DNA of 64,000 nucleotides from an uncultured bacterium. GTDB taxonomy: Bacteria; Oederibacteriota; PGYV01; Palsa-1178. The stretch spans positions 1 through 64,000 of the forward strand of contig CALAOR010000014.1 in NCBI GenBank assembly GCA_937889595.1, given 5' to 3'. Of this stretch, positions 1 through 64,000 are shown one piece after another (the first letter of the stretch is position 1; each line of letters begins with the position of its first letter). The notes under the pieces are model-generated. The model saw only the letters and a list, made by a program, of their open reading frames with translations. It was not told the origin of the DNA and did no database searches. The translations under genes were made by a program, and so were the position numbers.

Positions 1-93
1 CCATGTACCATCATGTACCATTCGCAGTAGCTCAGGTACATGACACGGTTCGCAGCAGCTTAAGGTACATGGTATACTTTTCCGACAGTCTCT
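1..93. repeat. CATGTACC hairpin repeat (family A), copy 1
   Basis: Contains CATGTACC and GGTACATG arms around a short loop with the core GAGCTACTGCGAA. The reverse complement of this stretch, including the flanking gactgtcggaaaag, matches 30591-30690 almost base for base; shorter copies lie at 54701-54760 and 56455-56514. It is non-coding and sits downstream of the 110-2731 gene. Confidence 0.8.
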
Positions 94-109
94 CTATAAC
101 TAACCGGGA

Positions 110-2731
110 TTAATAATTTAACAAAACCTTAAAGATCAAATTACTGCTGAACTTCCCGTCCTTATCAACCTGCCCGCTAACCCCTATGTCCAGCGGCACA
201 TTCATGAAAACTTCGGTTTCCAGGTGCAGCGCAACTCCGTATGACAACTGGCTTTGCATTTCAGTAAAGGCGCTGTCGCAGAATACGCTGCCCACTACAT
301 CCTGGAAAAATATATTCGGGTTCCATAGCCCGGTGTGCAGTTCCAGCAAAGGCTTGAATATTTCGGCGCTGCCGTATATGCCTTTTTTTCCAAGCGCTTT
401 GTCCGCATATCCCCTTACATCTCCCATCAAATCCGATGTTTCGCTTGTACTTTTGATAAAGCCTGTTCTTATCTTCATGACAGAGGCCCCGAGGTACTGG
501 TTCACATCCAGCTCTGCTTTAAATGATTCAACCTGCCTGTTTGAACCGAGCCACGGCTGCTGTATATATGACGCGAGAAATACCGAACCGTTTGTCAGGG
601 TATACAGAAAATCAGCGGTAACATAAGGTATGAGTTGTTTCTGGCCCGTGCTTCCTTTATAGGCATATACCAAAGCCGGCTTTATGCTTGATATGCCCCC
701 CAGCAGGCTTGTATAAACCGGGCCTTCCATGCCTATGGCAAAATAGTTTTCAAGAGACTGGTAATTCACGGATATTACAGCCGGATTCAGGAAATACATC
801 CCTGCGTTTATGATGGTCCCGGCTTTTTTTGAGACAGAATCATAAAATACCGAGGCATCGTAATAAAAATCCCCTGCCGCGTCAGTGCCCATGAGCCCCG
901 CCCCTGCCGCGTATGCGCCGTCATTCCGGTAATCAAAGTAAGGGTACCTTATTTTCGGATAAAGCGTCGCCAGGTCATCCAGATAGGAGCCTTTTGTAAA
1001 GGAAGGCAGGACCCTCGGCCGGGGTTCCTCTGCCGCGTATTTTTCAGGCCTGATCCTTTCAGGCCTGAATTTCTTTTTGTAAATATCAAACCCTTTCAGA
1101 TCAACCCCCACAAAATATATATCGTTATTTATTTCATCAAAGGCGGTTTCATGCGCCGTGCCGTTTGTGGTCAGCCTGTATGTTTTTTTGTCCTTCGTGT
1201 CATAGCAGTACAGGCGTTTCGCGCCGTCCATGTTTGAGGAATAAAAGATCCTGTCTTTGTATACCGATGCCGCATCCTCGGTCCAGGGCGTGTCTATTAT
1301 TTTTGTCATGGTTTTATCATTAATATTCAGTTCATATATGCCGCTGTTTTCCTTTTCAGGCCTCGCGCTCACAATGAATATATTTTTATCCCTGTATGCC
1401 GACATGCCGGTGATCGTATAGGGTACCTCAAACAACTCCTGTTTTGAATTTGTGGCGGCATCATACAGCATGATCTTTGACCCGTATTTGTATGTTTGAT
1501 TCCCGGAATAAATTATAGTATTTGCGCTTGCCGGGCAAAATGAGCTTATTGAGTCCCTGAAAAGCTCCTTTTCCTTTCCTGTTTCCATGTCTTTCTCGCA
1601 TAGAACAGAATCAAAACCGTATCCGGATTCATACCGGTTAGGATATGGGAACCCGAGTTGTTCCACGGTAAAGTACAGTTTTTCCCTAAAAAACCTTAAG
1701 CCTGGATTTATATGGCTTGTCCTGCTTATTATTTCCTTTTCCTCCCCTGTCCTTAAGTCGCACTCTATCACATTATGAAAACCCCATGTGTCATAAACGC
1801 CTGTTTTTACAGCCTTGTTGTTTATGTAATAAAGCCTGCCTATGTGTATGACCGGCGAATCCGTGTAAAATCCCCTGTCGGTTATTTTTATGCCTTCCAT
1901 TTTATAATTTTTGTATTTTTCCTTTGCGCTAAGCGACCACTCCTTCCACAGTTCCTCGGTTGACTTGCCGTACACTTCGCGGAAGGTATTGTCCATGGCG
2001 ATGGCAGGCAGGACAAAAGTGAGATAAGATAATAACGAAGCCCCGTAACTTTCAAAAATTTTGCCGAACTTGTCCTCCCCGTATGTTTTTGAGAGATATC
2101 CGAAGAACTCCCCGCCGAAAAGGTACGGCGCGTTTCCATAAGGATACTCAAAAGGCGCGTAAGAGGCTTTCACAAGGTCCGGGGATTTTCCTTCGGAAAT
2201 AAGCGCCGCTATGAACGGCTCAAGTTCGGAATTATTCAGCCTTCCCGAGTACCTGGATATCTGTGATTCATCATAAACAGCTATGCCTTCGAGCATCCAA
2301 TCCGGCGCGAAAATTCCCGGCGACACTATGTCGCCGAATATACCTGCAAGCACCGAGGGCGCCCCGCTTTTTTTCAGCATCTGAAGCATGTGTGTGTACT
2401 CGTGTACCCCGACGGACCTGAACCAGCGTTCTTCATTATCATCATAATTGAAAAGCGATATCCGGCGGTAAACCGGGTCGGCGATACCCTGCGAATACTG
2501 CCCCGCGTCTTCGAGCAGCAAAGGCATATCCGCCAGTTTATTTCCGATAATACCCTCGGGGATATCTTTATAGGTTTCAAGCTCGGATAAAAGCAGTTCC
2601 GCCCTTTCTTCGTACCCGGACGGAAAAAAGAGGGTGAACTGGCCGGTTTTATAGACCTGCATGTCTAAAAAAGCGGATAGACAGCCTGCGGTTGAGATGA
2701 TCAAAACTATAATTAACAGGATTTTTTTCAA
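110..2731 (-). CDS. Secreted gluzincin-type peptidase / beta-propeller / barrel-like protein
   Basis: 873 residues starting at TTG, with AGGGG upstream and a hydrophobic signal peptide (residues 1-20, with a possible lipobox TAGC). Residues ~100-160 carry HEYTH, an HExxH zinc motif, followed by WMLEGIAVY, the downstream glutamate expected of gluzincins (peptidase MA-like clan). Residues ~280-570 contain repeated short beta-blade segments (YYINNKAV, IFYSSNMDGAK, IYFVGVD) like TolB/WD40-type propellers. The last ~270 residues alternate aromatic beta strands and end in a terminal LNY, as in an outer membrane barrel. Such proteins are thought to act at the cell surface; substrate unknown. No operon partner is visible. 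The metal motif is intact, so activity is plausible. Confidence 0.7.
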   Translation of the reverse strand: MKKILLIIVLIISTAGCLSAFLDMQVYKTGQFTLFFPSGYEERAELLLSELETYKDIPEGIIGNKLADMPLLLEDAGQYSQGIADPVYRRISLFNYDDNEERWFRSVGVHEYTHMLQMLKKSGAPSVLAGIFGDIVSPGIFAPDWMLEGIAVYDESQISRYSGRLNNSELEPFIAALISEGKSPDLVKASYAPFEYPYGNAPYLFGGEFFGYLSKTYGEDKFGKIFESYGASLLSYLTFVLPAIAMDNTFREVYGKSTEELWKEWSLSAKEKYKNYKMEGIKITDRGFYTDSPVIHIGRLYYINNKAVKTGVYDTWGFHNVIECDLRTGEEKEIISRTSHINPGLRFFREKLYFTVEQLGFPYPNRYESGYGFDSVLCEKDMETGKEKELFRDSISSFCPASANTIIYSGNQTYKYGSKIMLYDAATNSKQELFEVPYTITGMSAYRDKNIFIVSARPEKENSGIYELNINDKTMTKIIDTPWTEDAASVYKDRIFYSSNMDGAKRLYCYDTKDKKTYRLTTNGTAHETAFDEINNDIYFVGVDLKGFDIYKKKFRPERIRPEKYAAEEPRPRVLPSFTKGSYLDDLATLYPKIRYPYFDYRNDGAYAAGAGLMGTDAAGDFYYDASVFYDSVSKKAGTIINAGMYFLNPAVISVNYQSLENYFAIGMEGPVYTSLLGGISSIKPALVYAYKGSTGQKQLIPYVTADFLYTLTNGSVFLASYIQQPWLGSNRQVESFKAELDVNQYLGASVMKIRTGFIKSTSETSDLMGDVRGYADKALGKKGIYGSAEIFKPLLELHTGLWNPNIFFQDVVGSVFCDSAFTEMQSQLSYGVALHLETEVFMNVPLDIGVSGQVDKDGKFSSNLIFKVLLNY

Positions 2732-2780
2732 GTTTTGTTTCCCCTGGTCTTATTCTTTAAATTTTTTTTGTTCATGCAGG

Positions 2781-2830
2781 CGCAGCCCCCTTGACCGCCG
2801 GAACTTAAGCGAAGGAGGTTCCTGGCTGCG
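2781..2830. repeat. Imperfect palindrome (CGCAGCC / GGCTGCG)
   Basis: CGCAGCC at 2781-2787 pairs with GGCTGCG at 2824-2830, enclosing a nested GGAAC/GTTCC pair. The middle resembles a degenerate member of the CCGCCGAAGC...GCGAAGGCGG hairpin family seen at 43888-43913 and 47464-47493. The rest of 2732-3103 is AT-rich with no gene or motif that I recognise. Confidence 0.4.
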
Positions 2831-3103
2831 TACTTTGTGCTAACGCGGTGTTCGCGCGTTTGTATGAACTTTTCAGCAGTTTGCGTGTATTCATGTTTCA
2901 ACAATATATCATAATTAAAAATAATTAGTAAGTATAAATCCCTGAAATTGGATGCCCGTAATTGACGAAATTCGCAATTGGCTATATATCTGATATGTCC
3001 AAAATTATCATGCAGTCAGGCTTAAGTCCAGCGCTGCCGATGGGTGACCACTGACCCAATTAGTATACAAATTATAGATTGAGCCCATAATACAAACCAA
3101 CGT

Positions 3104-3688
3104 CTACGGCGTCTTTGTGGTGCCTTTGGGGTTGCACATTTTGTCGTCAGGAACATCCATGGGAGAAGATATATGGATCATTTTTTTATCATGTACCGTG
3201 CCTTTTCCCGGCAGGGTAAGATTTGAATACGGTTTCAGCACCAGCGCATTTACATTGAACAAAACTTCCTTAAAAAACTTTTCAACGCCTGCCTCTATGG
3301 ACTTATCCTCTTTGTCCTTTGTAAGCGCCACGAGTTGGTTGAGGTAATGATTCATCTTGAAAGCATGATATTTTATAAGGTCAACAATTTTGATTGAAGG
3401 CTTTCTGTAACCAACTTCAAGTTTCAGGTCTAAAACTTTGCCATAATCCATCAAATCTTTTATGGACAGTTCCGTGTCCAGAGAAGACTCTATCTTTGAT
3501 ATCCTGCTCTGTGTGCACCCGATTTTTTCAGCCATTTGTTTTTGTGTAAGCCCGTGCTTGCATCTTAACACCACAAGGAATTTGGAGACTTGCTTGTTTT
3601 CTATCTCTTTGACAGCCTTATCCTTAAACTCAGCGTCAGCATCCGAATCCTTTATCATTGCCCGAATACTATTATACTGTTTACCCAT
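3104..3688 (-). CDS. XRE/HigA-like HTH antitoxin
   Basis: 194 residues from the ATG at 3688, which has a strong GGAGG about 6 bases upstream; a further upstream in-frame start lacks one. Residues ~45-90 form a helix-turn-helix of the Cro/CI type (GLTQKQMAEKIGCTQSRISK). The C-terminal ~90 residues are helical and unrecognised. The order with a RelE/ParE-like fragment directly upstream (3711-3854) is that of HigBA-type systems, where the antitoxin follows the toxin and represses the operon. Here only the regulator appears whole, so it may be a solitary repressor. Confidence 0.75.
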   Translation of the reverse strand: MGKQYNSIRAMIKDSDADAEFKDKAVKEIENKQVSKFLVVLRCKHGLTQKQMAEKIGCTQSRISKIESSLDTELSIKDLMDYGKVLDLKLEVGYRKPSIKIVDLIKYHAFKMNHYLNQLVALTKDKEDKSIEAGVEKFFKEVLFNVNALVLKPYSNLTLPGKGTVHDKKMIHISSPMDVPDDKMCNPKGTTKTP

Positions 3689-3710
3689 TTTGCCCTCCTT
3701 TTCTAATCCA

Positions 3711-3854
3711 CTATGTATCAAGATTATCAATCACAGCGGTTAATTCTTCCGGGTGTTTCTTTGAATAATACTTAAAATCCCTGTTATACTGGTCTGTCGG
3801 TTCCACACACCACAACGCCATAAATTCCCGATCCGTATCATTGACCAATATTCC
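3711..3854 (-). pseudogene. RelE/ParE-family toxin remnant
   Basis: Translating the minus strand gives a reading frame ending ...DFKYYSKKHPEELTAVID followed by two more codons' worth of NLDT and a TAG at 3711. It also contains REFMALWCVEPTDQYNRDF. This resembles the middle of RelE/ParE-like toxins that precede XRE antitoxins, from memory of the family. No suitable start codon is found in frame, and the stop comes where the family normally continues with the catalytic C-terminus, so the gene looks truncated at both ends. It ends 22 bases before the antitoxin start. Confidence 0.5.
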
Positions 3855-3992
3855 ATATTGGAATATTACACCAACAATACTGTTTTGTCAATTTATTTTT
3901 ATACTTGTTCCATATTCTGCCATTACCGTAAAGTTTGTGCCCTGGTGCCTCACATTTCATACACAATCGCCCCTTTAAACGGCATTTAAAGC

Positions 3993-4110
3993 CGCGGAAG
4001 AGGCAGTCGTCGGGTCTTTTATCAGCGGTTCCATGGAGATGCCATAAAAAAACTTTAGTTATGAACATACTCCGGTTAAATAAAAGCTATAAGTGAGGTC
4101 TGGCCCCTTC
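3993..4110. repeat. Repeat family D copy 1 (ends in ggtctggcccc)
   Basis: This stretch begins CGCGGAAGAGGCAGT and ends AAGTGAGGTCTGGCCCCTTC. It is similar along its whole length to 56578-56692 and 60611-60723. Read on the minus strand it encodes a broken protein piece (LHGTADKRPDDCLFRG) shared with the other copies, so the repeat carries a gene-end relic plus a REP-like tail. Confidence 0.7.
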
Positions 4111-4347
4111 CTCTCGCTTTTCCCAGTAGCTGTTCCCTTCTATCTGATGAATAAGCACATTTTTTGTCATGCTTATGTAGAAAACCCGTTCATCATCATT
4201 GTTACAGCTTTCCATGATGACTATATTTTTTGACCAGCTGATTTCTTGCACCAGCGGTGCAAATTTTGGCTTATCATGATAATAAAGATAAAAGGAAGTC
4301 ACATGATAAACAGCCCCGGGTATTAAAATCCGTAATTGTCTGCCCAT
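4111..4347 (-). pseudogene. Mosaic relic: REP-associated transposase start joined to DUF1016 fragment
   Basis: The ATG at 4347 opens MGRQLRILIPGAVYHVTS, the characteristic start of Y1/REP-associated tyrosine transposases (RayT; usual form MARPLRIEYPGAVYHVTSRG). After about 25 residues it runs into PLVQEISWSKNIVIMESC and VLIHQIEGNSYWEK, which closely match residues ~95-150 of the DUF1016 protein at 58558-59568. The frame then enters the repeat tail at 4110. Two unrelated gene pieces are fused head to tail; neither can be functional. Confidence 0.7.
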
Positions 4348-4357
4348 CAAAGCCCCC

Positions 4358-4867
4358 CTAAATTGGCTTAACAGTACCGGCTTTAAACCCATATTTACCG
4401 GCTGCGGTTTTAGGTTTGTCTGTCAATTGCCTTAGCACATCAAAGATTATAACAAAGTTTTCATCATGTTTTTTTAGTTTATCGAGTATTTGTTTATGGG
4501 TCGAAAGGTATTCACGCATTTTAATAAAAGCACTTACAACAGCTATGCTTACCTGCACTGCACGTTTACTTTTAAGAACACTGGAAAGCATTACGACCCC
4601 ATGTTCGGTAAAAGCATAAGGTAAATACTTGATATTTGCGCCTCTCTTCAAGGTCACAAATTGTGACCTTGAAGCCACAGCTTCTTTTTCATCCAGCTGA
4701 AACATGAAATTCTCCGGAAACCGCTCAACATTTCTTTTGACAGCCTGATTCAGTACTTTTGTCCCAATTCCATAAAACACCGCAAGATCATTGTCCAGCA
4801 TAACCTTTTGACCCCGAATAAGATAAATCTTTTGCACAACACTTTCAACCGGTATCAAATCCTCCAT
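4358..4867 (-). CDS. ORF6N domain DNA-binding protein
   Basis: 169 residues from the ATG at 4867 (GGGGTGG upstream); a GTG three codons earlier is an alternative. The N-terminal ~100 residues are the ORF6N domain: VQKIYLIRGQKVMLDNDLAV, then LNQAVKRNVERFPENFMFQL and YLPYAFTEHGVVML. The tail is a helical segment. ORF6N proteins are small DNA-binding proteins common in phages and mobile regions, often beside DUF1016 nucleases. A truncated paralogue lies at 58210-58521. The promoter at 4912-4940 carries the AGTATAC inverted repeat shared with the two DUF1016 genes at 59-60 kb. Confidence 0.85.
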   Translation of the reverse strand: MEDLIPVESVVQKIYLIRGQKVMLDNDLAVFYGIGTKVLNQAVKRNVERFPENFMFQLDEKEAVASRSQFVTLKRGANIKYLPYAFTEHGVVMLSSVLKSKRAVQVSIAVVSAFIKMREYLSTHKQILDKLKKHDENFVIIFDVLRQLTDKPKTAAGKYGFKAGTVKPI

Positions 4868-4911
4868 CTGAACCACCCCTCTATTTGAAGTGTATAACCC
4901 TTGTGTAAATA

Positions 4912-4940
4912 AGTATACATGTTGTATAATATGGTGTCAA
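4912..4940 (-). promoter_or_regulatory. Sigma-70 promoter with AGTATAC operator for ORF6N gene
   Basis: On the minus strand TTGACA (4935-4940) and TATACT (4912-4917) are separated by exactly 17 bases. An inverted repeat AGTATAC-N5-GTATAAT (4912-4930) covers the -10 and half the spacer, as an operator would. The same layout occurs at 59608-59636 and 60250-60278. Confidence 0.8.
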
Positions 4941-5021
4941 GTTTTTTTTAAGTTGTAGGCATTATTTTTGATATATCAGAATATCCGGTATGAAAAGAAA
5001 CGTAAATCTCAGATTGTCAAT

Positions 5022-5049
5022 GCTGTAAGCAAGGTCTGACCCCGTCCAT
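5022..5049. repeat. REP-like ggtctgaccccgtcc tail
   Basis: A short copy of the GTAAGCAAGGTCTGACCCC element that also ends repeat family D and recurs at 59774-59803 and 62275-62305. It lies in the otherwise empty 4941-5118 spacer, which is very AT-rich around 5050-5090. Confidence 0.55.
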
Positions 5050-5118
5050 ATCATATTTATATATATTTATATATTTATTATTTATGGCGTTAATTTCGGT
5101 TATAGGCAGATCTAAAAT

Positions 5119-6240
5119 TTACGTTGTTAATAATTTTTTGCATAATTTGAACGCTTCTTCATAAGTTTTTCCGACATTTTTCCATAACCAAGTTTCTGTT
5201 TTTTTAGACAATTTTTCTGCATTGATGATATATTTGTCCTCACCTTCTATTATATTTAGAATTCCACCCGCGATAGCCTCACTTGAATAGTCATCAGCAA
5301 CGATTATCAGGTCCCCGATTTCCTCTTTTTTCGCAAGTGCGAATTCAAAGGGGGTGCAAATAACCGGGCGGCCTCCCGCAAGAACCAAGGGTATTGTTCC
5401 GCTTGAAGCTTGGCCCTGTTTCTGATACGCAAATATACCGGCGTGAGATTCTTGTATGAGTTTTATTTGTTCTCCGCGCGTCAGGAATTTTTCCACTATT
5501 TTTACATTTTTTGAAAGTCCCAAGTCTTTTATCATGTTCCTTAGTTCATCGGGAAAAAGCTTCTGTACTGCGAATTGAGGCTGGGATGATCCCGCAATCA
5601 CATACTTAATATTGTGGCCAGCTTTTATCAATTCCATAATTGAAACTAATACTTTTTCCAGGCCTTTTTTTTGCTTGAGAAAACCGATGGTACAAAATTT
5701 CCAAGTCATCGTGCCTTTTTTCCCCATTGCAGGTGGTTTATAAACGATTTTTGGGACGCCGTGCGGGACTACGGCAATCTTAGAACCTATATCTGTCATA
5801 TTCTTGCAAAGTGTGTCTTTTGAGTACCGTGACAAAACAAAAGTAAGGATACTCTTCCTGATAAGATTCTCCAGTATTTCCATCCTGCTCTTATTGTCTT
5901 CATTTCTGTTCATTGTGGTGTGTAGGGTGCTGATAACCGGTTTCCTGATCTGGTCCATAAAATAGTATATATTTTCGCCGTTTGTCCCGCCCCATATGCC
6001 AAACTCATGCTGTAGACACACTGCGGAACAGTCAGACACTGATATCTGCTTTGCCAGTTTTCGTAGTTCTTCCCGTTTTTTTACATCGGCATGCCCGGCC
6101 GTGTTACGAGTCATGTTTACACCGTAGTGAAGGGCGTATTTTTCGTGGCTTAAACGTGGCATGGAATCAATCAGGTCCGCTGCATAACAAGCAATACCAC
6201 ACCGTGTTTCCGGAAAAGTCGATACATGGGCTATTTTCAT
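5119..6240 (-). CDS. GT4-like glycosyltransferase (group 1)
   Basis: 373 residues from the ATG at 6240, with GGAG 6 bases upstream; a TTG four codons earlier is less likely. The N-terminal Rossmann-like half begins KIAHVSTFPETRCGIACYAAD, and the C-terminal half holds the group-1 nucleotide-sugar site (IAVVPHGVP, FCTIGFLKQKKGLEKVLVS, then GIFAYQKQGQASSGTIPLVL and PVICTPFEFALAKKEEIGDL). It probably transfers a sugar in the cytoplasm; donor and acceptor unknown. It follows the DUF4062 gene by 15 bases, so the two are probably one transcript. Its AT-rich composition suggests acquisition. Confidence 0.8.
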   Translation of the reverse strand: MKIAHVSTFPETRCGIACYAADLIDSMPRLSHEKYALHYGVNMTRNTAGHADVKKREELRKLAKQISVSDCSAVCLQHEFGIWGGTNGENIYYFMDQIRKPVISTLHTTMNRNEDNKSRMEILENLIRKSILTFVLSRYSKDTLCKNMTDIGSKIAVVPHGVPKIVYKPPAMGKKGTMTWKFCTIGFLKQKKGLEKVLVSIMELIKAGHNIKYVIAGSSQPQFAVQKLFPDELRNMIKDLGLSKNVKIVEKFLTRGEQIKLIQESHAGIFAYQKQGQASSGTIPLVLAGGRPVICTPFEFALAKKEEIGDLIIVADDYSSEAIAGGILNIIEGEDKYIINAEKLSKKTETWLWKNVGKTYEEAFKLCKKLLTT

Positions 6241-6255
6241 ATATTTCTCCAAGCG

Positions 6256-7344
6256 TTATTGGATTTGCATCTTTAGGTCCGATACTTCACAGCAAAATTC
6301 GTGCTGATCCCCCCAGGCAAGCAGGGCTAAATTTGGAAGCCCATCAAACACAAAATAATCCTCGTAGATCATTTTTCCATCGAGTTTCAATACTATGTTA
6401 CCCGATGCAAACCTTTCCAGTATAAAATCTCCAGTCTGTTTGCCCTGTGTGCCTTCAAGCGGTGTATTTACTCCAATGCGAAGTCCTCCTTTGTATGATG
6501 CTTTGAACCAGTACGGATCATCGATATTTTTTGCCACATGAAACACTATATTGTGACCAAATGTTTGGATTGTGCCGCCGCTGAAAATGTATTCTTTTGA
6601 ATTATAGTATTTAAAACCAAACCTGAAATAATCCGATTTCGTTTCCAATTTCCATGTAAGCCTGATATTTTTTCTTTGATATTTGGCCAATGAAATTTGA
6701 AAGTTGTCAGCGCGTTGCGGCGCCTGACGATTTACCAATTTTAAATTTCCAAAAATTATTTCCTCGACAACATTACTTGCGTTTATGTTTGATATTATGT
6801 TTTGGCTGTTTTTATCGTTTGCGTGACCCCGGAGTATATCATATGCATCACCGAGAGCGTTCCTTAAATGTTTCTTTAATTCTTTGTGGCTGTTAAACAG
6901 TTGATACAGCACCCCAATCATGCTGACTCTTTCACGGAATGCATGCACCAAAAAAATCTGGTTTGGGTCAAGGTCATGAGGTTTTACCTCAATATTGCTG
7001 AAAAACAGCAGCACTTCAATCTTTTCGCCGCGTTGTATTGCCTCAATAGTACGGTCAAACTCTTCTTCAGTACCGGAATCAGCACGGGGAGTCGACGTAC
7101 CCATCCTTTCTCCAACGACGCAGATCAAGATGTCTAAATTTTTTGTCTGCCGATTTATCACATCTTGGCTGTACATGGCTTTTCCTGCAGCTATATCCTT
7201 GGGCCATTCAACCACGGTCAGCCCTGGACCGCCTATCTTGACCGCCCGTTTTGAAAAATCATTTATTTCATTTAAAATTATTTTCCTTTCGCGTTCCAAT
7301 CCGTCTGGGGAAGAGATAAAAATTCTGTAATGTTCCGAGTTCAT
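6256..7344 (-). CDS. DUF4062 protein with C-terminal beta-rich domain
   Basis: 362 residues, ATG at 7344. Residues 5-110 are a DUF4062 domain: RIFISSPDGLERERKIILNE, then DILICVVGERMGTSTPRADS and EEFDRTIEAIQRGEKIEVLL. This Rossmann/TIR-SLOG-like fold often fronts NTPase effectors in immunity-like loci. There is no NTPase here. After a helical linker (~residues 150-215) the last ~145 residues are beta-rich (FGHNIVFHVAKNIDDPYWFK, GNIVLKLDGKMIYEDYFVF) and look like a jelly-roll or carbohydrate-binding fold, which I cannot name. It is co-transcribed with the downstream glycosyltransferase. A sensor or effector role is inference. Confidence 0.65.
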   Translation of the reverse strand: MNSEHYRIFISSPDGLERERKIILNEINDFSKRAVKIGGPGLTVVEWPKDIAAGKAMYSQDVINRQTKNLDILICVVGERMGTSTPRADSGTEEEFDRTIEAIQRGEKIEVLLFFSNIEVKPHDLDPNQIFLVHAFRERVSMIGVLYQLFNSHKELKKHLRNALGDAYDILRGHANDKNSQNIISNINASNVVEEIIFGNLKLVNRQAPQRADNFQISLAKYQRKNIRLTWKLETKSDYFRFGFKYYNSKEYIFSGGTIQTFGHNIVFHVAKNIDDPYWFKASYKGGLRIGVNTPLEGTQGKQTGDFILERFASGNIVLKLDGKMIYEDYFVFDGLPNLALLAWGDQHEFCCEVSDLKMQIQ

Positions 7345-7792
7345 ATTGATAACACCCCCGTTTTAATTACTTCCGATATTGTCAGACTTCAAAGATTCCG
7401 TTTATGTAAGTTGTGGACATAAAGCACAAACGGCAGATGTAGTCGGAGTATTTTTCTTACAATTTACAATCATTAAAAAAGTGAAAAAAACAACAAAAAC
7501 AAAAAATATTTTTTTCAAGAATGAGTCTTCTTATATTTTTTTAGCTAGTATTTCCCATAGGATATTCAATGACATACTTATAACACTTAACAAAATAATT
7601 GTCAATTGGCTATTGGTAATATTGATTGTTTTTTACTTTGAATGAAAAACCCCTGTTGTTTTTATCAATTTAGGAAAGAATTAACATCTAACTCTGATGG
7701 TTTTGTAGATTCTATCCCATTTTATTTATTTTCCGGCAAAGCGGATATAAAATCAAGGTCCGTTTCCTGTTGAATTTTGCCATCTTTTTGTT
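7345..7792. other. AT-rich intergenic region
   Basis: About 450 bases of low-GC DNA with poly-A and poly-T runs. One short frame on the plus strand (7379-7645) has a TTG start, no ribosome binding site and low-complexity composition, so I do not call it a gene. No RNA structure or repeat is evident. Confidence 0.5.
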
Positions 7793-8512
7793 TTACATCT
7801 CTTTATTCTGAATTTTTTTAATTGCCTCGTATGCTTTATCATATCCTAATTCCCCAGCGGTACTTAAATCGTCAAGTGCGCCTTGCTTGTCACCTAAACT
7901 ATATTTAGCATTCCCACGGGTATAGTAAGCTTCTGCTAATTTAGGATCGAGTTCTATTGCTTTGTCACAGTCATTAATTGCTTCTATATAGTCGCCTAGT
8001 TCATTTTTATCCAACCCGCGACTGCCGTAAGCATCTGCTAAGTCAGGATTGAGTTCTATTGCCTTGCTGCAATCCTTTATACCGCCTGTATAATCACTTA
8101 GTTGAGCTTTAGCAACACCGCGGATGTAATAACCCTCCGCAAATTTTGGGTCAAGTTCTATTGCTTTGCTGAAATCCAGCATAGCGCTTGCGTTGTCACT
8201 TTGGCTTACTTTAACCATGCCTCGTGTGTAATAAGACATCGCAGTTTTCGGGTCAAGTTCAATTGATTTATTTAAATCTTTAATCGCACCTGCGTAGTCA
8301 CCTAAGTTTAGTTTAGCTGCCCCGCGGGCAAAATATGCTTTCGCAACTTTCGGGTCAAGTGCTATTGCTTTGTTTAAATCCTTAATGCCACTTTCATAAT
8401 CTTTTGAAAGAACTTTTTCAGCCCCTGCTTTAAAGTACTTCTCAGCAGAATTTGAATAAAGCAGAGATGTGAAACAAAGAAGAATAGAAATTAAGACAAT
8501 TAATTTTTTCAT
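7793..8512 (-). CDS. Exported tetratricopeptide repeat protein
   Basis: 239 residues, ATG at 8512 with GGGAGGG 4 bases upstream. A signal peptide (KKLIVLISILLCFTSLLYSNS) precedes about six tandem 34-residue TPR units. Each unit ends in a variant of AIELDPKxAxAYxxRGxxK, for example AIALDPKVAKAYFARGAAKL and SIELDPKTAMSYYTRGMVKV. TPR arrays are protein-protein scaffolds; here it would act in the periplasm or at the envelope. The strong unit-to-unit similarity suggests recent internal duplication. It is a single gene with no clear partner. Confidence 0.85.
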   Translation of the reverse strand: MKKLIVLISILLCFTSLLYSNSAEKYFKAGAEKVLSKDYESGIKDLNKAIALDPKVAKAYFARGAAKLNLGDYAGAIKDLNKSIELDPKTAMSYYTRGMVKVSQSDNASAMLDFSKAIELDPKFAEGYYIRGVAKAQLSDYTGGIKDCSKAIELNPDLADAYGSRGLDKNELGDYIEAINDCDKAIELDPKLAEAYYTRGNAKYSLGDKQGALDDLSTAGELGYDKAYEAIKKIQNKEM

Positions 8513-8629
8513 AAACCCTCCCTGAAGCCTCGTTGACTTTTCAGCTTTACTTACTCCTCAACCATTATCCCTTTTCCTCGCCTTTAACACCACTCTCGTT
8601 TGACGCATATTTGGTCGGGCATTTTTCAA

Positions 8630-9892
8630 TTACTCCATAAAATCAAGCACAGGCTTTAAGTCAATAATAGTTTCAATAATCTTTTTCTTTAATTCAACCG
8701 GATTTATTAGAATTTTATCACCCCTAGATATCGAATACCCAATATGTATTCCAGGATAACATAAATTTTCATCCGCTTTTCTCAAAATTTCACACAGATA
8801 GTGGACGTCCTGTTTATTCACAATATCACTCAACCGAATTTCATAAAAACTAACCCATTTCTCATTACCAGGCATGATTCTGTTTCCGGTCTTTGGCATT
8901 CTCCTATAAACAGTCAGTCGGATTGAATGATTATTTATTTTTCTTATAGTATTCAAAAAACTGTCAGGGTTGATAGACAACTTTCCATAGAATATGCCAA
9001 GCGGTGTTTTTGAGTCTCTTGTTCGTCCGTTACGGATTACCGCAGTTATGACTAAACTATTCTTAGATAATTCGATCGTAAAATTACATTGGTTAAGTAC
9101 GTCTTTATTGTCATCCTGCTTCTTGATGGCAACCCATGCAGATGCAGATCTTTCATCATTCGGAGATTTCGATATGTTTCCGGGTTTTATCTGACTGTAT
9201 TTTTTTCTTACGTTAGCCGGCAATTCCTCTCTTATGCTTTTCGTCAAGGCTTTCAGCTTTTTTTTCAGGATAGGAACGTAATGTCTGTCCAAATTGATCC
9301 AAAAATCAAAATCCTCATCTTTAAATCCATTAAAATCAGTCATAACGATTACCTCCAGATAATTAATGAAATCCATAAGCAATTCAAAAAATGCAAATAA
9401 TTTTTTATCATGCCGTATTCTATCAGCTGTGCTTAAAAAGTCATGATGTATGTGTTTCCAAGAAACATACCTGATTTTAGAATTACTTAACTTTTTAATT
9501 TTATCGCCATCTGTTTCATCATTAGTGATGACTGCCAATACATCATTCGGGCCCAAGGATTTCAAATGTCGAAAAATTTGGTCAAGACCCAGGGAAGCAG
9601 CTACCTTTGATTCGACGACTACCCTATTATCAGCAAAATTTATTTCTCCGTCCGGTCGGCTGTTTTCTTCATGCCTTTGCAACCTGAAAGATATTATCTG
9701 TTTTTTTGGAACATTTATCAATGTAAGGAAAGTATTAAGAAGGTCAGTGAAACCAACCCGTTTGGCAAATTCGAGTATGTTAATAAGAGCTTTTGTAGTA
9801 TTATCCTCTATTTGTATGTCATGCAGGGATTCTTCTGTCTTTTTTGAAGGGCCTCTATAATAATAAAATATGTTTTGATGAGGATCTCTCAT
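8630..9892 (-). CDS. Putative PD-(D/E)XK-superfamily protein
   Basis: 420 residues, ATG at 9892. Residues 79-96 read RPDGEINFADNRVVVESK, the D-x(12)-E-x-K core of PD-(D/E)XK nucleases (D81, E94, K96), followed by a helix with Q at ~104 (GLDQIFRHL) and an alternating helix/strand DVLAVITN. Residues ~220-420 form a second region, predicted mixed alpha/beta, that I do not recognise (LVITAVIRNGRTRDSKTPLG, IHIGYSISRGDKILINPVEL). It is a stand-alone gene. A nuclease role in host defence or restriction is plausible, but no methylase or helicase is adjacent. Confidence 0.55.
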   Translation of the reverse strand: MRDPHQNIFYYYRGPSKKTEESLHDIQIEDNTTKALINILEFAKRVGFTDLLNTFLTLINVPKKQIISFRLQRHEENSRPDGEINFADNRVVVESKVAASLGLDQIFRHLKSLGPNDVLAVITNDETDGDKIKKLSNSKIRYVSWKHIHHDFLSTADRIRHDKKLFAFFELLMDFINYLEVIVMTDFNGFKDEDFDFWINLDRHYVPILKKKLKALTKSIREELPANVRKKYSQIKPGNISKSPNDERSASAWVAIKKQDDNKDVLNQCNFTIELSKNSLVITAVIRNGRTRDSKTPLGIFYGKLSINPDSFLNTIRKINNHSIRLTVYRRMPKTGNRIMPGNEKWVSFYEIRLSDIVNKQDVHYLCEILRKADENLCYPGIHIGYSISRGDKILINPVELKKKIIETIIDLKPVLDFME

Positions 9893-10015
9893 TTTAGCCG
9901 TCCTTGTCTATATTAATTTAATAAAGTAATTACTTCTTGCTGAGTTAATTTTTTTGATAGGGTCAGTGGTCAGACCTCGTATTGAGCCTTTAAAATTTTT
10001 AACTTCTGCTCCCGT

Positions 10016-10477
10016 TCATTCCTTGCATATTATTTCGCATTTTTCGTCCATCATCTGACAATGCCGCTGGGTATCTGCCTGAAGTGCGCCAAACAACTTC
10101 ACCAAATCCTTCACATTGGTGTTGAAAATCTTAAAGCATTCAGATTCTACTATGCCTTTTTCAAGCGACCTTGCAAGCTTGAAAGCCTGCTTGCAGTCCA
10201 ACCCCTTGTTTTTTGCCCTGTCAATTTCGCCAATAATAAAACTGATAGATATTTCCAATGATTTTGTGTTAATATAATCCAAGTCAAGTTTTATATCTAT
10301 GTCATCCATCAAAATTCCAAATTCTCGCAGCATGCTTGCATGCCGCTTTTCTTCCTCTGAAATATCCTTCCAGAACTGCCTATGTTCCGGGAATATATCC
10401 CCGAAAACAGAGTAAAGTTCCATTACTTTTTCCTCATTAACAGCAAGCCTTTCAACAATTTCATGCGTCCTGTCCAT
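10016..10477 (-). CDS. Ferritin-like (rubrerythrin-type) helical protein
   Basis: 153 residues from the ATG at 10477 (GGGGTGGG upstream); longer in-frame starts are not supported. The four-helix pattern has DISEEEKRHASMLREFG in helix 2, LEKGIVESECFKIF in helix 3 and LQADTQRHCQMMDEKC in helix 4. The E-x-x-H and E...H spacing recalls diiron ferritin-like proteins, though not every expected ligand is clear. Such proteins handle peroxide, iron or oxygen stress in anaerobes. It stands alone, and the upstream region 9893-10015 includes a reversed gtcagacctc REP-like piece at about 9971. Confidence 0.6.
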   Translation of the reverse strand: MDRTHEIVERLAVNEEKVMELYSVFGDIFPEHRQFWKDISEEEKRHASMLREFGILMDDIDIKLDLDYINTKSLEISISFIIGEIDRAKNKGLDCKQAFKLARSLEKGIVESECFKIFNTNVKDLVKLFGALQADTQRHCQMMDEKCEIICKE

Positions 10478-10709
10478 GATTCCCACCCCGATTATCAGGC
10501 TATAAACTTTTTTGTTTATCGTACAATTCGATGTCATTATATTACTATCAAGACAAAAATACAATTAGTTTATCGTGTATGTCCCTTTGGACTTTGGGCT
10601 GTTACGAGGATTGAAATGCTGCTGAAAAATTACAGAGAAAAGACAAGAAACTACCGCCTGATATTCGCAACTGGTTTAATGTCACAAATCCCATATACTA
10701 AATACAAAA

Positions 10710-11048
10710 TTAGCTGATTTTTAGTTTTTCGATATTGTTCCTCAGAGGATCCAGTTCTTTTTCGATTATCTGCCATACCATCGATACACTAAGTCCGAAA
10801 TATTCGTGCGCTATCCTGTTCCTGAAATCTATTATATCCCGCCACGGTATTTTGGGTGTTTTCATCCTTATCTCATCAGGCAGTTTATTTGCAGCCTCAC
10901 CTATTATTTCAAAATTCCTAATTACAGCATCAATGGTTTTTTTATCTGATTTGAATTTTGTCTCGTCCATGCCTGCGGTATATTCGGATATGTTCTTAAT
11001 TGATTGGAGGATGTCGGAAATATACAGGTTGTAGTCTCTTTCAGACAC
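10710..11048 (-). CDS. hepT: HepT-like ribonuclease toxin (HEPN, DUF86)
   Basis: 112 residues from the GTG at 11048 (GAGGG about 8 bases upstream); a TTG two codons earlier is possible. It is an all-helical HEPN fold with the catalytic R-x4-H-x-Y motif at RNRIAHEYFG. The start overlaps the stop of the MNT-domain gene by 8 bases, the usual MntA-HepT arrangement, in which MntA adenylylates HepT at the tyrosine of this motif and so silences it. The motif is intact, so the toxin should be functional. Confidence 0.88.
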   Translation of the reverse strand: MSERDYNLYISDILQSIKNISEYTAGMDETKFKSDKKTIDAVIRNFEIIGEAANKLPDEIRMKTPKIPWRDIIDFRNRIAHEYFGLSVSMVWQIIEKELDPLRNNIEKLKIS

Positions 11049-11331
11049 GGGCAAGGTCCCTCAATACGTTCTTTTCTATGCCCGGCTTGATGGCGTCTTT
11101 TGTAACAAGGTCAACTTTTATTCCAAGTTTTTCCTCAATAAATCTCTGCACCCTGAAAAACTCAAAACCTACAGGCCCGGAAAATTCGACAAGTATATCG
11201 AGATCGCTGTTTTCCCCCTGCTGGTTCCTTGCAAACGAGCCGAACACAGCAAGACTTTTCACCTTGTATTTTTTCGCCAGTTCCGGTTCAAGTTCTTTTA
11301 AATTCCTGATAACTTCGTCAAGTTTTTTCAT
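11041..11331 (-). CDS. mntA: MntA-like minimal nucleotidyltransferase antitoxin
   Basis: 96 residues, ATG at 11331. It carries the nucleotidyltransferase signature GSFARNQQGENSDLDILVEF (GSx10DxD), and further acidic residues (VDLVTKDAIKPGIEKNVL) fit the MNT family. It is translationally coupled to the HepT gene downstream. Known members transfer AMP to HepT. There is no separate regulator next to the pair. Confidence 0.88.
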   Translation of the reverse strand: MKKLDEVIRNLKELEPELAKKYKVKSLAVFGSFARNQQGENSDLDILVEFSGPVGFEFFRVQRFIEEKLGIKVDLVTKDAIKPGIEKNVLRDLARV

Positions 11332-11427
11332 ATGTTCATTATAATCTATTTACCGGCAGAATCAAGCAATATCATATATTCCAAAATCGAAATTTTGTTT
11401 TGGCAGGCTCAACAATGATTATTTCCC

Positions 11428-11712
11428 TCATTTTTTACGCTTGCCCTTTTTTACTGCCCTGACATAGCCGGTTTTTGGTTCTTCCATCAGCGTTAAAAAA
11501 TCAACCCCTTTATCCTTCTTCCTTTTTTCATAATTATCAAACGCCTTATCGAAACTGAAAGCTTCTTCCCGCGCCGTTTCAAGCCTTATCTCATGTTGCA
11601 GGGCGTTTTCGATGAATTTACGTATCTTAATGCCCCTGTGCTCGCAGTATTTCGTGACTTCATCCCGGATATCACTCTCGATTTTTACCGAATAAGTAAC
11701 CACTCTGGACAT
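11428..11712 (-). CDS. Ribbon-helix-helix (CopG-like) protein, orphan antitoxin candidate
   Basis: 94 residues, ATG at 11712 with AGGAGG upstream. The N-terminus has the strand-helix-helix pattern of RHH proteins (VVTYSVKIESDIRDEVTKYC then KIRKFIENALQHEI). The C-terminal half is charged, ending GKRKK, as in antitoxins that wrap a toxin. No toxin gene follows: only 96 bases separate it from MntA/HepT, and they contain no frame. The perfect inverted repeat ATTGTA-N4-TACAAT at about 11746-11761 is a candidate operator. Confidence 0.65.
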   Translation of the reverse strand: MSRVVTYSVKIESDIRDEVTKYCEHRGIKIRKFIENALQHEIRLETAREEAFSFDKAFDNYEKRKKDKGVDFLTLMEEPKTGYVRAVKKGKRKK

Positions 11713-11778
11713 AGTTCCCGCCTCCTGATGTTGGATTTACTTTACATTGTAATAATACAATATGATCCGGTGTTTATC

Positions 11779-11806
11779 AAGTATAAAAGTATACTTTTGT
11801 ACGTCA
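11779..11806 (-). promoter_or_regulatory. Promoter with AAAAGTATACTTTT palindrome for the RHH gene
   Basis: Minus-strand TTGACG (11801-11806) and TATACT (11779-11784) are 16 bases apart. The perfect palindrome AAAAGTATACTTTT (11784-11797) fills the spacer. Its GTATAC core is the same as in the ORF6N/DUF1016 operators, but the spacing differs. Confidence 0.6.
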
Positions 11807-11935
11807 ATTCACCAGTCTGGACATAACGAACAACCTTCGCGACTTGGTTATAGACCTGAACCTGAACAGTTGACCGCAGGTTCGCCGTTGCCCGGATTGT
11901 CAACTGCTCAACTGTTCAATCTGCTCACCTGCTCC

Positions 11936-11958
11936 GATTTTCGGCGTAGCCGAAAATC
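11936..11958. other. Perfect 10-bp stem-loop
   Basis: GATTTTCGGC and GCCGAAAATC form a perfect 10-base stem around GTA. No T-run follows, so it is not a clear terminator. Just before it, 11853-11935 has a stuttering repeat of tcaactgctcaactgttcaa type. It precedes the lipoprotein promoter. Confidence 0.55.
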
Positions 11959-12009
11959 ATGCATAGCCAGAAACGGGTTTATCGCATTTTCCAATTGTTG
12001 ACAAAATAA

Positions 12010-12038
12010 TTGACAAGCAAACATATGTATTGTATAAT
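12010..12038 (+). promoter_or_regulatory. Consensus sigma-70 promoter of the lipoprotein gene
   Basis: TTGACA (12010-12015) and TATAAT (12033-12038) with a 17-base spacer: a perfect consensus promoter ending 37 bases before the ATG at 12076. This implies strong constitutive expression. Confidence 0.85.
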
Positions 12039-12075
12039 ACCACAACAATGCTAGCAATTAAAAGGAGGCTGGAAA

Positions 12076-12906
12076 ATGGTAAAAAACCGATATTCTGTTC
12101 TTGCTGTGGTTTTGTTTTTTGTTTTATTGTCAAGTTTTGAATCAGGGTGTAAATCAAATAGTCCTGCGGCGCCGGCGCCAACTTCGGTGCCAACTTCGGC
12201 GCCAACCCCGACACCGGTTACAGTAACTGTTACCGGGAATGTCACTATGCCTGCTCTTTCGGCAGGCAAAACAATGAAAGTATCTTTCTACAAATCTCCG
12301 ACGGATTTATCCAGCCCAATAAATTCCATTAGTATGTCGTGTACCAGCAACCCTATGCCTTATTCTCTTACCGTGAGCGCGGACAGTTACTATGTGATCG
12401 CCTCCGTCATCGGCAGCAATCCCATTCCAATACCTTATGCAGGGGATTATGTAGGCGTTTACGGTACAACATGGCCGGCATGGCCGGCATCTGCAAATGC
12501 CGTGGTGTCGGCTGCGAACACTACCTTTGATTTAACGCTTGTGACTGCACAAAATAATCTTTCAGGGACCATGACAATACCCGCCGACCAGACGGGAAAA
12601 GTGTTTTATATAACACTTGATCCTGATACCAATGGCGGAAACTCAAACTACGCGGGATTTGAAATGTGGGCATGCCCTTCAGGGACCTCAATATCGTATG
12701 GAATGGTTGTCATTGTACCGGGGACATACTATCTTTACGGCGGTGTAAATGCAAGCGGCACATCGGGGAATGGACCCCAGCCTGGCGATTATTTCGGATT
12801 TTACGGGGTTACTGCGCCTTATTATGCGTCTACGCCGGCTCCTAATGTAACAATTGATGTTTCAACGCCTGCAATAAAGAATTTTATATTAGGCATAATG
12901 CCCTGA
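12076..12906 (+). CDS. Surface lipoprotein with two repeated beta domains
   Basis: 276 residues, ATG at 12076 with AAAGGAGG upstream. A lipoprotein signal peptide ends at FESGC (Cys 25), followed by a Pro/Thr/Ala linker (APAPTSVPTSAPTPTP). Two similar beta-sandwich-like repeats follow, at residues ~50-160 and ~160-276. Each has a strand like VTGNVTMPALSAGK or LSGTMTIPADQTGK and a later GDYVGVYG or GDYFGFYG. They are reminiscent of carboxypeptidase-regulatory/Ig-like folds; the exact family is not recognised. It is likely anchored in the envelope. Its stop is 8 bases from the convergent queE stop. Confidence 0.75.
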   Translation: MVKNRYSVLAVVLFFVLLSSFESGCKSNSPAAPAPTSVPTSAPTPTPVTVTVTGNVTMPALSAGKTMKVSFYKSPTDLSSPINSISMSCTSNPMPYSLTVSADSYYVIASVIGSNPIPIPYAGDYVGVYGTTWPAWPASANAVVSAANTTFDLTLVTAQNNLSGTMTIPADQTGKVFYITLDPDTNGGNSNYAGFEMWACPSGTSISYGMVVIVPGTYYLYGGVNASGTSGNGPQPGDYFGFYGVTAPYYASTPAPNVTIDVSTPAIKNFILGIMP

Positions 12907-12913
12907 ATTTATT

Positions 12914-13594
12914 TCAAACAACCTTATGCAGCTGAACGCTGACTTTCCAGCCCAGCTTGTTCTTCATGACGTATTCTTTGATCCTGTCCAGCTTGAACTT
13001 TCCGTAAACCGGCTGCGCAAAAACAACGCACTTTACAGGATGTTTTTTCAGGATTTTTGCCGCGCAGGCCATATCTTTTTGCGACCCTATGACAAGTTTT
13101 AACTGGTCTTTTGACCTGAGAAGTTTTAAGTTTGAAAGCATCATTTTTCCGTGCTCGCCCGAAGAAGGGAGCTTTAAATCCATGCTTATATTATCCGCAG
13201 GCACGTTTTTGATGGAAATAGCGCCGTTAGTCTCAACTGATATTGTTTTGCCAAGCCTTTGAGCTTTCAAAATTTCAAACTTCTTTACTTGTTTTATTAA
13301 GGAAACAACTTCTTCCTTCCGGCAAAGCGGCTCTCCGCCCGTGATATTGACATACTTATACGGGCTGGTTTTTATTGCGCGAAGAATCCCCTTAACGCTC
13401 ATTATTTCGCCGTTTTTATAAGCATCCTTTGTATCGCACCACCTGCACCGCAGGTTGCATCCGGTCAAACGGATGAACAATGTCGGGTAACCCTGATACT
13501 GCCCTTCGCCTTCTATGTCAAAAAATACCTCGTTTACTTTAATAAAACTTTTTTTATCGTCCTTCAATTTCCACCCGCTTGTTTGTTTTTGCAT
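12914..13594 (-). CDS. queE: 7-carboxy-7-deazaguanine synthase (QueE)
   Basis: 226 residues. The N-terminus EVFFDIEGEGQYQGYPTLFI and the radical-SAM cluster CNLRCRWC (CxxxCxxC), followed by NITGGEPLCR, are diagnostic of QueE. QueE converts carboxy-tetrahydropterin to 7-carboxy-7-deazaguanine in queuosine and related 7-deazaguanine pathways, using SAM and Mg2+. Length is normal. Other queuosine genes are not in the window, so it acts as a dispersed gene. The start at 13594 lies slightly upstream of the conserved region; a start at a later in-frame methionine is not evident. Confidence 0.9.
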   Translation of the reverse strand: MQKQTSGWKLKDDKKSFIKVNEVFFDIEGEGQYQGYPTLFIRLTGCNLRCRWCDTKDAYKNGEIMSVKGILRAIKTSPYKYVNITGGEPLCRKEEVVSLIKQVKKFEILKAQRLGKTISVETNGAISIKNVPADNISMDLKLPSSGEHGKMMLSNLKLLRSKDQLKLVIGSQKDMACAAKILKKHPVKCVVFAQPVYGKFKLDRIKEYVMKNKLGWKVSVQLHKVV

Positions 13595-13695
13595 GCATCT
13601 ATTTGGATACTGCCGGAAAACCCTATATATCCATGAAATTCTTACTCGCTGCCTTTTCTATGCCCAATCACCAGCTAGATTTTCCTAAATTTCTC

Positions 13696-13723
13696 TTGTT
13701 TTTTAACCAAAAATCAATATAAT
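13696..13723 (+). promoter_or_regulatory. Probable promoter of the 13793 gene
   Basis: TTGTTT (13696-13701) and TATAAT (13718-13723), spacer 16 bases, 69 bases before the start codon. Confidence 0.5.
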
Positions 13724-13792
13724 CTTATTTTGTACTTAAGTCCGCTTAAAACGGCCTTTCATTAATTATATATATGCACAAGGAGCTTTCAG

Positions 13793-15676
13793 TTGAAGAA
13801 ATTATCTTTAAGCATTATACTCTTTTTCCTTTTATTTTCAAGCGTACATGCCGAGGGTATTAAAATTAAATCGGGCAAGGCTTCATACTTGAGGTATGAA
13901 CTTGTCGATATATACTGCGAATATACGCCTGATATAAAAAAATCATTTTTAAACCTGAATAACGTCTCGTCGTTAAAGGACCCGTTGACAGCCAAATGCA
14001 CGGCAAAAATTTTTTCAAACAACAGGCTAATCAAAACCGTGGGCTCAACCGAGGAAATAACCCTAAAGTATGACGCTGCCCGGAAATATTGGGCCGGCTA
14101 CTGGCCCATCCCCTGGAACCCGAGGCTGGGTAATTACAGGGCCGTTATCGTATTTGATTCCGGCGCAAAAAAGTTCGCGGGCAATGTCAATTTTGAAATT
14201 AAGAAAAGGACCCCGCTTCCCCTGCCAAAAGGCTTCTGCGCCATGGACATAGAACCCGGCGATTCCATAATAACACGGGTGCCGGGTTTGGGCGGCAAGT
14301 CGGTAAAGATATGGGAAAACTACGTGCTGTGGGCAAAGTTCATGGGCGCATCCGCCTTATGGCACAACGTGGGCCAGTCGCAGATATGGAATACTTTCAA
14401 ACCCGATGATTTTCCTTGGGATAATACAAGCATTTCCCAGATGACCAACCTGGGAAACGAGTGCCACAAGTATGACATGAAGTACGGCGCGTGGATAACA
14501 AGCTTCGTGGTTTTAGGCAACAGGAAGGACTTATCCCCCTACAAACAGTCCCTGTCATATGATGCCGTCAACAACGCACTAAAACCCATGATATACGTAT
14601 CCATACTTGACGAAAAGAGAAGACAGGACCTTATAGACCTGCTTAAGAAAATGCAGGACAACCCCGCGGTGGATTACCTCGGCATGGACTATATGAGGAC
14701 CGACTTCGGCGGGCTTGAATACGCCGATAATTTTGTGCATGACATGCCCCTGCTGGATACCCCCCGCGACTGGAAAGACATGACCGCCGAGGATAAGATG
14801 TTATGGCTGGGCCGCAAGCTTGAGATAGATAAGAGCGAAAAATTCCTCGAGATGTGGGACTGGTGGCGCGCGCACAAGATGGCAACGGTCCTGGTGGATA
14901 TAAAACAGCGCGCCGGCATCACAAAGCCTGTCTGGGTTTTCTCGCTTACGTGGCGCCAGGGCAAGGAACACGGCCAGGACCCTTTAATGTTCATAGACGC
15001 AGGTGTGGATATAAACTCGGGAATGTTTTATTCCATAGACCATGACACATACCCGGACATGCTGAACAGCTGGCGCGATTATCTGAAGCAGGGCCAGACA
15101 AACCTGTGCGCGGGCCAGTGCGTGGACTGGAATCTTTTAGGCAGGACCTACAGACCCTCGGGCCCTGAAGAGCATTTCATAAGACAAAAAATGCTGGTGG
15201 ACGAATTTTTGCCGGTCAACCCGACGCTGGGCCTTTTCTGGCATGATCTGACCCGGGCCTTCAAAGGCTCAAAGGGGCCTTACACGTCTCTTGAGTGGGC
15301 GGTCGCCGGAGCCGCTTCATTTTCATATTTGCGCGCCAAACAGGGATTCTTCCCTTTTGAATCCAAGTGGGAGCTTCCCGACTCGGTCAAACGCGGCGAA
15401 ATATTTACCATAGACATACAGGTAAAAAATACGGGCGCCATAACCATGGATTATTACCTGAAACTTTTAAAGGTTTCCAACCTTGAGATGTACGGCGATA
15501 TAGTGGATAAATTCATCCTTGCCCCGGCAGAGATAAAAACCTTCACCTTCCAGGTCAGGGCCATGGAAAACAATTATAAAAAAGATTACATGCAGATGAT
15601 CGCGTATATGCTGCAATATAACGGCCTCTCAACCCAGCAGCGGTACTTTGATTTTAAATATATCGAGGTAAAGTAA
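13793..15676 (+). CDS. Large secreted protein, possible glycoside hydrolase-like TIM barrel
   Basis: 627 residues starting at TTG (AAGGAG 8 bases upstream). A signal peptide (KKLSLSIILFFLLFSSVHA) is followed by a beta domain (~20-140; YELVDIYCEYTPDI, LGNYRAVIVFDSG). A central ~350-residue region rich in Trp and Asp follows (KYGAWITSFVVLGNR, DYLGMDYMRTDFGG, KPVWVFSLTWRQGKEHGQDP), and then a C-terminal beta domain (EIFTIDIQVKNTGAI). The centre reads like a putative glycoside-hydrolase barrel, with DYLGMDYMRTD a possible catalytic strand, but I cannot name a family. The stop codon abuts the lepA start, so the pair may be co-transcribed. Confidence 0.6.
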   Translation: MKKLSLSIILFFLLFSSVHAEGIKIKSGKASYLRYELVDIYCEYTPDIKKSFLNLNNVSSLKDPLTAKCTAKIFSNNRLIKTVGSTEEITLKYDAARKYWAGYWPIPWNPRLGNYRAVIVFDSGAKKFAGNVNFEIKKRTPLPLPKGFCAMDIEPGDSIITRVPGLGGKSVKIWENYVLWAKFMGASALWHNVGQSQIWNTFKPDDFPWDNTSISQMTNLGNECHKYDMKYGAWITSFVVLGNRKDLSPYKQSLSYDAVNNALKPMIYVSILDEKRRQDLIDLLKKMQDNPAVDYLGMDYMRTDFGGLEYADNFVHDMPLLDTPRDWKDMTAEDKMLWLGRKLEIDKSEKFLEMWDWWRAHKMATVLVDIKQRAGITKPVWVFSLTWRQGKEHGQDPLMFIDAGVDINSGMFYSIDHDTYPDMLNSWRDYLKQGQTNLCAGQCVDWNLLGRTYRPSGPEEHFIRQKMLVDEFLPVNPTLGLFWHDLTRAFKGSKGPYTSLEWAVAGAASFSYLRAKQGFFPFESKWELPDSVKRGEIFTIDIQVKNTGAITMDYYLKLLKVSNLEMYGDIVDKFILAPAEIKTFTFQVRAMENNYKKDYMQMIAYMLQYNGLSTQQRYFDFKYIEVK

Positions 15677-17479
15677 ATGACCAACGAAGACTTAAAACAC
15701 ATAAGGAATTTTTCCATCATAGCGCACATAGACCACGGCAAGTCCACGCTTGCCGACAGGCTGCTGGAATTTACCGGCACCATAGACAAGCGCAATATGA
15801 AGGCCCAGGTGCTGGATTCCATGGATTTGGAACGCGAACGCGGCATCACCATCAAAGCCAAAGCCGTCCAGTTAAAATACACCCTTGACGGCCAGGAATA
15901 CATGCTGAACCTGATCGATACGCCCGGGCACGTGGATTTCACTTATGAGGTTTCGCGCTCACTCATCGCCTCCGAAGGCGCGCTTTTGGTCATTGACGCG
16001 TCGCAGGGCATAGAGGCGCAGACCATGGCAAACGCGCATATAGCCAACATGCTGAACTTAAAGCTTATCCCTGTCATAAACAAGATAGACCTCCCGAATT
16101 CCGACATACCAAAGGCAAAATCCGAGCTTGAAGAGCTTCTTGCCATACCCGCGGAAGAAGCGGTTCTTGCCAGCGCCAAGGAAGGCATAGGCATAGAGGA
16201 AATACTTGCAAGCATAATAAAGAACATTCCCGCCCCAAAAGGCGACGTTAATAAACCCCTGAAGGCGCTTATAATGGACGCCCAGTTTGATTTTTACAAA
16301 GGCGTTATAATTTTCATAAGGCTCGTGGACGGACATATCAAACCTAACATGAAGGTTCACATGATGGCCTCGGATAACGGCTGGGAAGTCGATCATGTCG
16401 GCGTTTTCAAACCCGGCATGGTCGAGGCTGATGAATTATTCGCGGGCCAGGTCGGCTTTTTTACCGCGGGTATAAAGGCATTGAGCGACATCAGAATAGG
16501 CGACACTGTAACAGAGGATGGCAACAGGTGCGACGCGCCTTTACCCGGTTATAAAGATATAAAACCCATGGTATTCTGCGGATTGTTCCCCGTGGTTTCC
16601 GAGCAATACGCGGACTTAAAAGACGCTCTTTCAAAGCTCAAACTCAACGATTCATCGTTATTTTACGAACCGGAATCTTCCGAAGCCCTCGGTTTCGGCT
16701 ATCGCTGCGGATTTTTAGGGCTGCTGCACATGGAGATCATACAGGAGCGCCTGGAACGCGAGTATAACCTGAACCTTATCGCGACCGCTCCGAACGTGGA
16801 GTACAAGATTAAAACAACCAGGGGCGAAACTATAGTGGCGGACAGCCCGTCGAATTTCCCGGATTTTTCCTTTGTGGACCATGTGGAAGAGCCGTATGTA
16901 AAGCTCAACCTTATAACCCCTGCCGAGTACCTGGGGCCGCTCATGCAGCTATGCCAGCAGCGCCGCGGCACGTATATAAATACTGAATACATTTCCTCAA
17001 CGAGGGCTTTGCTGGTATACGATATCCCGCTCGCGGAAATAATCTGGGACTTCTACGACAAGTTAAAATCCATGTCCAAAGGCTACGCGTCCATGGACTA
17101 TGAACTGCTCGATTACAGGACCGCGGACTTAAAGAAAGTGGACATCCTGGTCAACTTCGAAAAGGTCGATTCCCTGTCGTTTATAACGCACGAGAATTTC
17201 GCGTACCAGAAAGCCAAAGACCTGGTGGAAAGATTGAAAGAAGTCATACCAAGACAGATGTTCCAGGTCCCCATACAGGGCGCCATAGGAGCCAATGTAA
17301 TATCGAGGGAAACTATTCCCGCAATGAGGAAGAACGTCCTGGCCAAGTGCTACGGCGGGGACATAACGCGTAAAAGGAAACTCCTGGAGAAACAGAAAGA
17401 AGGAAAGAAAAGGATGAAAAGCATAGGTTCGGTGGAGATCCCGCAGGAAGCGTTTTTGGCCATCCTTAAAGTCGATTAA
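15677..17479 (+). CDS. lepA: Elongation factor 4 (LepA)
   Basis: 600 residues, standard LepA length. G motifs: [16 protein letters not shown] (G1), RGITIK (G2), DTPGHVDF (G3), NKIDLPN (G4) and SAKEGIG (G5). Domains II, III and V follow, and the LepA C-terminal domain ends [20 protein letters not shown]. LepA is a ribosome-bound GTPase that back-translocates or helps assemble ribosomes. Its ATG follows the TAA of the upstream secreted protein with no gap. A strong terminator lies 43 bases downstream. Confidence 0.97.
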
Positions 17480-17521
17480 AGGCAATCACAAATCCAAAAT
17501 CACAAATTCCAAATAAAAACG

Positions 17522-17548
17522 AAACGGCCCTTAAGGGCCGTTTTTTTT
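17522..17548 (+). terminator. Rho-independent terminator after lepA
   Basis: AAACGGCCC-TTAA-GGGCCGTTT followed by an eight-T run: a textbook terminator. The stretch before it (17484-17520) is a stuttering AATCACAAAT-type repeat. Confidence 0.95.
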
Positions 17549-17567
17549 ACATACTAAAACAAAACCT

Positions 17568-17647
17568 GTAGAGAGGGGGCTTGCCCCCTCTCACCGTCGG
17601 CTTTAGTTAACAGCCTGCTGTGAGAGGGGGGCAAGCCCCCTCTCTAC
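17568..17647. repeat. GTAGAGAGGGGG hairpin repeat (family B), copy 1
   Basis: An 80-base inverted repeat: GTAGAGAGGGGGCTTGCC at one end and its complement ...GGCAAGCCCCCTCTCTAC at the other, with a middle of CACCGTCGGCTTTAG. Other copies: 18573-18658, 54552-54666, 56267-56320 (right half) and 58026-58117; a degenerate piece lies near 49811. MITE-like in shape, non-coding. Confidence 0.9.
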
Positions 17648-17814
17648 AAAATCCGATTAGTCCGCCACCCGGAAAATACCAGCGTATTCATCCATAACGG
17701 GCAGGCATGCTATTTTTCCTGCATAGCAGGCGATGACAACTTGCACTATTATGGATTTAAAATAAATATTCAAAGCTCAAGCCTTTGTCTGACATCAGAT
17801 ACCTGTTATAAAAA

Positions 17815-18447
17815 CTAAAGCAACAACCTAGTCTCAACTATAAGAATATATATAAATATCCCAGTTTGAAACAGAGTGTAAAGAAGTGATATTACAAAAG
17901 ATATTAAACCTATTTTTTTAATTTTTTGCCTGTAATTTAGCTTATCCTTCTCAGTCACTGACTTTTCGGCTGCAAGTTCATATTTTCCTGACTTCAGTAT
18001 CATGGAATAATAGGTTAATATTATGCCGGTCAAAATATAAAATCCAAATTTCATCATATTGTGAATTGACGCGGCACGCGCGTCAAAATTTTTTACGCTA
18101 TAGAATGAAAAAACAATTAGCGAAATTAATGAAACAACCGTTATTATTAGAAGCGACATTAAAACGAACTTCTGCTTTATATTTAAGCTCATTCTTAAGT
18201 CCGGTTTTTTTAATTTTTTATAAAACACAACCGGAGCGATAATCATGCTTAATACCGTCATTCCAAAAGCAACAAAGACCGCATTTGCCGGTAATATTTT
18301 ATTATTAGCTAAGACTGCGGTTAATACAGTAATAACAACAAAACACACAGCTACTGCAATTGACTTAATTAATACCTTTAATAAGCCTTTCATGTTTCCA
18401 TCCCAAACCATTATTAAGCCTCCTGTTAGGATTGCTATCCATAACAC
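17815..18447 (-). CDS. Integral membrane protein of unknown function
   Basis: 210 residues with five to six hydrophobic segments (SIAVAVCFVVITVLTAVLA, AVFVAFGMTVLSMIIAPVVF, FVLMSLLIITVVSLISLIVF, FGFYILTGIILTYYSMIL, FVISLLYTLFQTGIFIYILI). Starts at the inner methionines (MVWDG or MKGLL) are equally possible. I recognise no family. It sits alone between two family B repeats. Membrane topology is clear; function is not. Confidence 0.6.
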   Translation of the reverse strand: MLWIAILTGGLIMVWDGNMKGLLKVLIKSIAVAVCFVVITVLTAVLANNKILPANAVFVAFGMTVLSMIIAPVVFYKKLKKPDLRMSLNIKQKFVLMSLLIITVVSLISLIVFSFYSVKNFDARAASIHNMMKFGFYILTGIILTYYSMILKSGKYELAAEKSVTEKDKLNYRQKIKKIGLISFVISLLYTLFQTGIFIYILIVETRLLL

Positions 18448-18572
18448 TTTACCTTCAAAACTAACCCCCCTGCGAACAACGCGACAACGCTGTCCCTACA
18501 AGTGCAAGACCCCACGGGCTGACGCTGCAGCACCCGAACCTGCGCGATACGAACCATACTCAAACAAAACCT

Positions 18573-18658
18573 GTAGAGAGGGGGCTTGCTCCCTCTCGCC
18601 GTCGGCTTTGGCCTACGGTTAACAGCCTGCTGTGAGAGGGGGCAAGCCCCCTCTCTAC
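18573..18658. repeat. Family B hairpin repeat, copy 2
   Basis: Same GTAGAGAGGGGG...CCCCCTCTCTAC inverted repeat as 17568-17647, with a few changes in the middle (GGCCTACGG insertion). These two copies lie either side of the membrane-protein gene. Confidence 0.9.
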
Positions 18659-18819
18659 GAAATCCGGTTTAGAATTCCCGCAACGGAACGCATGTAATCC
18701 TTAGCTTGTCGAAGGATATGCGTTCCGCACGCCGCTTTATTATAATAAGTGCGAAGCACACCTTGATCAAATCTCGACTTTCAAATCTCAAACGTTACAA
18801 ATGACGGTGCAGAGCCTTT

Positions 18820-19293
18820 TTAGAAATTAAGATCGTAGTTGTTCTTCGCCGCCTTCACCATCAACCATTCCAGGTTTGTAAACATATCCATCACGTCTGG
18901 GGCGTCTTTCGGGTATATATAGGCCTGGAAGCCGTCAACCTGCAGTATGTTTTTTATGTCGAAACGTTTTTTAAGCTCGTTTATGCGTTCCGCGGCATGC
19001 TCCCCAACGGTGAAAATTTCCTGGTCCTGCGACATATATATCATGAATCTTTTCAGGGCCTTCACATTCACGGCAAAAGTGTCGTCCTTTAAGTCAGACT
19101 CCTGCAGCACCATCCTGCACAACATCATGTTTACCCTGAGTTCGCCCAAAAGTTCATTCACATACTGTGCTCTCTGCGCGAGTTCATTTTTTTGTTTTTT
19201 TACCATAAAATCCCTGAAAACCAGAAAGCCAAGGCCTGCGGCGCCCAATATAAAGATTATCCATACCCACGCTGCGCCTTTATTATTTCTCAT
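18820..19293 (-). CDS. Membrane-anchored protein, paralogue 2 of a tandem pair
   Basis: 157 residues. The N-terminal segment WVWIIFILGAAGLGFLVFRDF is one membrane anchor, followed by charged alpha-helical sequence (QRAQYVNELLGELRVNMML, HAAERINELKKRFDI). The last residues LEWLMVKAAKNNYDLNF align with LKALMDKAIGNGYNFEF at the end of the upstream gene. The two appear to have arisen by duplication. I recognise no family. It starts 8 bases after the stop of its paralogue, so one transcript is likely. Confidence 0.65.
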   Translation of the reverse strand: MRNNKGAAWVWIIFILGAAGLGFLVFRDFMVKKQKNELAQRAQYVNELLGELRVNMMLCRMVLQESDLKDDTFAVNVKALKRFMIYMSQDQEIFTVGEHAAERINELKKRFDIKNILQVDGFQAYIYPKDAPDVMDMFTNLEWLMVKAAKNNYDLNF

Positions 19294-19301
19294 TATTCCC
19301 C

Positions 19302-19748
19302 CTAAAATTCAAAGTTATATCCGTTGCCTATTGCCTTGTCCATAAGCGCTTTTAATCCGGTAAATACCGCGGCTTTTTTTTCCAATTCATCTTTTTTAAG
19401 TTTTATACTGTCTGTTACCGCGTTTGAAAGGCCTTCGGCAAGGGCGCTGTCCAAAAAATCCTTCCAAAGCCCAGCTGATTCGCTGCCGAAACTTATGTTT
19501 TTCCCGGCGTATTTTATGAATATTTTCACGGCCTTAACCGATATTTCCGCGCCAACTCCCGCGCTCTGCGCCGCTTCGCATAACCTGATATTTTCCATAC
19601 ATTCGGCGTTCAGCATGTCTATCCTGCTCATCCTGGTTAAATCCTCTGCTTTTGCTTCCTGTAAATTGACATTTGTGTCAAATACGGCAAAAAGCACAAG
19701 CGCAGTCACTACGATCCCAAGATATACAAGAGCCGCTGAATTTTTCAC
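19302..19748 (-). CDS. Membrane-anchored protein, paralogue 1 of a tandem pair
   Basis: 148 residues. I choose the GTG at 19748 because the GGAG is 8 bases from it; an ATG two codons upstream sits directly on that GGAG. Residues ~3-22 are a membrane anchor (ALVYLGIVVTALVLFAVF); the rest is helical with short charged repeats (KKDELEKKAAVFTGL). It pairs with the 18820-19293 gene in length, architecture and C-terminal motif. Function unknown. Confidence 0.65.
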   Translation of the reverse strand: MKNSAALVYLGIVVTALVLFAVFDTNVNLQEAKAEDLTRMSRIDMLNAECMENIRLCEAAQSAGVGAEISVKAVKIFIKYAGKNISFGSESAGLWKDFLDSALAEGLSNAVTDSIKLKKDELEKKAAVFTGLKALMDKAIGNGYNFEF

Positions 19749-19934
19749 GCACACATCTCCTTATTTGCGGTGGATTTAATCCATCCTGATATAATTGTAG
19801 CAAATGACAGTTTTAAAACAAGATTATTTATAGGATAATTCAGAAGTAAAACACACAATGAAACCTAATTTCATCAGACAAAACGCAATGTGCCGTTTGG
19901 CGCATTGATTGTTTTTGGGATCCTCTTTAGAAAA

Positions 19935-19990
19935 TGCGCAGGGATATAGAGGGGTTTTTACGAGCTACAAGGTAGGCTCAACCCTGCGCA
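19935..19990. other. Candidate structured element (TGCGCAGGG / CCCTGCGCA)
   Basis: A perfect 9-base stem (19935-19943 with 19982-19990) encloses a second hairpin formed by GAGCTA...TAGGCTC (19962-19979). A further small hairpin GTGCC-GTTT-GGCGC lies at about 19882-19896. It is located between coaX and the tandem membrane genes, upstream of the latter. Either strand could be transcribed; unassigned. Confidence 0.4.
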
Positions 19991-20068
19991 ACTACATTTA
20001 TATCAATAAATGGCAATGTTGTCAATCAGTATTTTGTTAATTATTTGGCTCAAAGAGTCTCTTAACTC

Positions 20069-20851
20069 TTACTCTTTTTTATTAATATCGTATATTATTT
20101 TGAACCCCTTCAGCGTAAAATCCGCGTCCACATGCACGTTTTTTGCGTCCAGCATGGTGAGCGGTATATTTTCCGCGTCCCCGCCCGTCAGTATGACCTG
20201 CGCTGCGGGCGACTTTATTTCTTTTTTAATCGCTTTTACAAATGAATTTATGCCTGATACGGCGCCGTTCATGATTCCGCTTTGTATGCTTTTTTCAGTG
20301 GTATTGCCTATGATTTTATCGGGAAATTTAAGCTCCACCTGGGGCAGTTTGGCTGTGTTTGAAAATAGCGCTTTTAAACTCAGACGCAGCCCGGGCATGA
20401 TCACCCCGCCTAAGTACCTGCCTTTCGAGTCCAGCACGTCAAAAGTAACTGCCGTGCCATAGTCGATGATGATGAGGTCTTTGCCCGGAAAAAATACTCT
20501 TCCAGCCGCTGCATTTGCCAGCCTGTCATCGCCCACTTCAGAAGGGTTTGCATAGAGATTTTTTATGTTGAGTTTTGTGTTTGGGGTTAAAAGCACCGGT
20601 TCTTTTCTGAAGTATTTCCTGAACATCTGCGCTATGCTGCGGGTTACAGCCGGGACCACGGAACCTATAATACCGCCTTCTATATCCCCGGGTTCAATTT
20701 CCCGGTATTTTAAAAGCGCATTTAGTCCCGCAAAATACTGGTCCTCCGTATATCCTATATCAGTGCGCAGACGCAGGTCAAAAAGAAGGTGCTCTCCGCT
20801 GAACACGCCTATGGTAATATTTGTATTGCCGATGTCAAAAACTATGACCAT
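20069..20851 (-). CDS. coaX: Type III pantothenate kinase (CoaX)
   Basis: 260 residues. ATP-binding start MVIVFDIGNTNITIGVF, then GDDRLANAAAGRVFF, IIDYGTAVTFDVLD and GGVIMPGLRLSLKALFSNTA are the CoaX signatures. It phosphorylates pantothenate in the first step of coenzyme A synthesis and is unrelated to CoaA. It starts 6 bases after the fixX stop at the end of the grpE-dnaJ-fixC-fixX series, so it is probably the last gene of that operon. Confidence 0.95.
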   Translation of the reverse strand: MVIVFDIGNTNITIGVFSGEHLLFDLRLRTDIGYTEDQYFAGLNALLKYREIEPGDIEGGIIGSVVPAVTRSIAQMFRKYFRKEPVLLTPNTKLNIKNLYANPSEVGDDRLANAAAGRVFFPGKDLIIIDYGTAVTFDVLDSKGRYLGGVIMPGLRLSLKALFSNTAKLPQVELKFPDKIIGNTTEKSIQSGIMNGAVSGINSFVKAIKKEIKSPAAQVILTGGDAENIPLTMLDAKNVHVDADFTLKGFKIIYDINKKE

Positions 20852-20857
20852 TTTAAT

Positions 20858-21136
20858 TTATCCGAACTTGAACGTGACGCCGTAGCCGCCCTGCGGGTAT
20901 GCCCACTCTACTTCTTCGGGAGCCGCAACCCTGCACGTACCGCACTCAAGGCAGTTTTCATAGGATACGATCGGTACGCCTTTGTCGCTTAACTCATATA
21001 CCTTGGCCGGGCATATGAAAAGCTTATGCTCCACAACCATGGGGTCAGCGCCCGGTTTGATAGAAAGGTGTGTCTTTTCAAAGGCTTTGAATTTATCCAA
21101 GCCCAGCTTGTCTTCCATAGAAGTGAATTGTTTCAT
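20858..21136 (-). CDS. fixX: FixX-type ferredoxin-like protein
   Basis: 92 residues. The C-terminal half has a 4Fe-4S-type cluster motif (CLECGTCR plus an earlier KLFICPAKVYELS), as in FixX-like ferredoxins. It overlaps the fixC start region by 4 bases (translational coupling). FixC/FixX pass electrons from ETF (FixAB) to quinone or to ferredoxin; here FixAB genes are not adjacent. Length matches the family. Confidence 0.88.
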   Translation of the reverse strand: MKQFTSMEDKLGLDKFKAFEKTHLSIKPGADPMVVEHKLFICPAKVYELSDKGVPIVSYENCLECGTCRVAAPEEVEWAYPQGGYGVTFKFG

Positions 21137-22437
21137 ATTATAACCCTCCTCATATCCATCATGGTCTTAAGAAGGCTGAAAGGGTTCTCAGATGTTAAAA
21201 GTTTCCCGATCAGCCTTTTTTCCTTGTTCCATTTCGGTTCGCCGTCAACGGTAAAAAGTTCGCTGACCAGGTCGCCGAACAGCACGGGATATTTCTCGAA
21301 CATTTTAGGACTGTGCTCCAAGGTCTCTGCAGTATTCTTAAACTGCTTTAGATCCTTCATGGGAAAGGAATTTTTTATCTTTGTATCAAACAGGGAAAGC
21401 GAAACCGCAGAGTAATCTTTTTTCTTGAATGCTTCGATAGCCGTCTCTCCCGCGAGTTTTCCGGTTTCCATGGCAAGGTTCGTGCCTTCATGGAACAGCG
21501 TGGCGTTCACAAATCCCGCGGCGTCCCCCACCACCATAACATGGTCGCCCGACATTTTTGAGAGTTTCTTGTAGCCGCCGTCGGGTATCAAGTGGGCCGA
21601 ATATTCTTTCTGCTCGCCGTCGCGCACCAGCGGCGCGACAGTAGGATGGTTCTTAAACGCCTCAAGCACATCGTTAGGGTTGAGTTTGTGTTCGAGCATG
21701 GACTTGATCGTGGCGCCCACCCCGACCGATATGGTGTCTTTGTTCGTGTAAATAAAACCCGAGCCTATCGCGCCTTTGGCTGCGTAGCCGAAATATTCGT
21801 ATGCCGCGCCTTCATTGCCTGTCAGGCCGAACCTGTCCCTTATGCGCTCCTCGGATAAAGCTATGACTTCCTTTACGCCTATGATGGTGCTTGCCGGGTC
21901 AAGTTCCTTGTGAAAATTAAGTTTCTTGGCTAAAAGCGAGTTTACGCCGTCTGCCAGTACTATGACGTCGCCGTACAGGTCGCCGTCGTCCATACGCGCT
22001 TTTACGCCCGCTATTTTTCCGTCTTTCATAAGAAAATCATCGACAACCACGCCTGTGATAATCATGGCGCCTGCGGCTTCCACCTTGTCGGACATCCACT
22101 TGTCAAATTTGGAACGCAGGACAGTGAATGAATTGTTTGAAAAGTCCTTGTTAAACTTATCAAACTTAAAATCACCGCCCATTTCCCCGTCCGGCGTCAA
22201 AAGCGCAAAACGTCTTTTGGTCACGTTCCTTTCCACGGGAGCGTCCTTTAAAAAATCAGGCATTATTTCCTTTAAAACATTGGTAAAAAATATGCCTCCA
22301 AACACGTTTTTTGCGCCGCAGTAATCCCCTCTTTCAACCACAATAACCTGCATACCCGCCTTAGCCATGACATAAGCCGCCGTTAAACCGGCAGGACCCC
22401 CGCCAACGACTATGGCATCAAATTTTTCATCCGCCAT
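21133..22437 (-). CDS. fixC: FixC-type FAD oxidoreductase (ETF-quinone oxidoreductase family)
   Basis: 434 residues. FAD-binding N-terminus DAIVVGGGPAGLTAAYVMAK (GxGxxG) and a downstream VMVVGDAAGFVNATLFHEG. The middle and C-terminal sequence (YEYFGYAAKGAIGSGFIYTN, PSVSVGVGATIKSM-like) fits FixC/ETF-QO. It receives electrons from electron-transfer flavoprotein and works with FixX. Its ATG overlaps the 3' end of dnaJ, whose GGAG supplies the ribosome binding site. Confidence 0.92.
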   Translation of the reverse strand: MADEKFDAIVVGGGPAGLTAAYVMAKAGMQVIVVERGDYCGAKNVFGGIFFTNVLKEIMPDFLKDAPVERNVTKRRFALLTPDGEMGGDFKFDKFNKDFSNNSFTVLRSKFDKWMSDKVEAAGAMIITGVVVDDFLMKDGKIAGVKARMDDGDLYGDVIVLADGVNSLLAKKLNFHKELDPASTIIGVKEVIALSEERIRDRFGLTGNEGAAYEYFGYAAKGAIGSGFIYTNKDTISVGVGATIKSMLEHKLNPNDVLEAFKNHPTVAPLVRDGEQKEYSAHLIPDGGYKKLSKMSGDHVMVVGDAAGFVNATLFHEGTNLAMETGKLAGETAIEAFKKKDYSAVSLSLFDTKIKNSFPMKDLKQFKNTAETLEHSPKMFEKYPVLFGDLVSELFTVDGEPKWNKEKRLIGKLLTSENPFSLLKTMMDMRRVII

Positions 22438-23586
22438 TTACTCCACCCCTTTTTTATACTTTTTAAAGGCTCTAAAAGCGCGTTTTACAGCCTCGTAGTT
22501 GTCTTCAGACTCCAATACTTTAACATTTTTGTATGCATCTTTCAACTTTGAATTTATTCCTTTGGGTATCTCCACATGTATTATGACCCTCATATCGCCT
22601 TTTGACTGCGAATTCAACACGGCCATACCCTTTCCTTTGATGACAAGTTCTTCATTGTTCTGTGTCCCGGCTGGAATTTTCAGCTTATAATTTCCATACA
22701 GCGTCGGTATTTCTATCTCGTCGCCTAAAACCGCCTGCATTATGGTGACAGGCACATCAAGTATTATATCCTCTGCATCGCGTTTATATATCTCATGGGC
22801 CTTTAAGTTCACCACCACATACAGGTCGCCGCTGTTGCCGCCGTTAATCCCGGTATGGCCTTCACCGCTTAGTTTTATGTACTGGCCCGCTTCAACACCG
22901 GCGGGAACCTTCACTTCTATCTTCCTCTTTTTCATGCGCACGCCGGTGCCGCCGCAGTCATCGCAGTGGTGCTCGGCTGTTTCGCCCGCGCCTCCGCAGG
23001 CCGGGCAGGTTGTAACAACCGAGAAAAATCCGCTTGCCTGCCTTACCTTTCCCGCGCCTCCGCAGGTCTTGCAGGTCGTCCTGCCTGTGCCGGGTTTTAA
23101 GCCCGTTCCCTTGCAGGTGTCGCATGCCTCTTTGCGGCCCACTTCGACGTTTTCTGTTTTTCCAAATGCTACGTCTTCGAGCGTCAATGCCGAATCATAA
23201 CGTATGTCGTCCCCTGTGCGCCTGCGGCTCCTGCCTCCGGAGCGCCTTCCTCCGCCGCCGCCAAACCCGAACAGATCCCCGAATATGTCGGAAATATCCC
23301 CGAACATGTCCCCCATGTCCTCAAAACCGCCGCCGTGTTGCTGCGAACCTCCGCGGCCCTTCATTCCTTCATATCCCACCTGGTCATATATGCTTCTTTT
23401 TTGCGGGTCGGATAATATCTGGTAGGCTTCGCCTATTTCCTTGAATTTTTCCTCTGCTGCTTTTTTGTCACCCACATGCACGTCGGGGTGGAATTGCTTT
23501 GCTTTGTTGCGGAACGCGGTTTTCAGTTCGTCCGCGTTTGCCGTGCGGGACACGCCCAGTGTGGCGTATAAATCCTTATCAGCCAT
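22438..23586 (-). CDS. dnaJ: Chaperone DnaJ
   Basis: 382 residues. The J-domain (residues 5-70) contains HPD (QFHPDVHVGDKKA), followed by a Gly/Phe-rich linker (GGGGRRSGG). Four zinc-finger repeats follow (CDTCKGTG, CKTCGGAG, CPACGGAG, CDDCGGTG), then the C-terminal client-binding domains. It stimulates DnaK ATPase. Neighbours are grpE upstream and fixC downstream; dnaK, usually between grpE and dnaJ, is absent here. Confidence 0.97.
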   Translation of the reverse strand: MADKDLYATLGVSRTANADELKTAFRNKAKQFHPDVHVGDKKAAEEKFKEIGEAYQILSDPQKRSIYDQVGYEGMKGRGGSQQHGGGFEDMGDMFGDISDIFGDLFGFGGGGGRRSGGRSRRRTGDDIRYDSALTLEDVAFGKTENVEVGRKEACDTCKGTGLKPGTGRTTCKTCGGAGKVRQASGFFSVVTTCPACGGAGETAEHHCDDCGGTGVRMKKRKIEVKVPAGVEAGQYIKLSGEGHTGINGGNSGDLYVVVNLKAHEIYKRDAEDIILDVPVTIMQAVLGDEIEIPTLYGNYKLKIPAGTQNNEELVIKGKGMAVLNSQSKGDMRVIIHVEIPKGINSKLKDAYKNVKVLESEDNYEAVKRAFRAFKKYKKGVE

Positions 23587-23638
23587 TTATATGTCCTCAT
23601 TTCTTTTGTTAGTGATTTTGGTTAAGGCTGTGGCCGTT

Positions 23639-24256
23639 TCAATTATGATCGTGGTTCTTATGCTCGTGCTCTTCCTTTTTTTGCGGTTCATTATGCGCCA
23701 CTTTTACCATGGCGGTCCTTATGACTTTTCCGTCGAACATGAAACCTTTCTGATAAACTTCCAGTATTTCGCCCTCTTTTTTCCCTTCAACGTGTTCTTT
23801 GTGTACGACATGATGCTGGTGCGGGTCAAAGATCCCGTGCGCCGGTATTTCCTTTACACCCTGTTCCTTCAATACGCCCTCAAACTGTTTAATGACCATG
23901 TCTATGCCGTTTTTGAACTTGTTAAAATCCTTGTTTTTGTCGGTTGACGCTATGGCACGGTCTAAATTGTCCAGGACCGGCAAAAAAACATTCACCGCAT
24001 CGCTGTGCGAATACTTTACGAAATCTTCCTTGTCCTTGGCAACGCGCTTGCGGTAATTTTCCTGCTCGGCCAGTGCCCGCAGGTATTTATCGGTCAGCTC
24101 GGCTATTTTCGCGTCTTTTTCCATGATTATTTCCCCGGTGGTCAGTTCCCTTTTTTCTTCCTGCGCCGGTTCGGGTACTATCTCTGCGGCTTCCTTATTT
24201 ACCGCCGGTTCCTGTTTTGTTTCACCTTTTTGCCCTTCTTTTTTTTCTTCCTGCAT
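23639..24256 (-). CDS. grpE: Nucleotide exchange factor GrpE
   Basis: 205 residues, ATG with AGGAGG upstream. A long charged N-terminus (KEAAEIVPEPAQEEKRELTT) precedes the coiled-coil AELTDKYLRALAEQENYRKR and the GrpE beta-wing signature (FDPHQHHVVHKEHVEG, KVIRTAMVKVAHNE). It releases ADP from DnaK. A C-terminal HEHKNHDHN tail is unusual and rich in His. It heads the grpE-dnaJ-fixC-fixX-coaX transcript. No CIRCE operator is seen upstream. Confidence 0.95.
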   Translation of the reverse strand: MQEEKKEGQKGETKQEPAVNKEAAEIVPEPAQEEKRELTTGEIIMEKDAKIAELTDKYLRALAEQENYRKRVAKDKEDFVKYSHSDAVNVFLPVLDNLDRAIASTDKNKDFNKFKNGIDMVIKQFEGVLKEQGVKEIPAHGIFDPHQHHVVHKEHVEGKKEGEILEVYQKGFMFDGKVIRTAMVKVAHNEPQKKEEHEHKNHDHN

Positions 24257-24332
24257 TTTACATCCTCCTGCATAATATAATTGCCTCGATAAATCGCGGC
24301 GAGTGGATTTAGTGTCGTTTCAGGACAAAAGA

Positions 24333-24361
24333 ATTATATGTTTTTTATAGCATAAAGTCAA
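24333..24361 (-). promoter_or_regulatory. Promoter of the grpE operon
   Basis: On the minus strand TTGACT (24356-24361) and TATAAT (24333-24338) are separated by 17 bases. It lies 77 bases before the grpE ATG. No CIRCE inverted repeat is present, so HrcA control is not indicated. Confidence 0.75.
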
Positions 24362-24460
24362 TACCTGTAAGAACTATTGATAATAACCATAACTGCCTTT
24401 GCGGGAACTATTGCGGAACTCAATACTCCGGTCTATTATCAGTTATACCCAACGCCGGCG

Positions 24461-25255
24461 CTATCCAAGCAGAAATGACGTCATTGTCAGCGACCCGGCC
24501 ACGGCTTTATCATTAAAAAAAATTATTCCATCCCCATCCCGCCTTAAAGCCAGCGTGTAAAGCATCGGAAAATAATGTTCCGGCGTCGGCACCGCGAGCT
24601 TAACCGCCTCGCCCAAAGAGCCGTAATCGCAGAGGTTTCCATAATCCTGCTTTACGATCAGCGTTTTCATGGTTTCATTTGCCTTGACTGCCCAGTCAAA
24701 ACCGTACTCGGCGTTAAAATCATCCCTGCTAAAATCTACCAGGTACAGGTTATGGACCATATTTCCGCTGCCTATTATCAGTACGTCATGTTCCCGCAGG
24801 TATGCAAGTTCTTTTGCCGTTTCAAAATGTTCTTTGCCTTTTTTTGCCTGGTCCAGGCTTAACTGCACCACGGGTATGTCCGCGGCCGGGTACATACGTT
24901 TTAGTACGCTCCAGCAGCCGTGGTCCAGGCCCCTGTCAGTGCATAATGTTACTTTACTGCTTTTCATATTTTTTACCAGGTCCTGCGCCAGATCTTTATC
25001 GCCGGGAGCCGGATACGAAACCCTGTACAAAGCGTCGGGAAAACCTCCGAAATCATGTATGGTTTCAGGTCTTTTTGCGCCTGTAACCAAAGTACCCCAT
25101 GTTTCCCAGTGCGCTGATATGCAGAGTATGGACTTTGGCCGAGGTATTTTCGCTGCTATTTCCGCCCATTTTTGGGAGAATTCATTATTTTCTATGGCGT
25201 TCATTGGGTTGCCATGCCCGATAAAAAGAACCGGCATGATGCTGGTTGTCTTCAT
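24461..25255 (-). CDS. ygiD: Extradiol dioxygenase-fold protein (YgiD/DODA family)
   Basis: 264 residues. MPVLFIGHGNPMNAIENN, then ILCISAHWETWGTLVTGAKR, TLCTDRGLDHGCWSVLKR and VPVVQLSLDQ are the DODA-type class III extradiol motifs. GSGNMVHNLYLV and VPTPEHYFPMLYTL hold further metal and catalytic histidines. E. coli YgiD acts as a 4,5-DOPA dioxygenase and is non-haem iron or zinc dependent. In an anaerobe the natural substrate is unclear; it may not be oxygen-dependent ring cleavage. Single gene. Confidence 0.85.
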   Translation of the reverse strand: MKTTSIMPVLFIGHGNPMNAIENNEFSQKWAEIAAKIPRPKSILCISAHWETWGTLVTGAKRPETIHDFGGFPDALYRVSYPAPGDKDLAQDLVKNMKSSKVTLCTDRGLDHGCWSVLKRMYPAADIPVVQLSLDQAKKGKEHFETAKELAYLREHDVLIIGSGNMVHNLYLVDFSRDDFNAEYGFDWAVKANETMKTLIVKQDYGNLCDYGSLGEAVKLAVPTPEHYFPMLYTLALRRDGDGIIFFNDKAVAGSLTMTSFLLG

Positions 25256-25270
25256 TAAATGCCTCCATAT

Positions 25271-25347
25271 TATGCATCAAAGACAAAAGACCGGAGGCTG
25301 GAATGAAAAATAATGCAGAACTCCAAACTCCAGTCTCTTGTCTCTTA
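25271..25347. repeat. Inverted stuttering repeat (agaccggaggctgg / ccaaactccagtctc)
   Basis: The left arm AAAGACAAAAGACCGGAG (from 25271) and the right arm CTCCAGTCTCTTGTCTCTT (to 25347) are near complements around an ATG-rich middle. The same word (AGACAAGAGACTGGAGCC) recurs singly near 27880, 45033 and 48325. It fills the spacer between two minus-strand genes. Confidence 0.6.
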
Positions 25348-25349
25348 AA

Positions 25350-27740
25350 CTAACTGCGGGCCTTCCTTCCATCCACCCTGATCTCCGCTATCAGCGGTAA
25401 ATGATCTGACGCTATTTTTTCCAGATGTGTTTTGGGCGTTTCTATTTTTATGCATTTTACCCCCTGGCCTAGAAATATATGGTCCACAAGCCCCAAGGGG
25501 AAAAAACTCGGGAATGTTTTTAAGTGCCTGTAGCCCGGCGCGTGAAAGTGTATGCTGTGATACTCCCTTTCTGCAACCTTACATATCCGTGAATTAAGAA
25601 GCGCATTAAAATCCCCGCATAAAATCATCGGGCCTTTGCAGGCCGGATTACCCAGCCAATCTTTTCCCAATAAGTTTTTTATCTGCAGCATACCCTCGAC
25701 CGGGAACAGGCTCAAGTGCGTACTTATGACCTGCACTTTACGGCCGTACGCGTCAACCTCCACCCATAGGGCGCCGCGCTTTTCCAGAAAAGGGGTGTTA
25801 ATGAGGCTTGGCAAAGAACCGCGTTTTATTAATTTCATTTCAAACCTGCTTAGTATCGCGTTGCCGTGCTGGCCGGTCTTTAAAAGCACGCTGGAGTGAT
25901 AGTGAAAGTTCATACCCAGCATTTTTGCGAGTGCTTTTGCCTGGTATATCTGCTCATTGCTGTCTATCTCCTGCAGGGCTATAATGTCGGGATTATGGCC
26001 GGCGATAACCCGGGCGATCCTGTCCGGCCTGACCTGCCCGTCGCGCCCTTTACAGGCGTGGATATTATAACTCATTATTTTTAAGTTCAAAGATCCGTCC
26101 GCCGTCGCCTTCTTTTTCGGGATTTCAAGCCCGTAACTATTGCTGCGTTTTAAAACCTTAAAAACCGATTCGCGTATTTCGCCGGTGTAGATTGTTTTTT
26201 TATGCAGCAGCGTAATGTCAGGCGGAAGCATGGCAAACCCGGAAGTTTCATGCGGGCCGGGCCCGGCATGGCTGCCGCGTTCGTTATAAAAGGTGATTAC
26301 CTTGCCTTGTTTCCTGAAGCCTGAAAATACTATTTCACCCGCGTCCTTATGGCGGCATAATTCCGCCAGATCCTGAGCGGTTTCCCTTAAGAAAGGGTGC
26401 TCCCTGCCCAAAACTTTAGCCGCGTCGCGCGGCAGCGAAAATTTGCCTTCAGAGTTCCAGACTATTACCCTTCCTTTCCCGTCCGATGCCAAAACCATCG
26501 GGATTTTAGCGGCGGTAATAAGCCTGCGCGCGATCCTTTCTTTTTGCTTTATTGTAAGTTTGTCCGGCGGATATATGTGGCCCACAGGCCCTAAAGCCGT
26601 TATTACGGCGACTGGATGTAAACCTTTTATTTTTTCAATTTCGGGCTGGATCCTTTTCACGGGTTTCTTGTGCAGCAGGTCGGCGCGCCAGTAACCATCG
26701 TTTGATTTGAATTCCATGTGGATGCTGGCGCTGGATATTTCATCCTTTAAAACTTCATTTATTACTTCCTGAACTGTCCTCCCGTATTCCTCCCTGTAGT
26801 TTACGGCTTCCTCCTGTCCGTGGTCGGAATATATGAAAACTTCATAATCGCGGCGGAATGACCTTTTCGCCGCTTTCCATATCATACCTATCACGCTGTC
26901 TATGGCCCGCAAAGACCAGTGGGCGAACTTGGACCTGGGGCCGCGGTGATGGGCCTGCTCGTCATAACCCGCGAGGTTTATGTGTATGACAGGCATACCG
27001 CGGGCAATGTCAATCTTAGTTCCTATACCCATGACCTCCCTGGTAACCACGCAGGCGATGACCCTGAAAGGAATGTATGCTATTTCATAGAGCAGGTTTT
27101 TCCCCTCCATAAACCCGCGTATGGAATCATATATGGCCAGTATGAATTCCACGATAGTGAGCAGCAAGGCGCGGATTATGATGTGCAGGTGCATGATGGT
27201 GAACGCCATAATGGCCATGGGATTGGCCGCGCTAAGCAGGCTTCCCCAGCCTATGGCGGACACGCAGAAATGCGCCTCTTTCGCGCCGCCCGTGAATATA
27301 TTTCCGTAAGCGCTGCCGCCTTTTAAAAGCGGGGCGCCCTTTTTTTTGATCCGGTTCTCTATCTCCGCCGAGTTTTCAGGGGAAAACATGTTGAAGATTT
27401 TTCCTGTTTTTTTGTCTTTAAAACTGAAAGCAGGCACGCATGTTTTTACCCCGTAGAAAAGCTCGCCCTGCACCGACGGCGTGCTTGAAGGCTGCCCGCT
27501 GTAATGCGCGTAATCCACGTAGCCTTCTTTTTTCAAAAGCCTGCTCAAATGAGGCATTTCACCCTTGTGGATTGCACGGGTAAATTCCTCGTGGCTTAAA
27601 CCGTCAATCTGTATTACGACAGCTCCGGGCTGCGCTGATTGCTCCCTTATTATGGAAAGTTTAAGCAGCTTAACCATCCACTCGTCGGAACTAAACAGCC
27701 GCCTTAGTTTTGATGAAAATGTGTTTGTCCTTAGAAACAT
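25350..27740 (-). CDS. Fusion of alkaline-phosphatase-superfamily phosphodiesterase and EEP domain
   Basis: 796 residues. Residues ~35-530 are a type I phosphodiesterase/nucleotide pyrophosphatase: metal site VVIQIDGLSHEEF, nucleophile loop PSSTPSVQGELFYG, and metal-binding NLAGYDEQAHHRGPRS and FIYSDHGQEEA. A hydrophobic stretch (AIMAFTIMHLHIIIRALLL) around residues 175-200 may be a membrane segment. Residues ~555-796 are an endonuclease/exonuclease/phosphatase domain: KIMSYNIHACKGRDGQVRP, IIALQEIDS, STHLSLFPVEG, CGDFNALLNS, SDHLPLIAEI. Both active sites look complete. I infer a membrane-bound enzyme for phosphodiester or lipid-linked substrates; the partner pathway is unknown. Confidence 0.85.
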   Translation of the reverse strand: MFLRTNTFSSKLRRLFSSDEWMVKLLKLSIIREQSAQPGAVVIQIDGLSHEEFTRAIHKGEMPHLSRLLKKEGYVDYAHYSGQPSSTPSVQGELFYGVKTCVPAFSFKDKKTGKIFNMFSPENSAEIENRIKKKGAPLLKGGSAYGNIFTGGAKEAHFCVSAIGWGSLLSAANPMAIMAFTIMHLHIIIRALLLTIVEFILAIYDSIRGFMEGKNLLYEIAYIPFRVIACVVTREVMGIGTKIDIARGMPVIHINLAGYDEQAHHRGPRSKFAHWSLRAIDSVIGMIWKAAKRSFRRDYEVFIYSDHGQEEAVNYREEYGRTVQEVINEVLKDEISSASIHMEFKSNDGYWRADLLHKKPVKRIQPEIEKIKGLHPVAVITALGPVGHIYPPDKLTIKQKERIARRLITAAKIPMVLASDGKGRVIVWNSEGKFSLPRDAAKVLGREHPFLRETAQDLAELCRHKDAGEIVFSGFRKQGKVITFYNERGSHAGPGPHETSGFAMLPPDITLLHKKTIYTGEIRESVFKVLKRSNSYGLEIPKKKATADGSLNLKIMSYNIHACKGRDGQVRPDRIARVIAGHNPDIIALQEIDSNEQIYQAKALAKMLGMNFHYHSSVLLKTGQHGNAILSRFEMKLIKRGSLPSLINTPFLEKRGALWVEVDAYGRKVQVISTHLSLFPVEGMLQIKNLLGKDWLGNPACKGPMILCGDFNALLNSRICKVAEREYHSIHFHAPGYRHLKTFPSFFPLGLVDHIFLGQGVKCIKIETPKTHLEKIASDHLPLIAEIRVDGRKARS

Positions 27741-27990
27741 GAATATACCCCTTTGACAGGCTAAAATTTTTTAGAGAGATTTAAATCCGTGTGGTATCAT
27801 GACAGCTATTATACCTTATTAACCGGCGGTTTACAAATGATTTACCCTGGCGGTTGTTGAAGTGGCGTTGTTTAAGTGTTAGAGACAAGAGACTGGAGCC
27901 TGGAGGCGGCTGAAAGTAAAGGACTACGCCTGCATGTTTAATTAGTAATTAGCCATTTGTAATTAGTAATTTTCCTAAAATCCCGGTCTT
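27741..27990. other. Intergenic region with stuttering repeats
   Basis: Contains the word agacaagagactggagcctggagg (about 27884-27907) and a run of aattagtaattagc type near 27940-27975. No gene seen. Confidence 0.5.
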
Positions 27991-28557
27991 TTACCCCGTA
28001 AATCCCTTCCGTATCATCATCACCGCGATCGCGGCAAGCAACAGCGCCATGATGCGCGACATGGCAGACACCCCTGTCCTGCCCATTACTTTTATAATAA
28101 CCCCGGAAAAACCGAATATGATAACCGCGATCAGGACGTTCAATACAACGGAAATAATCGTCGGTGCAATACCGTACTGGTCCACTATGATAAGGCAGGT
28201 GGTTAAAACTCCCGGTCCCACGATCAGGGGGGTTCCAAGCGGCACTGCTCCCATTTCAGCGGCCACTGCCGACTGCCTTCCCGGAAAGAACATATCGCGC
28301 AGGGCTATACAAAAAAGTATTATGCCGCCTGCTATCATGAAATCATGTACGGTGATCCCAAGCACCGAAAAAAGCCATTTGCCTATCAGTATAAAAACAA
28401 GGGCAAGCGATACCCCTGTTACGAAAGACTGTATGAGTATCTTCCTCCGTTCTTCCCCCTCAATACCCTGGGTCAGCGAGATGAACATGGGAAGCACGCC
28501 TATGGCATTGACCGCCACAAAAACCGGTATGAAAGCAAGCACAAAATTTTTCAGCAT
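27991..28557 (-). CDS. MarC-family integral membrane protein
   Basis: 188 residues from the ATG at 28557, 7 bases after AGGAGG; an upstream ATG lacks a site. Six hydrophobic segments fit MarC: FVLAFIPVFVAVNAIGVLPM, FVTGVSLALVFILIGKWLF, DFMIAGGIILFCIALRDMFF, PLIVGPGVLTTCLIIVDQY, IISVVLNVLIAVIIFGFSG and IMALLLAAIAVMMIRKG. The VNAIGVLPMF start and PLGTPLIVGPGVLTT motif are typical. MarC proteins were once linked to antibiotic resistance, but their role remains unclear. Single gene. Confidence 0.9.
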   Translation of the reverse strand: MLKNFVLAFIPVFVAVNAIGVLPMFISLTQGIEGEERRKILIQSFVTGVSLALVFILIGKWLFSVLGITVHDFMIAGGIILFCIALRDMFFPGRQSAVAAEMGAVPLGTPLIVGPGVLTTCLIIVDQYGIAPTIISVVLNVLIAVIIFGFSGVIIKVMGRTGVSAMSRIMALLLAAIAVMMIRKGFTG

Positions 28558-28828
28558 AAATATCCTCCTGTTTTCCATTTGACCTTTTGTATATTATAAC
28601 ATTGCCTGCAGGTTAATGCAAAGGCGTTACTTTGTTCGTGTATAACACGGTTTTGCAGGACTCGTCCGTTGGGAGGCGCGTGGAGAATCATAAATAACTT
28701 ATTTTGTGAGCCTATAGTGGTTTTGTATCAGGTCTATCACGTTTTTAGGGAATCGGACATTATTCCTTGTTTGCGTCCGGTTAAGCCGGGCCTTTGTTGC
28801 CGCATCCGGCATTGGACAATACTCTGTT

Positions 28829-29806
28829 TTAGAAAGAATAACTGCCGTTAAGGGATAAAATTATCCCGCTGAAATCAACCGGCATTATAGCCCCGCTTGA
28901 ATCCTTAAAAGGATCGCCTTTTTTATAACCACTGGCGGGATAATCCATGTTGGCATTCATCCGGGCGACATTTGCCAGCCTGTATCCAAATGTCAATCCC
29001 GCTGAAATTGAGTTTGTCAGCTTGTATTCCCCGTTAACCGATATGACCGTCACAAATGTCCCCCCGCTGAAATCAAGGTTTTGAGGGCTGGTTCCTGTAC
29101 CCGATCCTTTTACGTTAAATCCGCCTGACCCGTACCCCAAATGCAAATCAGCTGATAAGACAACAGGCATCCCTTGCAGCGGCAGGTAATATGAAGCACC
29201 CGCCAAAAAATCCGTTATGGATGCGCCGTATTCAATATCTTCGGCAAGGCTCACTCCCATAAAACTAATTGAAATGGATGTTTTTGCCGAAAAAACCGAG
29301 ATAAGTTCAAGACGCGGCCCGACATAAAGTCCTTTTAAAAACGAATACCCGCCCTGCGCCCCTATAATAAAACCGCCTCCCAAATTTTGTGTTGACCCTG
29401 TGCCTCCCGCCGCAATTACGCTGGCGTACACGGAAGCTAAATCACTGTTGGCTTTTGCCATGGCTGCAGTGGTAAAACCCGCAAAAGCAGCAACCTTTAT
29501 TTTTTCCCCAACATCCGCCGAAGCGGAACTTCCGCCTCTTTTTGAGACGGTTTCCGCGTAAGCGCTGTATTTTATCGACGCGGCCTTATTTCCAAGCTTT
29601 TTATAACATGCCGCAATGGCATTATAATAATCCGGGTTGTGCTGATCCATCCTGGCGGCATAAGTATAATAAGTAATGGCCTTTTTATATTCACCTTTTT
29701 TGAAAAGTGCGTTGCCGTAATTGAAATAATCCGGTGCGCTTGCGGCAAGAATTATTGATGAAAGCAATAGGACCACAGCGGCTAAACACAGCATTTTTTT
29801 CAACAT
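28829..29806 (-). CDS. TPR-fronted outer-membrane barrel-like protein
   Basis: 325 residues. A signal peptide (CLAAVVLLLSSIILAASA) is followed by about two TPR units (YFNYGNALFKKGEYKKAITYY, YYNAIAACYKKLGNKAASIK), a linker, and then some 200 residues of alternating beta strands ending in LSLNGSYSF (terminal aromatic). This is a periplasmic TPR plus outer-membrane beta-barrel pattern. I infer assembly or scaffolding at the outer membrane. No named family. 28583-28828 upstream of MarC holds no gene; I see no RNA family there. Confidence 0.65.
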   Translation of the reverse strand: MLKKMLCLAAVVLLLSSIILAASAPDYFNYGNALFKKGEYKKAITYYTYAARMDQHNPDYYNAIAACYKKLGNKAASIKYSAYAETVSKRGGSSASADVGEKIKVAAFAGFTTAAMAKANSDLASVYASVIAAGGTGSTQNLGGGFIIGAQGGYSFLKGLYVGPRLELISVFSAKTSISISFMGVSLAEDIEYGASITDFLAGASYYLPLQGMPVVLSADLHLGYGSGGFNVKGSGTGTSPQNLDFSGGTFVTVISVNGEYKLTNSISAGLTFGYRLANVARMNANMDYPASGYKKGDPFKDSSGAIMPVDFSGIILSLNGSYSF

Positions 29807-29962
29807 ATAAGCCTCCTATAAATAATTTTTATTATTTTAACACCTGTGAGGATCCCTTTCAAGTAATATTTATAGGCCATACAGCTTATGCCTTTTAACC
29901 CTAGTCTTTTTTATAAGCCAAGCCGTATTTTGCCACAGGTTACGGAAGGTGTTATGCCTTCC

Positions 29963-30538
29963 TCATCCTTTTGTTTTTTTGATCAGCCAGGCCATGTTTT
30001 TTCCCAGGTTGCGGAAGGTATCTATGCCTTCGTCGTCTTTTTGAATGTCTCCCTGCTCCTTTGCAAGCGTCATGTTCCAGTAAGTGGATGTGGTGATGGG
30101 CATCTGCATGATGCCGAAGAAAAAGTTTATGCCCGCGTACGTAAAATTCGACCCTGCCCTGCGCACCGCGACCACACTCGCTCCTATCTTGCGGGCAAGC
30201 ATGTCGTTATTGGCCCGCGCCACCTGGCCGCAGCGCTCTATCAGGGCTTTTGTATTTGTGGTCATGCTGCCGTAATAAACAGGAGATCCGATTATAATGC
30301 CGTCCGCGTCATCCATTTTTGCGATGTATTCATTCATCGGGTCGCCGGATGTCACGCATTTTTTGTCCTTGTTTGCCCTGCATTTAAAGCATGCAATGCA
30401 ACCCGACAGTTTTTTTGTCCCTATATTAACAAGCTCGGTCTGAATGCCTTCTTTGCGTATTTCTTCAAAAACAATCCCTATTGCCTGCGCCGTATTGCCC
30501 TCCGGCCTCGGGCTTCCATTGAAACCAACAACTTTCAT
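29963..30538 (-). CDS. Flavodoxin-fold NADPH-dependent FMN reductase-like protein
   Basis: 191 residues. Starts KVVGFNGSPRPEGNTAQAIG, the FMN phosphate-binding loop of the NADPH-dependent FMN reductase/iron-sulfur flavoprotein superfamily. CIACFKCRANKDKKC is a cysteine cluster as in multimeric flavodoxin/iron-sulfur flavoproteins, and GIIIGSPVYYGSMTTNTKAL binds the flavin. It likely transfers electrons from NAD(P)H to small acceptors. Family level certain; substrate not. Confidence 0.88.
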   Translation of the reverse strand: MKVVGFNGSPRPEGNTAQAIGIVFEEIRKEGIQTELVNIGTKKLSGCIACFKCRANKDKKCVTSGDPMNEYIAKMDDADGIIIGSPVYYGSMTTNTKALIERCGQVARANNDMLARKIGASVVAVRRAGSNFTYAGINFFFGIMQMPITTSTYWNMTLAKEQGDIQKDDEGIDTFRNLGKNMAWLIKKTKG

Positions 30539-30590
30539 AGAACCTCCCTTAAAAGTTTAATTGAATATTCTAAAATTTCATTTTTTGCCT

Positions 30591-30690
30591 GAGACTGTCG
30601 GAAAAGCATGCCATGTACCTGAGCTACTGCGAACCGTGTCATGTACCTGAGCTACTGCGAATGGTACATGATGGTACATGATGGTACATG
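30591..30690. repeat. CATGTACC hairpin repeat (family A), copy 2
   Basis: The copy at 1-93 in inverted orientation, with two CATGTACCTGAGCTACTGCG units and a tail of repeated GGTACATGAT. The flank GACTGTCGGAAAAG is also shared. Such near-identical inverted copies 30 kb apart can recombine. Confidence 0.85.
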
Positions 30691-30837
30691 GCCTTAATAT
30701 TTAGTCTCTTCCCCGGTATATGGACAAAACCTGACAATTTATTTTTTTTGATTTTAATACCGGATTTGTTTTGTTTTGCCTTAATTTGTCCACTCTCTAC
30801 TATCTACTCTCTCCAAAATTCTGCGAAAGCAAAATTT

Positions 30838-30912
30838 TGGAGGCGGCGATCGGAATTGAACCGATGCATAAGGGTTTTGCAGACCCGTGCCTTACCGCTT
30901 GGCTACGCCGCC
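30838..30912 (-). tRNA. tRNA-Cys (GCA)
   Basis: On the minus strand: acceptor GGCGGCG (30906-30912) pairs with CGCCGCC (30842-30848), then discriminator T and encoded CCA (30838-30840). The D arm contains TAGCCAAGCGGTAAGGCA. The anticodon loop CTGCAAA gives GCA (cysteine) in an ACGGGT/ACCCTT context, and the T arm carries the GGTTCAATTCC signature. Seventy-five nucleotides with CCA. This is the only tRNA I find in the window. Confidence 0.97.
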
Positions 30913-31019
30913 TCAGTGTCCTACTGTTATATTATAAATACCCGCAATTGTCAAATTGTTTGTACCTGAAGCCGGTTAATGGAAATTACCAATTACTAAT
31001 GACAAATTACTAATTATAG

Positions 31020-31045
31020 AAAAGGCGGGCTTTCGCCCGCCTTTT
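31020..31045 (-). terminator. Rho-independent terminator after ahcY
   Basis: AAAAGGCGGGC-tttc-GCCCGCCTTTT stem with flanking A/T runs 26 bases past the ahcY stop. T-rich sequence also flanks the other side, so it may work in both directions. Confidence 0.9.
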
Positions 31046-31070
31046 CTATTTTTTGTTTTCCGGAAAATTT

Positions 31071-32333
31071 TCAGGTGCCTTCCTGCCAGGAATTCAAGTA
31101 TTTTACCTGTTCAGAGGTTAGTTTCTCGAGTTTCACTCCCATGGACTGGAGCTTTATCTCCGCGATTTTCCTGTCTATATCCTCCGGGACCGTATAAACT
31201 TTATTTTCCAGGTCAGCGTGATTTTTTACCATATACTCCGCGCCCTGAGACTGGTTCGCGAACGACATATCCATGACCATGGCAGGATGGCCTTCTGCTG
31301 CGGCCAAATTTACCAGCCTGCCGTCAGCAAGTATGTTTATCCTGTTCCCTGATTTTAATTTGTACTCCATTACAAAGTTTCTCACTTCTTTTTTTGTTAC
31401 CGCGATCTTTTCGAGCGCCGGTATGTCTATCTCCACATTGAAGTGCCCGGAATTCGCGACTATGGCATTATCCTTCATTTTCATGAAGTGCTCTTTCCTG
31501 ATAACATTGATATCGCCGGTTACCGTGATAAAAACGTCCCCGAGCGGTGCCGCGTCAGACATGGGCATTACCGAATATCCTTCCATCTTGGCTTCCAGGG
31601 CCTTGACCGGGTCTATCTCGGTCACGATAACGTTGGCCCCGGCTCCTGAACCTCTCATGGCTAAACCCTTGCCGCACCAGCCATAACCGGCAACTACAAG
31701 CGTGGAACCGGCGAGCAGTATGTTGGTGGCCCTGACTACCCCGTCCAAAGTGGACTGGCCCGTGCCATAACGGTTGTCAAACAAATGTTTTGTCATGGCT
31801 TCGTTTACCGCGATAATCGGGTACTCGAGCACGCCTTCTTTTTCCATGGCTTTAAGCCTGATGACGCCGGTGGTGGTCTCTTCAGTGCCGCCGATGATGC
31901 CCGGTATCAAGTGTCTGTGTGTCTTGTGTATTATGGAAACCGTGTCAGCCCCGTCGTCCATGGTAAGGGTTGGTTTGTGTTCCAAAGCCGCCAGTATGTG
32001 GGAATAATAAACTTTGTTTGACTCGCCCTTGATTGCGTACACAGGTATGCCATGGTGCTTGACCAGCGATGCCGCGACTTCATCCTGGGTTGATAACGGG
32101 TTTGAAGCGCATGCCACAACTTTCGCGCCGCCTTCTTTTAATGTCCAAAGCAGGTTTGCTGTCTCGGTCGTTATGTGCAGGCAGGCAACACATGTCTGGC
32201 CGGCGAGCGGTTTGTTTTTCCTGAAATCCTCCCTGATCAGGCGCAGGACAGGCATGTTTCTTTCCGCCCACTCTATCTTTCTTTTGCCTTCAGCGGCAAG
32301 TTTTATGTCCTTTATATCGTAAGCTTTTTTCAT
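31071..32333 (-). CDS. ahcY: Adenosylhomocysteinase
   Basis: 420 residues. Signatures TCVACLHITTETANLLWTL, VVACASNPLSTQDEVAA, DNRYGTGQSTLDG and the NAD-binding VVAGYGWCGKGLAMRGSGAG. C-terminal VMDMSFANQSQGAEYMVKN. It hydrolyses S-adenosylhomocysteine to adenosine and homocysteine, using bound NAD. It lies 23 bases downstream of metK, so synthesis and recycling of the SAM cycle are co-transcribed. Length typical of the shorter bacterial form. Confidence 0.97.
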   Translation of the reverse strand: MKKAYDIKDIKLAAEGKRKIEWAERNMPVLRLIREDFRKNKPLAGQTCVACLHITTETANLLWTLKEGGAKVVACASNPLSTQDEVAASLVKHHGIPVYAIKGESNKVYYSHILAALEHKPTLTMDDGADTVSIIHKTHRHLIPGIIGGTEETTTGVIRLKAMEKEGVLEYPIIAVNEAMTKHLFDNRYGTGQSTLDGVVRATNILLAGSTLVVAGYGWCGKGLAMRGSGAGANVIVTEIDPVKALEAKMEGYSVMPMSDAAPLGDVFITVTGDINVIRKEHFMKMKDNAIVANSGHFNVEIDIPALEKIAVTKKEVRNFVMEYKLKSGNRINILADGRLVNLAAAEGHPAMVMDMSFANQSQGAEYMVKNHADLENKVYTVPEDIDRKIAEIKLQSMGVKLEKLTSEQVKYLNSWQEGT

Positions 32334-32356
32334 GTATCCTCCAGGTTATTATAATT

Positions 32357-33529
32357 CTATAGTCCTGCTGCTTTCTTTAAAGCCGCTGCTTTGTCCGTAT
32401 ATTCCCAGGTGAAATCCTTGTCAAGCCTGCCGAAATGCCCGTGCGCGGCTGTCTTGCGGTATATGGGGCGCCTCAGATCAAGCGTTTCCCTGATACCCTT
32501 GGGTGTGAGTTTGAAAACTTTTTTTACCGCTTCTTCGATCCTGCTCTCTTCCACTTTGTTCGTGTCAAAAGTGCTGACCAGCACCGACGTGGGTTCCGCC
32601 ACTCCGATAGCATAAGAAAGCTGAACTTCGCATTTATCCGCAAGCCCTGCCGCCACTATGTTTTTCGCGACGTATCTTGCCATGTAAGCCGCTGAACGGT
32701 CGACTTTGCTCGGGTCTTTTCCCGAGAACGCGCCGCCGCCGTGCCTGCCCATTCCGCCGTATGTGTCCACAATTATTTTTCTGCCTGTCAGCCCGGTATC
32801 GCCTTCAGGGCCGCCGACCATGAACTTGCCGGTTGGGTTGATATGTATCTTCGTGTTCTTTGTAATCATTTCTTTGGGGATGACCGGGTCTATGACGTGC
32901 TTTTTGATGTCAGCGCGCAGTTTTTTGATGTCCACTTCAGCGTGCTGGTTTGATATGACTATGGCCGAAACTTCCACGGGCTTTCCGTTTTCATACCTTA
33001 CCGATACCTGGGACTTGCCGTCGGGGCGCAGGTAAGTGATGATTTTTTTTCTCCTGACTTCTTCCAGCCTTTCGACCAGCTTGTTCGCGTACATTATGGG
33101 CCACGGCATGAGCTCTTTTGTCTCGTTGGTCGCGTAGCCGAACATCATGCCCTGGTCGCCGGCTCCTTCTTCCTTGTTTCCTTTTTTCCCGCCGGCGTTG
33201 GTGACTCCCTGGCTTATGTCGGGTGACTGTTTGGAAATCGATATGAGTATGTTGCAGCTGTACGGGTCTATGCCGTCTTCCTTTGTTTTATATCCTATCT
33301 CCAGGAGCGTGTCGCGTACTATCTTCTGGAAATCCAGCGTCGCGGTAGTCGTTATCTCTCCGGCTATGACCACTATGCCTTTGGCGAGCAGTGTTTCGCA
33401 TGCTACCCTGCTTTTTGTGTCCTGCCTTAATATCTCGTCCAAAACCGCGTCCGAGATCTGGTCCGCCACTTTGTCAGGATGACCGCATGTAACTGATTCC
33501 GATGTAAAAATCCCGTCTTTTACTTCCAT
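32357..33529 (-). CDS. metK: S-adenosylmethionine synthase
   Basis: 390 residues. ATP-binding [20 protein letters not shown], then [35 protein letters not shown] and [20 protein letters not shown] are all canonical. It makes SAM from methionine and ATP. AAGGAGG lies upstream of the ATG. A TATAAT lies near 33580, but there is no clear -35 and no SAM riboswitch is visible in the 200-base leader. First gene of the metK-ahcY unit. Confidence 0.97.
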
Positions 33530-33677
33530 TTATTTGTTCCTCCTTAAGGAAAATTTGTAAAGTAAATTTACGAAATTATATCACAGGGGGATGTGTATTT
33601 CCATAAAAATTTTACTTTAATCAGGTACTTGATTTGAGACTTATTAAGCGCAAATTTGTAAAATAGTTAAAGATGTT

Positions 33678-33706
33678 TTGACAAAAAGGCTGATAAGCCT
33701 TATAAT
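33678..33706 (+). promoter_or_regulatory. Consensus promoter of the 33744 surface protein gene
   Basis: TTGACA (33678-33683), 17-base spacer, TATAAT (33701-33706): perfect consensus 37 bases before the ATG, like the lipoprotein promoter at 12010. Confidence 0.85.
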
Positions 33707-33743
33707 TGTGATTAATTAAACGTCAAAAACACGCAGGGGTGTT

Positions 33744-34889
33744 ATGGGCAAATTATCATACTTGGTTCTTTCAATTTTGCTTTTCACGCCTGTATCGTCA
33801 TATGCGCTTGTAAACGGCGATTTTGAGACAGGCGATCTTTCAGGCTGGACCGTCAGCTTAAGCTTGTACGGCGGCCCTTCTGTAAGTATTGTTTCCCCTG
33901 GAACAGCTTTGTGGACAAACGGCGGATTAAACATGGTGCATTCGGGCAAATATGCCGCCATGCTTTATTCCGGTGTGAATGATTCATACCATGCCGATTG
34001 GGCCAGGATAGAGCAGGCTGTCACCGTGCCCCCCGGCCAAAATATGCTGGAGATGTGGTTTGCCGCAGTAATAAACTTCAATCATTTTTCAGGCGGGGTA
34101 TACGGGGATGATACTTACGTTCTTTTCGAGGTGTTGGATCCCGTAGGCGGAACCATATACAGCCAGCGTTTTTCGTCATTTGATAATGCGGCGGCCTTAA
34201 TTGACGATACTCCGGGCGATGACTGGAAATACCTCCCCTGGCAGCAGATCACTGTACCCTTAAGTTCATATGAAAACCAGACCCTTACTGTCAGGTACAC
34301 AGCTTATGACTGCAACTTCGGCGGCCATTTTTCATACGGTTACATAGACGACCTTCGTTTTGTCATACCGCCCTCACCCACCCCCACATTCACGGTCTCG
34401 CCCACTATTACGGAAACTCATACAATTACCCCGACATTCTCGGTGACAGATACTTATACAGTAACACCCACCTGCACTCCTTCATATACAGCCACCCCGA
34501 CCTTCACTCCCACATATACAAACACATTTACGGCAACGATAACTCCTACAACCACGCCGACTTTTACGCCTACTTTCACAAACACCCCCGTGCCTTTTGT
34601 TTTTAAAATAAAGGGCTCTTTCCCAAACCCTTCGGTATATAACTCTCATATAGTTTACTATTTAAGCCGCGACGCGCATGTCACCATGCAGGTTTTTGAC
34701 GTGTCAGGCGAAAAGGTGCGATTTAATGAGATGGAAGGTTACGGGGGGTATAATGAATGGTTCTGGGACGCCAGTAACCACGCTGTTAAGCCTGTTGCCA
34801 GCGGGGTATTCATAATAAAAGGGACGGCTGTTGACCCTATATACGGCGGTAAATACATTGACTGGTGTAAAGCGGCGATCACAAAGTAG
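33744..34889 (+). CDS. Secreted carbohydrate-binding-like protein with Thr-rich stalk and FlgD-like C-terminal module
   Basis: 381 residues, ATG with GGGGTG upstream; signal peptide to residue ~21. Residues 22-215 are a beta-sandwich starting LVNGDFETGDLSGWTVSLSL, the pattern of CBM/laminin-G-like C-terminal sorting proteins. Residues ~215-290 are a Thr/Pro repeat (TPTFT, TYTVTP...). Residues ~290-381 form a module shared with the next gene (NPSVYNSHIVYYLSRDAHVT, then a FlgD/Ig-like HVTMQVFDVSGEKVRF), identical in both over the last ~75 codons. The stalk and C-terminal module suggest surface display. Possible sorting signal; family mechanism not known to me. Confidence 0.75.
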   Translation: MGKLSYLVLSILLFTPVSSYALVNGDFETGDLSGWTVSLSLYGGPSVSIVSPGTALWTNGGLNMVHSGKYAAMLYSGVNDSYHADWARIEQAVTVPPGQNMLEMWFAAVINFNHFSGGVYGDDTYVLFEVLDPVGGTIYSQRFSSFDNAAALIDDTPGDDWKYLPWQQITVPLSSYENQTLTVRYTAYDCNFGGHFSYGYIDDLRFVIPPSPTPTFTVSPTITETHTITPTFSVTDTYTVTPTCTPSYTATPTFTPTYTNTFTATITPTTTPTFTPTFTNTPVPFVFKIKGSFPNPSVYNSHIVYYLSRDAHVTMQVFDVSGEKVRFNEMEGYGGYNEWFWDASNHAVKPVASGVFIIKGTAVDPIYGGKYIDWCKAAITK

Positions 34890-34975
34890 ATTTAAATCAC
34901 GGATACCGTATTAAGTATCTTTACTTCCTCCGCGTACGCTTTCATTTTTTCAGCGAATTCGGCTATAATTTTCTC
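34541..34975. repeat. Duplicated block, copy 1 (C-terminal module plus nrdG tail)
   Basis: Starts AACTCCTACAACCACGCC, spans the last ~115 codons of the 33744 gene, its stop, and 86 further bases that copy the end of nrdG. Copy 2 is 36408-36842 at a constant offset of 1,867 bases with no indel; the later ~300 bases look identical. Confidence 0.9.
34892..34975 (-). pseudogene. Duplicated 3' fragment of nrdG
   Basis: These 84 bases repeat the last codons and stop of the nrdG gene that ends at 36759. Only ~27 codons are present and there is no start, so this is a dead gene end copied with the surface-protein module. Confidence 0.85.
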
Positions 34976-34986
34976 AAGGGACACTG

Positions 34987-36756
34987 ATGAAAAAAAAATT
35001 GATTCTGCTGTGTTTTGTCTTATTGCCGGCCGTGTACGCGTGCGCCGCCATAGACAACAAGGGCACCGATTTCTGGATATGCTTCCCCGCTACCAATCAT
35101 CTCTCGGGCGGCGGGGTAAAAACCCTTAACATAACCGGGAATACTGCCACAACCGGAAATATAAGCATACCCGGGCTGGGCTATACCCAGGATTTTACAG
35201 TGACGCCCGGAGTCATGACATCCATAACACTGCCCCTGGCTGCCGAGCCTTTGGATACTGTCGGGGAATCCATAACCAATGTGGGCATACATGTAACATC
35301 AGCTGACAGCATAGCGGTATACGGATTAAGCTGGCTGTTAGCCATCGCGGACGCTTATCTCGCGCTTCCCGTCCCGTCGCTTGGCAACGAGTATATAGCA
35401 GCCACATATAAAAACTCCCCGGGACTTCCGGGAAGTGAATTTGCGGTCACTGCCTGCCAGGACAACACCACATTAACAATAACGCCTTCAACTGCCACCG
35501 GAGGGCACGCGGCAGGCGTGCAGTACAACATAGTTTTGAACCAGGGCCAGGTATACCAGCTTTTAAACGGTGACGCCTCAGGCGACCTTACGGGTTCCAT
35601 CGTGCTTTCGGACAAACCAGTTGCGTTTTTCGGCGCGCACAGGTGTGTTCTTATTCCGCAAAACATACAGACATGTGATTATATTGTGGAGCAAATTCCT
35701 CCGGTACCTTCCTGGGGAACAGAATTTGTGAGCATACCGCTTCAGGGCAGGATGAACGGCGATACTTACAGGATCGTGGGGTCGCAGGATAATACATCGG
35801 TATATATAAACGGTGTCCTGGTTTCCCTGAACAGGACGCAGTTTTATGAAAATATTTACAGTGTTCCCCTGCATATAACCTCGGATAAACCCGTGATGGT
35901 CATGCAATACGCAAACGGTTCGCAATATGACGGCCAATTGGGTGATCCTTTTATGATGTATATACCGCCCATAGAACAGTATTTAAACAGCTATACCGTG
36001 ATAAACCCGGATATTAATTTTACCCTGAATTATTTAAACCTGCTCGTGCCTGATTCTGAAACAAGCGCCGTAAACCTGGACGGAACAAACGTTCCTGCAT
36101 CAAGTTTTTTTCCGGTAGGTGCAACCGGCTACTCCGGCGCCCAGATCCCTGTCAATATCGGCACGCATAACGTATCAAGCCTGCTGCCTTTCGGTATTTT
36201 TATATACGGCTGGGGTGACTATATTTCATACGGTTATACCGGCGGTATGTCCTTAAGCGACCTGCAAAAAACCGCCACTGTAACACCTACTATAACACCG
36301 ACCTGGACCTTTTCTGCCACAGCCTCGTCCACACCTTCCAGAACGCCGACCTTTACCATAACGCAAACCCACACTTCAACTTACACGCCGACATATACAC
36401 AAACCGCAACTCCTACAACCACGCCGACTTTTACGCCTACTTGCACAAACACCCCCGTACCTTTTGTTTTTATAATAAAGGGCGCATTCCCAAACCCTTC
36501 GGTATATAACTCGCACATAGTGTACTATTTAAGCCGCGACGCGCATGTCACCATGCAGGTTTTTGACGTGTCAGGCGAAAAGGTGCGATTTAATGAGATG
36601 GAAGGTTACGGGGGGTATAATGAATGGTTCTGGGACGCCAGTAACCACGCTGTTAAGCCTGTTGCCAGCGGGGTATTCATAATAAAAGGGACGGCTGTTG
36701 ACCCTATATACGGCGGTAAATACATTGACTGGTGTAAAGCGGCGATCACAAAGTAG
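34987..36756 (+). CDS. Secreted IgGFc-binding-like protein with the same stalk and C-terminal module
   Basis: 589 residues; ATG 11 bases after the end of duplicated block 1, with AAGGGA upstream. Signal peptide (LILLCFVLLPAVYACA). Residues ~22-430 begin IDNKGTDFWICFPATNHLSG and continue VGIHVTSADSIAVYGLSW and KPVAFFGAHRCVLIP, typical of the IgGFc-binding N-terminal repeat region in secreted bacterial proteins. Residues ~430-500 form a Thr-rich stalk; the last ~90 residues are the module shared with the gene before it. The 3' end, including sequence beyond the stop, is duplicated. Probably surface-exposed; adhesion is inference. Confidence 0.75.
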   Translation: MKKKLILLCFVLLPAVYACAAIDNKGTDFWICFPATNHLSGGGVKTLNITGNTATTGNISIPGLGYTQDFTVTPGVMTSITLPLAAEPLDTVGESITNVGIHVTSADSIAVYGLSWLLAIADAYLALPVPSLGNEYIAATYKNSPGLPGSEFAVTACQDNTTLTITPSTATGGHAAGVQYNIVLNQGQVYQLLNGDASGDLTGSIVLSDKPVAFFGAHRCVLIPQNIQTCDYIVEQIPPVPSWGTEFVSIPLQGRMNGDTYRIVGSQDNTSVYINGVLVSLNRTQFYENIYSVPLHITSDKPVMVMQYANGSQYDGQLGDPFMMYIPPIEQYLNSYTVINPDINFTLNYLNLLVPDSETSAVNLDGTNVPASSFFPVGATGYSGAQIPVNIGTHNVSSLLPFGIFIYGWGDYISYGYTGGMSLSDLQKTATVTPTITPTWTFSATASSTPSRTPTFTITQTHTSTYTPTYTQTATPTTTPTFTPTCTNTPVPFVFIIKGAFPNPSVYNSHIVYYLSRDAHVTMQVFDVSGEKVRFNEMEGYGGYNEWFWDASNHAVKPVASGVFIIKGTAVDPIYGGKYIDWCKAAITK

Positions 36757-36842
36757 ATTTAAATCACGGATACCGTATTAAGTATCTTTACTTCCTCCGC
36801 GTACGCTTTCATTTTTTCAGCGAATTCGGCTATAATTTTCTC
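36408..36842. repeat. Duplicated block, copy 2
   Basis: Counterpart of 34541-34975. It covers the C-terminal module of the 34987 gene and the 3' end of nrdG, which runs convergently with a 2-base gap between the stops. Confidence 0.9.
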
Positions 36843-37460
36843 CGGATACGGTGCTGTGTTTTTCATGCCTGGGTCATAAGTTTTTGTATTATCATACTGT
36901 TGTACCGTGAATCTTTTCGCGCCATTGACCATACTGCCAATCTTGTGCGCGTCTTCCATATCCACATACCCCGGCACCACGGTTGTGCGGAACTCGTAAT
37001 CAATCCCCGAACCCATGATCATGGCGGCTGATTCTTTTATTTTTTCAAGATCAACTTTGACGCCGCAGGCTTCCGAATATTTTTCAGGTGCGGCTTTTAT
37101 GTCCATGGCTATGTAGTCAATGAGTTTTTTATCCATAAGTTCTTTTAATGCCTGCGGCCTGTAGCCGTTAGTGTCGAGCTTTACAAACAGGTTCAGGCTT
37201 TTTAGTGCGGCGGCAAACTGCGGAAGGTCAAGTTGGAGTGTGGGTTCCCCGCCTGTGATAGTAACTCCTTCTATGAATCCCGATCGCTCGGCCAGATCAA
37301 CGAGTATGGCGTCCGTGTCCAATACATCATTATTAACGGTCACAAGCAACGGGTTATGGCAGAAAGCGCATTTGAAATTGCAGGGAGAAGTGTATATGAT
37401 GGAACAAACCTTGCCCGGATAATCGACAAGCGAGACGCCTTCAAAACCGTTTATCTGCAT
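36759..37460 (-). CDS. nrdG: Anaerobic ribonucleotide reductase activase (NrdG)
   Basis: 233 residues from the ATG at 37460, which has GGGAG upstream and the usual start QINGFEGVSLVDYPGKVCSI. The radical-SAM cluster CNFKCAFC (CxxxCxxC) and TITGGEPTLQ are intact. It uses SAM to create the glycyl radical on NrdD. It lies downstream of the split nrdD genes on the same strand. Its 3' end is duplicated at 34892-34975. An upstream in-frame start at 37490 is less likely. Confidence 0.93.
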   Translation of the reverse strand: MQINGFEGVSLVDYPGKVCSIIYTSPCNFKCAFCHNPLLVTVNNDVLDTDAILVDLAERSGFIEGVTITGGEPTLQLDLPQFAAALKSLNLFVKLDTNGYRPQALKELMDKKLIDYIAMDIKAAPEKYSEACGVKVDLEKIKESAAMIMGSGIDYEFRTTVVPGYVDMEDAHKIGSMVNGAKRFTVQQYDNTKTYDPGMKNTAPYPEKIIAEFAEKMKAYAEEVKILNTVSVI

Positions 37461-37523
37461 GAAACTCCCTTCCATAGAGGCGGGCAGCATAATATGCTGC
37501 CCCTACAAAATCTTACCAGTATA

Positions 37524-37733
37524 TTACTGCGCGATTACTGCCGTTACTTCCGCTGCCTTTGCCTCATATGTAACCCTGTCCGCGAACTCTTCCTGCTTGC
37601 CGTTATTCCACTGTTTTACCGGCCTGAAGTAACCCACTATCCTCGAGTACACTTCGCATTCGGTCCCCTTAACATTCGCAAGTTCGTTCTTCAACTCTTC
37701 AATTTTCAGAATCAGTTCTGACCTTTCCGCCAT
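37524..37733 (-). CDS. Stand-alone glycyl-radical domain of class III ribonucleotide reductase
   Basis: 69 residues, ATG with AAGGAGG upstream. N-terminal ~23 residues are a heptad-like helix (LILKIEELKNELANVKG); the rest, ECEVYSRIVGYFRPVKQWN and then GKQEEFADRVTYE, is the C-terminal glycyl-radical region of NrdD, with the R-x-x-G-Y motif where the radical Gly sits. The main NrdD gene stops 44 bases upstream without it. A real gene with its own start, not a frameshift tail. It should dock on NrdD to complete the enzyme. Confidence 0.85.
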   Translation of the reverse strand: MAERSELILKIEELKNELANVKGTECEVYSRIVGYFRPVKQWNNGKQEEFADRVTYEAKAAEVTAVIAQ

Positions 37734-37777
37734 TTTGCTCCTCCTTATTATTTTTTATATGCCACAATTAATATTTG

Positions 37778-39817
37778 TCAGACCAGCTGCGCTTCCAGTG
37801 TCTCAATCTCTTTTCTTAATTCTTCCTCCCTGTTTTCCCTGCACACGGGGCAGTCAAAGTGCTCGCCCGCTATATAACCGTGCGCCGGGCATACGGAAAA
37901 TGTCGGCGTTATAGAGTAGTAAGGCAGGTGAAAACGCTCCGAGACTTTCCTTACAAGCGTTTTTGTGGCCTCAATTGACGTCAATCTTTCGCCCAGGAAT
38001 ATGTGGAACACAGTGCCTCCGGTATACCTGGTTTGTATGGGATCCTGGTGCTCAAGCGCGCGGAATACGTCGCGTGTGTGGAACACAGGCAGCTGTGTTG
38101 AGTTCGTATAGTATGGTTCTTTGGCGCCCATGGCTTTTATGTCGGGATATTTTTCCCTGTCAATTTTCGCGAGCCTGTAGGAAGTGCCTTCGCCGGGCGT
38201 GGCCTCAAGATTATACATGCTTCCTGTCTCGTCCTGGTAAGTTATAAGGCGGTCCCTCATGTATTCGAGCACTTCAACCGTAAAAGCCGTGCCGTCTTCC
38301 GTCGAGATATCTTTGTCCATGAAGTTAAGGCAGGACTCATTCATGCCGATCAATCCTATTGTGGAGAAATGATTCTTCCAGAACACGCCTTCCCTCTCCC
38401 TTATACCCCCGAGATAATGTTTGGAGTAGGGATAAAGCCCCTGGTCGGTTAATTTTTCCAGCATTTTTCTTTTAATCTCGAGCGAGTCTTTTGCCGTATC
38501 CATGAGATACGCAAGTTCGGTAAAAAAACCTTCCTTGTTCCCTTTATATTTGTAACCCAGGCGCGGCATGTTTATGGTGACAACGCCGATCGAACCGGTC
38601 AGCGGATTTGAGCCGAAAAGGCCGCCCCCGCGTTTGCGCAGTTCCCTGTTGTCAAGCCTCAAGCGGCAGCACATGGAGCGCGCGTCCTCGGGTTTCATAT
38701 CCGAATTTACAAAATTCGCGAAATACGGTATGCCGTACTTGGCCGTCATTTCCCATACAGCGTCGATTTCTTTTGAATCCCAGTCAAAATCTTTTCCTAT
38801 GTTATATGTTGGTATGGGGAAGGTAAATATCCTTCCCTTGGAATCGCCTTCAAGCATGACCTCAGCGAAGGCCCTGTTTATCATGTACATTTCCTTCTGA
38901 TAGTCGCCGTATGTGGAGTTCTGTATTTCCCCCCCGATCATTACCGCCTCGTCCTTCATGTTTCCCGGGACAACCAGATCCATGGTAATGTTTGTAAACG
39001 GCGTCTGGAACCCGACCCTGGTGGGTATGTTCATATTAAATATAAACCGCCTCATTGACCTTTTTACTTCCTCAAATGAGAGTTCGTTATGCCTGATGAA
39101 AGGGGCAAGCAGGGTATCAAAGTTCGCAAATGCCTGCGCGCCGGCCGCTTCGCCCTGCAAAGTGTAGAAAAAATTGACTATCTGGCCGAGCGCGGATTCC
39201 AGATGGGTGGGCGGCGCTGATTCTATCTTGCCTTCCACCCCGCCAAAACCGCGGAATAAAAGGTCACGCAGATCCCATCCGCAGCAATAAACAGAAAGCA
39301 GGCCGAGGTCATGCAGATGAAGCGAACCGTCGGTATGCGCCTGCCTGATCTCAGGCGTGTAAATCTTGTTAAGCCAATAGGCCGAAGTGACGATAGATGA
39401 TACGTGGTTGTTAAGGCCCTGAAGGGAAAAACTCATGTTTGAGTTTTCCTTTATCCTCCAGTCAATCTTCCTTATGTAATCGTCAATTAAAGTAGTTGAG
39501 TCTTTAAGAAGATTCTTAACATCCCTCATCTTATTATGCTGGTCACGGTATAGTATGTATGATTTCGCGATTGCTGTCTGCCCGTTGTTAATAAGCGTGG
39601 TTTCAACCAGATCCTGGATATTTTCCACGGAAGGTATCTTGCCGTCCTTGTAGATCACGTTCACAATGGAGGCCACCTGGTCGGATATCTTTTCTGCTTT
39701 GTCCCTCTCGTAGTTATTATTGACTTTGAAAGCTTTGAAAATAGCTTCGAGTATTTTACTCTGGTCAAATGGGTCAACACGGCCGTCCCTTTTTCTTATG
39801 TATCCTACTTTTGTCAT
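37778..39817 (-). CDS. nrdD: Anaerobic ribonucleoside-triphosphate reductase, large part (NrdD)
   Basis: 679 residues, ATG with GGAGG upstream. N-terminal ATP-cone (residues ~1-95: RKRDGRVDPFDQSKILEAIF). Catalytic core: SMCCRLRLDNRELRKRGGGL, IGVVTINMPRLGYKYK, GMNESCLNFMD. C-terminal zinc site CPAHGYIAGEHFDCPVC. It then ends in a charged helix, RKEIETLEAQLV, where normal NrdD continues into the glycyl-radical motif; that motif is the separate gene at 37524. It reduces ribonucleoside triphosphates anaerobically using formate. NrdG activates it. Upstream promoter and NrdR-like boxes suggest NrdR control. Confidence 0.93.
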   Translation of the reverse strand: MTKVGYIRKRDGRVDPFDQSKILEAIFKAFKVNNNYERDKAEKISDQVASIVNVIYKDGKIPSVENIQDLVETTLINNGQTAIAKSYILYRDQHNKMRDVKNLLKDSTTLIDDYIRKIDWRIKENSNMSFSLQGLNNHVSSIVTSAYWLNKIYTPEIRQAHTDGSLHLHDLGLLSVYCCGWDLRDLLFRGFGGVEGKIESAPPTHLESALGQIVNFFYTLQGEAAGAQAFANFDTLLAPFIRHNELSFEEVKRSMRRFIFNMNIPTRVGFQTPFTNITMDLVVPGNMKDEAVMIGGEIQNSTYGDYQKEMYMINRAFAEVMLEGDSKGRIFTFPIPTYNIGKDFDWDSKEIDAVWEMTAKYGIPYFANFVNSDMKPEDARSMCCRLRLDNRELRKRGGGLFGSNPLTGSIGVVTINMPRLGYKYKGNKEGFFTELAYLMDTAKDSLEIKRKMLEKLTDQGLYPYSKHYLGGIREREGVFWKNHFSTIGLIGMNESCLNFMDKDISTEDGTAFTVEVLEYMRDRLITYQDETGSMYNLEATPGEGTSYRLAKIDREKYPDIKAMGAKEPYYTNSTQLPVFHTRDVFRALEHQDPIQTRYTGGTVFHIFLGERLTSIEATKTLVRKVSERFHLPYYSITPTFSVCPAHGYIAGEHFDCPVCRENREEELRKEIETLEAQLV

Positions 39818-39851
39818 TAAGCCTTCCTCCCAATTCTTTTTTTCAGATGTA

Positions 39852-39906
39852 CATTTTAGCCGTGTTTTTTGGAATAGACGCGCATTTTAGCCGTGTTTTT
39901 TGGAAT
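39852..39906. repeat. Two 24-bp direct repeats in the nrdD promoter
   Basis: CATTTTAGCCGTGTTTTTTG-GAAT occurs at 39852-39875 and 39883-39906, a 31-base offset (about three helical turns). The second copy overlaps the nrdD promoter core. Candidate paired regulator sites. Confidence 0.7.
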
Positions 39907-39912
39907 TGTCAA
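39884..39912 (-). promoter_or_regulatory. nrdD promoter
   Basis: Minus-strand TTGACA (39907-39912) and TAAAAT (39884-39889) with a 17-base spacer, 67 bases before the nrdD ATG. Confidence 0.75.
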
Positions 39913-39951
39913 GTTCAAAAACCGTATATGTTGACATTTTATTTTCCATGG

Positions 39952-39967
39952 CCACAATATATGGTAT
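39952..39967. promoter_or_regulatory. NrdR-box-like site 1
   Basis: CCACAATATATGGTAT resembles the 16-base NrdR box ACACWATATATWGTGT. It lies in the nrdD upstream region. Confidence 0.6.
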
Positions 39968-39995
39968 AGGTAATGAAATGTCAAGTATAATAAAG

Positions 39996-40011
39996 TCATA
40001 TATATTGTATG
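39996..40011. promoter_or_regulatory. NrdR-box-like site 2
   Basis: TCATATATATTGTATG; centre 44 bases from site 1. Weaker match to the NrdR consensus. Confidence 0.5.
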
Positions 40012-40036
40012 AGGAAGTATATATAAGCGTGTGTTT

Positions 40037-40052
40037 ACGCTATATATTGTGT
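40037..40052. promoter_or_regulatory. NrdR-box-like site 3
   Basis: ACGCTATATATTGTGT; the best match to the NrdR consensus, centre 41 bases from site 2. Regular spacing near four helical turns supports cooperative binding. Confidence 0.65.
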
Positions 40053-40219
40053 GTTATCGTTAAATAACCCCTTTGTTTATGCTATGTTTGAATAGTACCA
40101 ATTTTGTTAAAGTGTTAGTTTAACCATCCCTTTTTATATCTATACTAACAGGCTGTTTTTATCCATATTTTAAAGGGTTTTACGGTTTTGTATACCACAA
40201 GAGCCTTTTATCTCAAAAG

Positions 40220-40228
40220 TTATCCACA
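40220..40228 (+). promoter_or_regulatory. DnaA box
   Basis: TTATCCACA is a perfect DnaA box; TTATCCATA at 40159-40167 is one base off in the same orientation, 61 bases away. The two are framed by TTAACCATCCC (40120-40130) and its exact complement GGGATGGTTAA (40240-40250). Confidence 0.5.
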
Positions 40229-40358
40229 TTACAGTGTTAGGGATGGTTAACAAAGATTTTTTATGTTTTTTTGTTTACAACGATATTGTAAGGTAGGTGT
40301 ATAAACCGTTGTGATGGATGATTATTGATGAACATGCACCCTTGCCCGCCTTTACCTT

Positions 40359-40387
40359 TTGACACCTCTTCTGCTATAGTGTAATAT
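40359..40387 (+). promoter_or_regulatory. Promoter of the HD-domain gene
   Basis: TTGACA (40359-40364), 17 bases, TAATAT (40382-40387), 30 bases before the ATG at 40417. Confidence 0.65.
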
Positions 40388-40416
40388 GCAACTATCAAAC
40401 TTACTGGAGGTTTAAA

Positions 40417-41031
40417 ATGGCTGACATGGAAAAAACAAAGGAAGAATACTCAAAGTACCTGTCCAAGATCTCAAACCGCGCGGGTGTAAAGGAACTTGCC
40501 GCATACCTTGAAAAACACGGCCTGTTTAAAGCCCCTGCCTCAACCAAGTACCACCTGTGCATTGAAGGCGGACTCTTAATACACTCTGTAAACGTGGTAA
40601 GGCTGGCCCTTGAATTAAAAGAAAAACTCATGCCTGAAAAACCGGAAGAATCCGTCATCCTGTGCGCGTTGTTCCACGATGCCCATAAAGTAACGGACGG
40701 TTTCGGCCATAATACCTATGATAAGAATAATACTGCCACATCAGACAAACAGCCCTACTTCTGGAACACCAAACAGTTTGGATACGGCGGAGGCCATAAA
40801 TCCGCGCTTATAATATCGAAGTTCGTGGACCTAACGCAGGACGAACTCCAAGCAATAGCCTACCACGACGGACCGTTCGTGCCTGCATGGGACGACATAA
40901 AGTCTGATCCGTACCCGCTCACCTTAATGATCCATTACGCGGACATGTGGAGCACGTGGATAGTGGAAAAAACGAAATCGCGGAAATACGATGGGAAGTT
41001 TTTGGAGGATTTAAAAACGGAGTTATTTTAA
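40417..41031 (+). CDS. HD-domain phosphohydrolase-like protein
   Basis: 204 residues, ATG with GGAGG upstream. HD motifs: LLIHSVNVVRLAL, CALFHDAHKV (HD pair) and HYADMWSTWI (final Asp). HD proteins are metal-dependent phosphohydrolases acting on nucleotides or phosphate esters. Substrate unknown. It is divergent from nrdD with ~600 bases of regulatory DNA between, so a nucleotide-pool role is conceivable but only inferred from position. It ends in the 7-base repeat region at 41036. Confidence 0.8.
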   Translation: MADMEKTKEEYSKYLSKISNRAGVKELAAYLEKHGLFKAPASTKYHLCIEGGLLIHSVNVVRLALELKEKLMPEKPEESVILCALFHDAHKVTDGFGHNTYDKNNTATSDKQPYFWNTKQFGYGGGHKSALIISKFVDLTQDELQAIAYHDGPFVPAWDDIKSDPYPLTLMIHYADMWSTWIVEKTKSRKYDGKFLEDLKTELF

Positions 41032-41035
41032 GGAC

Positions 41036-41182
41036 AGTTCGGGGTTCGGAATTCGGAGTTCGGAATTATAGGCTGTCCATGCCTGTTGTCTGTCATTCGC
41101 ATTTCAACTTCGAACTTCGAACTTCGAACTCCGAACTCCGAACTCCGAACTCCGAACTCCGAACTCCGAACTCCGAACTTCC
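41036..41182. repeat. Inverted heptamer array (GGAGTTC / GAACTCC)
   Basis: About four GGAGTTC-like units (41041-41068) face about ten GAACTCC/GAACTTC units (41105-41181, seven exact GAACTCC) across a ~36-base loop. It can fold into a long hairpin. It occupies the whole spacer between two convergent genes. Confidence 0.9.
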
Positions 41183-41188
41183 CCGCCC

Positions 41189-41923
41189 CTACTCCTCCAG
41201 CTCAAAAAATATGTCGTTCCTCGCCTTTTTCAGCTCTGCCTCGAACTTTGTCATGGCCTCAGGCGACACCCTGACCGTCTTGTCCGGGCCGTCTAACGGC
41301 CTTATATAGTACTTGCCGTGGCTTTGTTCATAGTTGATGTCAAACTCCGTGATCGTCGGAGCTGACCTGTCAAACTGGTATAATATAAGTTCCCATGGCA
41401 TTTTTTCCGTTTCAAAGATCTTCTGCTCCCTGCCCTTGTCCTTTTTATCATAACTGTTGTACATAAGCGTGAACTTGGTATCTTTCTTTTTCACCCCGTC
41501 GTTTACCATCACAAATATCTTCGGCAGTTCATTGCGCTTTAAGCTTTTCACGGTCAGGTAAACCTTTGGGGTATAGTTGTATGCGAGGTCTATCTGCAAA
41601 ATACCCCTGTATTTTTTTCCCTTCTGCACCACATCTATGGACAGCGTCTGTCTGTATATATCCGCGTTATCCTCGACTTTTTCCAGGCTTTTATGTATCC
41701 TGTACGGGATTATCATTTCATTAACGCCGTCATTGTTTAGGTCCGCGTAAATTATGTAACCTCCCGCATCCCCGTTGCCCGGATTAAAAAATACAACAGG
41801 CGCTTCGTCCTTATCCGCGTATTTCTGTGCCATGGCAAACTGCCCGCCCTTTATATAACCGCAGAATAATACAGACGGAAATAAAACGACAGCCGCAATT
41901 ATGGTTAAAATTGTTTTTTTCAT
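41189..41923 (-). CDS. Secreted protein with Ca-binding-like FG-GAP motif
   Basis: 244 residues from the ATG at 41923 (two GGAG boxes upstream); a longer frame reading into the TonB receptor is not supported. Signal peptide (KKTILTIIAAVVLFPSVLFC). The motif YADLNNDGVNEMIIPYR matches the calcium-binding loop DxNxDG of FG-GAP/VCBS repeats. The rest is mixed beta sequence (VYLTVKSLKRNELPKIFVMV) that I do not recognise. It follows the TonB receptor at 42084 and could act on the same solute, but nothing shows this. Confidence 0.65.
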   Translation of the reverse strand: MKKTILTIIAAVVLFPSVLFCGYIKGGQFAMAQKYADKDEAPVVFFNPGNGDAGGYIIYADLNNDGVNEMIIPYRIHKSLEKVEDNADIYRQTLSIDVVQKGKKYRGILQIDLAYNYTPKVYLTVKSLKRNELPKIFVMVNDGVKKKDTKFTLMYNSYDKKDKGREQKIFETEKMPWELILYQFDRSAPTITEFDINYEQSHGKYYIRPLDGPDKTVRVSPEAMTKFEAELKKARNDIFFELEE

Positions 41924-42083
41924 GCTCCTTAAACCTCCTTTTAATGTATCTAAAACATTTAGTGTTATACCGATATTATAAAGGAAAAAGCCCGTGTAAT
42001 CAAGGGCTGTTGGATGATAATGGTACATAAACAAATTCATTAAAGAGCCTCGATTTAGCCCGCCCTTCATGGTTTCCCTTGGG

Positions 42084-43829
42084 CTAATACTCCAGTTCCA
42101 CCCTCGCCGACAGCATCCTGCCCATTGCCGGAATACCAGGAGTTTCTTCAAAGTACCAGTTCAGTGTATTTTCGGACTTTAAAGACAGTTCCACGCCATC
42201 CACTATCTTGCGGCTTAAGGTTATGTCAAGTCCGTGGAAAGCATCGTTTCTGTTTATGTAATTTTTGTAAATATAGTCAGCTTTTACCTTTATGCTTAAG
42301 ACCTCAAAATCAACCGACGCGTTTAACTTGTTCCTCAGATACGTCAGGCCGTACTTTGATATGAATTCCTCGGACCTGTAGGAATCAAGATATGTATAAC
42401 CCAGTTTCAGTTCCGCAAAATCAAGGTTTAAACCCGTTGTGGCTGTAAACCCTGCAGTATTGACTTTCCCTATATTTTTTATCTTCCATACAGTGTCGCT
42501 TGCATTATCCTTTCCCCAGTCGATAAGGTCGGATGACATCCTGTAAAAGGCGGATAAGCCGAACTTAAAGGCCCCTGTTTCGATATCCGCGCCTCCGCTG
42601 TACTCTACGCATCTCTCGGCTTTCAGATCCGGGTTCCCGTGGTTATAAGGGTCATTATAATACAACTCCGTGAAATCAGGGTACCTTACCGAAGTGCTGT
42701 AACCGGCATTTAACTTTAAAAACGGCGTTACTTTTACCACAGCCGCGATTGACGGCATAAAATCATAGGAAGAATATATATCGTATTTTTCAGCCGCCGC
42801 GTTTAAGTTGGCCGTTATATTATCCATTATGGAAAAACAGCCGTTTAACAGCAGTTCATTTTTATCCCTGTAATGATTGCCAAGCCTCGCGCTTTGTATC
42901 TCTTCCCTCTGCAAATCATACTTTGCGCTTAAAACATTTCCTTTATTGACCGCCCACTCGTATTTCAGGTCAGCGCCGTAAAAAGACGTGTTGTGCCTGT
43001 TTTCATAGTAAGACGGATCGTCCCTTCTTAACACAAACAAGTCATAGTGCGATTTATAATACGCCGAGAAATTCAACGGCTGGTTTTTTAACGCGGTAAA
43101 GCTTATAAATTTGGATACAAGGTACTCCCATGAAGCGTTATTCAGCAGCGGGGTATAAAAATCATATGCCCCATATGCAGTTTCCCCGTAACCCAGGCTT
43201 AAGCCGTAAGACTTGTCATACTCGAGGTTTAAAAGCGTGGTATTTTTGTAATAATCAGTGTCATAATGATATCCGTCCGACGAGCTTCTCTCCCCTGAAA
43301 AATCGATCACCAGGTCAGAGAGCTTCCTTATATAAGACAGCCCGTAATACTGCGTATTATAAGTTTCGTATTCAGCCCGCGCTTTATACGTATCCTTGTC
43401 ATACTTGGGCGTTTCTATGTTAATAAGCCCCGTAAACCCGGCCGAACCTATGGATGAATTGGCGTTTTTTACCACAGTAATGCTTCCTATACTGATAGCG
43501 GGCACGGGTATGTCCAGGTTAAAATGCCCTGTCTGCAGGTCATTTACTTTAATACCGTTAAATAGTATGGCAGTCTCTTCAAATGTTCCGCCATTTATGG
43601 AAACATCGTTGAGAACAGCCGCAAAACCCTTTGTGGCAATGTTTATGTCCGATACCTTGGACAACAATCCCGCTATGCTGTCGGGCTTTGAGGCTTTCAC
43701 GTCGGCCTGGGTCATCTTATAATCATAAACATAGTTCTCCGTCTCAGGCTCCACCAAGATCTGCATGATGGCAAGAGCCGGAAGGACCGATAAAACAACC
43801 GCCATAATTGATAATAAAAAAAATTTCAT
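42084..43829 (-). CDS. TonB-dependent outer membrane receptor
   Basis: 581 residues. Signal peptide (FFLLSIMAVVLSVLPALA), plug domain (~40-150; SIAGLLSKVSDINIATKG, VSINGGTFEETAILFNGIKV, SIGSITVVKNANSSIGSAGF) and a 22-strand barrel ending RMLSARVELEY. The TonB box is probably near the N-terminus (ENYVYDYKM) but is not obvious. The plug resembles BtuB-type receptors, but no cobalamin riboswitch is in the leader and the substrate is unknown. Gene stands alone; the 250 bases upstream hold palindromes and a terminator of the preceding gene. Confidence 0.9.
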   Translation of the reverse strand: MKFFLLSIMAVVLSVLPALAIMQILVEPETENYVYDYKMTQADVKASKPDSIAGLLSKVSDINIATKGFAAVLNDVSINGGTFEETAILFNGIKVNDLQTGHFNLDIPVPAISIGSITVVKNANSSIGSAGFTGLINIETPKYDKDTYKARAEYETYNTQYYGLSYIRKLSDLVIDFSGERSSSDGYHYDTDYYKNTTLLNLEYDKSYGLSLGYGETAYGAYDFYTPLLNNASWEYLVSKFISFTALKNQPLNFSAYYKSHYDLFVLRRDDPSYYENRHNTSFYGADLKYEWAVNKGNVLSAKYDLQREEIQSARLGNHYRDKNELLLNGCFSIMDNITANLNAAAEKYDIYSSYDFMPSIAAVVKVTPFLKLNAGYSTSVRYPDFTELYYNDPYNHGNPDLKAERCVEYSGGADIETGAFKFGLSAFYRMSSDLIDWGKDNASDTVWKIKNIGKVNTAGFTATTGLNLDFAELKLGYTYLDSYRSEEFISKYGLTYLRNKLNASVDFEVLSIKVKADYIYKNYINRNDAFHGLDITLSRKIVDGVELSLKSENTLNWYFEETPGIPAMGRMLSARVELEY

Positions 43830-43887
43830 TTTACCTCCTTTGTTGTTTGATTCAATTTACATATCTGCGTAGGGTCGCCGCGTCCAG

Positions 43888-43913
43888 TCCGCCGAAGCCT
43901 ATGCGAAGGCGGA
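43888..43913. repeat. TCCGCC-gaa-GC hairpin
   Basis: TCCGCCGAAGC-ctat-GCGAAGGCGGA, a stem with internal GAA/GAA bulges. Same design as 47464-47493. Confidence 0.7.
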
Positions 43914-43993
43914 TGCGACGCTAAGTCGCGGGCTTTTGTATTCAAATTAAATACCGGCTCCGGTTAAACCAAAATCTTAAAAGCCTGCATTTC

Positions 43994-44047
43994 GGGTGCC
44001 ACAGCCCGACTTCGCACAAGCGCTTCTTCGGGCAAGCCGTAGCACCC
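43994..44047. repeat. GGGTGC / GCACCC palindrome
   Basis: GGGTGCCACAGCCCGACTT and AAGCCGTAGCACCC-type arms form a long stem with GGGCAAGCC. A REP-like palindrome in the btuB-like leader; I know of similar GGTGCC...GGCACC repeats in other environmental genomes. Confidence 0.55.
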
Positions 44048-44073
44048 CTGCGCCCCAGGCATTGCGCCGTTAT

Positions 44074-44115
44074 AAAACAAAAAACCTTCTTCCCGATTTT
44101 CCGGGTCGAAGGTTT
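44074..44115 (-). terminator. Terminator after the MORN-like gene
   Basis: AAACCTTC..CCCG-atttt-CGGG..GAAGGTTT stem (44082-44115) followed on the minus strand by TTTTTTGTTTTAT. Confidence 0.85.
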
Positions 44116-44132
44116 CGCATTGGGTTATTATT

Positions 44133-44813
44133 TTAAGTCTCCGGCCCCTCGCCCTTGTTAAATTTCCGTTCTTTCAAAACCTGCCCCTTTTTATTATATG
44201 TTTTGATACTGACGAGATATCCCTCGTCATATGTATGCTCTTCTTTCAGGGTTTTATCCACGTAGTATTTCACGATCCCATCAATGGTTTCCCCGTATTT
44301 TTTTATAGTCCCGTCCGCGCCCTTGGTCCAGCGGGCTATTTCCCTGCCGTTTTTATAGAACACTTCTATTTCCCCGGTTGTGATGGACACTATTTCCGCG
44401 AATATTTTGTCCTGCAGGAGGTTGCCGTTTTCCGCATAGGTTTTAAGCCTTATCATCTGGTCATTTCCGAAACGGCCTTCCTTCCACTTGGAACCCGACG
44501 GATAATAAAGTATGTAGGACCCGCTCTTCTGGCTGTTCACGTAGTTTTTTGCCACCATTACCTGCCCGTTTTCATAGAACTCCGATACCTCTCCGTCAGG
44601 CACCTCGCCGAATAATTCATAACGCTTTAATACCCCGTCCTTGTTGAGCACCTCTATGGCGTAGACCTCCATGCCCGACTTGGTCTTGACGGATTTGTCT
44701 TCGGAAAAAAAACTGAGTTTGTATGTCGTGTTTCCTTCTTTGTCGGTCCCGAGTATGGCTGTTTTCTGGGTCATTTTCATGTTAAATTTTTTGACGGGTT
44801 CTTTCTCGGCCAT
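44133..44813 (-). CDS. MORN-like / YwqK-family repeat protein
   Basis: 226 residues from the ATG at 44813 (GGAGG upstream). Contains repeated units such as YYPSGSKWKEGRFGND, FYKNGREIARWTKGADG and YYVDKTLKEEHTYDEGYLVS, matching MORN-2/YwqK repeats, which form extended beta sheets. YwqK members are called antitoxins or immunity-like, but here no toxin is linked. It lacks a signal peptide, so it is cytoplasmic. Function unknown. Confidence 0.7.
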   Translation of the reverse strand: MAEKEPVKKFNMKMTQKTAILGTDKEGNTTYKLSFFSEDKSVKTKSGMEVYAIEVLNKDGVLKRYELFGEVPDGEVSEFYENGQVMVAKNYVNSQKSGSYILYYPSGSKWKEGRFGNDQMIRLKTYAENGNLLQDKIFAEIVSITTGEIEVFYKNGREIARWTKGADGTIKKYGETIDGIVKYYVDKTLKEEHTYDEGYLVSIKTYNKKGQVLKERKFNKGEGPET

Positions 44814-44874
44814 GACATGCCTCCATAGGTGATTTTGTGGTATTATACAACACTTAAAACCATAAATCAAACCC

Positions 44875-44994
44875 TTAAAAATGCCTTAAATATATCCTAT
44901 TAAAAGGAATAAGCGTTGAAGCGTAAATCGCCACGGTTATCGCTATGATGACTATCTGGCGTGTTTTACCCCAGACCGAAAATATTTCTTTCAT
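44875..44994 (-). pseudogene. Truncated ECF-transporter S-component-like protein
   Basis: A 39-residue frame, ATG at 44994 with GGAGG upstream, ends TAA at 44875: residues MKEIFSVWGKTRQIVIIA then a hydrophobic ITVAIYASTLIPFNRIYL. From memory it looks like the start of an ECF transporter S component (e.g. QueT/TrpP type) that continues ~150 residues more. The rest is missing. It might be a short membrane peptide, but truncation is more likely. Confidence 0.45.
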
Positions 44995-45070
44995 TAAAAC
45001 CTCCGAGCGTTTATTGATTGCGTTGAGTTATTAAGACAAGAGACTCCCGGACAGCTTTAAGCGGTCCAGC

Positions 45071-46159
45071 TCACTCCCATCCCTGCTTTACTAGGTAACT
45101 TTTCAGCTTTTCCTTTTTGGCCAGGCCCGGGGCAAAGTCCTCGGCATCCTGCCTTGTTTCAAACCTTCCTACTGACAGTTTATAGAACTTCCCGGATTTT
45201 TTCACAAAAACCTCGTATTTTTTCCCGGATAATTTTTCCGCCGTCTGGTCGCAGAACCTTTTATTCGTATAAGCGCCTATCTGGACCGTGTAAAATCCCC
45301 TGGGGCCTTCCTTCTGGACCGTTTTGTGCCGCTGTTTCCCGGCAGGCATAATTGCAGGCTGTTCTAAATCAGCTTTCCCGTCCCCGGAAGGCGCGGCTTT
45401 TACAGCCTCTTCATTTGGCCCGGCTGAACCGGGATATTTAAACTTAAGGTCCGATTCCAGCATTTCCGCGCCTGATACATCGCCTGTCTTTTTCGCGGCC
45501 TCAGCTGCGTTCCTGTAAACCAGCGGCATGTATATATTTTTGTCTTTTCCCTGGGTTTTATCTATGAGCCCCCTGTACAACACGAGCGCTTTGTCGAACT
45601 TTCCGCTGTCAAACATGTGGCCCGCGTACGCCAGGTCGGCCCGGGTTTTGAAGGTAAAAAATCCCCTGGCATTATACTCGTCGTACGCTTTCTCAAATAT
45701 TACCGCATCCCCCTCGGCAGCCGCGCACAGCATCAGCATATAGTAGGACCCCTCGACCCATACCATGGAAGGGAATTTTGTTATTACTATATTGAAGTAG
45801 ACCCTTGCTTTTTTATAATCGCCCTGGGCATAGAACAGTTTTGCGAGGTCATACACAGCTTCTGCTTCGGACTCCGTTCCCGGAAAGCCGTTAATTACGG
45901 TATTGTAATACTTCATGGCATCCGCTGCATTTTCGGATAACTCCGCCATTCTGAGCAAAGACGCGGCTTTATACTTGCTGTCGGGAAACTTTTCCAGGAA
46001 AGACGCAAACTCTTTGGCGGCGGCGTGATAATCTTTTTTCTCAAACAATGAACTGGCTGACAAATACGCGTCTTCCTCAACCATGCCGGCATAAAAAGAA
46101 CCGCATGCCGGAGCTGTGGCGCATAAAAGTAATATTAAAACGGCTGTTAATTTCCTCAT
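45071..46159 (-). CDS. Exported TPR protein with C-terminal SPOR domain
   Basis: 362 residues. Signal peptide ending near ATAPAC (possible lipobox). Residues ~30-240 are TPR-like (YHAAAKEFASFLEKFPDSKY, AVYDLAKLFYAQGDYKKARV). After a Pro/Ala-rich linker (~245-285) there is a SPOR domain (FYTVQIGAYTNKRFCDQTAE, YKLSVGRFETRQDAEDF) that binds denuded glycan strands of septal peptidoglycan. Its ATG overlaps the miaB stop by 4 bases. Likely a periplasmic cell-envelope protein. Confidence 0.8.
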   Translation of the reverse strand: MRKLTAVLILLLCATAPACGSFYAGMVEEDAYLSASSLFEKKDYHAAAKEFASFLEKFPDSKYKAASLLRMAELSENAADAMKYYNTVINGFPGTESEAEAVYDLAKLFYAQGDYKKARVYFNIVITKFPSMVWVEGSYYMLMLCAAAEGDAVIFEKAYDEYNARGFFTFKTRADLAYAGHMFDSGKFDKALVLYRGLIDKTQGKDKNIYMPLVYRNAAEAAKKTGDVSGAEMLESDLKFKYPGSAGPNEEAVKAAPSGDGKADLEQPAIMPAGKQRHKTVQKEGPRGFYTVQIGAYTNKRFCDQTAEKLSGKKYEVFVKKSGKFYKLSVGRFETRQDAEDFAPGLAKKEKLKSYLVKQGWE

Positions 46160-47430
46160 TTTATTATTTCACCTTCCATTACGGCGGTTTGGGCCCTGGT
46201 AACTTTCACCCGGTAAAAATTCCCGATCATGCCCGTATCCCCCGGTATTATTACTTTTTTACTGTTGTCTGTTATGCCTTCCATCATGGTTTTTATGACC
46301 ATGTTGGGACCCGTGACCAGTATCTTAACTTCACGGCCAACATACGCCTTTGTGATATCTTCGCTTATTTTTTTCTGTAATTCAAGCACATTGTTTAGGC
46401 GCTTAAGCTTTTCCTTTTCATCCACCTGGCTGTCCATAAGAGCCGCCTTTGTGCCGCGTCTTGGGGAGTATTTAAATATGTAGGACGCGTCAAAACCGGC
46501 TTTTTTCATGACTTCCAAAGTCTGCTGGAAATCCACGTCAGTCTCCCCTGGAAAACCCACAAGAATATCGGTTGTAATCGCCCCGCCCGGCATGGCCTCC
46601 CGTATTTTCCTGACCCTGCTTAAATACCAGTCAGCAGTGTAGTGCCTGTTCATCATTTTCAGTATCCTGTCGGAACCCGACTGCAGCGGCAGATGTATGT
46701 GCTTGCAGACTTTTGGCGCGGCAGCTATGGATTCAATAAGTTCGTCGGTTAAATCTTTCGGGTGGGAAGTCATAAAACGAAGCCGCTCTATCCCGGATAT
46801 CTCCGCGGACTTCCTCAAAAGCCCGCTGAAATTGATCCCTGATTTTGCGTCAAGGAATGAATTGACGTTCTGCCCCAAAAACATGACTTCTTTAAAACCG
46901 TCTGATGCGAGCTGCCTTATCTCGGCCAATATCCCCTCCACGTCCCTGCTTCTTTCCCTGCCCCGAACGTACGGAACTATGCAGTAAGCGCAGTAATTGT
47001 CGCAGCCCTGCATTATGGTTATATATCCCCTGACTTTTTCATTGCGACGCAGCTTGACCGGGTACTTTTCCTCGGTAATGCCCGCGAATATCTTCTTCTT
47101 TCCCCTGTTGATGGCGGAGACTATGTTTGAAAAGTTGAATGTCCCCACCACGGCGTGAAGCCGCGGAAATTTTGCCATAAGCTCGTCCTGCATACGCTCT
47201 GCCATGCACCCGGCCACGATAACTTTTTTGTCCTTGATGGCCGCGCCTATATAACTTAAAGCCCTGTCCTCCGCGTGCTGCCGCACGCTGCATGTGTTTA
47301 TGATGACGTACTCCGCGCTCTTCTCGTCGCCGGTTATTTCAAAATCATCGGCGCCAAGCACGCCCGCCATGCGCTCGGAATCATATACGTTCATCTGGCA
47401 CCCGAAGGTTTTTATAAAGACTTTGGTCAA
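46156..47430 (-). CDS. miaB: tRNA-2-methylthio-N6-dimethylallyladenosine synthase (MiaB)
   Basis: 424 residues. N-terminal UPF0004 domain with cysteines in KTFGCQMNVYDSERM, VIINTCSVRQHAEDR and VIVAGCMAERMQDE. Radical-SAM cluster QGCDNYCAYCIVPYVRGRE (CxxxCxxC), and a C-terminal TRAM domain (GREVKILVTGPNMVIKTM). It adds the methylthio group to i6A37 in tRNAs. Length fits MiaB. The downstream TPR/SPOR gene overlaps its end. Confidence 0.95.
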   Translation of the reverse strand: MTKVFIKTFGCQMNVYDSERMAGVLGADDFEITGDEKSAEYVIINTCSVRQHAEDRALSYIGAAIKDKKVIVAGCMAERMQDELMAKFPRLHAVVGTFNFSNIVSAINRGKKKIFAGITEEKYPVKLRRNEKVRGYITIMQGCDNYCAYCIVPYVRGRERSRDVEGILAEIRQLASDGFKEVMFLGQNVNSFLDAKSGINFSGLLRKSAEISGIERLRFMTSHPKDLTDELIESIAAAPKVCKHIHLPLQSGSDRILKMMNRHYTADWYLSRVRKIREAMPGGAITTDILVGFPGETDVDFQQTLEVMKKAGFDASYIFKYSPRRGTKAALMDSQVDEKEKLKRLNNVLELQKKISEDITKAYVGREVKILVTGPNMVIKTMMEGITDNSKKVIIPGDTGMIGNFYRVKVTRAQTAVMEGEIIK

Positions 47431-47463
47431 ATTAATACTCCTTTTACATGATAACTTCTGCTT

Positions 47464-47493
47464 GCCCGCCGAAGCGTATTTGCGAAGGCGGGC
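47464..47493. repeat. GCCCGCC-gaa-GC hairpin
   Basis: GCCCGCCGAAGC-gtatt-TGCGAAGGCGGGC in the miaB leader, identical in design to 43888-43913 and in degenerate form at 2795. A stuttering run (aaatctcgattttcgactatc) follows to 47527. Confidence 0.75.
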
Positions 47494-47528
47494 TGATCAA
47501 ATCTCGATTTTCGACTATCAAGATTTTT

Positions 47529-48299
47529 TTACTTCATAAGGTAATGCCCTTTATCCTCGCTTAACTCCACCTTTATCCCGAAAAGCCCTTCAAGGTTTTT
47601 TTTCGTCAACGCCTGTTTTTTTACCGCGTTCAGAAAAATTTTTCCTTCTTTGAGCATCACTATATTCTTTATTTCCGGTATCACATCCTGCAGGGTATGC
47701 GTGGCAATTATTACAGTCACGCCATTTTTTGCTATTTTTGACATGGTCGCCCTGAACTTGTGCACAGCCGCTATGTCCAGCGCGTTGGTCGGCTCGTCGA
47801 GCATCAGGGCCTTCGGGTTGTGCGCCAGGGCCCTTGCTATAAGCACCCGCCTTGCCTCGCCTGTGGACACTTCCGATATGAACCTGTTTTTTAAATGCCC
47901 GACATCCATGAATTCCAGGCTGTCCATTGACTTTTCAGTCGCTTTTTTGTCAGCCGTCATATCATACATGTTGGTGGTATTATAAAAACTTGAGACTACT
48001 GTCTCAAAGCATGTCACATCCGGATTTACAAGCTGCGCCATGGAGTCGGATACTATGCCGAGCTTCCCGCGCAAAGCAAGCACATCCCACACCTTTTCGC
48101 CGAATACTTCAAAAGTATTGGGTTCCATGTTGTAAGGGTATATTTCCCTCGTCATGAGCTTTATCAGCGTTGATTTTCCCGAGCCATTGGGCCCCAGTAT
48201 GGCTGTATTGCCGCCGGACACTATGGTCAGGTCCACGCCGTCAAGGATCCTGGTTTTATTCCTGAGCACTGTGATGTTCTTGAATTCTATTATGTTCAT
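47529..48299 (-). CDS. ABC-transporter ATP-binding protein, orphan
   Basis: 256 residues from the ATG at 48299 (GAGG upstream). Walker A GPNGSGKSTLIKLM, signature SEVSTGEARRVLIARALAHN and Walker B LMLDEPTNALD are present. No permease gene is next to it. The short EIKNIVMLKEGKIFLN end fits a free-standing importer-type or regulatory ATPase. It may couple to a permease elsewhere or act alone. Confidence 0.85.
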   Translation of the reverse strand: MNIIEFKNITVLRNKTRILDGVDLTIVSGGNTAILGPNGSGKSTLIKLMTREIYPYNMEPNTFEVFGEKVWDVLALRGKLGIVSDSMAQLVNPDVTCFETVVSSFYNTTNMYDMTADKKATEKSMDSLEFMDVGHLKNRFISEVSTGEARRVLIARALAHNPKALMLDEPTNALDIAAVHKFRATMSKIAKNGVTVIIATHTLQDVIPEIKNIVMLKEGKIFLNAVKKQALTKKNLEGLFGIKVELSEDKGHYLMK

Positions 48300-48381
48300 G
48301 GTAACCTCATTTGCTATGAGTTTAAGAGACAATAGACTGGAGCCTAAAGTTAAACAACAGCGGAAGGTTCCTCAATCACTT

Positions 48382-49770
48382 CTACCTCCCGCCATGTTTC
48401 CTTTCGAGCTTTGCCATGATCTCCACATGGTAAGTCTGCGCAAACTGGTCCAAGGGCACTGCTTCGCGGAGATAATATGTTTCTTTCAGCTCTTTTATGT
48501 CCCTGGCAAAACTCGCGGGGTTGCAGGAGATGTATATTATGGTTTCCACAGAGCTTCTTTTTAGCTGTGATATTATCCTCGGGTGTATGCCTTTTCTCGG
48601 CGGGTCTATGACCACCGTGTCTATCCTGTACTGGTTCATTATTTTATCCACGGCGTCCTCTGCCCTGCCGTTCACCACTGTCACATTGTCCATGCTGTTT
48701 TTTTCCGTCATACCGAGAAGTTTCTCGGATGCATTTTCGTCTATTTCCACAACATATATTTCCCTGAACTTATCCTTTGACGGAAGCGTAAGCGCGCCTA
48801 CTCCGCCGTACAGGTCAAGAACAGTCGCGCCTTTTTTTATGTTGTCGCGCACAAACGCGGCCATTTTTTCCAGCATATCGGCATTGACCTGGAAAAACGA
48901 GCCTGAATCCAGCTCAAAATCCACGCCTGCCGCTTTTTCGATAATGTATGGAAAGCCGTGAACTATCTTTTCGCTTCTGCCGAATATCTGGTTACCGGGT
49001 TCCGTGTTTATGTTTAATACCACTCCCTTTAAACCAATAAGTTTTTCCCTGAGATATTCAGCCGCTTCCCTTACAAAAGGTTTTACATCTTTAGCCGCGG
49101 CTACAAAAGTCACAAGGCTTTCTCCCTGCCGGTTAACCCTGACCGCTATATGCCTCAAATAACCACGGCCGCTTTGTTCGTCATAAAGGGAAATATCCTT
49201 TTTATTTTTGTTCAATACCTCAAGTATAAGCGCTGCTGCCTCGTTTATCCTAGGGTGCATTATGTGGCAGGTATCCACTCCTATGACTTCATGCGAGCGC
49301 GCCTTGTAAAAACCCAACTGCAGCTGGCCGTTCTGTATTGTTATTTTATATTGCGCCCTGTTGCGGTAGTAAAGCGGATTTTCGTACTTTATAAGCGGCG
49401 CTATATTTACTCCCTGCAGGCCGGAAGTCTTATCAAGCATGAATTTTATGAACTTGACCTTATGCTCTACCTGGGACGAGTACTTTATATTCATCCAGTC
49501 GCAGCCCCCGCATTTCCCAAAAAACCTGCATATTGGTTCCACATATAACGGCGATTGGGTTATAGTGCGGACGATCCTGCCTGAGGCAAAGTTCTTTTTT
49601 AATTCCGTTATCAAAACCCTCTCAACGCTGCCTGGTATTCCGTAAGGCACGAATACGGTAAATCCCTTATAGCGCCCCACACTGTCCCCGCCATAGGCGA
49701 GGTCCTCTATCCGCAAGTCTATTTCCTGCCCCGCGTGCACCGGGGGCTTTACTTTTCCTTCGTGTTTCAT
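48382..49770 (-). CDS. rlmD: 23S rRNA (uracil-5-)-methyltransferase RlmD
   Basis: 462 residues. N-terminal TRAM domain (IDLRIEDLAYGGDSVGRYKG). Iron-sulfur cysteines CRFFGKCGGCDWMNIKYSSQ, plus the later C (VDTCHIMHPR). SAM-binding VLDLYGGVGALTLP and catalytic IDPPRKGIHPRII with IYISCNPASFARDI. It methylates U1939 of 23S rRNA (RumA/RlmD). Normal length. Start at 49770. It is expressed from its own unit. Confidence 0.93.
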   Translation of the reverse strand: MKHEGKVKPPVHAGQEIDLRIEDLAYGGDSVGRYKGFTVFVPYGIPGSVERVLITELKKNFASGRIVRTITQSPLYVEPICRFFGKCGGCDWMNIKYSSQVEHKVKFIKFMLDKTSGLQGVNIAPLIKYENPLYYRNRAQYKITIQNGQLQLGFYKARSHEVIGVDTCHIMHPRINEAAALILEVLNKNKKDISLYDEQSGRGYLRHIAVRVNRQGESLVTFVAAAKDVKPFVREAAEYLREKLIGLKGVVLNINTEPGNQIFGRSEKIVHGFPYIIEKAAGVDFELDSGSFFQVNADMLEKMAAFVRDNIKKGATVLDLYGGVGALTLPSKDKFREIYVVEIDENASEKLLGMTEKNSMDNVTVVNGRAEDAVDKIMNQYRIDTVVIDPPRKGIHPRIISQLKRSSVETIIYISCNPASFARDIKELKETYYLREAVPLDQFAQTYHVEIMAKLERKHGGR

Positions 49771-49892
49771 TCGTTGCTCCTGTTGTAATTTAACAACTTT
49801 TTAAATCCTGCGTTAGAGAGGTAGCAAGCTCTCTCTAACTAAATATTGAATTTTACCGTTTCTATTCCTGTCTAACCGCTGACAACCACAAA

Positions 49893-49988
49893 TACCGGGC
49901 TGCATATTTACTTTTTAAGTCCCGGCGGCACCCATATACTTATAATACCGGCCGGCCGATACTTAAAAAGTAAATATGCGGCCCGGTA
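49893..49988. repeat. Long inverted repeat, 28-bp arms
   Basis: TACCGGGCTGCATATTTACTTTTTAAGT (split here: arm 49893-49920) is complementary to 49961-49988 with one mismatch, leaving a 40-base loop. An outer pair ACAACCAC(A/C)AATACC lies at 49882-49896 and, inverted, at 50095-50110, with a third partial copy near 50142. Non-coding. Candidate structural RNA or MITE-like element; function unknown. Confidence 0.75.
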
Positions 49989-50151
49989 TAAAACTTACGC
50001 GATTTAAAAAGCCTGCGTCGGACAGCCCCATCAAGGCTGCCGCCTGTTGTATTAATACCTCTTGTCCCGTCGCAGCAACGCCGGGACTTGAGCGGGTATT
50101 GGTGGTTGTAATTGTTTTTCGTCGCGCAAGATCCTCAAAACAAACAACCAC

Positions 50152-50182
50152 CAAATAAAAAAAGACAGGCCATAAGCCTGTC
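50152..50182 (-). terminator. Terminator after the 50285 lipoprotein gene
   Basis: GACAGGC-ttat-GGCCTGTC stem followed on the minus strand by TTTTTTTATTT. Confidence 0.85.
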
Positions 50183-50284
50183 GTATGTACCGTTATGTTC
50201 GATCTTTGGTGTTTCTTTGCCTTTTGCGACAGGCACTTAATTGCCTAATAATTATATCATAAATTTTCGGTTTTTATTTACACT

Positions 50285-50800
50285 TTATTTTAATTTTTGT
50301 TTGTTTTCAGCACAAGCCTTATTGAACTCATCAATTGAACTTATATAGTTTGTTTTAGCGTCATTAAGGTCCATGCCCCCGCGGATGAAGAAGAAATCCA
50401 AGGAAACAAACGCCAGCCCGGTAATAATTTCATAGGTCTGGGCTCCTCCCTGCATTCGCATTGCAGACCCGAATGTAAGTACCATTCCCGTGACCATCAA
50501 AAGGCATGAAACCAGAATTGCCGTCGTACTGAATTTATAGTCCAAAATACTTTCCTTTGCTTTCTCGGATAATTTAAAACTTTCGGGATTTAAAGACAGG
50601 ATATAATAGGAGTTTACGCCGTTCACATCACCTTTTTCAATCTCTTTTGTGGTGTCAAGGTCGATAGATCCGTCCGGATTTTCATACGTGATCGAGTAAC
50701 CGCAGCCTTTTTTGCTGTCTGTCCCATATTTTACACTAAAAGACGCACATCCATTTAAAAGTATTGCAAGAATAAGAAGATAGAGAATTGTTTTTTTCAT
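50285..50800 (-). CDS. Small lipoprotein with two membrane segments
   Basis: 171 residues. Signal peptide with lipobox LLNGCASF (Cys ~18). Two further hydrophobic segments (AILVSCLLMVTGMVLTFGSA and YEIITGLAFVSLDFFFIRGG) at residues ~95-145, so it might be membrane-embedded as well as acylated. No family recognised. Its terminator is at 50152. Next to gatB, but not likely functionally linked. Confidence 0.6.
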   Translation of the reverse strand: MKKTILYLLILAILLNGCASFSVKYGTDSKKGCGYSITYENPDGSIDLDTTKEIEKGDVNGVNSYYILSLNPESFKLSEKAKESILDYKFSTTAILVSCLLMVTGMVLTFGSAMRMQGGAQTYEIITGLAFVSLDFFFIRGGMDLNDAKTNYISSIDEFNKACAENKQKLK

Positions 50801-50827
50801 TTAGCCCCTAAAGCCCGAAATCTGATT

Positions 50828-52291
50828 TTAACCGATCTTCTTCCTTAATAACTCATTGACCATCTGAGGATTTGCTTTGCCGCCGGTTTGTTTCATTACT
50901 TGGCCGACCAAAAAGCCTAAACCGGCCGCTTTTCCGCCTTTTATCTCTTCAACCACCTTGCTATTCGCCGCGATGACCGTGTCCACTGCGCTTTCTATTG
51001 CACCTGTATCCGTTATCTGAACCAATCCTTTTTCCTTAACTATCTTATCTGGGGCGTCCCCGGTATTGAACATCTCCTCAAATACTGTCTTTGCTATCTT
51101 TCCGCTTATGGTGGCGTTCTTTATAAGTCCTATCATCTTCGCCAGATCCTCAGGCAATATTTTTACCTCTGATATTTTTTGCAGGCCTGCCGCGTTCATC
51201 CTGGCGAGCAGGTCCCCCATGATCCAGTTGGAAGCAAGTTTCGGTTCCCCGGACATTTTGGCTGTTTTCTCAAAGTACGCTGCTGTTGCCTGATCTGCCG
51301 TCAGGACTCCTGCGTCGTATTCGGGTATTGCGTATTCTTTCACGAACCTTTCCGTCTTCTGCATGGGAAGTTCGGGGATCTCTTTTTTTATTTTCTGCCT
51401 GTATTCCTCCGAAATAACTATTGGCGGTATGTCGGGCTCCGGGAAGTACCTGTAATCATTTGAACCTTCCTTGGAGCGCATTGCAAAAGTCCTGTTCTTT
51501 TCCGGGTTCCACAGCCTGGTTTCCTGTATGATGGCTTCTTTTTCTTCCACTGCTTTTATCTGCCTTTCCACTTCGTACTCTATGGCTTTCTGCACGTTCT
51601 TAAATGAGTTCATGTTTTTTATCTCGACTTTTGTACCGAACTGCTTCGCGCCTTTTTCCATGACGGAAACATTGGCGTCGCAGCGCAAAGAGCCTTCTTC
51701 CATGTTGCAGTCTGACACGTCTATGTATTCGAGTATTGACTTTATTGAAGTAAGATAGAGGTATGCTTCCTCGGGTGTTTTCATTTCAGGCTCGGACACT
51801 ATTTCTATCAGGGGCACGCCGCCCCTGTTATAATCAACAAGCGATTCCTCGGCATCGCCTATCTGCCCTGATTTTGTCAGGTGCAGTAGCTTGCCCGCGT
51901 CCTCTTCCATGTGCAGCCTTGTAATGCCTATTTTTTTCCTCGTGCCGTCCTTTTTCACTATCTCAAGCGCGCCGTTCACTGCTATAGGCATGTCATACTG
52001 CGATATCTGGTATGCTTTCGGCAGGTCGGGGTAGTAGTAATTTTTCCTGTCAAACTTGGATTTATCGGCTATGGTGCAGCCCAAAGCCAGCCCTGCTTTT
52101 ACGGCCCTGTAAAGCACGCCTTCATTAAATACAGGCAGGCTTCCGGGCAAGCCCAGGCAGTTCGGGCATATGTACGTGTTCGGCTCTGCGCCGAACTCGT
52201 TCTTGCACCCGCAGAATATCTTGGTTTTTGTGTTGAGCTCCACGTGCACCTCGAGCCCTATGACTGTTTCGTATTTGTCAGCAGCGTTCAT
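50828..52291 (-). CDS. gatB: Asp/Glu-tRNA amidotransferase subunit B (GatB)
   Basis: 487 residues. Motifs ETVIGLEVHVELNTKTKIFC, FGAEPNTYICPNCLGLPGSL and LHMEEDAGKLLHL. DYNRGGVPLIEIVSEPEM follows, and the C-terminal GatB/YqeY helices end in GGKANPQMVNELLRKKIG. It binds the misacylated tRNA and amidates Glu-tRNA(Gln) or Asp-tRNA(Asn) with GatA-supplied ammonia. Downstream of gatC-gatA with a zinc-ribbon gene in between. Confidence 0.97.
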   Translation of the reverse strand: MNAADKYETVIGLEVHVELNTKTKIFCGCKNEFGAEPNTYICPNCLGLPGSLPVFNEGVLYRAVKAGLALGCTIADKSKFDRKNYYYPDLPKAYQISQYDMPIAVNGALEIVKKDGTRKKIGITRLHMEEDAGKLLHLTKSGQIGDAEESLVDYNRGGVPLIEIVSEPEMKTPEEAYLYLTSIKSILEYIDVSDCNMEEGSLRCDANVSVMEKGAKQFGTKVEIKNMNSFKNVQKAIEYEVERQIKAVEEKEAIIQETRLWNPEKNRTFAMRSKEGSNDYRYFPEPDIPPIVISEEYRQKIKKEIPELPMQKTERFVKEYAIPEYDAGVLTADQATAAYFEKTAKMSGEPKLASNWIMGDLLARMNAAGLQKISEVKILPEDLAKMIGLIKNATISGKIAKTVFEEMFNTGDAPDKIVKEKGLVQITDTGAIESAVDTVIAANSKVVEEIKGGKAAGLGFLVGQVMKQTGGKANPQMVNELLRKKIG

Positions 52292-52310
52292 GTTTTTGAA
52301 TATGCCTCTT

Positions 52311-52613
52311 TTATTTTTCTTTTTCTTCTTCCTCGGCCGGCTCTTCTTTTTTGAACTCGCCGGTCTTGCCTTCCCACTCGTCTTCGGAGAGTATCACAAG
52401 CGGTTTGTCGGAATAGTTTGCCGTATCCACGCCTTCGGTGTCAATATCATCCGAGCCGCAAACAGCGCACTGCACCGAGGTTTCCATGTCGCCCGAGTCT
52501 TTCTGGTTATACCTTGTAAAAGTTCCGCCTGTAAATTCCCACAATTCGAGAGGCTTGTAATCCGTCACCATCATTAAAAATCCGGCTTTGTTTCCACAGG
52601 TCCTGCAGTTCAT
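52311..52613 (-). CDS. Small zinc-ribbon protein inserted in the gat operon
   Basis: 100 residues. Two CxxC pairs: MNCRTCGNKAG at the start and VQCAVCGSDDID at ~48. The C-terminus is a run of acidic residues and lysines (KKEEPAEEEEKEK). Probably binds one zinc ion. It lies between gatA and gatB with short gaps, on the same strand. No named family; the acidic tail may interact with proteins. Any role in amidation is inference. Confidence 0.55.
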   Translation of the reverse strand: MNCRTCGNKAGFLMMVTDYKPLELWEFTGGTFTRYNQKDSGDMETSVQCAVCGSDDIDTEGVDTANYSDKPLVILSEDEWEGKTGEFKKEEPAEEEEKEK

Positions 52614-52638
52614 TTTGTTCCTCCTTGAAATATTTTAA

Positions 52639-54099
52639 TTATAAGTTTGCTCTTTTTTCATGCCAGTCTGTCTTAGTCTGGTAAAAATTTGTCAGGTCAT
52701 ATATTTTCTGCTCCGCAAAAGGCGCGGCCAAAACCTGCATGCCGATCGGCAGCCCTGCGGCGTCAAACCCGGCCGGCACTGATATGCCCGGCAGACCTGC
52801 CATGTTCGGGGCTATGGTAAATATGTCGGACAGATACATGGTTAAAGGGTCGGCTGCTTTTTCGCCTATTTTGAATGCCGTAGTAGGCGAAGTGGGGGTA
52901 AGTATGACATCCACTTTTTCAAAAGCTTTGTCAAAATCATTCTTTATAAGAGTCCTGACTTTCTGCGCTTTTTTATAGTAAGCGTCATAGTAACCCGATG
53001 AGAGGACATATGTCCCGAGCATTATCCTGCGTTTTGTTTCCTTGCCAAACCCTGCCCGCCTGCTTTTTTTGTACATGTCTATCAGGTTATCAGCCGAAGT
53101 ATCGCGCAACCCGTACTGGACACCGTCAAAACGCGCGAGGTTGGACGAGGCTTCAGCCGGAGCCACCACATAGTAAACGTCAAGTGCGTAATCGGTATAA
53201 GGCAGGCTGATTTCCTGTATCGTCGCGCCATTAGCTTCAAGCAGTTTTACTGCTTCCATTATCTTGGCCTTCACCTGTTTGTCCATGCCGTCTATCATAT
53301 ATTCTTTGGGCAATCCTATTACCATGCCCTTAATATCTTTTCTTAAGTTGCTGTCATAGTCAGGCACGTCAATGGGCGCGGAAGTGGAATCTTTTTTATC
53401 TATCCCGGCCAGATATTTTAAAAGTATCGCATTGTCCTTCACAGTTTTTGTCATGGGCCCTATCTGGTCCAGGGACGATCCAAAAGCAATAAGCCCGTAC
53501 CGTGAAACCCTGCCATATGTGGGCCTGAGCCCGGTGACATTGCATAATCCCGCAGGCTGTTTGATTGACCCGCCAGTATCAGATCCCAAAGCCGCGACGC
53601 ACATATCAGCCGCCACAGCCGCGGCAGACCCGCCCGAAGACCCGCCCGGCACCCTGGATAAGTCCCATGGGTTGCAGGTTGTCTGGTAAGCCGAATTTTC
53701 AGTGGATGAACCGAATGCGTACTCGTCCATGTTTAATTTGCCTGTAAATATTGCACCGGCCTCGATAAGATTTTTCAAAGCCGTCGCCGTATAAGGCGGC
53801 TTATAGCCTTCAAGCATTTTCGAAGCGCAGGTTGTGTTAAACCCTTCAAGGCACATATTGTCCTTGATGCCTATGGGTATGCCGGTCAGGTCCGTGACAT
53901 TATCATTTTTCATAATCCTGTCCCCGGCCTTTTTCGCCATATCATAAGCCAGGTCTTTAGTAAGCATAAGATAAGCCTTGACCTTGGAATCGACAGATTC
54001 AACGCGCTTATAAACGCTGTCAAGTATGTCGGAAGGCTTTATCTTCTTCTCTATCAGCTGTTTGTGCAGCTGTTCTATTGTCTGTTTGTTAAGTTCCAT
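52639..54099 (-). CDS. gatA: Asp/Glu-tRNA amidotransferase subunit A (GatA)
   Basis: 486 residues from the ATG at 54099, which has AGGTG upstream; a GTG two codons earlier is also possible. Amidase signature GGSSGGSAAAVAADMCVAAL with GSDTGGSIKQPAG (Ser-cis-Ser-Lys triad region). LSDIFTIAPNMAGLPGISVP and a start with KVKAYLMLTKDLAYDMA are typical GatA. It hydrolyses glutamine to supply ammonia to GatB. It follows gatC with a 6-base gap. Confidence 0.96.
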   Translation of the reverse strand: MELNKQTIEQLHKQLIEKKIKPSDILDSVYKRVESVDSKVKAYLMLTKDLAYDMAKKAGDRIMKNDNVTDLTGIPIGIKDNMCLEGFNTTCASKMLEGYKPPYTATALKNLIEAGAIFTGKLNMDEYAFGSSTENSAYQTTCNPWDLSRVPGGSSGGSAAAVAADMCVAALGSDTGGSIKQPAGLCNVTGLRPTYGRVSRYGLIAFGSSLDQIGPMTKTVKDNAILLKYLAGIDKKDSTSAPIDVPDYDSNLRKDIKGMVIGLPKEYMIDGMDKQVKAKIMEAVKLLEANGATIQEISLPYTDYALDVYYVVAPAEASSNLARFDGVQYGLRDTSADNLIDMYKKSRRAGFGKETKRRIMLGTYVLSSGYYDAYYKKAQKVRTLIKNDFDKAFEKVDVILTPTSPTTAFKIGEKAADPLTMYLSDIFTIAPNMAGLPGISVPAGFDAAGLPIGMQVLAAPFAEQKIYDLTNFYQTKTDWHEKRANL

Positions 54100-54105
54100 A
54101 TTCAC

Positions 54106-54390
54106 CTATATAATCTTAGGCACTTTAAACCCGTTATTTTCTATCGAAGGAGCGGCCTTAAATACCTTCTGCCTGTCGACCGAAGGCTCTACTTCGTCTT
54201 TCCTGAAAACGTTCTTCATGTCCATGACGTAATATGTAGGCTCCACATTATCCGTGTTAAGCTTGGACAAACGGTTAACGTGTTCCAGTATGTCTGAAAG
54301 CTGTTTTGTGTATTCGTCAGCTTCAGCCTCTGTAATCTCCAACCTTGAGAGATGGGCTATGTATTCAACGTCTTTTCTGGTGATGGCCAT
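54106..54390 (-). CDS. gatC: Asp/Glu-tRNA amidotransferase subunit C (GatC)
   Basis: 94 residues. ITRKDVEYIAHLSRLEITEA, LSDILEHVNRLSKLNTDNVE and VFRKDEVEPSVDRQKVFKAA are GatC motifs. It is the belt that holds GatA and GatB together. First gene of the gatC-gatA-zinc ribbon-gatB transcript. Upstream 54391-54470 is AT-rich with a TTCTTTGTTC stutter and no clear promoter. Confidence 0.95.
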   Translation of the reverse strand: MAITRKDVEYIAHLSRLEITEAEADEYTKQLSDILEHVNRLSKLNTDNVEPTYYVMDMKNVFRKDEVEPSVDRQKVFKAAPSIENNGFKVPKII

Positions 54391-54551
54391 GCCTTTAACT
54401 CCTGTTTGTTCTTTGTTCTTTGTTCTGTGTTAGCAAAATTCGTGCCAGTTTAAAGCATAGTAAATTTATCACAAGAAATGGGCTTTTTCAAGGAGTTTTT
54501 AGATAAAATAAATACGCATTGCGGATTTCTTTGTCCGGGTGAGAAGATTTC

Positions 54552-54666
54552 GTAGAGAGGGGGCTTTAGACCTGAGCTTGTCGAAGGTTGCTCCCTCTCA
54601 CTGCCGGCTTTAGGGCCATCGGCATTTCCCCCGTCCCGGTTTAGAGGGGGCAAGCCCCCTCTCTAC
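54552..54666. repeat. Family B hairpin repeat, copy 3
   Basis: GTAGAGAGGGGG and its complement, with a longer middle (CCTGAGCTTGTCGAAGGTTG and a CCCCCGTCCC variant) than at 17568. Followed directly by the A/C composite repeat. Confidence 0.85.
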
Positions 54667-54700
54667 GAAATCTAAAGCGACTTCACATGAGCCTGCGAGC

Positions 54701-54760
54701 CGTGTCATGTACCTGAGCTACTGCGAATGGTACATGATGACCAAGCCCGCAGCAATAGAC
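54701..54760. repeat. Composite of family A hairpin and GCCCGCAGCAATAGAC tail
   Basis: CGTGTCATGTACCTGAGCTA...GGTACATGATG hairpin, then ACCAAGCCCGCAGCAATAGAC. The same composite is at 56455-56514. Confidence 0.85.
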
Positions 54761-54805
54761 CCTGCATTCTTTCGGCCGTGTGGAAGGAAAAAGGGAAAGA
54801 AAAAT

Positions 54806-54866
54806 GGGTCAAACCTTGAGTTGATACTTTATATCATATGTCAACTCTCAACTCAAGGTTTGACCC
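54806..54866. repeat. Perfect 19-bp inverted repeat GGGTCAAACCTTGAGTTGA
   Basis: Arms 54806-54824 and 54848-54866 are exact complements around 23 bases. The core ggtttgaccc recalls the ggtctgacccc REP element. Lies just downstream of the 54894 gene stop. Confidence 0.85.
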
Positions 54867-54893
54867 ACCACCACCCACTTCTTTCATCACGGA

Positions 54894-56138
54894 TTAGAAC
54901 ACAAATTTCAAATCCGCAAGGATATTGGTATAACTATTTACGGTCGAATGCTGCGCGATAAACGGGCAATAGATCACGCCGATATCACAGAGGAAATTAT
55001 TCAATTCAATGCCGAGTCCGGCCGTATAATCGAGTTCATAGAAATAACCGAACGATTTATTTACGCCATTCTGCCTGGCGCCAAGCCTTATATCAAATAT
55101 CTTCATTACCGTCCACTCTACGCCGCCTCCGTAAGACTCGGTCCTTGTGTGCGAGATGTCATTATCGGAATAGATGTCATTCTTGATATATTCAATTGGT
55201 ATCAGGAGCCCCGGCAGTGAAAGCGCAATGCCGAAATCCTCATTATAATCCGGGTCAAGATACCGCACTTTTGCCGAGGCAACCAGGTAATCCGTCACAA
55301 AATAGTTTGCCTTTCCGTTAAAATCGAACCTTGCCCCGTCTATACCGGTTATATCATAATTATGTTCGCTTTTTACCACAAATCCCCTGCCCGCGCTTAT
55401 TACAATACCGGCTTTTTTTCCCGGCTCAATAAATGAAAAACCGATATTTGCCGTTATTAATTTGTTGTATTCTTTATCAAATATGGCCATCATAGAGGTT
55501 GAATCCAGGGTGATGTTTTCCGCATTATAACCCACATCTGCCGCCAGATCCAGTTTGGGCAGCCAGCCGCTCAAAAACGGTATATTGAAGTCTCCCAGAT
55601 GTTTTGCAAGGCATATATCAGCCGACATGACCATATCTTCGCTTACAAAGTCCGGATTTGTAAACAGGTCATTGTTGGTGCTGTAATTTATATCCGTACT
55701 AAAACCGGTATCATCGGCCATCTTATGCATATATTGTATTTTCCCGGAGGAAATATAGTTGCTGTTCCCCTTGCTGTTCCGCCACCACATATCCTGTTTT
55801 TGATATTCCGGGAGCAGCACAACCGCGTCATTATTGCCCATCCAGCAGCCGATAAAATTATTCGCCGCTCCAAAATCATTGTAATATTTGTAGTTGGGCG
55901 CGTACCTGATATTAATATACGGCGAAATACCGATAATATCCCTTTTATTCCTCCATAAAAAAACAGCGGGAAAACCGTAGGAATAAAGGTCGTAAATATT
56001 GGTGAGATCCGTGACCGCGGTCTGCAGCTCGCCCATAGAGGCCATGCGCGCGGGGCCGCCATACCACCATGGCCTGGCATCGGCAAAGGTTAAAACAGGC
56101 AGCAAAACAAGAAAAAGAATTGGTATGTACTTTTTCAC
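54894..56138 (-). CDS. Outer-membrane barrel-like protein
   Basis: 414 residues from the GTG at 56138 (GGGGG upstream); an ATG nine codons earlier lacks a site. Signal peptide (KKYIPILFLVLLPVLTFADA). The rest is alternating beta strands with aromatic ends (YNKLITANIGFSFIEPGKKA, YFVTDYLVASAKVRYLDPDY, IFDIRLGARQNGVNKSFGYF) and ends NILADLKFVF, a typical barrel terminus. An outer membrane protein of unknown cargo; no neighbours help. Confidence 0.75.
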   Translation of the reverse strand: MKKYIPILFLVLLPVLTFADARPWWYGGPARMASMGELQTAVTDLTNIYDLYSYGFPAVFLWRNKRDIIGISPYINIRYAPNYKYYNDFGAANNFIGCWMGNNDAVVLLPEYQKQDMWWRNSKGNSNYISSGKIQYMHKMADDTGFSTDINYSTNNDLFTNPDFVSEDMVMSADICLAKHLGDFNIPFLSGWLPKLDLAADVGYNAENITLDSTSMMAIFDKEYNKLITANIGFSFIEPGKKAGIVISAGRGFVVKSEHNYDITGIDGARFDFNGKANYFVTDYLVASAKVRYLDPDYNEDFGIALSLPGLLIPIEYIKNDIYSDNDISHTRTESYGGGVEWTVMKIFDIRLGARQNGVNKSFGYFYELDYTAGLGIELNNFLCDIGVIYCPFIAQHSTVNSYTNILADLKFVF

Positions 56139-56266
56139 TTGGTATCCCCCTTTATTTGATGGCAAATTCTAACATTATTTAAAACAGCCGGTCAAGAATA
56201 AATAATAATCCGCCTGTATGATTGTGTCAATAGATATGTGCACCAGATCTTGAGTTAATAGCTATA

Positions 56267-56692
56267 GGGCCTTCGGAATTTCCCCCGTCCCTGTTTAGAG
56301 GGGGCAAGCCCCCTCTCTACGAAGTCTAAAGCGGCTTCAGTCCTTCTATAATACCTACCAAGCTTGCTAAATCTACTCTCGACTATCTACTCTCTCACGC
56401 CCTTCGCTCCACTTATAATATTGCAAGGGCGCGGGTCATGAGCGAAGCGATACCGTGTCATGTACCTGAGCTACTGCGAATGGTACATGATGACCAAGCC
56501 CGCAGCAATAGACATTGATCAACTTTCAATTTTCGATTCTCGGGCCTTCTTCCCCTGCCTGCTGCCGGCCACGTTGGCGCGGAAGAGGTAGTAGCCGGGT
56601 ATTTTATCATGGGTTCCATAGAGTGACCATAGACTTTAGTTATGAACTTAACTCCGGTTAAGTAAAAGCTATAAGTGAGTCTGACCCCTTCC
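56267..56692. repeat. Composite repeat array: half B, E, C, A and D units
   Basis: In order: right half of B (56267-56320); a block CTTCTATAATACCTACC...CTACTCTCTC (E, 56343-56396); CACTTATAATATTGCAAGGGC (C, 56411-); the A/C composite (56455-56514); and the D unit (56548-56692) ending in TGAGTCTGACCCC. It spans the gap between the barrel-like gene and the RhuM/Doc gene and holds no intact gene. Confidence 0.85.
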
Positions 56693-56693
56693 A

Positions 56694-57851
56694 CTATTTT
56701 ATAACATTCGTTATAACATTTATCATCGTTTCTTTTTCCCGCGGGTTGCTTACGGCCGCAAGCAGCGTCAAAGCCGCGAGCGCGCCGTCGCTTACCCTTT
56801 TTTCCCCGTTTTTTTTGTAGAGCAGGCCGTTTTTGGACATATAGTGGATAAAAAGTATGGCGGCGAGCCTTTTATTGCCGTCAATAAACGGGTGCCCCTT
56901 GACCGCGAAATAAAGCAGGTGCGCGGCCTTTTCCTCGGTTGCCGGGTAAAGTTCATTGCCGTCAAAGGTTTGGTTTACGGCGCCTATTATACCTTTGAGT
57001 TTGCCCGTTGCACCGGCGCCGAAAAGTACAGAGGCCTTTTTATTTTTTGAATATTCGGCTTTTGCCTTCGTCACGACCTCAAGTGAATCTTCAAAGCTGA
57101 TGGTATAGACCGGTTTTGATCCGCCAGCGCTTTTTAAATTCATATCGTCATAATCCTGAAGTATCTCAAGCGAAGCGGAATACTCGGCAATCAGGTTTAA
57201 CAGTTCTTTTTCCATCCCCATTCCTCCGCCAGCACCGGCGGCTTTGGATATCATCCTGACAGCCGCATTTAGCTCGCGAAGGGCCGCGTTCTTTTCCTTC
57301 AGCCGTCTTTCATTTACTGTGTAACCTTTTTCAATATGCGCCCTTAGCACCTTTGTGGCCCACACCCTGAATTGTGTGGCTTTTTTGGAGTTCACGCGGT
57401 AGCCTACTGAGATTATCATATCCAGGGAATACGTGCCGGTTTTATACTTTTTTCCGTCCGGAGCAGTAAGTTCCAAAATGGAACTAACTGATTTTTCTTC
57501 CAGTTCCCCGGAGACAAATATATTCTTAATATGCTTTGTGATGGCAGGCCGTCTTGTCCCAAAAAGCAAAGCGATCTGCCTTTGGGTCATCCATATGCTG
57601 TCATTAATAAAATGAGCCTCAACTACGGGGCCGCCGGCCTGTTCATAGAGGACTATATCGCCTTTGTTCCAGTTACTGTCAGTGCCGGCCTCCTCGCTCA
57701 GCATGAAAGCTTCGTTTGCGGAAATGATATAGTTTTTTCCTGCCTTTTTAGCGCGGACCAGTCCTTTTTTTACCTTTTTAAATACCGCGACCCTGCTGAT
57801 ATGCATCAGTTTGGCTATTTCAGGCACGCTGTAAAATTCCTTTTTTTCCAT
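56694..57851 (-). CDS. HTH-RhuM-Doc fusion protein
   Basis: 385 residues from the ATG at 57851 (GGAG upstream). Residues ~1-55 are an excisionase-like HTH (FYSVPEIAKLMHISRVAVFK). Residues ~65-190 match virulence RhuM proteins (WMTQRQIALLFGTRRPAITK, TYSLDMIISVGYRVNSKKAT, FRVWATKVLRAHIEKGYTVN). Residues ~260-385 are a Doc/Fic-like domain with HPFIDGNKR (residues ~320-328). RhuM-Doc fusions exist; the added HTH is notable. The missing G-x-G-R in the motif fits Doc kinases rather than AMP-transferases. Possibly a toxin with its own repressor. Confidence 0.8.
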   Translation of the reverse strand: MEKKEFYSVPEIAKLMHISRVAVFKKVKKGLVRAKKAGKNYIISANEAFMLSEEAGTDSNWNKGDIVLYEQAGGPVVEAHFINDSIWMTQRQIALLFGTRRPAITKHIKNIFVSGELEEKSVSSILELTAPDGKKYKTGTYSLDMIISVGYRVNSKKATQFRVWATKVLRAHIEKGYTVNERRLKEKNAALRELNAAVRMISKAAGAGGGMGMEKELLNLIAEYSASLEILQDYDDMNLKSAGGSKPVYTISFEDSLEVVTKAKAEYSKNKKASVLFGAGATGKLKGIIGAVNQTFDGNELYPATEEKAAHLLYFAVKGHPFIDGNKRLAAILFIHYMSKNGLLYKKNGEKRVSDGALAALTLLAAVSNPREKETMINVITNVIK

Positions 57852-57886
57852 GACACGCTCCATGGTTAACATTGAATATAGTTTGC

Positions 57887-57900
57887 ATTGGTTAACCAAT
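57887..57900. promoter_or_regulatory. Palindrome ATTGGTTAACCAAT, candidate operator
   Basis: Perfect 14-bp palindrome 36 bases upstream of the RhuM/Doc start, with more GTTAAC copies at 57864 and 57909. Autorepression by the HTH domain is a reasonable guess. Confidence 0.5.
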
Positions 57901-58025
57901 ATAAAAAGTTAACATAGGCTCCGGCAAAAGTCAAGCGCCGGAGCAATACGGATTTTTAAGTTAAATTATTTGATGAGAAATTTGTCATGTATCAGGTCAA
58001 GGCCTGACCCTTGAACTTGTATTTC

Positions 58026-58255
58026 GTAGAGAGGGGGCTTGCTCCCTCTCACCGCCGGCTTTAGGTCCATCGGCATTTCCCCCGTCCCTGATTAGAGGGG
58101 GCAAGCCCCCTCTCTACGAAATCTAAAGCGGCTTCAGTCCTTCTATAATACCTACCAAGCTTGCTAAATCTACTCTCGACTATCTACTCTCTCATGCCCT
58201 TCGCTCCACTTATAATATTGCAAGGGCCCACCGGGCCCGCAGCAATGGACCATGT
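58026..58255. repeat. Composite of family B copy with E/C units
   Basis: Full family B hairpin (58026-58117), then the E block with CTTCTATAATACCTACC and ATATTGCAAGGGCCC...GCCCGCAGCAATGG (C). Identical order to 56267-56440. It runs into the cut end of the ORF6N gene. Confidence 0.85.
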
Positions 58256-58521
58256 TCGGTAAAAACATTTGGCAGATATTTTAAGTGTTTTTCTGTGCCC
58301 TCTAAGGTGCCAATTTGGCACCTTAAAAGGTCATACTCTTCCCTGATTAAAACATACATAAAATCATCAGGAAAGCTCTCAATATTCCTGCGTACCTGCC
58401 GGTTCAGTTGTTTTGTCTCCACCCCATAAAACACCGCCAGATTGCTGTCCAGCATAACCTTTTGACAACGTATTAAGTACATCTTTTGCACAATATTTTC
58501 AACCGGTATCAAACCCTTCAT
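58210..58521 (-). pseudogene. Truncated ORF6N protein
   Basis: 103-residue frame. Starts MKGLIPVENIVQKMYLIRCQ, matching the 4358-4867 ORF6N gene to YLPNVFTEHG, and then changes to PLLRARWALAIL, which is coded by the C repeat. About 70 residues of the family are lost. The repeat insertion or rearrangement cut the gene. It sits 36 bases after the DUF1016 gene, the usual ORF6N-DUF1016 partner order. Confidence 0.8.
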
Positions 58522-58557
58522 CTGATCCCCCTTGTATTTTAAGTATCTTTAACTTTG

Positions 58558-59568
58558 TCAAAAAATCCTTCCGGCAATTTCTTCAACCTGCCCGATATGT
58601 TTCCTGTATTTCACCGGCAGCTTGTCCGTAAACCTGTAGGAAGCGACTCCTATAGGATGTTTCACGGAGCTCAATGAATACTCCACAATCGTTCTATTTT
58701 TTGTTTTGCACAGAATAATTCCTATGGAAGGATTTTCTTCTTTCAGTTTTACCCTGTCATTTAAAACGGAGAGATAAAACTGCATTTTCCCGGCATACTC
58801 CGCTTTAAATTCCCCTGTTTTTAATTCCATTGCAACAAGGCATTTCAACGTGCGGTGGTAAAAAAGCAGGTCTATAAAAAACTCATGCCCGTCAACTTCC
58901 ACCCTGTACTGACTCCCCACAAAACTAAAATATCCGCCCATCTCCGTCAAAAACCTGTTTATTTTCATTATTAACTGTTCTTCGAGCTGCCTCTCCGCGT
59001 GTTCTTCCGGCAGTTCAAGGAAATCAAACGTATATTCATCTTTGACGGCAAGCTTTGCCTGGTTCCTGTATTTTTCCGGTACTACAGCGTCAAAATTGGT
59101 CTGGTTTTCAAGATAAGCGCAGTAGCTGTTCCCTTCTATCTGGTGAATCAATACGTTTTTTGTCCATCCGAATTTTTTTGTCATTTGAATATAAAACATC
59201 CGTTCTTTGATATCCCTGCATGATTCCATTATTACGATATTTTTAGCCCAGCTGATTTCTGCCACCAATGGTGGCAGTTTTGTATCCGTTTGACACATTT
59301 CGTAAAAAGCCTTCATCCTCCAGATATTCCTGCTGGAAAATCCTTTCATTCCGGGGTATTCCAGTTGCAGATCATATGCCAGATTCTCCACCACAGCCTT
59401 ACCCCACTTCAGCACCGACTGCTTTTCGCAGATCATTCTTCCTAAATCCATGTACAGGGTTATTAACTCATTGTTTACAGCCCTTAACGCCTCATACTGC
59501 GCCTTCCTTATGCGTTCTTTCACCTCGCCAAGAAACTCTACGTAGCCTTTTTTAACTGCTTTTCCCAT
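58558..59568 (-). CDS. DUF1016 / YhcG-type PD-(D/E)XK nuclease-like protein
   Basis: 336 residues from the ATG at 59568, just after GGGGG; a longer frame to 59616 lacks a good site. N-terminal helical domain with GYVEFLGEVKERIRKAQYEA and WAKNIVIMESC. C-terminal nuclease-like domain with HEFFIDLLFYHRTLKCLVAM then ELKTGEF (E-x-K) and a following Q helix. DUF1016 proteins (YhcG in E. coli) are predicted nucleases often next to ORF6N or restriction genes. The AGTATAC operator at 59608-59636 controls it. Pieces of the same gene recur at 4111-4347 and 59809-60210. Confidence 0.85.
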   Translation of the reverse strand: MGKAVKKGYVEFLGEVKERIRKAQYEALRAVNNELITLYMDLGRMICEKQSVLKWGKAVVENLAYDLQLEYPGMKGFSSRNIWRMKAFYEMCQTDTKLPPLVAEISWAKNIVIMESCRDIKERMFYIQMTKKFGWTKNVLIHQIEGNSYCAYLENQTNFDAVVPEKYRNQAKLAVKDEYTFDFLELPEEHAERQLEEQLIMKINRFLTEMGGYFSFVGSQYRVEVDGHEFFIDLLFYHRTLKCLVAMELKTGEFKAEYAGKMQFYLSVLNDRVKLKEENPSIGIILCKTKNRTIVEYSLSSVKHPIGVASYRFTDKLPVKYRKHIGQVEEIAGRIF

Positions 59569-59607
59569 ATCCCCCCTATATTTTGCCGTATATTTGAAAA
59601 CTAATAA

Positions 59608-59636
59608 AGTATACACATTGTATACTTTATTGTCAA
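59608..59636 (-). promoter_or_regulatory. Promoter with AGTATAC-N5-GTATACT operator for DUF1016 gene
   Basis: TTGACA (59631-59636), 17 bases, TATACT (59608-59613) on the minus strand. The perfect inverted repeat AGTATAC-acatt-GTATACT covers 59608-59626. Confidence 0.85.
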
Positions 59637-59773
59637 CGCGATTTTTAATAACGCCAAAGTGGTGTAATAGAATGTGCGGGCAATTATAATTGTCGATGAA
59701 TCCGCCTTATGTCTGATAAAGTATTTATGCTATGGAATTTACATTAATTAATCGTAACTCATAATCTTCATAA

Positions 59774-59803
59774 GGATAAAAGCTATTTGTGAGGTCTGAC
59801 CCC
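59774..59803. repeat. REP-like ggtctgacccc element
   Basis: GGATAAAAGCTATTTGTGAG and GTCTGACCCC, the end of repeat family D alone, right at the cut 3' end of the DUF1016-like fragment. Confidence 0.75.
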
Positions 59804-59808
59804 AACCA

Positions 59809-60210
59809 CTAGTTTTTAACTGTTTTATCCGCATACCAAAGTCGTTCACTTTTATCACTAATTTTTTCCATCAGGGCAAGATTATGATACCATGTTATTT
59901 GTGCAAGTGACTCTTGCACAATTGTCCGGCTTTTATATTCCTGGGCAAATTTTCTCATGTATTTCAGGTTCCGCGTGGAAAAACCCCTCATATCCGGGAA
60001 TTCGCGCATGAGATCAGCGGATAATCTGCCTATGACTTTTGTGCCCCACCCCTGTTGTTTTTGATTTTTAAGTATCATAATCCCTATTTCCCAGTACATG
60101 ATAACCATCCCGCTATTCGCCGCAAAAACCGCTTTAACTCTGGCAGAGCCAATCCGCTCTTTCACCTCTCCAAGAAACTCCACATAGCCTTTTTTAACTG
60201 TTTTTTCCAT
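59809..60210 (-). pseudogene. Truncated DUF1016 N-terminal fragment
   Basis: 133-residue frame from the ATG at 60210. MEKTVKKGYVEFLGEVKERI is nearly the same as the start of the gene at 59568, and ITWYHNLALMEKISDKSERL is like the DUF1016 second helix region. It then stops at the REP-like element, lacking the nuclease domain. A decayed duplicate, but with an intact promoter/operator of its own. Confidence 0.8.
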
Positions 60211-60249
60211 ATACCCCCCTATATTTGCCGTATATTTGAAATCAAATAA

Positions 60250-60278
60250 AGTATACACTTTGTATACTTACGTGTCAA
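60250..60278 (-). promoter_or_regulatory. Promoter with AGTATAC-N5-GTATACT operator for DUF1016 fragment
   Basis: TTGACA (60273-60278), 17 bases, TATACT (60250-60255) on the minus strand. AGTATAC-acttt-GTATACT covers 60250-60268. Identical layout to 59608-59636. Confidence 0.85.
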
Positions 60279-60315
60279 TTGGAATTTTACTTATCAGGTT
60301 ATTTTGTGAATTGTC

Positions 60316-60725
60316 ATGCATCAGGTCAAGGCCTGTCCCTGGAACTTATGGAACTTATTATAATACCTACCGAGCTTGCTAAATCAACCTGCTCAATCTG
60401 TTCAATCTGCTCACAAGCTTTTCGCTCCACTTATAATATTGCAAGGGCCCCCCGGGCCCGCAGCAATAGACATTGATCAATTTTCGATTCTCAATTCTCG
60501 AACGGAACAAATGAAGGTGCACAGACTTATGTTCTATTGATTCTCCGGGTCCTTTATATCCCTGTGCTGCGCCAGCACTATCTTCCCCTGCCTGCTGCCG
60601 GCCACGTTGGCGCGGAAGAGGCAGTAGTCGGGTCTTTTATCATGGGTTCCATGGAGCTACCGTAGACTTTAGTTATGAACATACTCAGGTTAAGTAAAAG
60701 CTATAAGTGAGGTCTGGCCCCTTCA
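60316..60725. repeat. Composite repeat array with E, C and D units
   Basis: AGGTCAAGGCCTG, E-like ATAATACCTACC, C (ATATTGCAAGGGCCC, GCCCGCAGCAATAGAC), then D (60581-60723) with TTCCCCTGCCTGCTGCCGG and GAGGTCTGGCCCCTTC. Minus-strand reading of D shows an intact protein piece (KRPDYCLFRANVAGSRQGK). Confidence 0.85.
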
Positions 60726-60754
60726 ACTATTGGATGGCACGATTTTCCCGATTA

Positions 60755-60799
60755 TGTCACAGCATCGTGTCACAGTATGTCACAGTAACTTGTCACAGT
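60755..60799. repeat. Four TGTCACAG repeats at the fic gene end
   Basis: TGTCACAG-type units at 60755, 60769, 60778 and 60790. The stop codon of the fic gene lies inside the last unit. Confidence 0.85.
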
Positions 60800-61839
60800 A
60801 AAACGTAATATTTTGTCGGGTCAGTATTACTTTTACCCACTATCTTCAGTATATTCCTTGATACGAGATCATCAAGGTCTCTTTGTGCCGTTCGTCTTAT
60901 ACAGGAAACTGCCGCTTGATATTGGGCTGTTGTTATTTTTGCGTTTATGATCAGATATTTGACTGCTTTTTCCTGACGGCTGTTTAATCCGATTTTCTTG
61001 ATCTTTTGGAGAACGGCGTCCTGTCTGATAATTTGAGCGCCTTTATCCCTTATTTCCTCCATCTGTGACTTAAGCCCTCCGGTAAAATACTCAAGCCAGC
61101 CTGTCATGTCCATGTCATTTTTTCTTACAGACTGGATAGCGTCGTAGTAGGCAGGCCGGTTTTTGTCGTAGAACTCGGATATGGAAAAAAGCTTTTTGAA
61201 GTCATAACCGGTTTTATAAAGTATCAGCGTGGAAAGCAGCCTGGCAGTCCTGCCGTTTCCGTCTATGAAAGGATGTATATGCACAAACTGAAACTGCGCT
61301 ATCCCCGCAGTCAGCACAGGAGATGATTCCTTATCGCGATTGAGCCACTCTGTCATCTCCCTCATCAAGGGAGGAACATCCAAAGGGGATGGAGGAGTAT
61401 AAACAGTCTCCCCTGTCAGCGAATTCACCACGTAATTTTGAACCTTCCTGTAGTTTCCCGGGTCTGCCTTATCACCCCTGACGGCTTTCACGGTTATCTT
61501 GTGCATTTCCCTGATAAGGCCTTCCGTCACAGGGTCATCTTTGCCAAGATATTTGGATATAAAATCCATGGCTTTCTTATAATTAAGGAGTTCTTTTCTG
61601 TCGTCAATATTTATTCCGTCAATCTTCCTGCCTTCCAGTATGCTTTCCGCCTGCTCGAGGCTTAAGGCAGTACCTTCTATGTGGGTGGAGTGATGGGTTT
61701 CAAGTATTAGGGCCTTTTTTTGCATGTCGGAAATCCAGTCATCCTTGAGCTTCACGGCATCCAAAAACCCGCGCACGCGCTCGATTTCCACAAGGGTTTT
61801 GTTCATCTTTGGAGTTATTTTATATTTCGGTTTAAACAT
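60793..61839 (-). CDS. Fic-family AMP-transferase-like protein
   Basis: 348 residues, ATG with GGAGG upstream. The active motif HIHPFIDGNGRTARLL (residues ~187-202) is complete (HPFxDGNGR). The N-terminal STHIEG (residues 51-56) is the inhibitory [ST]xxxE[GN] motif of class II Fic proteins. The C-terminus holds a winged-helix-like domain (QEKAVKYLIINAKITTAQYQ). It probably adds AMP to a target protein and is self-inhibited. Follows the DUF6429 gene by 12 bases. Confidence 0.9.
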   Translation of the reverse strand: MFKPKYKITPKMNKTLVEIERVRGFLDAVKLKDDWISDMQKKALILETHHSTHIEGTALSLEQAESILEGRKIDGINIDDRKELLNYKKAMDFISKYLGKDDPVTEGLIREMHKITVKAVRGDKADPGNYRKVQNYVVNSLTGETVYTPPSPLDVPPLMREMTEWLNRDKESSPVLTAGIAQFQFVHIHPFIDGNGRTARLLSTLILYKTGYDFKKLFSISEFYDKNRPAYYDAIQSVRKNDMDMTGWLEYFTGGLKSQMEEIRDKGAQIIRQDAVLQKIKKIGLNSRQEKAVKYLIINAKITTAQYQAAVSCIRRTAQRDLDDLVSRNILKIVGKSNTDPTKYYVLL

Positions 61840-61851
61840 AAATCCTCCGCG

Positions 61852-62127
61852 TTAAATTTTAGAAAATTCGGATTTCCCGGATTTTCTCATTACATTGGCT
61901 ACGGAATACTTTTTCGCTAGTTTCGCCGCCAAAGCCGTCCCTTTTTTCGTTAAGAATACGGATTTTGATTTTTTGTTCCCGCTTATATATCCCGCCAGCG
62001 TCAATTCATCAAGCGCCTCAAAAGGATACCCCTTCCAGCTGCGCCGGACGCTTGCCCCGGGAACCTGCTCCTCCCAGGATGTAAGGTACAAAAGCAACAA
62101 GGCAAACTCATTGATATTATTTTCCAT
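61852..62127 (-). CDS. DUF6429-like small protein
   Basis: 91 residues. LLLYLTSWEEQVPGASVRRS, then WKGYPFEALDELTLAGYISG and VFLTKKGTALAAKLA fit a winged-helix DUF6429 pattern as I remember it. Co-transcribed with fic. Might bind nucleic acid; function unknown. Confidence 0.6.
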   Translation of the reverse strand: MENNINEFALLLLYLTSWEEQVPGASVRRSWKGYPFEALDELTLAGYISGNKKSKSVFLTKKGTALAAKLAKKYSVANVMRKSGKSEFSKI

Positions 62128-62274
62128 GCAACCACCCGCCTTTCATAAGATACGGGTATTTTATCACAATATTATACTTGAGGGAATTCTTTTGATTAAA
62201 TAAAAATGGATTGATACCGGACTTGATGGTTTTGTTAAATATCCGGTCAAGGTTCGAACCTAAAACTCCATATT

Positions 62275-62305
62275 TCTATAAGCTATAAACAAGGTCTGAC
62301 CCCAT
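62275..62305. repeat. REP-like ggtctgaccccatcc element
   Basis: TATAAGCTATAAACAAGGTCTGACCCC, similar to family D tails. 62128-62395 holds no gene. A weaker ggtctgacgc piece lies at 63182. Confidence 0.6.
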
Positions 62306-62395
62306 CCATCCTTAACATATTATCAAACCTTTACCTAAAACTTGGATAAACCTTAGTGCATGATTACAGATTTCTATATTCTTTGAACTCAGAAT

Positions 62396-63139
62396 TCAAC
62401 CATTTATGCCATTTGTTAAATTTGCATTTCTTCGTCTTTCCTCTTCTTCAACGGCTTCTTTTGTGGCAACCTTATTTAACGGTTGAAAAATTGGGTCTAT
62501 AGGAACTCTTTCCGGCATTTTCCGCCCGAACAAATCAGCCATAAAATAATTCATTAATTCATTTCTGTAATCATGCAAATACGCAATAAAACATGTATAT
62601 TTATCTTGCGCTATTTTGCATTTATTCGCAAATTTGGAAAAACCTTCTTCGGAAGTCAGTTTGGCATTTACATCAACCAAATCAGCCATGCACTCATGCG
62701 ATATATTGTCTATTTCTTCCATTTTGAAGGTGAAGAATTTTCTATAATGAATATACCTAAAAATAATTATTTCATTACCTTCTATCTCGGAGAAAAAAAT
62801 ACTAATCTTAATTCCAAGACTGTTAAAATTATTTAGCATTTTTCCGCGCTCTTCCAATGAATTAAATTTGAATAACTCAGGATTTCTTACATGATATTTT
62901 AAATTATTAAAAACTGTAAAATAGTCTGACGAAGCTGTTGTTAAGGCAATCATAAGATCATATATTACGCCGTTAAGTCTTTTAAAAAAATCTAATTCTA
63001 AATCCCTTTTTAATTGCTTTTGATGTTGCTTTGCCCAATAGTAATTCCCAATAACAGCAGCTATTATTATGCCAACAAATGTAGCCCAAAATTGAGACCC
63101 CCCCAATATTTCGCTTATTACAGAACACATATTCTTCAT
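62396..63139 (-). CDS. Membrane-anchored protein of unknown function
   Basis: 247 residues. One N-terminal membrane segment (WATFVGIIIAAVIGNYYWA) followed by a long helical cytoplasmic region (QLKRDLELDFFKRLNGVIYD, EIIIFRYIHYRKFFTFKMEE) and a charged tail. No family recognised. AT-rich composition and position in the accessory island suggest transfer. Confidence 0.55.
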   Translation of the reverse strand: MKNMCSVISEILGGSQFWATFVGIIIAAVIGNYYWAKQHQKQLKRDLELDFFKRLNGVIYDLMIALTTASSDYFTVFNNLKYHVRNPELFKFNSLEERGKMLNNFNSLGIKISIFFSEIEGNEIIIFRYIHYRKFFTFKMEEIDNISHECMADLVDVNAKLTSEEGFSKFANKCKIAQDKYTCFIAYLHDYRNELMNYFMADLFGRKMPERVPIDPIFQPLNKVATKEAVEEEERRRNANLTNGING

Positions 63140-63318
63140 TTTTAGTATCCTTTCTAATTATAATAATCAAGTATCACTTCGAGGTCTGACGCACTTTTTT
63201 CTTTGAGTCTGCATATCTGAAAACTCTGAACGAAGAACCATTGTTCCGGTTACCTGTTCTTCGGGCTTTTGTAAAAATTCGGGTATCGTATCCGAGTAAT
63301 AAGAACGTTGAATTTGCA

Positions 63319-64000
63319 TTACAAGGTCCCATTATTACTGAAAAATACATTTATATTTGTTCTTATTTTTCCACTAGTTTCATTAATTATTTCCAAAGTA
63401 GCTAATGAAGATAAGACGACATCAATTAGCTGCCTAATAATTGAAGGATATCTCAAGATTTCTTCCGGACCCATTGCATAAAATTTCAGATTGTTTTTTA
63501 TTGTATCTTCAATCTTATCAATAATATCTTTTGTCTTGTTGGCAATGTAAGTAATACTCCCATCATTGTTTTTCGAATCAGTTCGTTCAATATAAACATC
63601 ATATCCCAGTCTGTTTGGATGAGCAAACTCACACAACCAAGTATACTTATCTTTGATTTTCCATGACATTTTCTGTTCAATTTTTCGTATGGACTCAGTG
63701 ATTTGCCTGGGTTTTAAATATGTTTCATCTTTTGATGCATATTTAGAAGACCAAAGCATTTTGTTTTCCAACATATTTAATTCCTTCATCTTTTTATCAT
63801 CAAAACCACCCAAATCCCCAGTTAACTCATTGAACTGGCTTATATCTTCAAAGCCAAAAATAGTTAACTCAAGTAAGCTTCTAGCTATAAGCGCAGCAGC
63901 AACAATACTGTTTTCGTTCAATAATTTTATCGCTGCATCTGTAAGTTCGTATACCCTCATACTTAAGATAACTTCAAAGTTAGATAGGTGTTTAGATTTA
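63319..64000 (-). CDS. Unrecognised helical protein, cut by the window edge
   Basis: The frame stays open from the stop at 63319 to the window end; the internal ATG at 63960 has no ribosome site, so the true start is likely outside. Visible 227 residues: ALIARSLLELTIFGFEDISQ, then YTWLCEFAHPNRLGYDVYIE. The R..E and H-P-N spacing faintly recalls HEPN/DUF5677-like proteins, but I cannot claim that. AT-rich. Confidence 0.5.
   Translation of the reverse strand, partial: KSKHLSNFEVILSMRVYELTDAAIKLLNENSIVAAALIARSLLELTIFGFEDISQFNELTGDLGGFDDKKMKELNMLENKMLWSSKYASKDETYLKPRQITESIRKIEQKMSWKIKDKYTWLCEFAHPNRLGYDVYIERTDSKNNDGSITYIANKTKDIIDKIEDTIKNNLKFYAMGPEEILRYPSIIRQLIDVVLSSLATLEIINETSGKIRTNINVFFSNNGTL

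Follow-up and report, generated by a model that had tools for sequence, protein, structure and literature searches.

The window (the whole stretch of 64,000 nucleotides analysed here) lies on contig C14 of a genome of 3.42 Mb in 93 contigs, which is 99% complete. Between metK and nrdG we found two genes for putative surface proteins in the same orientation, gene1 and gene2, with gene2 starting 97 bp behind gene1 (Table 1). The promoter-like site upstream of gene1 is a perfect sigma-70 consensus (12/12 positions) and the best among 12 such sites found in 33400-37700, where shuffled sequences average 8.1 at a looser threshold; the best promoter-like sites upstream of gene2 fall inside gene1 (10/12 at 34726 and 9/12 at 34831). 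This arrangement makes co-transcription likely, and gene2 is probably carried in the transcript of gene1.

Table 1. Features of the metK-nrdG locus (positions are those of the window).
Feature	Position	Strand	Description
metK	32357..33529	-	Flanks the pair on the left, with ahcY immediately after it; protein 95.6% identical in G001 (same genus), where the gene order is the same
Promoter-like site	33678..33706	+	Upstream of gene1; TTGACA, 17 nt, TATAAT; candidate from sequence
gene1	33744..34889	+	381 aa; signal-peptide-like start (by eye), N-domain, Thr/Pro linker, C-terminal module
Block copy 1	34541..34975	+	435 bp, by direct comparison
Mismatch-bearing part of copy 1	34541..34655	+	All 8 mismatches to copy 2
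Identical part of copy 1	34656..34975	+	320 bp, same in copy 2
nrdG relic	34892..34975	-	Last 28 codons including stop; rest of gene absent
Unique insert	34976..36407	+	1,432 bp between the copies; ribosome-binding-like AAGGG, gene2 N-part, most of its linker
gene2	34987..36756	+	589 aa; signal-peptide-like start (by eye), IgGFc_binding (residues 122-408), Thr/Pro linker, module of the gene1 kind
Block copy 2	36408..36842	+	435 bp, by direct comparison
C-terminal module of gene2	36451..36753	+	Seven-stranded beta-sandwich, PorU/PorZ C-terminal domain-like (predicted model)
nrdG, intact	36759..37490	-	Anaerobic ribonucleotide reductase activase, NrdG2; TIGR02495, 197.7 bits (cut-off 131)

The initial annotation had reported a block of 435 bases that occurs twice at a constant offset of 1,867 bases, and direct comparison of the two copies proved this exact to the base, with 427 identical positions (98.2%), a similarity that is far beyond chance. 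Each copy consists of the last 349 bp of its gene (116 codons with the stop, where about 115 codons and the stop had been counted), 2 bp, and 84 bp of nrdG corresponding to the last 28 codons of that gene including its stop. The stops of gene1 and gene2 lie within the copies, the two nrdG tails give the same translation, and the nrdG relic that had been proposed between the two genes is indeed present. Left of 34541 the similarity falls to the level of Thr-Pro linker DNA, and right of 34975 there is no similarity of note between the copies. In the searched genome the block has no third copy: four further matches span no more than 33 to 106 bp of it, mostly linker, and no closer source of its first 115 bp turned up there. 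A plain tandem duplication as the sole event was rejected, since only 435 bp are common to the two units and neither their N-parts nor their upstream regions are similar.

The 8 mismatches (34576, 34592, 34606, 34617, 34619, 34646, 34649 and 34655) all fall within the first 115 bp of the block, which are 7% divergent, and none falls in the remaining 320 bp. Four of them are synonymous and the other four lie in three changed codons (F/C, K/I, S/A). When 8 mismatches were placed at random in 435 positions, a mismatch-free run of at least 320 arose in 0.016% of 200,000 placements, and Fisher's test of 8/115 against 0/320 gave p = 2e-5 with the split point chosen post hoc from the same data. With 0/320 differences the divergence of the identical tract has a 95% upper bound of 0.9%, and this tract includes 86 nt past the stop which are identical although they are free to change in copy 1. 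Because the mismatches are confined to the first 115 bp, the block appears to have two ages: judging from the alignment, this part looks older, or of a different lineage, than the last 320 bp. The identity noticed earlier for the last 300 or so bases extends to 320 bp, and the divergence of the first 115 bp argues against one uniform recent copy. Genomes G009 and G002 were too diverged as references to polarise the 8 differences. A diversity-generating retroelement was rejected as their source: the genome has no RVT_1 match (a control of 14 genomes gave matches in 3), and the differences show no adenine pattern (A at 1/8 of the differing sites in copy 1 and 2/8 in copy 2).

The unique insert between the copies begins 11 bp before the ATG of gene2 and stops where the shared linker starts. 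This anatomy bears on a second form of tandem duplication, in which gene1, its module and the nrdG end were duplicated together, the second N-part was later replaced by that of gene2 through a joint in the linker, and conversion keeps the last 320 bp alike. Such a history would account for the relic and for a gene1-type module in both genes, and recurrent linker DNA, seen at two other places as 33-39 bp at 87-91% identity, could have served as the joint; however, it needs two events, with the replacement starting right at the end of the relic, and no trace of the gene1 N-part or of its upstream region is left between the relic and gene2. We regard this course as unlikely, though worth keeping in mind.

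gene2 encodes an IgGFc_binding protein (PF17517, E 1.6e-80) with relatives across the phylum at identities of up to 46%. In the 99%-complete genome there was no second copy of the gene2 N-part or of the insert, the other matches being linker only, and our search for donor DNA found none, the nearest gene2 relatives being at most 46% identical. Among 15 relatives fetched, all 13 with complete ORFs end in another type of module (printed tails judged by eye). A 19-module tree places gene1 and gene2 in one group with the gene1 relative of G009 (UFBoot 94, SH-aLRT 92, slightly below the level that the tool stars), and the module of gene2 is identical to that of gene1 in its last 89 residues. The tails of the relatives and the grouping in the tree indicate that gene2 carries a module foreign to its own family and of the kind found in gene1.

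We compared the locus with 13 genomes of the same order, one of which (G001) belongs to the same genus. A clear nrdG was present in 11 of the 13 (G010 had no match and G013 a weak one), and metK was next downstream of nrdG in 7 of these 11 loci, with 77 to 2,004 bp between the two genes; in the other 4 metK lay outside the examined stretch, which in three cases was only 1.1-1.5 kb long. Neither the gene2 N-part nor a second nrdG end gave a match (E 1e-3) in any examined gap of the 11 loci. G001 has the order nrdD, nrdG, 300 bp, metK, ahcY, without a surface gene and thus without the insert. In its otherwise empty gap (L062:1760-2059), at the place where the window has both genes, we observed by eye an inverted-repeat-like element, CATTGCGGGGAACGTGA...GACGAAGCAATCT.

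Remains of a gene1-like gene were found in 1 of the 11 loci, that of the same-family genome G002, as a frame-broken gene convergent with nrdG (combined E of 5e-24 in one search and 1.9e-18 in another). They hold N-domain motifs like those of gene1 (WFAAV, YTAY, GYIDDLRFV) and, at the C-terminus, DPIYGG and an FCK..LVK pattern, and their final 47 residues align to the gene1/gene2 module with a score of 121, compared with no higher than 88 for any of 12 other modules. A full-length relative of gene1 (54%) exists in G009, of the same order, elsewhere in the genome, and the gene1 N-domain itself has a weak match to NTTRR-F1 (E 6.9e-5, 23 bits against a cut-off of 70). Since the gap is empty in G001 and holds gene1-like remains in G002, gene1 is likely an old neighbour of nrdG which was lost in G001, decayed in G002 and kept here, although the G002 remains, being weakly conserved, may instead stem from a paralogue inserted independently into the same gap.

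The homologous locus in sister genomes, which the initial annotation had proposed to inspect for one or two genes, thus has neither gene in G001 and a single gene1-like remnant in G002; sisters with both genes and no relic, named there as counterevidence, were not found among the same-order relatives. The idea that the ends of the block explain how the second gene gained its C-terminal module gains support from these loci together with the other module type of the gene2 relatives. To this we add that gene1 is likely to have stood beside nrdG first and gene2 to have arrived later. An old gene pair under concerted evolution, with the identical tract as the product of ongoing gene conversion between direct repeats, would explain why 320 mismatch-free bp stand beside 115 bp that are 7% divergent, which has the look of a conversion tract. 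However, gene2 and the relic are absent from the 11 same-order nrdG loci examined, including that of the same-genus genome, and conversion alone cannot create an nrdG relic, so that we consider such a pair improbable.

The module shared by the two proteins was modelled from an alignment of 16 modules, and that of gene2 is predicted to form a seven-strand beta-sandwich (mean pLDDT 95.3). The best PDB match of the model was the C-terminal domain of PorU (6za2_A, Foldseek E 5.3e-6; VIA Z 12.9, rmsd 2.2 over 98 residues), and PorZ (5m11) gave Z 10.6; unrelated Ig-like domains followed close behind PorU at Z 10-12, which makes the fold by itself weak evidence. TIGR04183 was matched by each of the 16 modules at E 0.1 or better, with the module of the window (20.3 bits) and the whole proteins (16.6 and 16.8) under the cut-off of 23, and for this reason we term the module T9SS-like only. 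Elsewhere in the genome there are a SprA-like ORF (L176:4759-11154 on C76; TIGR04189, E 5.5e-55, 186 bits against a cut-off of 200) and a PorU-like C25 peptidase ORF (L177:625-4275 on C10), which passes Peptidase_C25 and Propeptide_C25 and is under the cut-off of NF033707 (62.8 against 420). SprA-like matches occurred in 40 of the 44 genomes of the phylum searched, this one included, with 3 above the cut-off. The module is similar to the type A sorting domain of the T9SS in being a C-terminal Ig-like beta-sandwich behind a long linker with the PorU C-terminal domain as its best solved match, and differs in its score under the cut-off and in that T9SS export in the phylum is only predicted. Judged from the model and these matches, a T9SS-type sorting domain is the most likely identity of the module, and the gene1 and gene2 proteins would be putatively exported to the surface. 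Our literature search found nothing on type IX sorting domains together with Goldbacteria, and in the text of PMC7031533 available for type IX secretion in Goldbacteria the word "secretion" occurs once, in the reference list.

The reliability of the assembly was considered as well. An untrimmed Illumina adapter core was present at 10 exact places at or near contig ends (the reversed pattern, used as a control, gave 0), on contigs C8, C9, C14, C23, C31, C33, C35, C54 and C56, including the end of the contig of the window itself (108657-108669 on C14). At the end of C31 an ORF runs into the adapter. The assembly thus rests on short reads, and since a perfect repeat of 320 bp, which the assembly crosses twice, can exceed the read length, an assembler could have linked gene1, its module and nrdG to a gene2 unit that is separate or present in several copies, or a mixture of strains could be represented; copy number or order in the chromosome would then differ from the assembled one. 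Against this, the joins between the nrdG scrap and gene2 and between gene2 and the module adjoin unique sequence and could not be produced by a collapsed repeat, and with one copy of each part the assembled path should be the only linear one; the alternatives to it would be a free circle of 1,867 bp or more than one gene2 unit. We therefore hold an assembly effect to be very unlikely, and the assembled structure is probably right, though the number of gene2 units may differ from that in the short-read assembly.

Taken with the foreign module and the sister loci, we think it probable, with some reserve, that gene2 is a captured gene which was inserted between gene1 and nrdG and came to end in the module of gene1. 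We infer the order of events and the route from the anatomy of the locus as follows. The ancestral locus would have been metK (-), gene1 (+), nrdG (-), with the gene1 module reaching up to the nrdG end, and the incoming DNA would have carried the gene2 N-part, namely a ribosome-binding site, the IgGFc_binding domain and a linker. The left end of the insert would have joined 84 bp inside the nrdG end, apparently without homology, and right of 34975 the sequence departs from nrdG at once (as compared with the recipient nrdG only). The right end would have joined through linker/module homology to a second copy of the gene1 module and the intact nrdG; here gene2 runs into the part common with gene1 at 93% and then 100% identity. 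The product would be gene1 - module - nrdG scrap - gene2 - module - nrdG, with the 435 bp between the two join points present twice, and gene2 would thereby have acquired, at its C-terminus, a module of the type IX sorting kind. The route could be one-sided (homology-facilitated illegitimate) recombination in which module DNA is the anchor for the incoming DNA, and a two-step template switch during repair could give the same anatomy; one-sided recombination or template switching counts as one step, where duplication followed by replacement of the N-part takes two. Because the first 115 bp are gene1-type and yet 7% divergent, one clean event is insufficient without a diverged donor or later conversion. 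For the 7% and 0% parts two readings fit best: gene2 arrived with a gene1-type module that had diverged beforehand, and the crossover fell near 34656, or the last 320 bp were converted later.

Comparable events have been described. In the passages of PMC3240628 and PMC5361080 that deal with homology-facilitated illegitimate recombination (HFIR), one end is joined by homology and the other without it, and foreign DNA is added beside a conserved anchor, and a comparable one-sided route is given there for Vibrio T6SS arrays and Rhs loci. The capture proposed for gene2 would likewise have one homologous end at a conserved anchor, and its other end may be non-homologous. It differs in that the incoming gene is anchored by its 3' end, that part of the recipient (the module and the nrdG end) was duplicated, and that the non-homologous junction is read from the recipient side alone. 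In the displacement of Vibrio T6SS effectors, which leaves orphan immunity genes, and of Rhs C-terminal parts as cited in the same account (PMC5361080), recombination is also anchored in a conserved part of the locus, a new variable part is brought in, and the event can be recognised by a remnant of the old arrangement. There, however, the variation lies 3' of a constant 5' part, while at the gene2 locus the N-part varies in front of a constant 3' module; moreover, the old gene is kept whole here, the remnant comes from an unrelated housekeeping gene, and no toxin or immunity gene was seen at the gene2 locus.

The type of event is thus known and fairly ordinary, and the gene2 locus is a clear, recent and tidy new case. 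It would be a readable fossil of a surface protein with a new N-part that carries the C-terminal tag of its neighbour, in which the nrdG scrap marks the direction and extent of the event. A more speculative extension, for which we see a small chance, is that module DNA is a reusable anchor through which an incoming gene gains a resident module and a promoter in one step, with gene2 a removable cassette of gain and loss by way of the 320-bp copies; by analogy this would be the 3'-anchored mirror image of the 5'-anchored displacement in Rhs and T6SS effector genes. Repeated use of the module as an anchor, if it occurs, would help to explain the dozens of surface proteins in these genomes with a common linker and module and differing N-parts. 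Between direct repeats like these, gene2 should be lost at some rate. The two identical 320-bp copies predict strains with and without gene2, which gives a direct test.

Further, we searched for similar module copies by comparing 17 stretches of the same genome and the window mutually. Among the repeats at 90% or more whose reading frames were inspected (L156, L158, L171 and the window), no other one was at the 3' end of a module gene, and further repeats inspected below 90% were those of L165 (88.6%), L157/L159 (89%) and L152. The tandem IgGFc genes of G006, G011 and G012 (L168-L170) had no comparable near-identical end block, the long matches there being of 227 bp in L168 and 252 bp in L169, both at 75% identity. 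No literature was found on the module combined with gene conversion. In L152 (1-3235, on C65 of the same genome) we observed a tandem pair of module-bearing surface genes of 524 aa each, which are 78.7% identical over their last 389 bp and thus more diverged than gene1 and gene2. In addition, region 56261-60731 of the window contains several similar repeats of 98-170 bp outside ORFs, with 82-96% identity, spread over about 4.5 kb.
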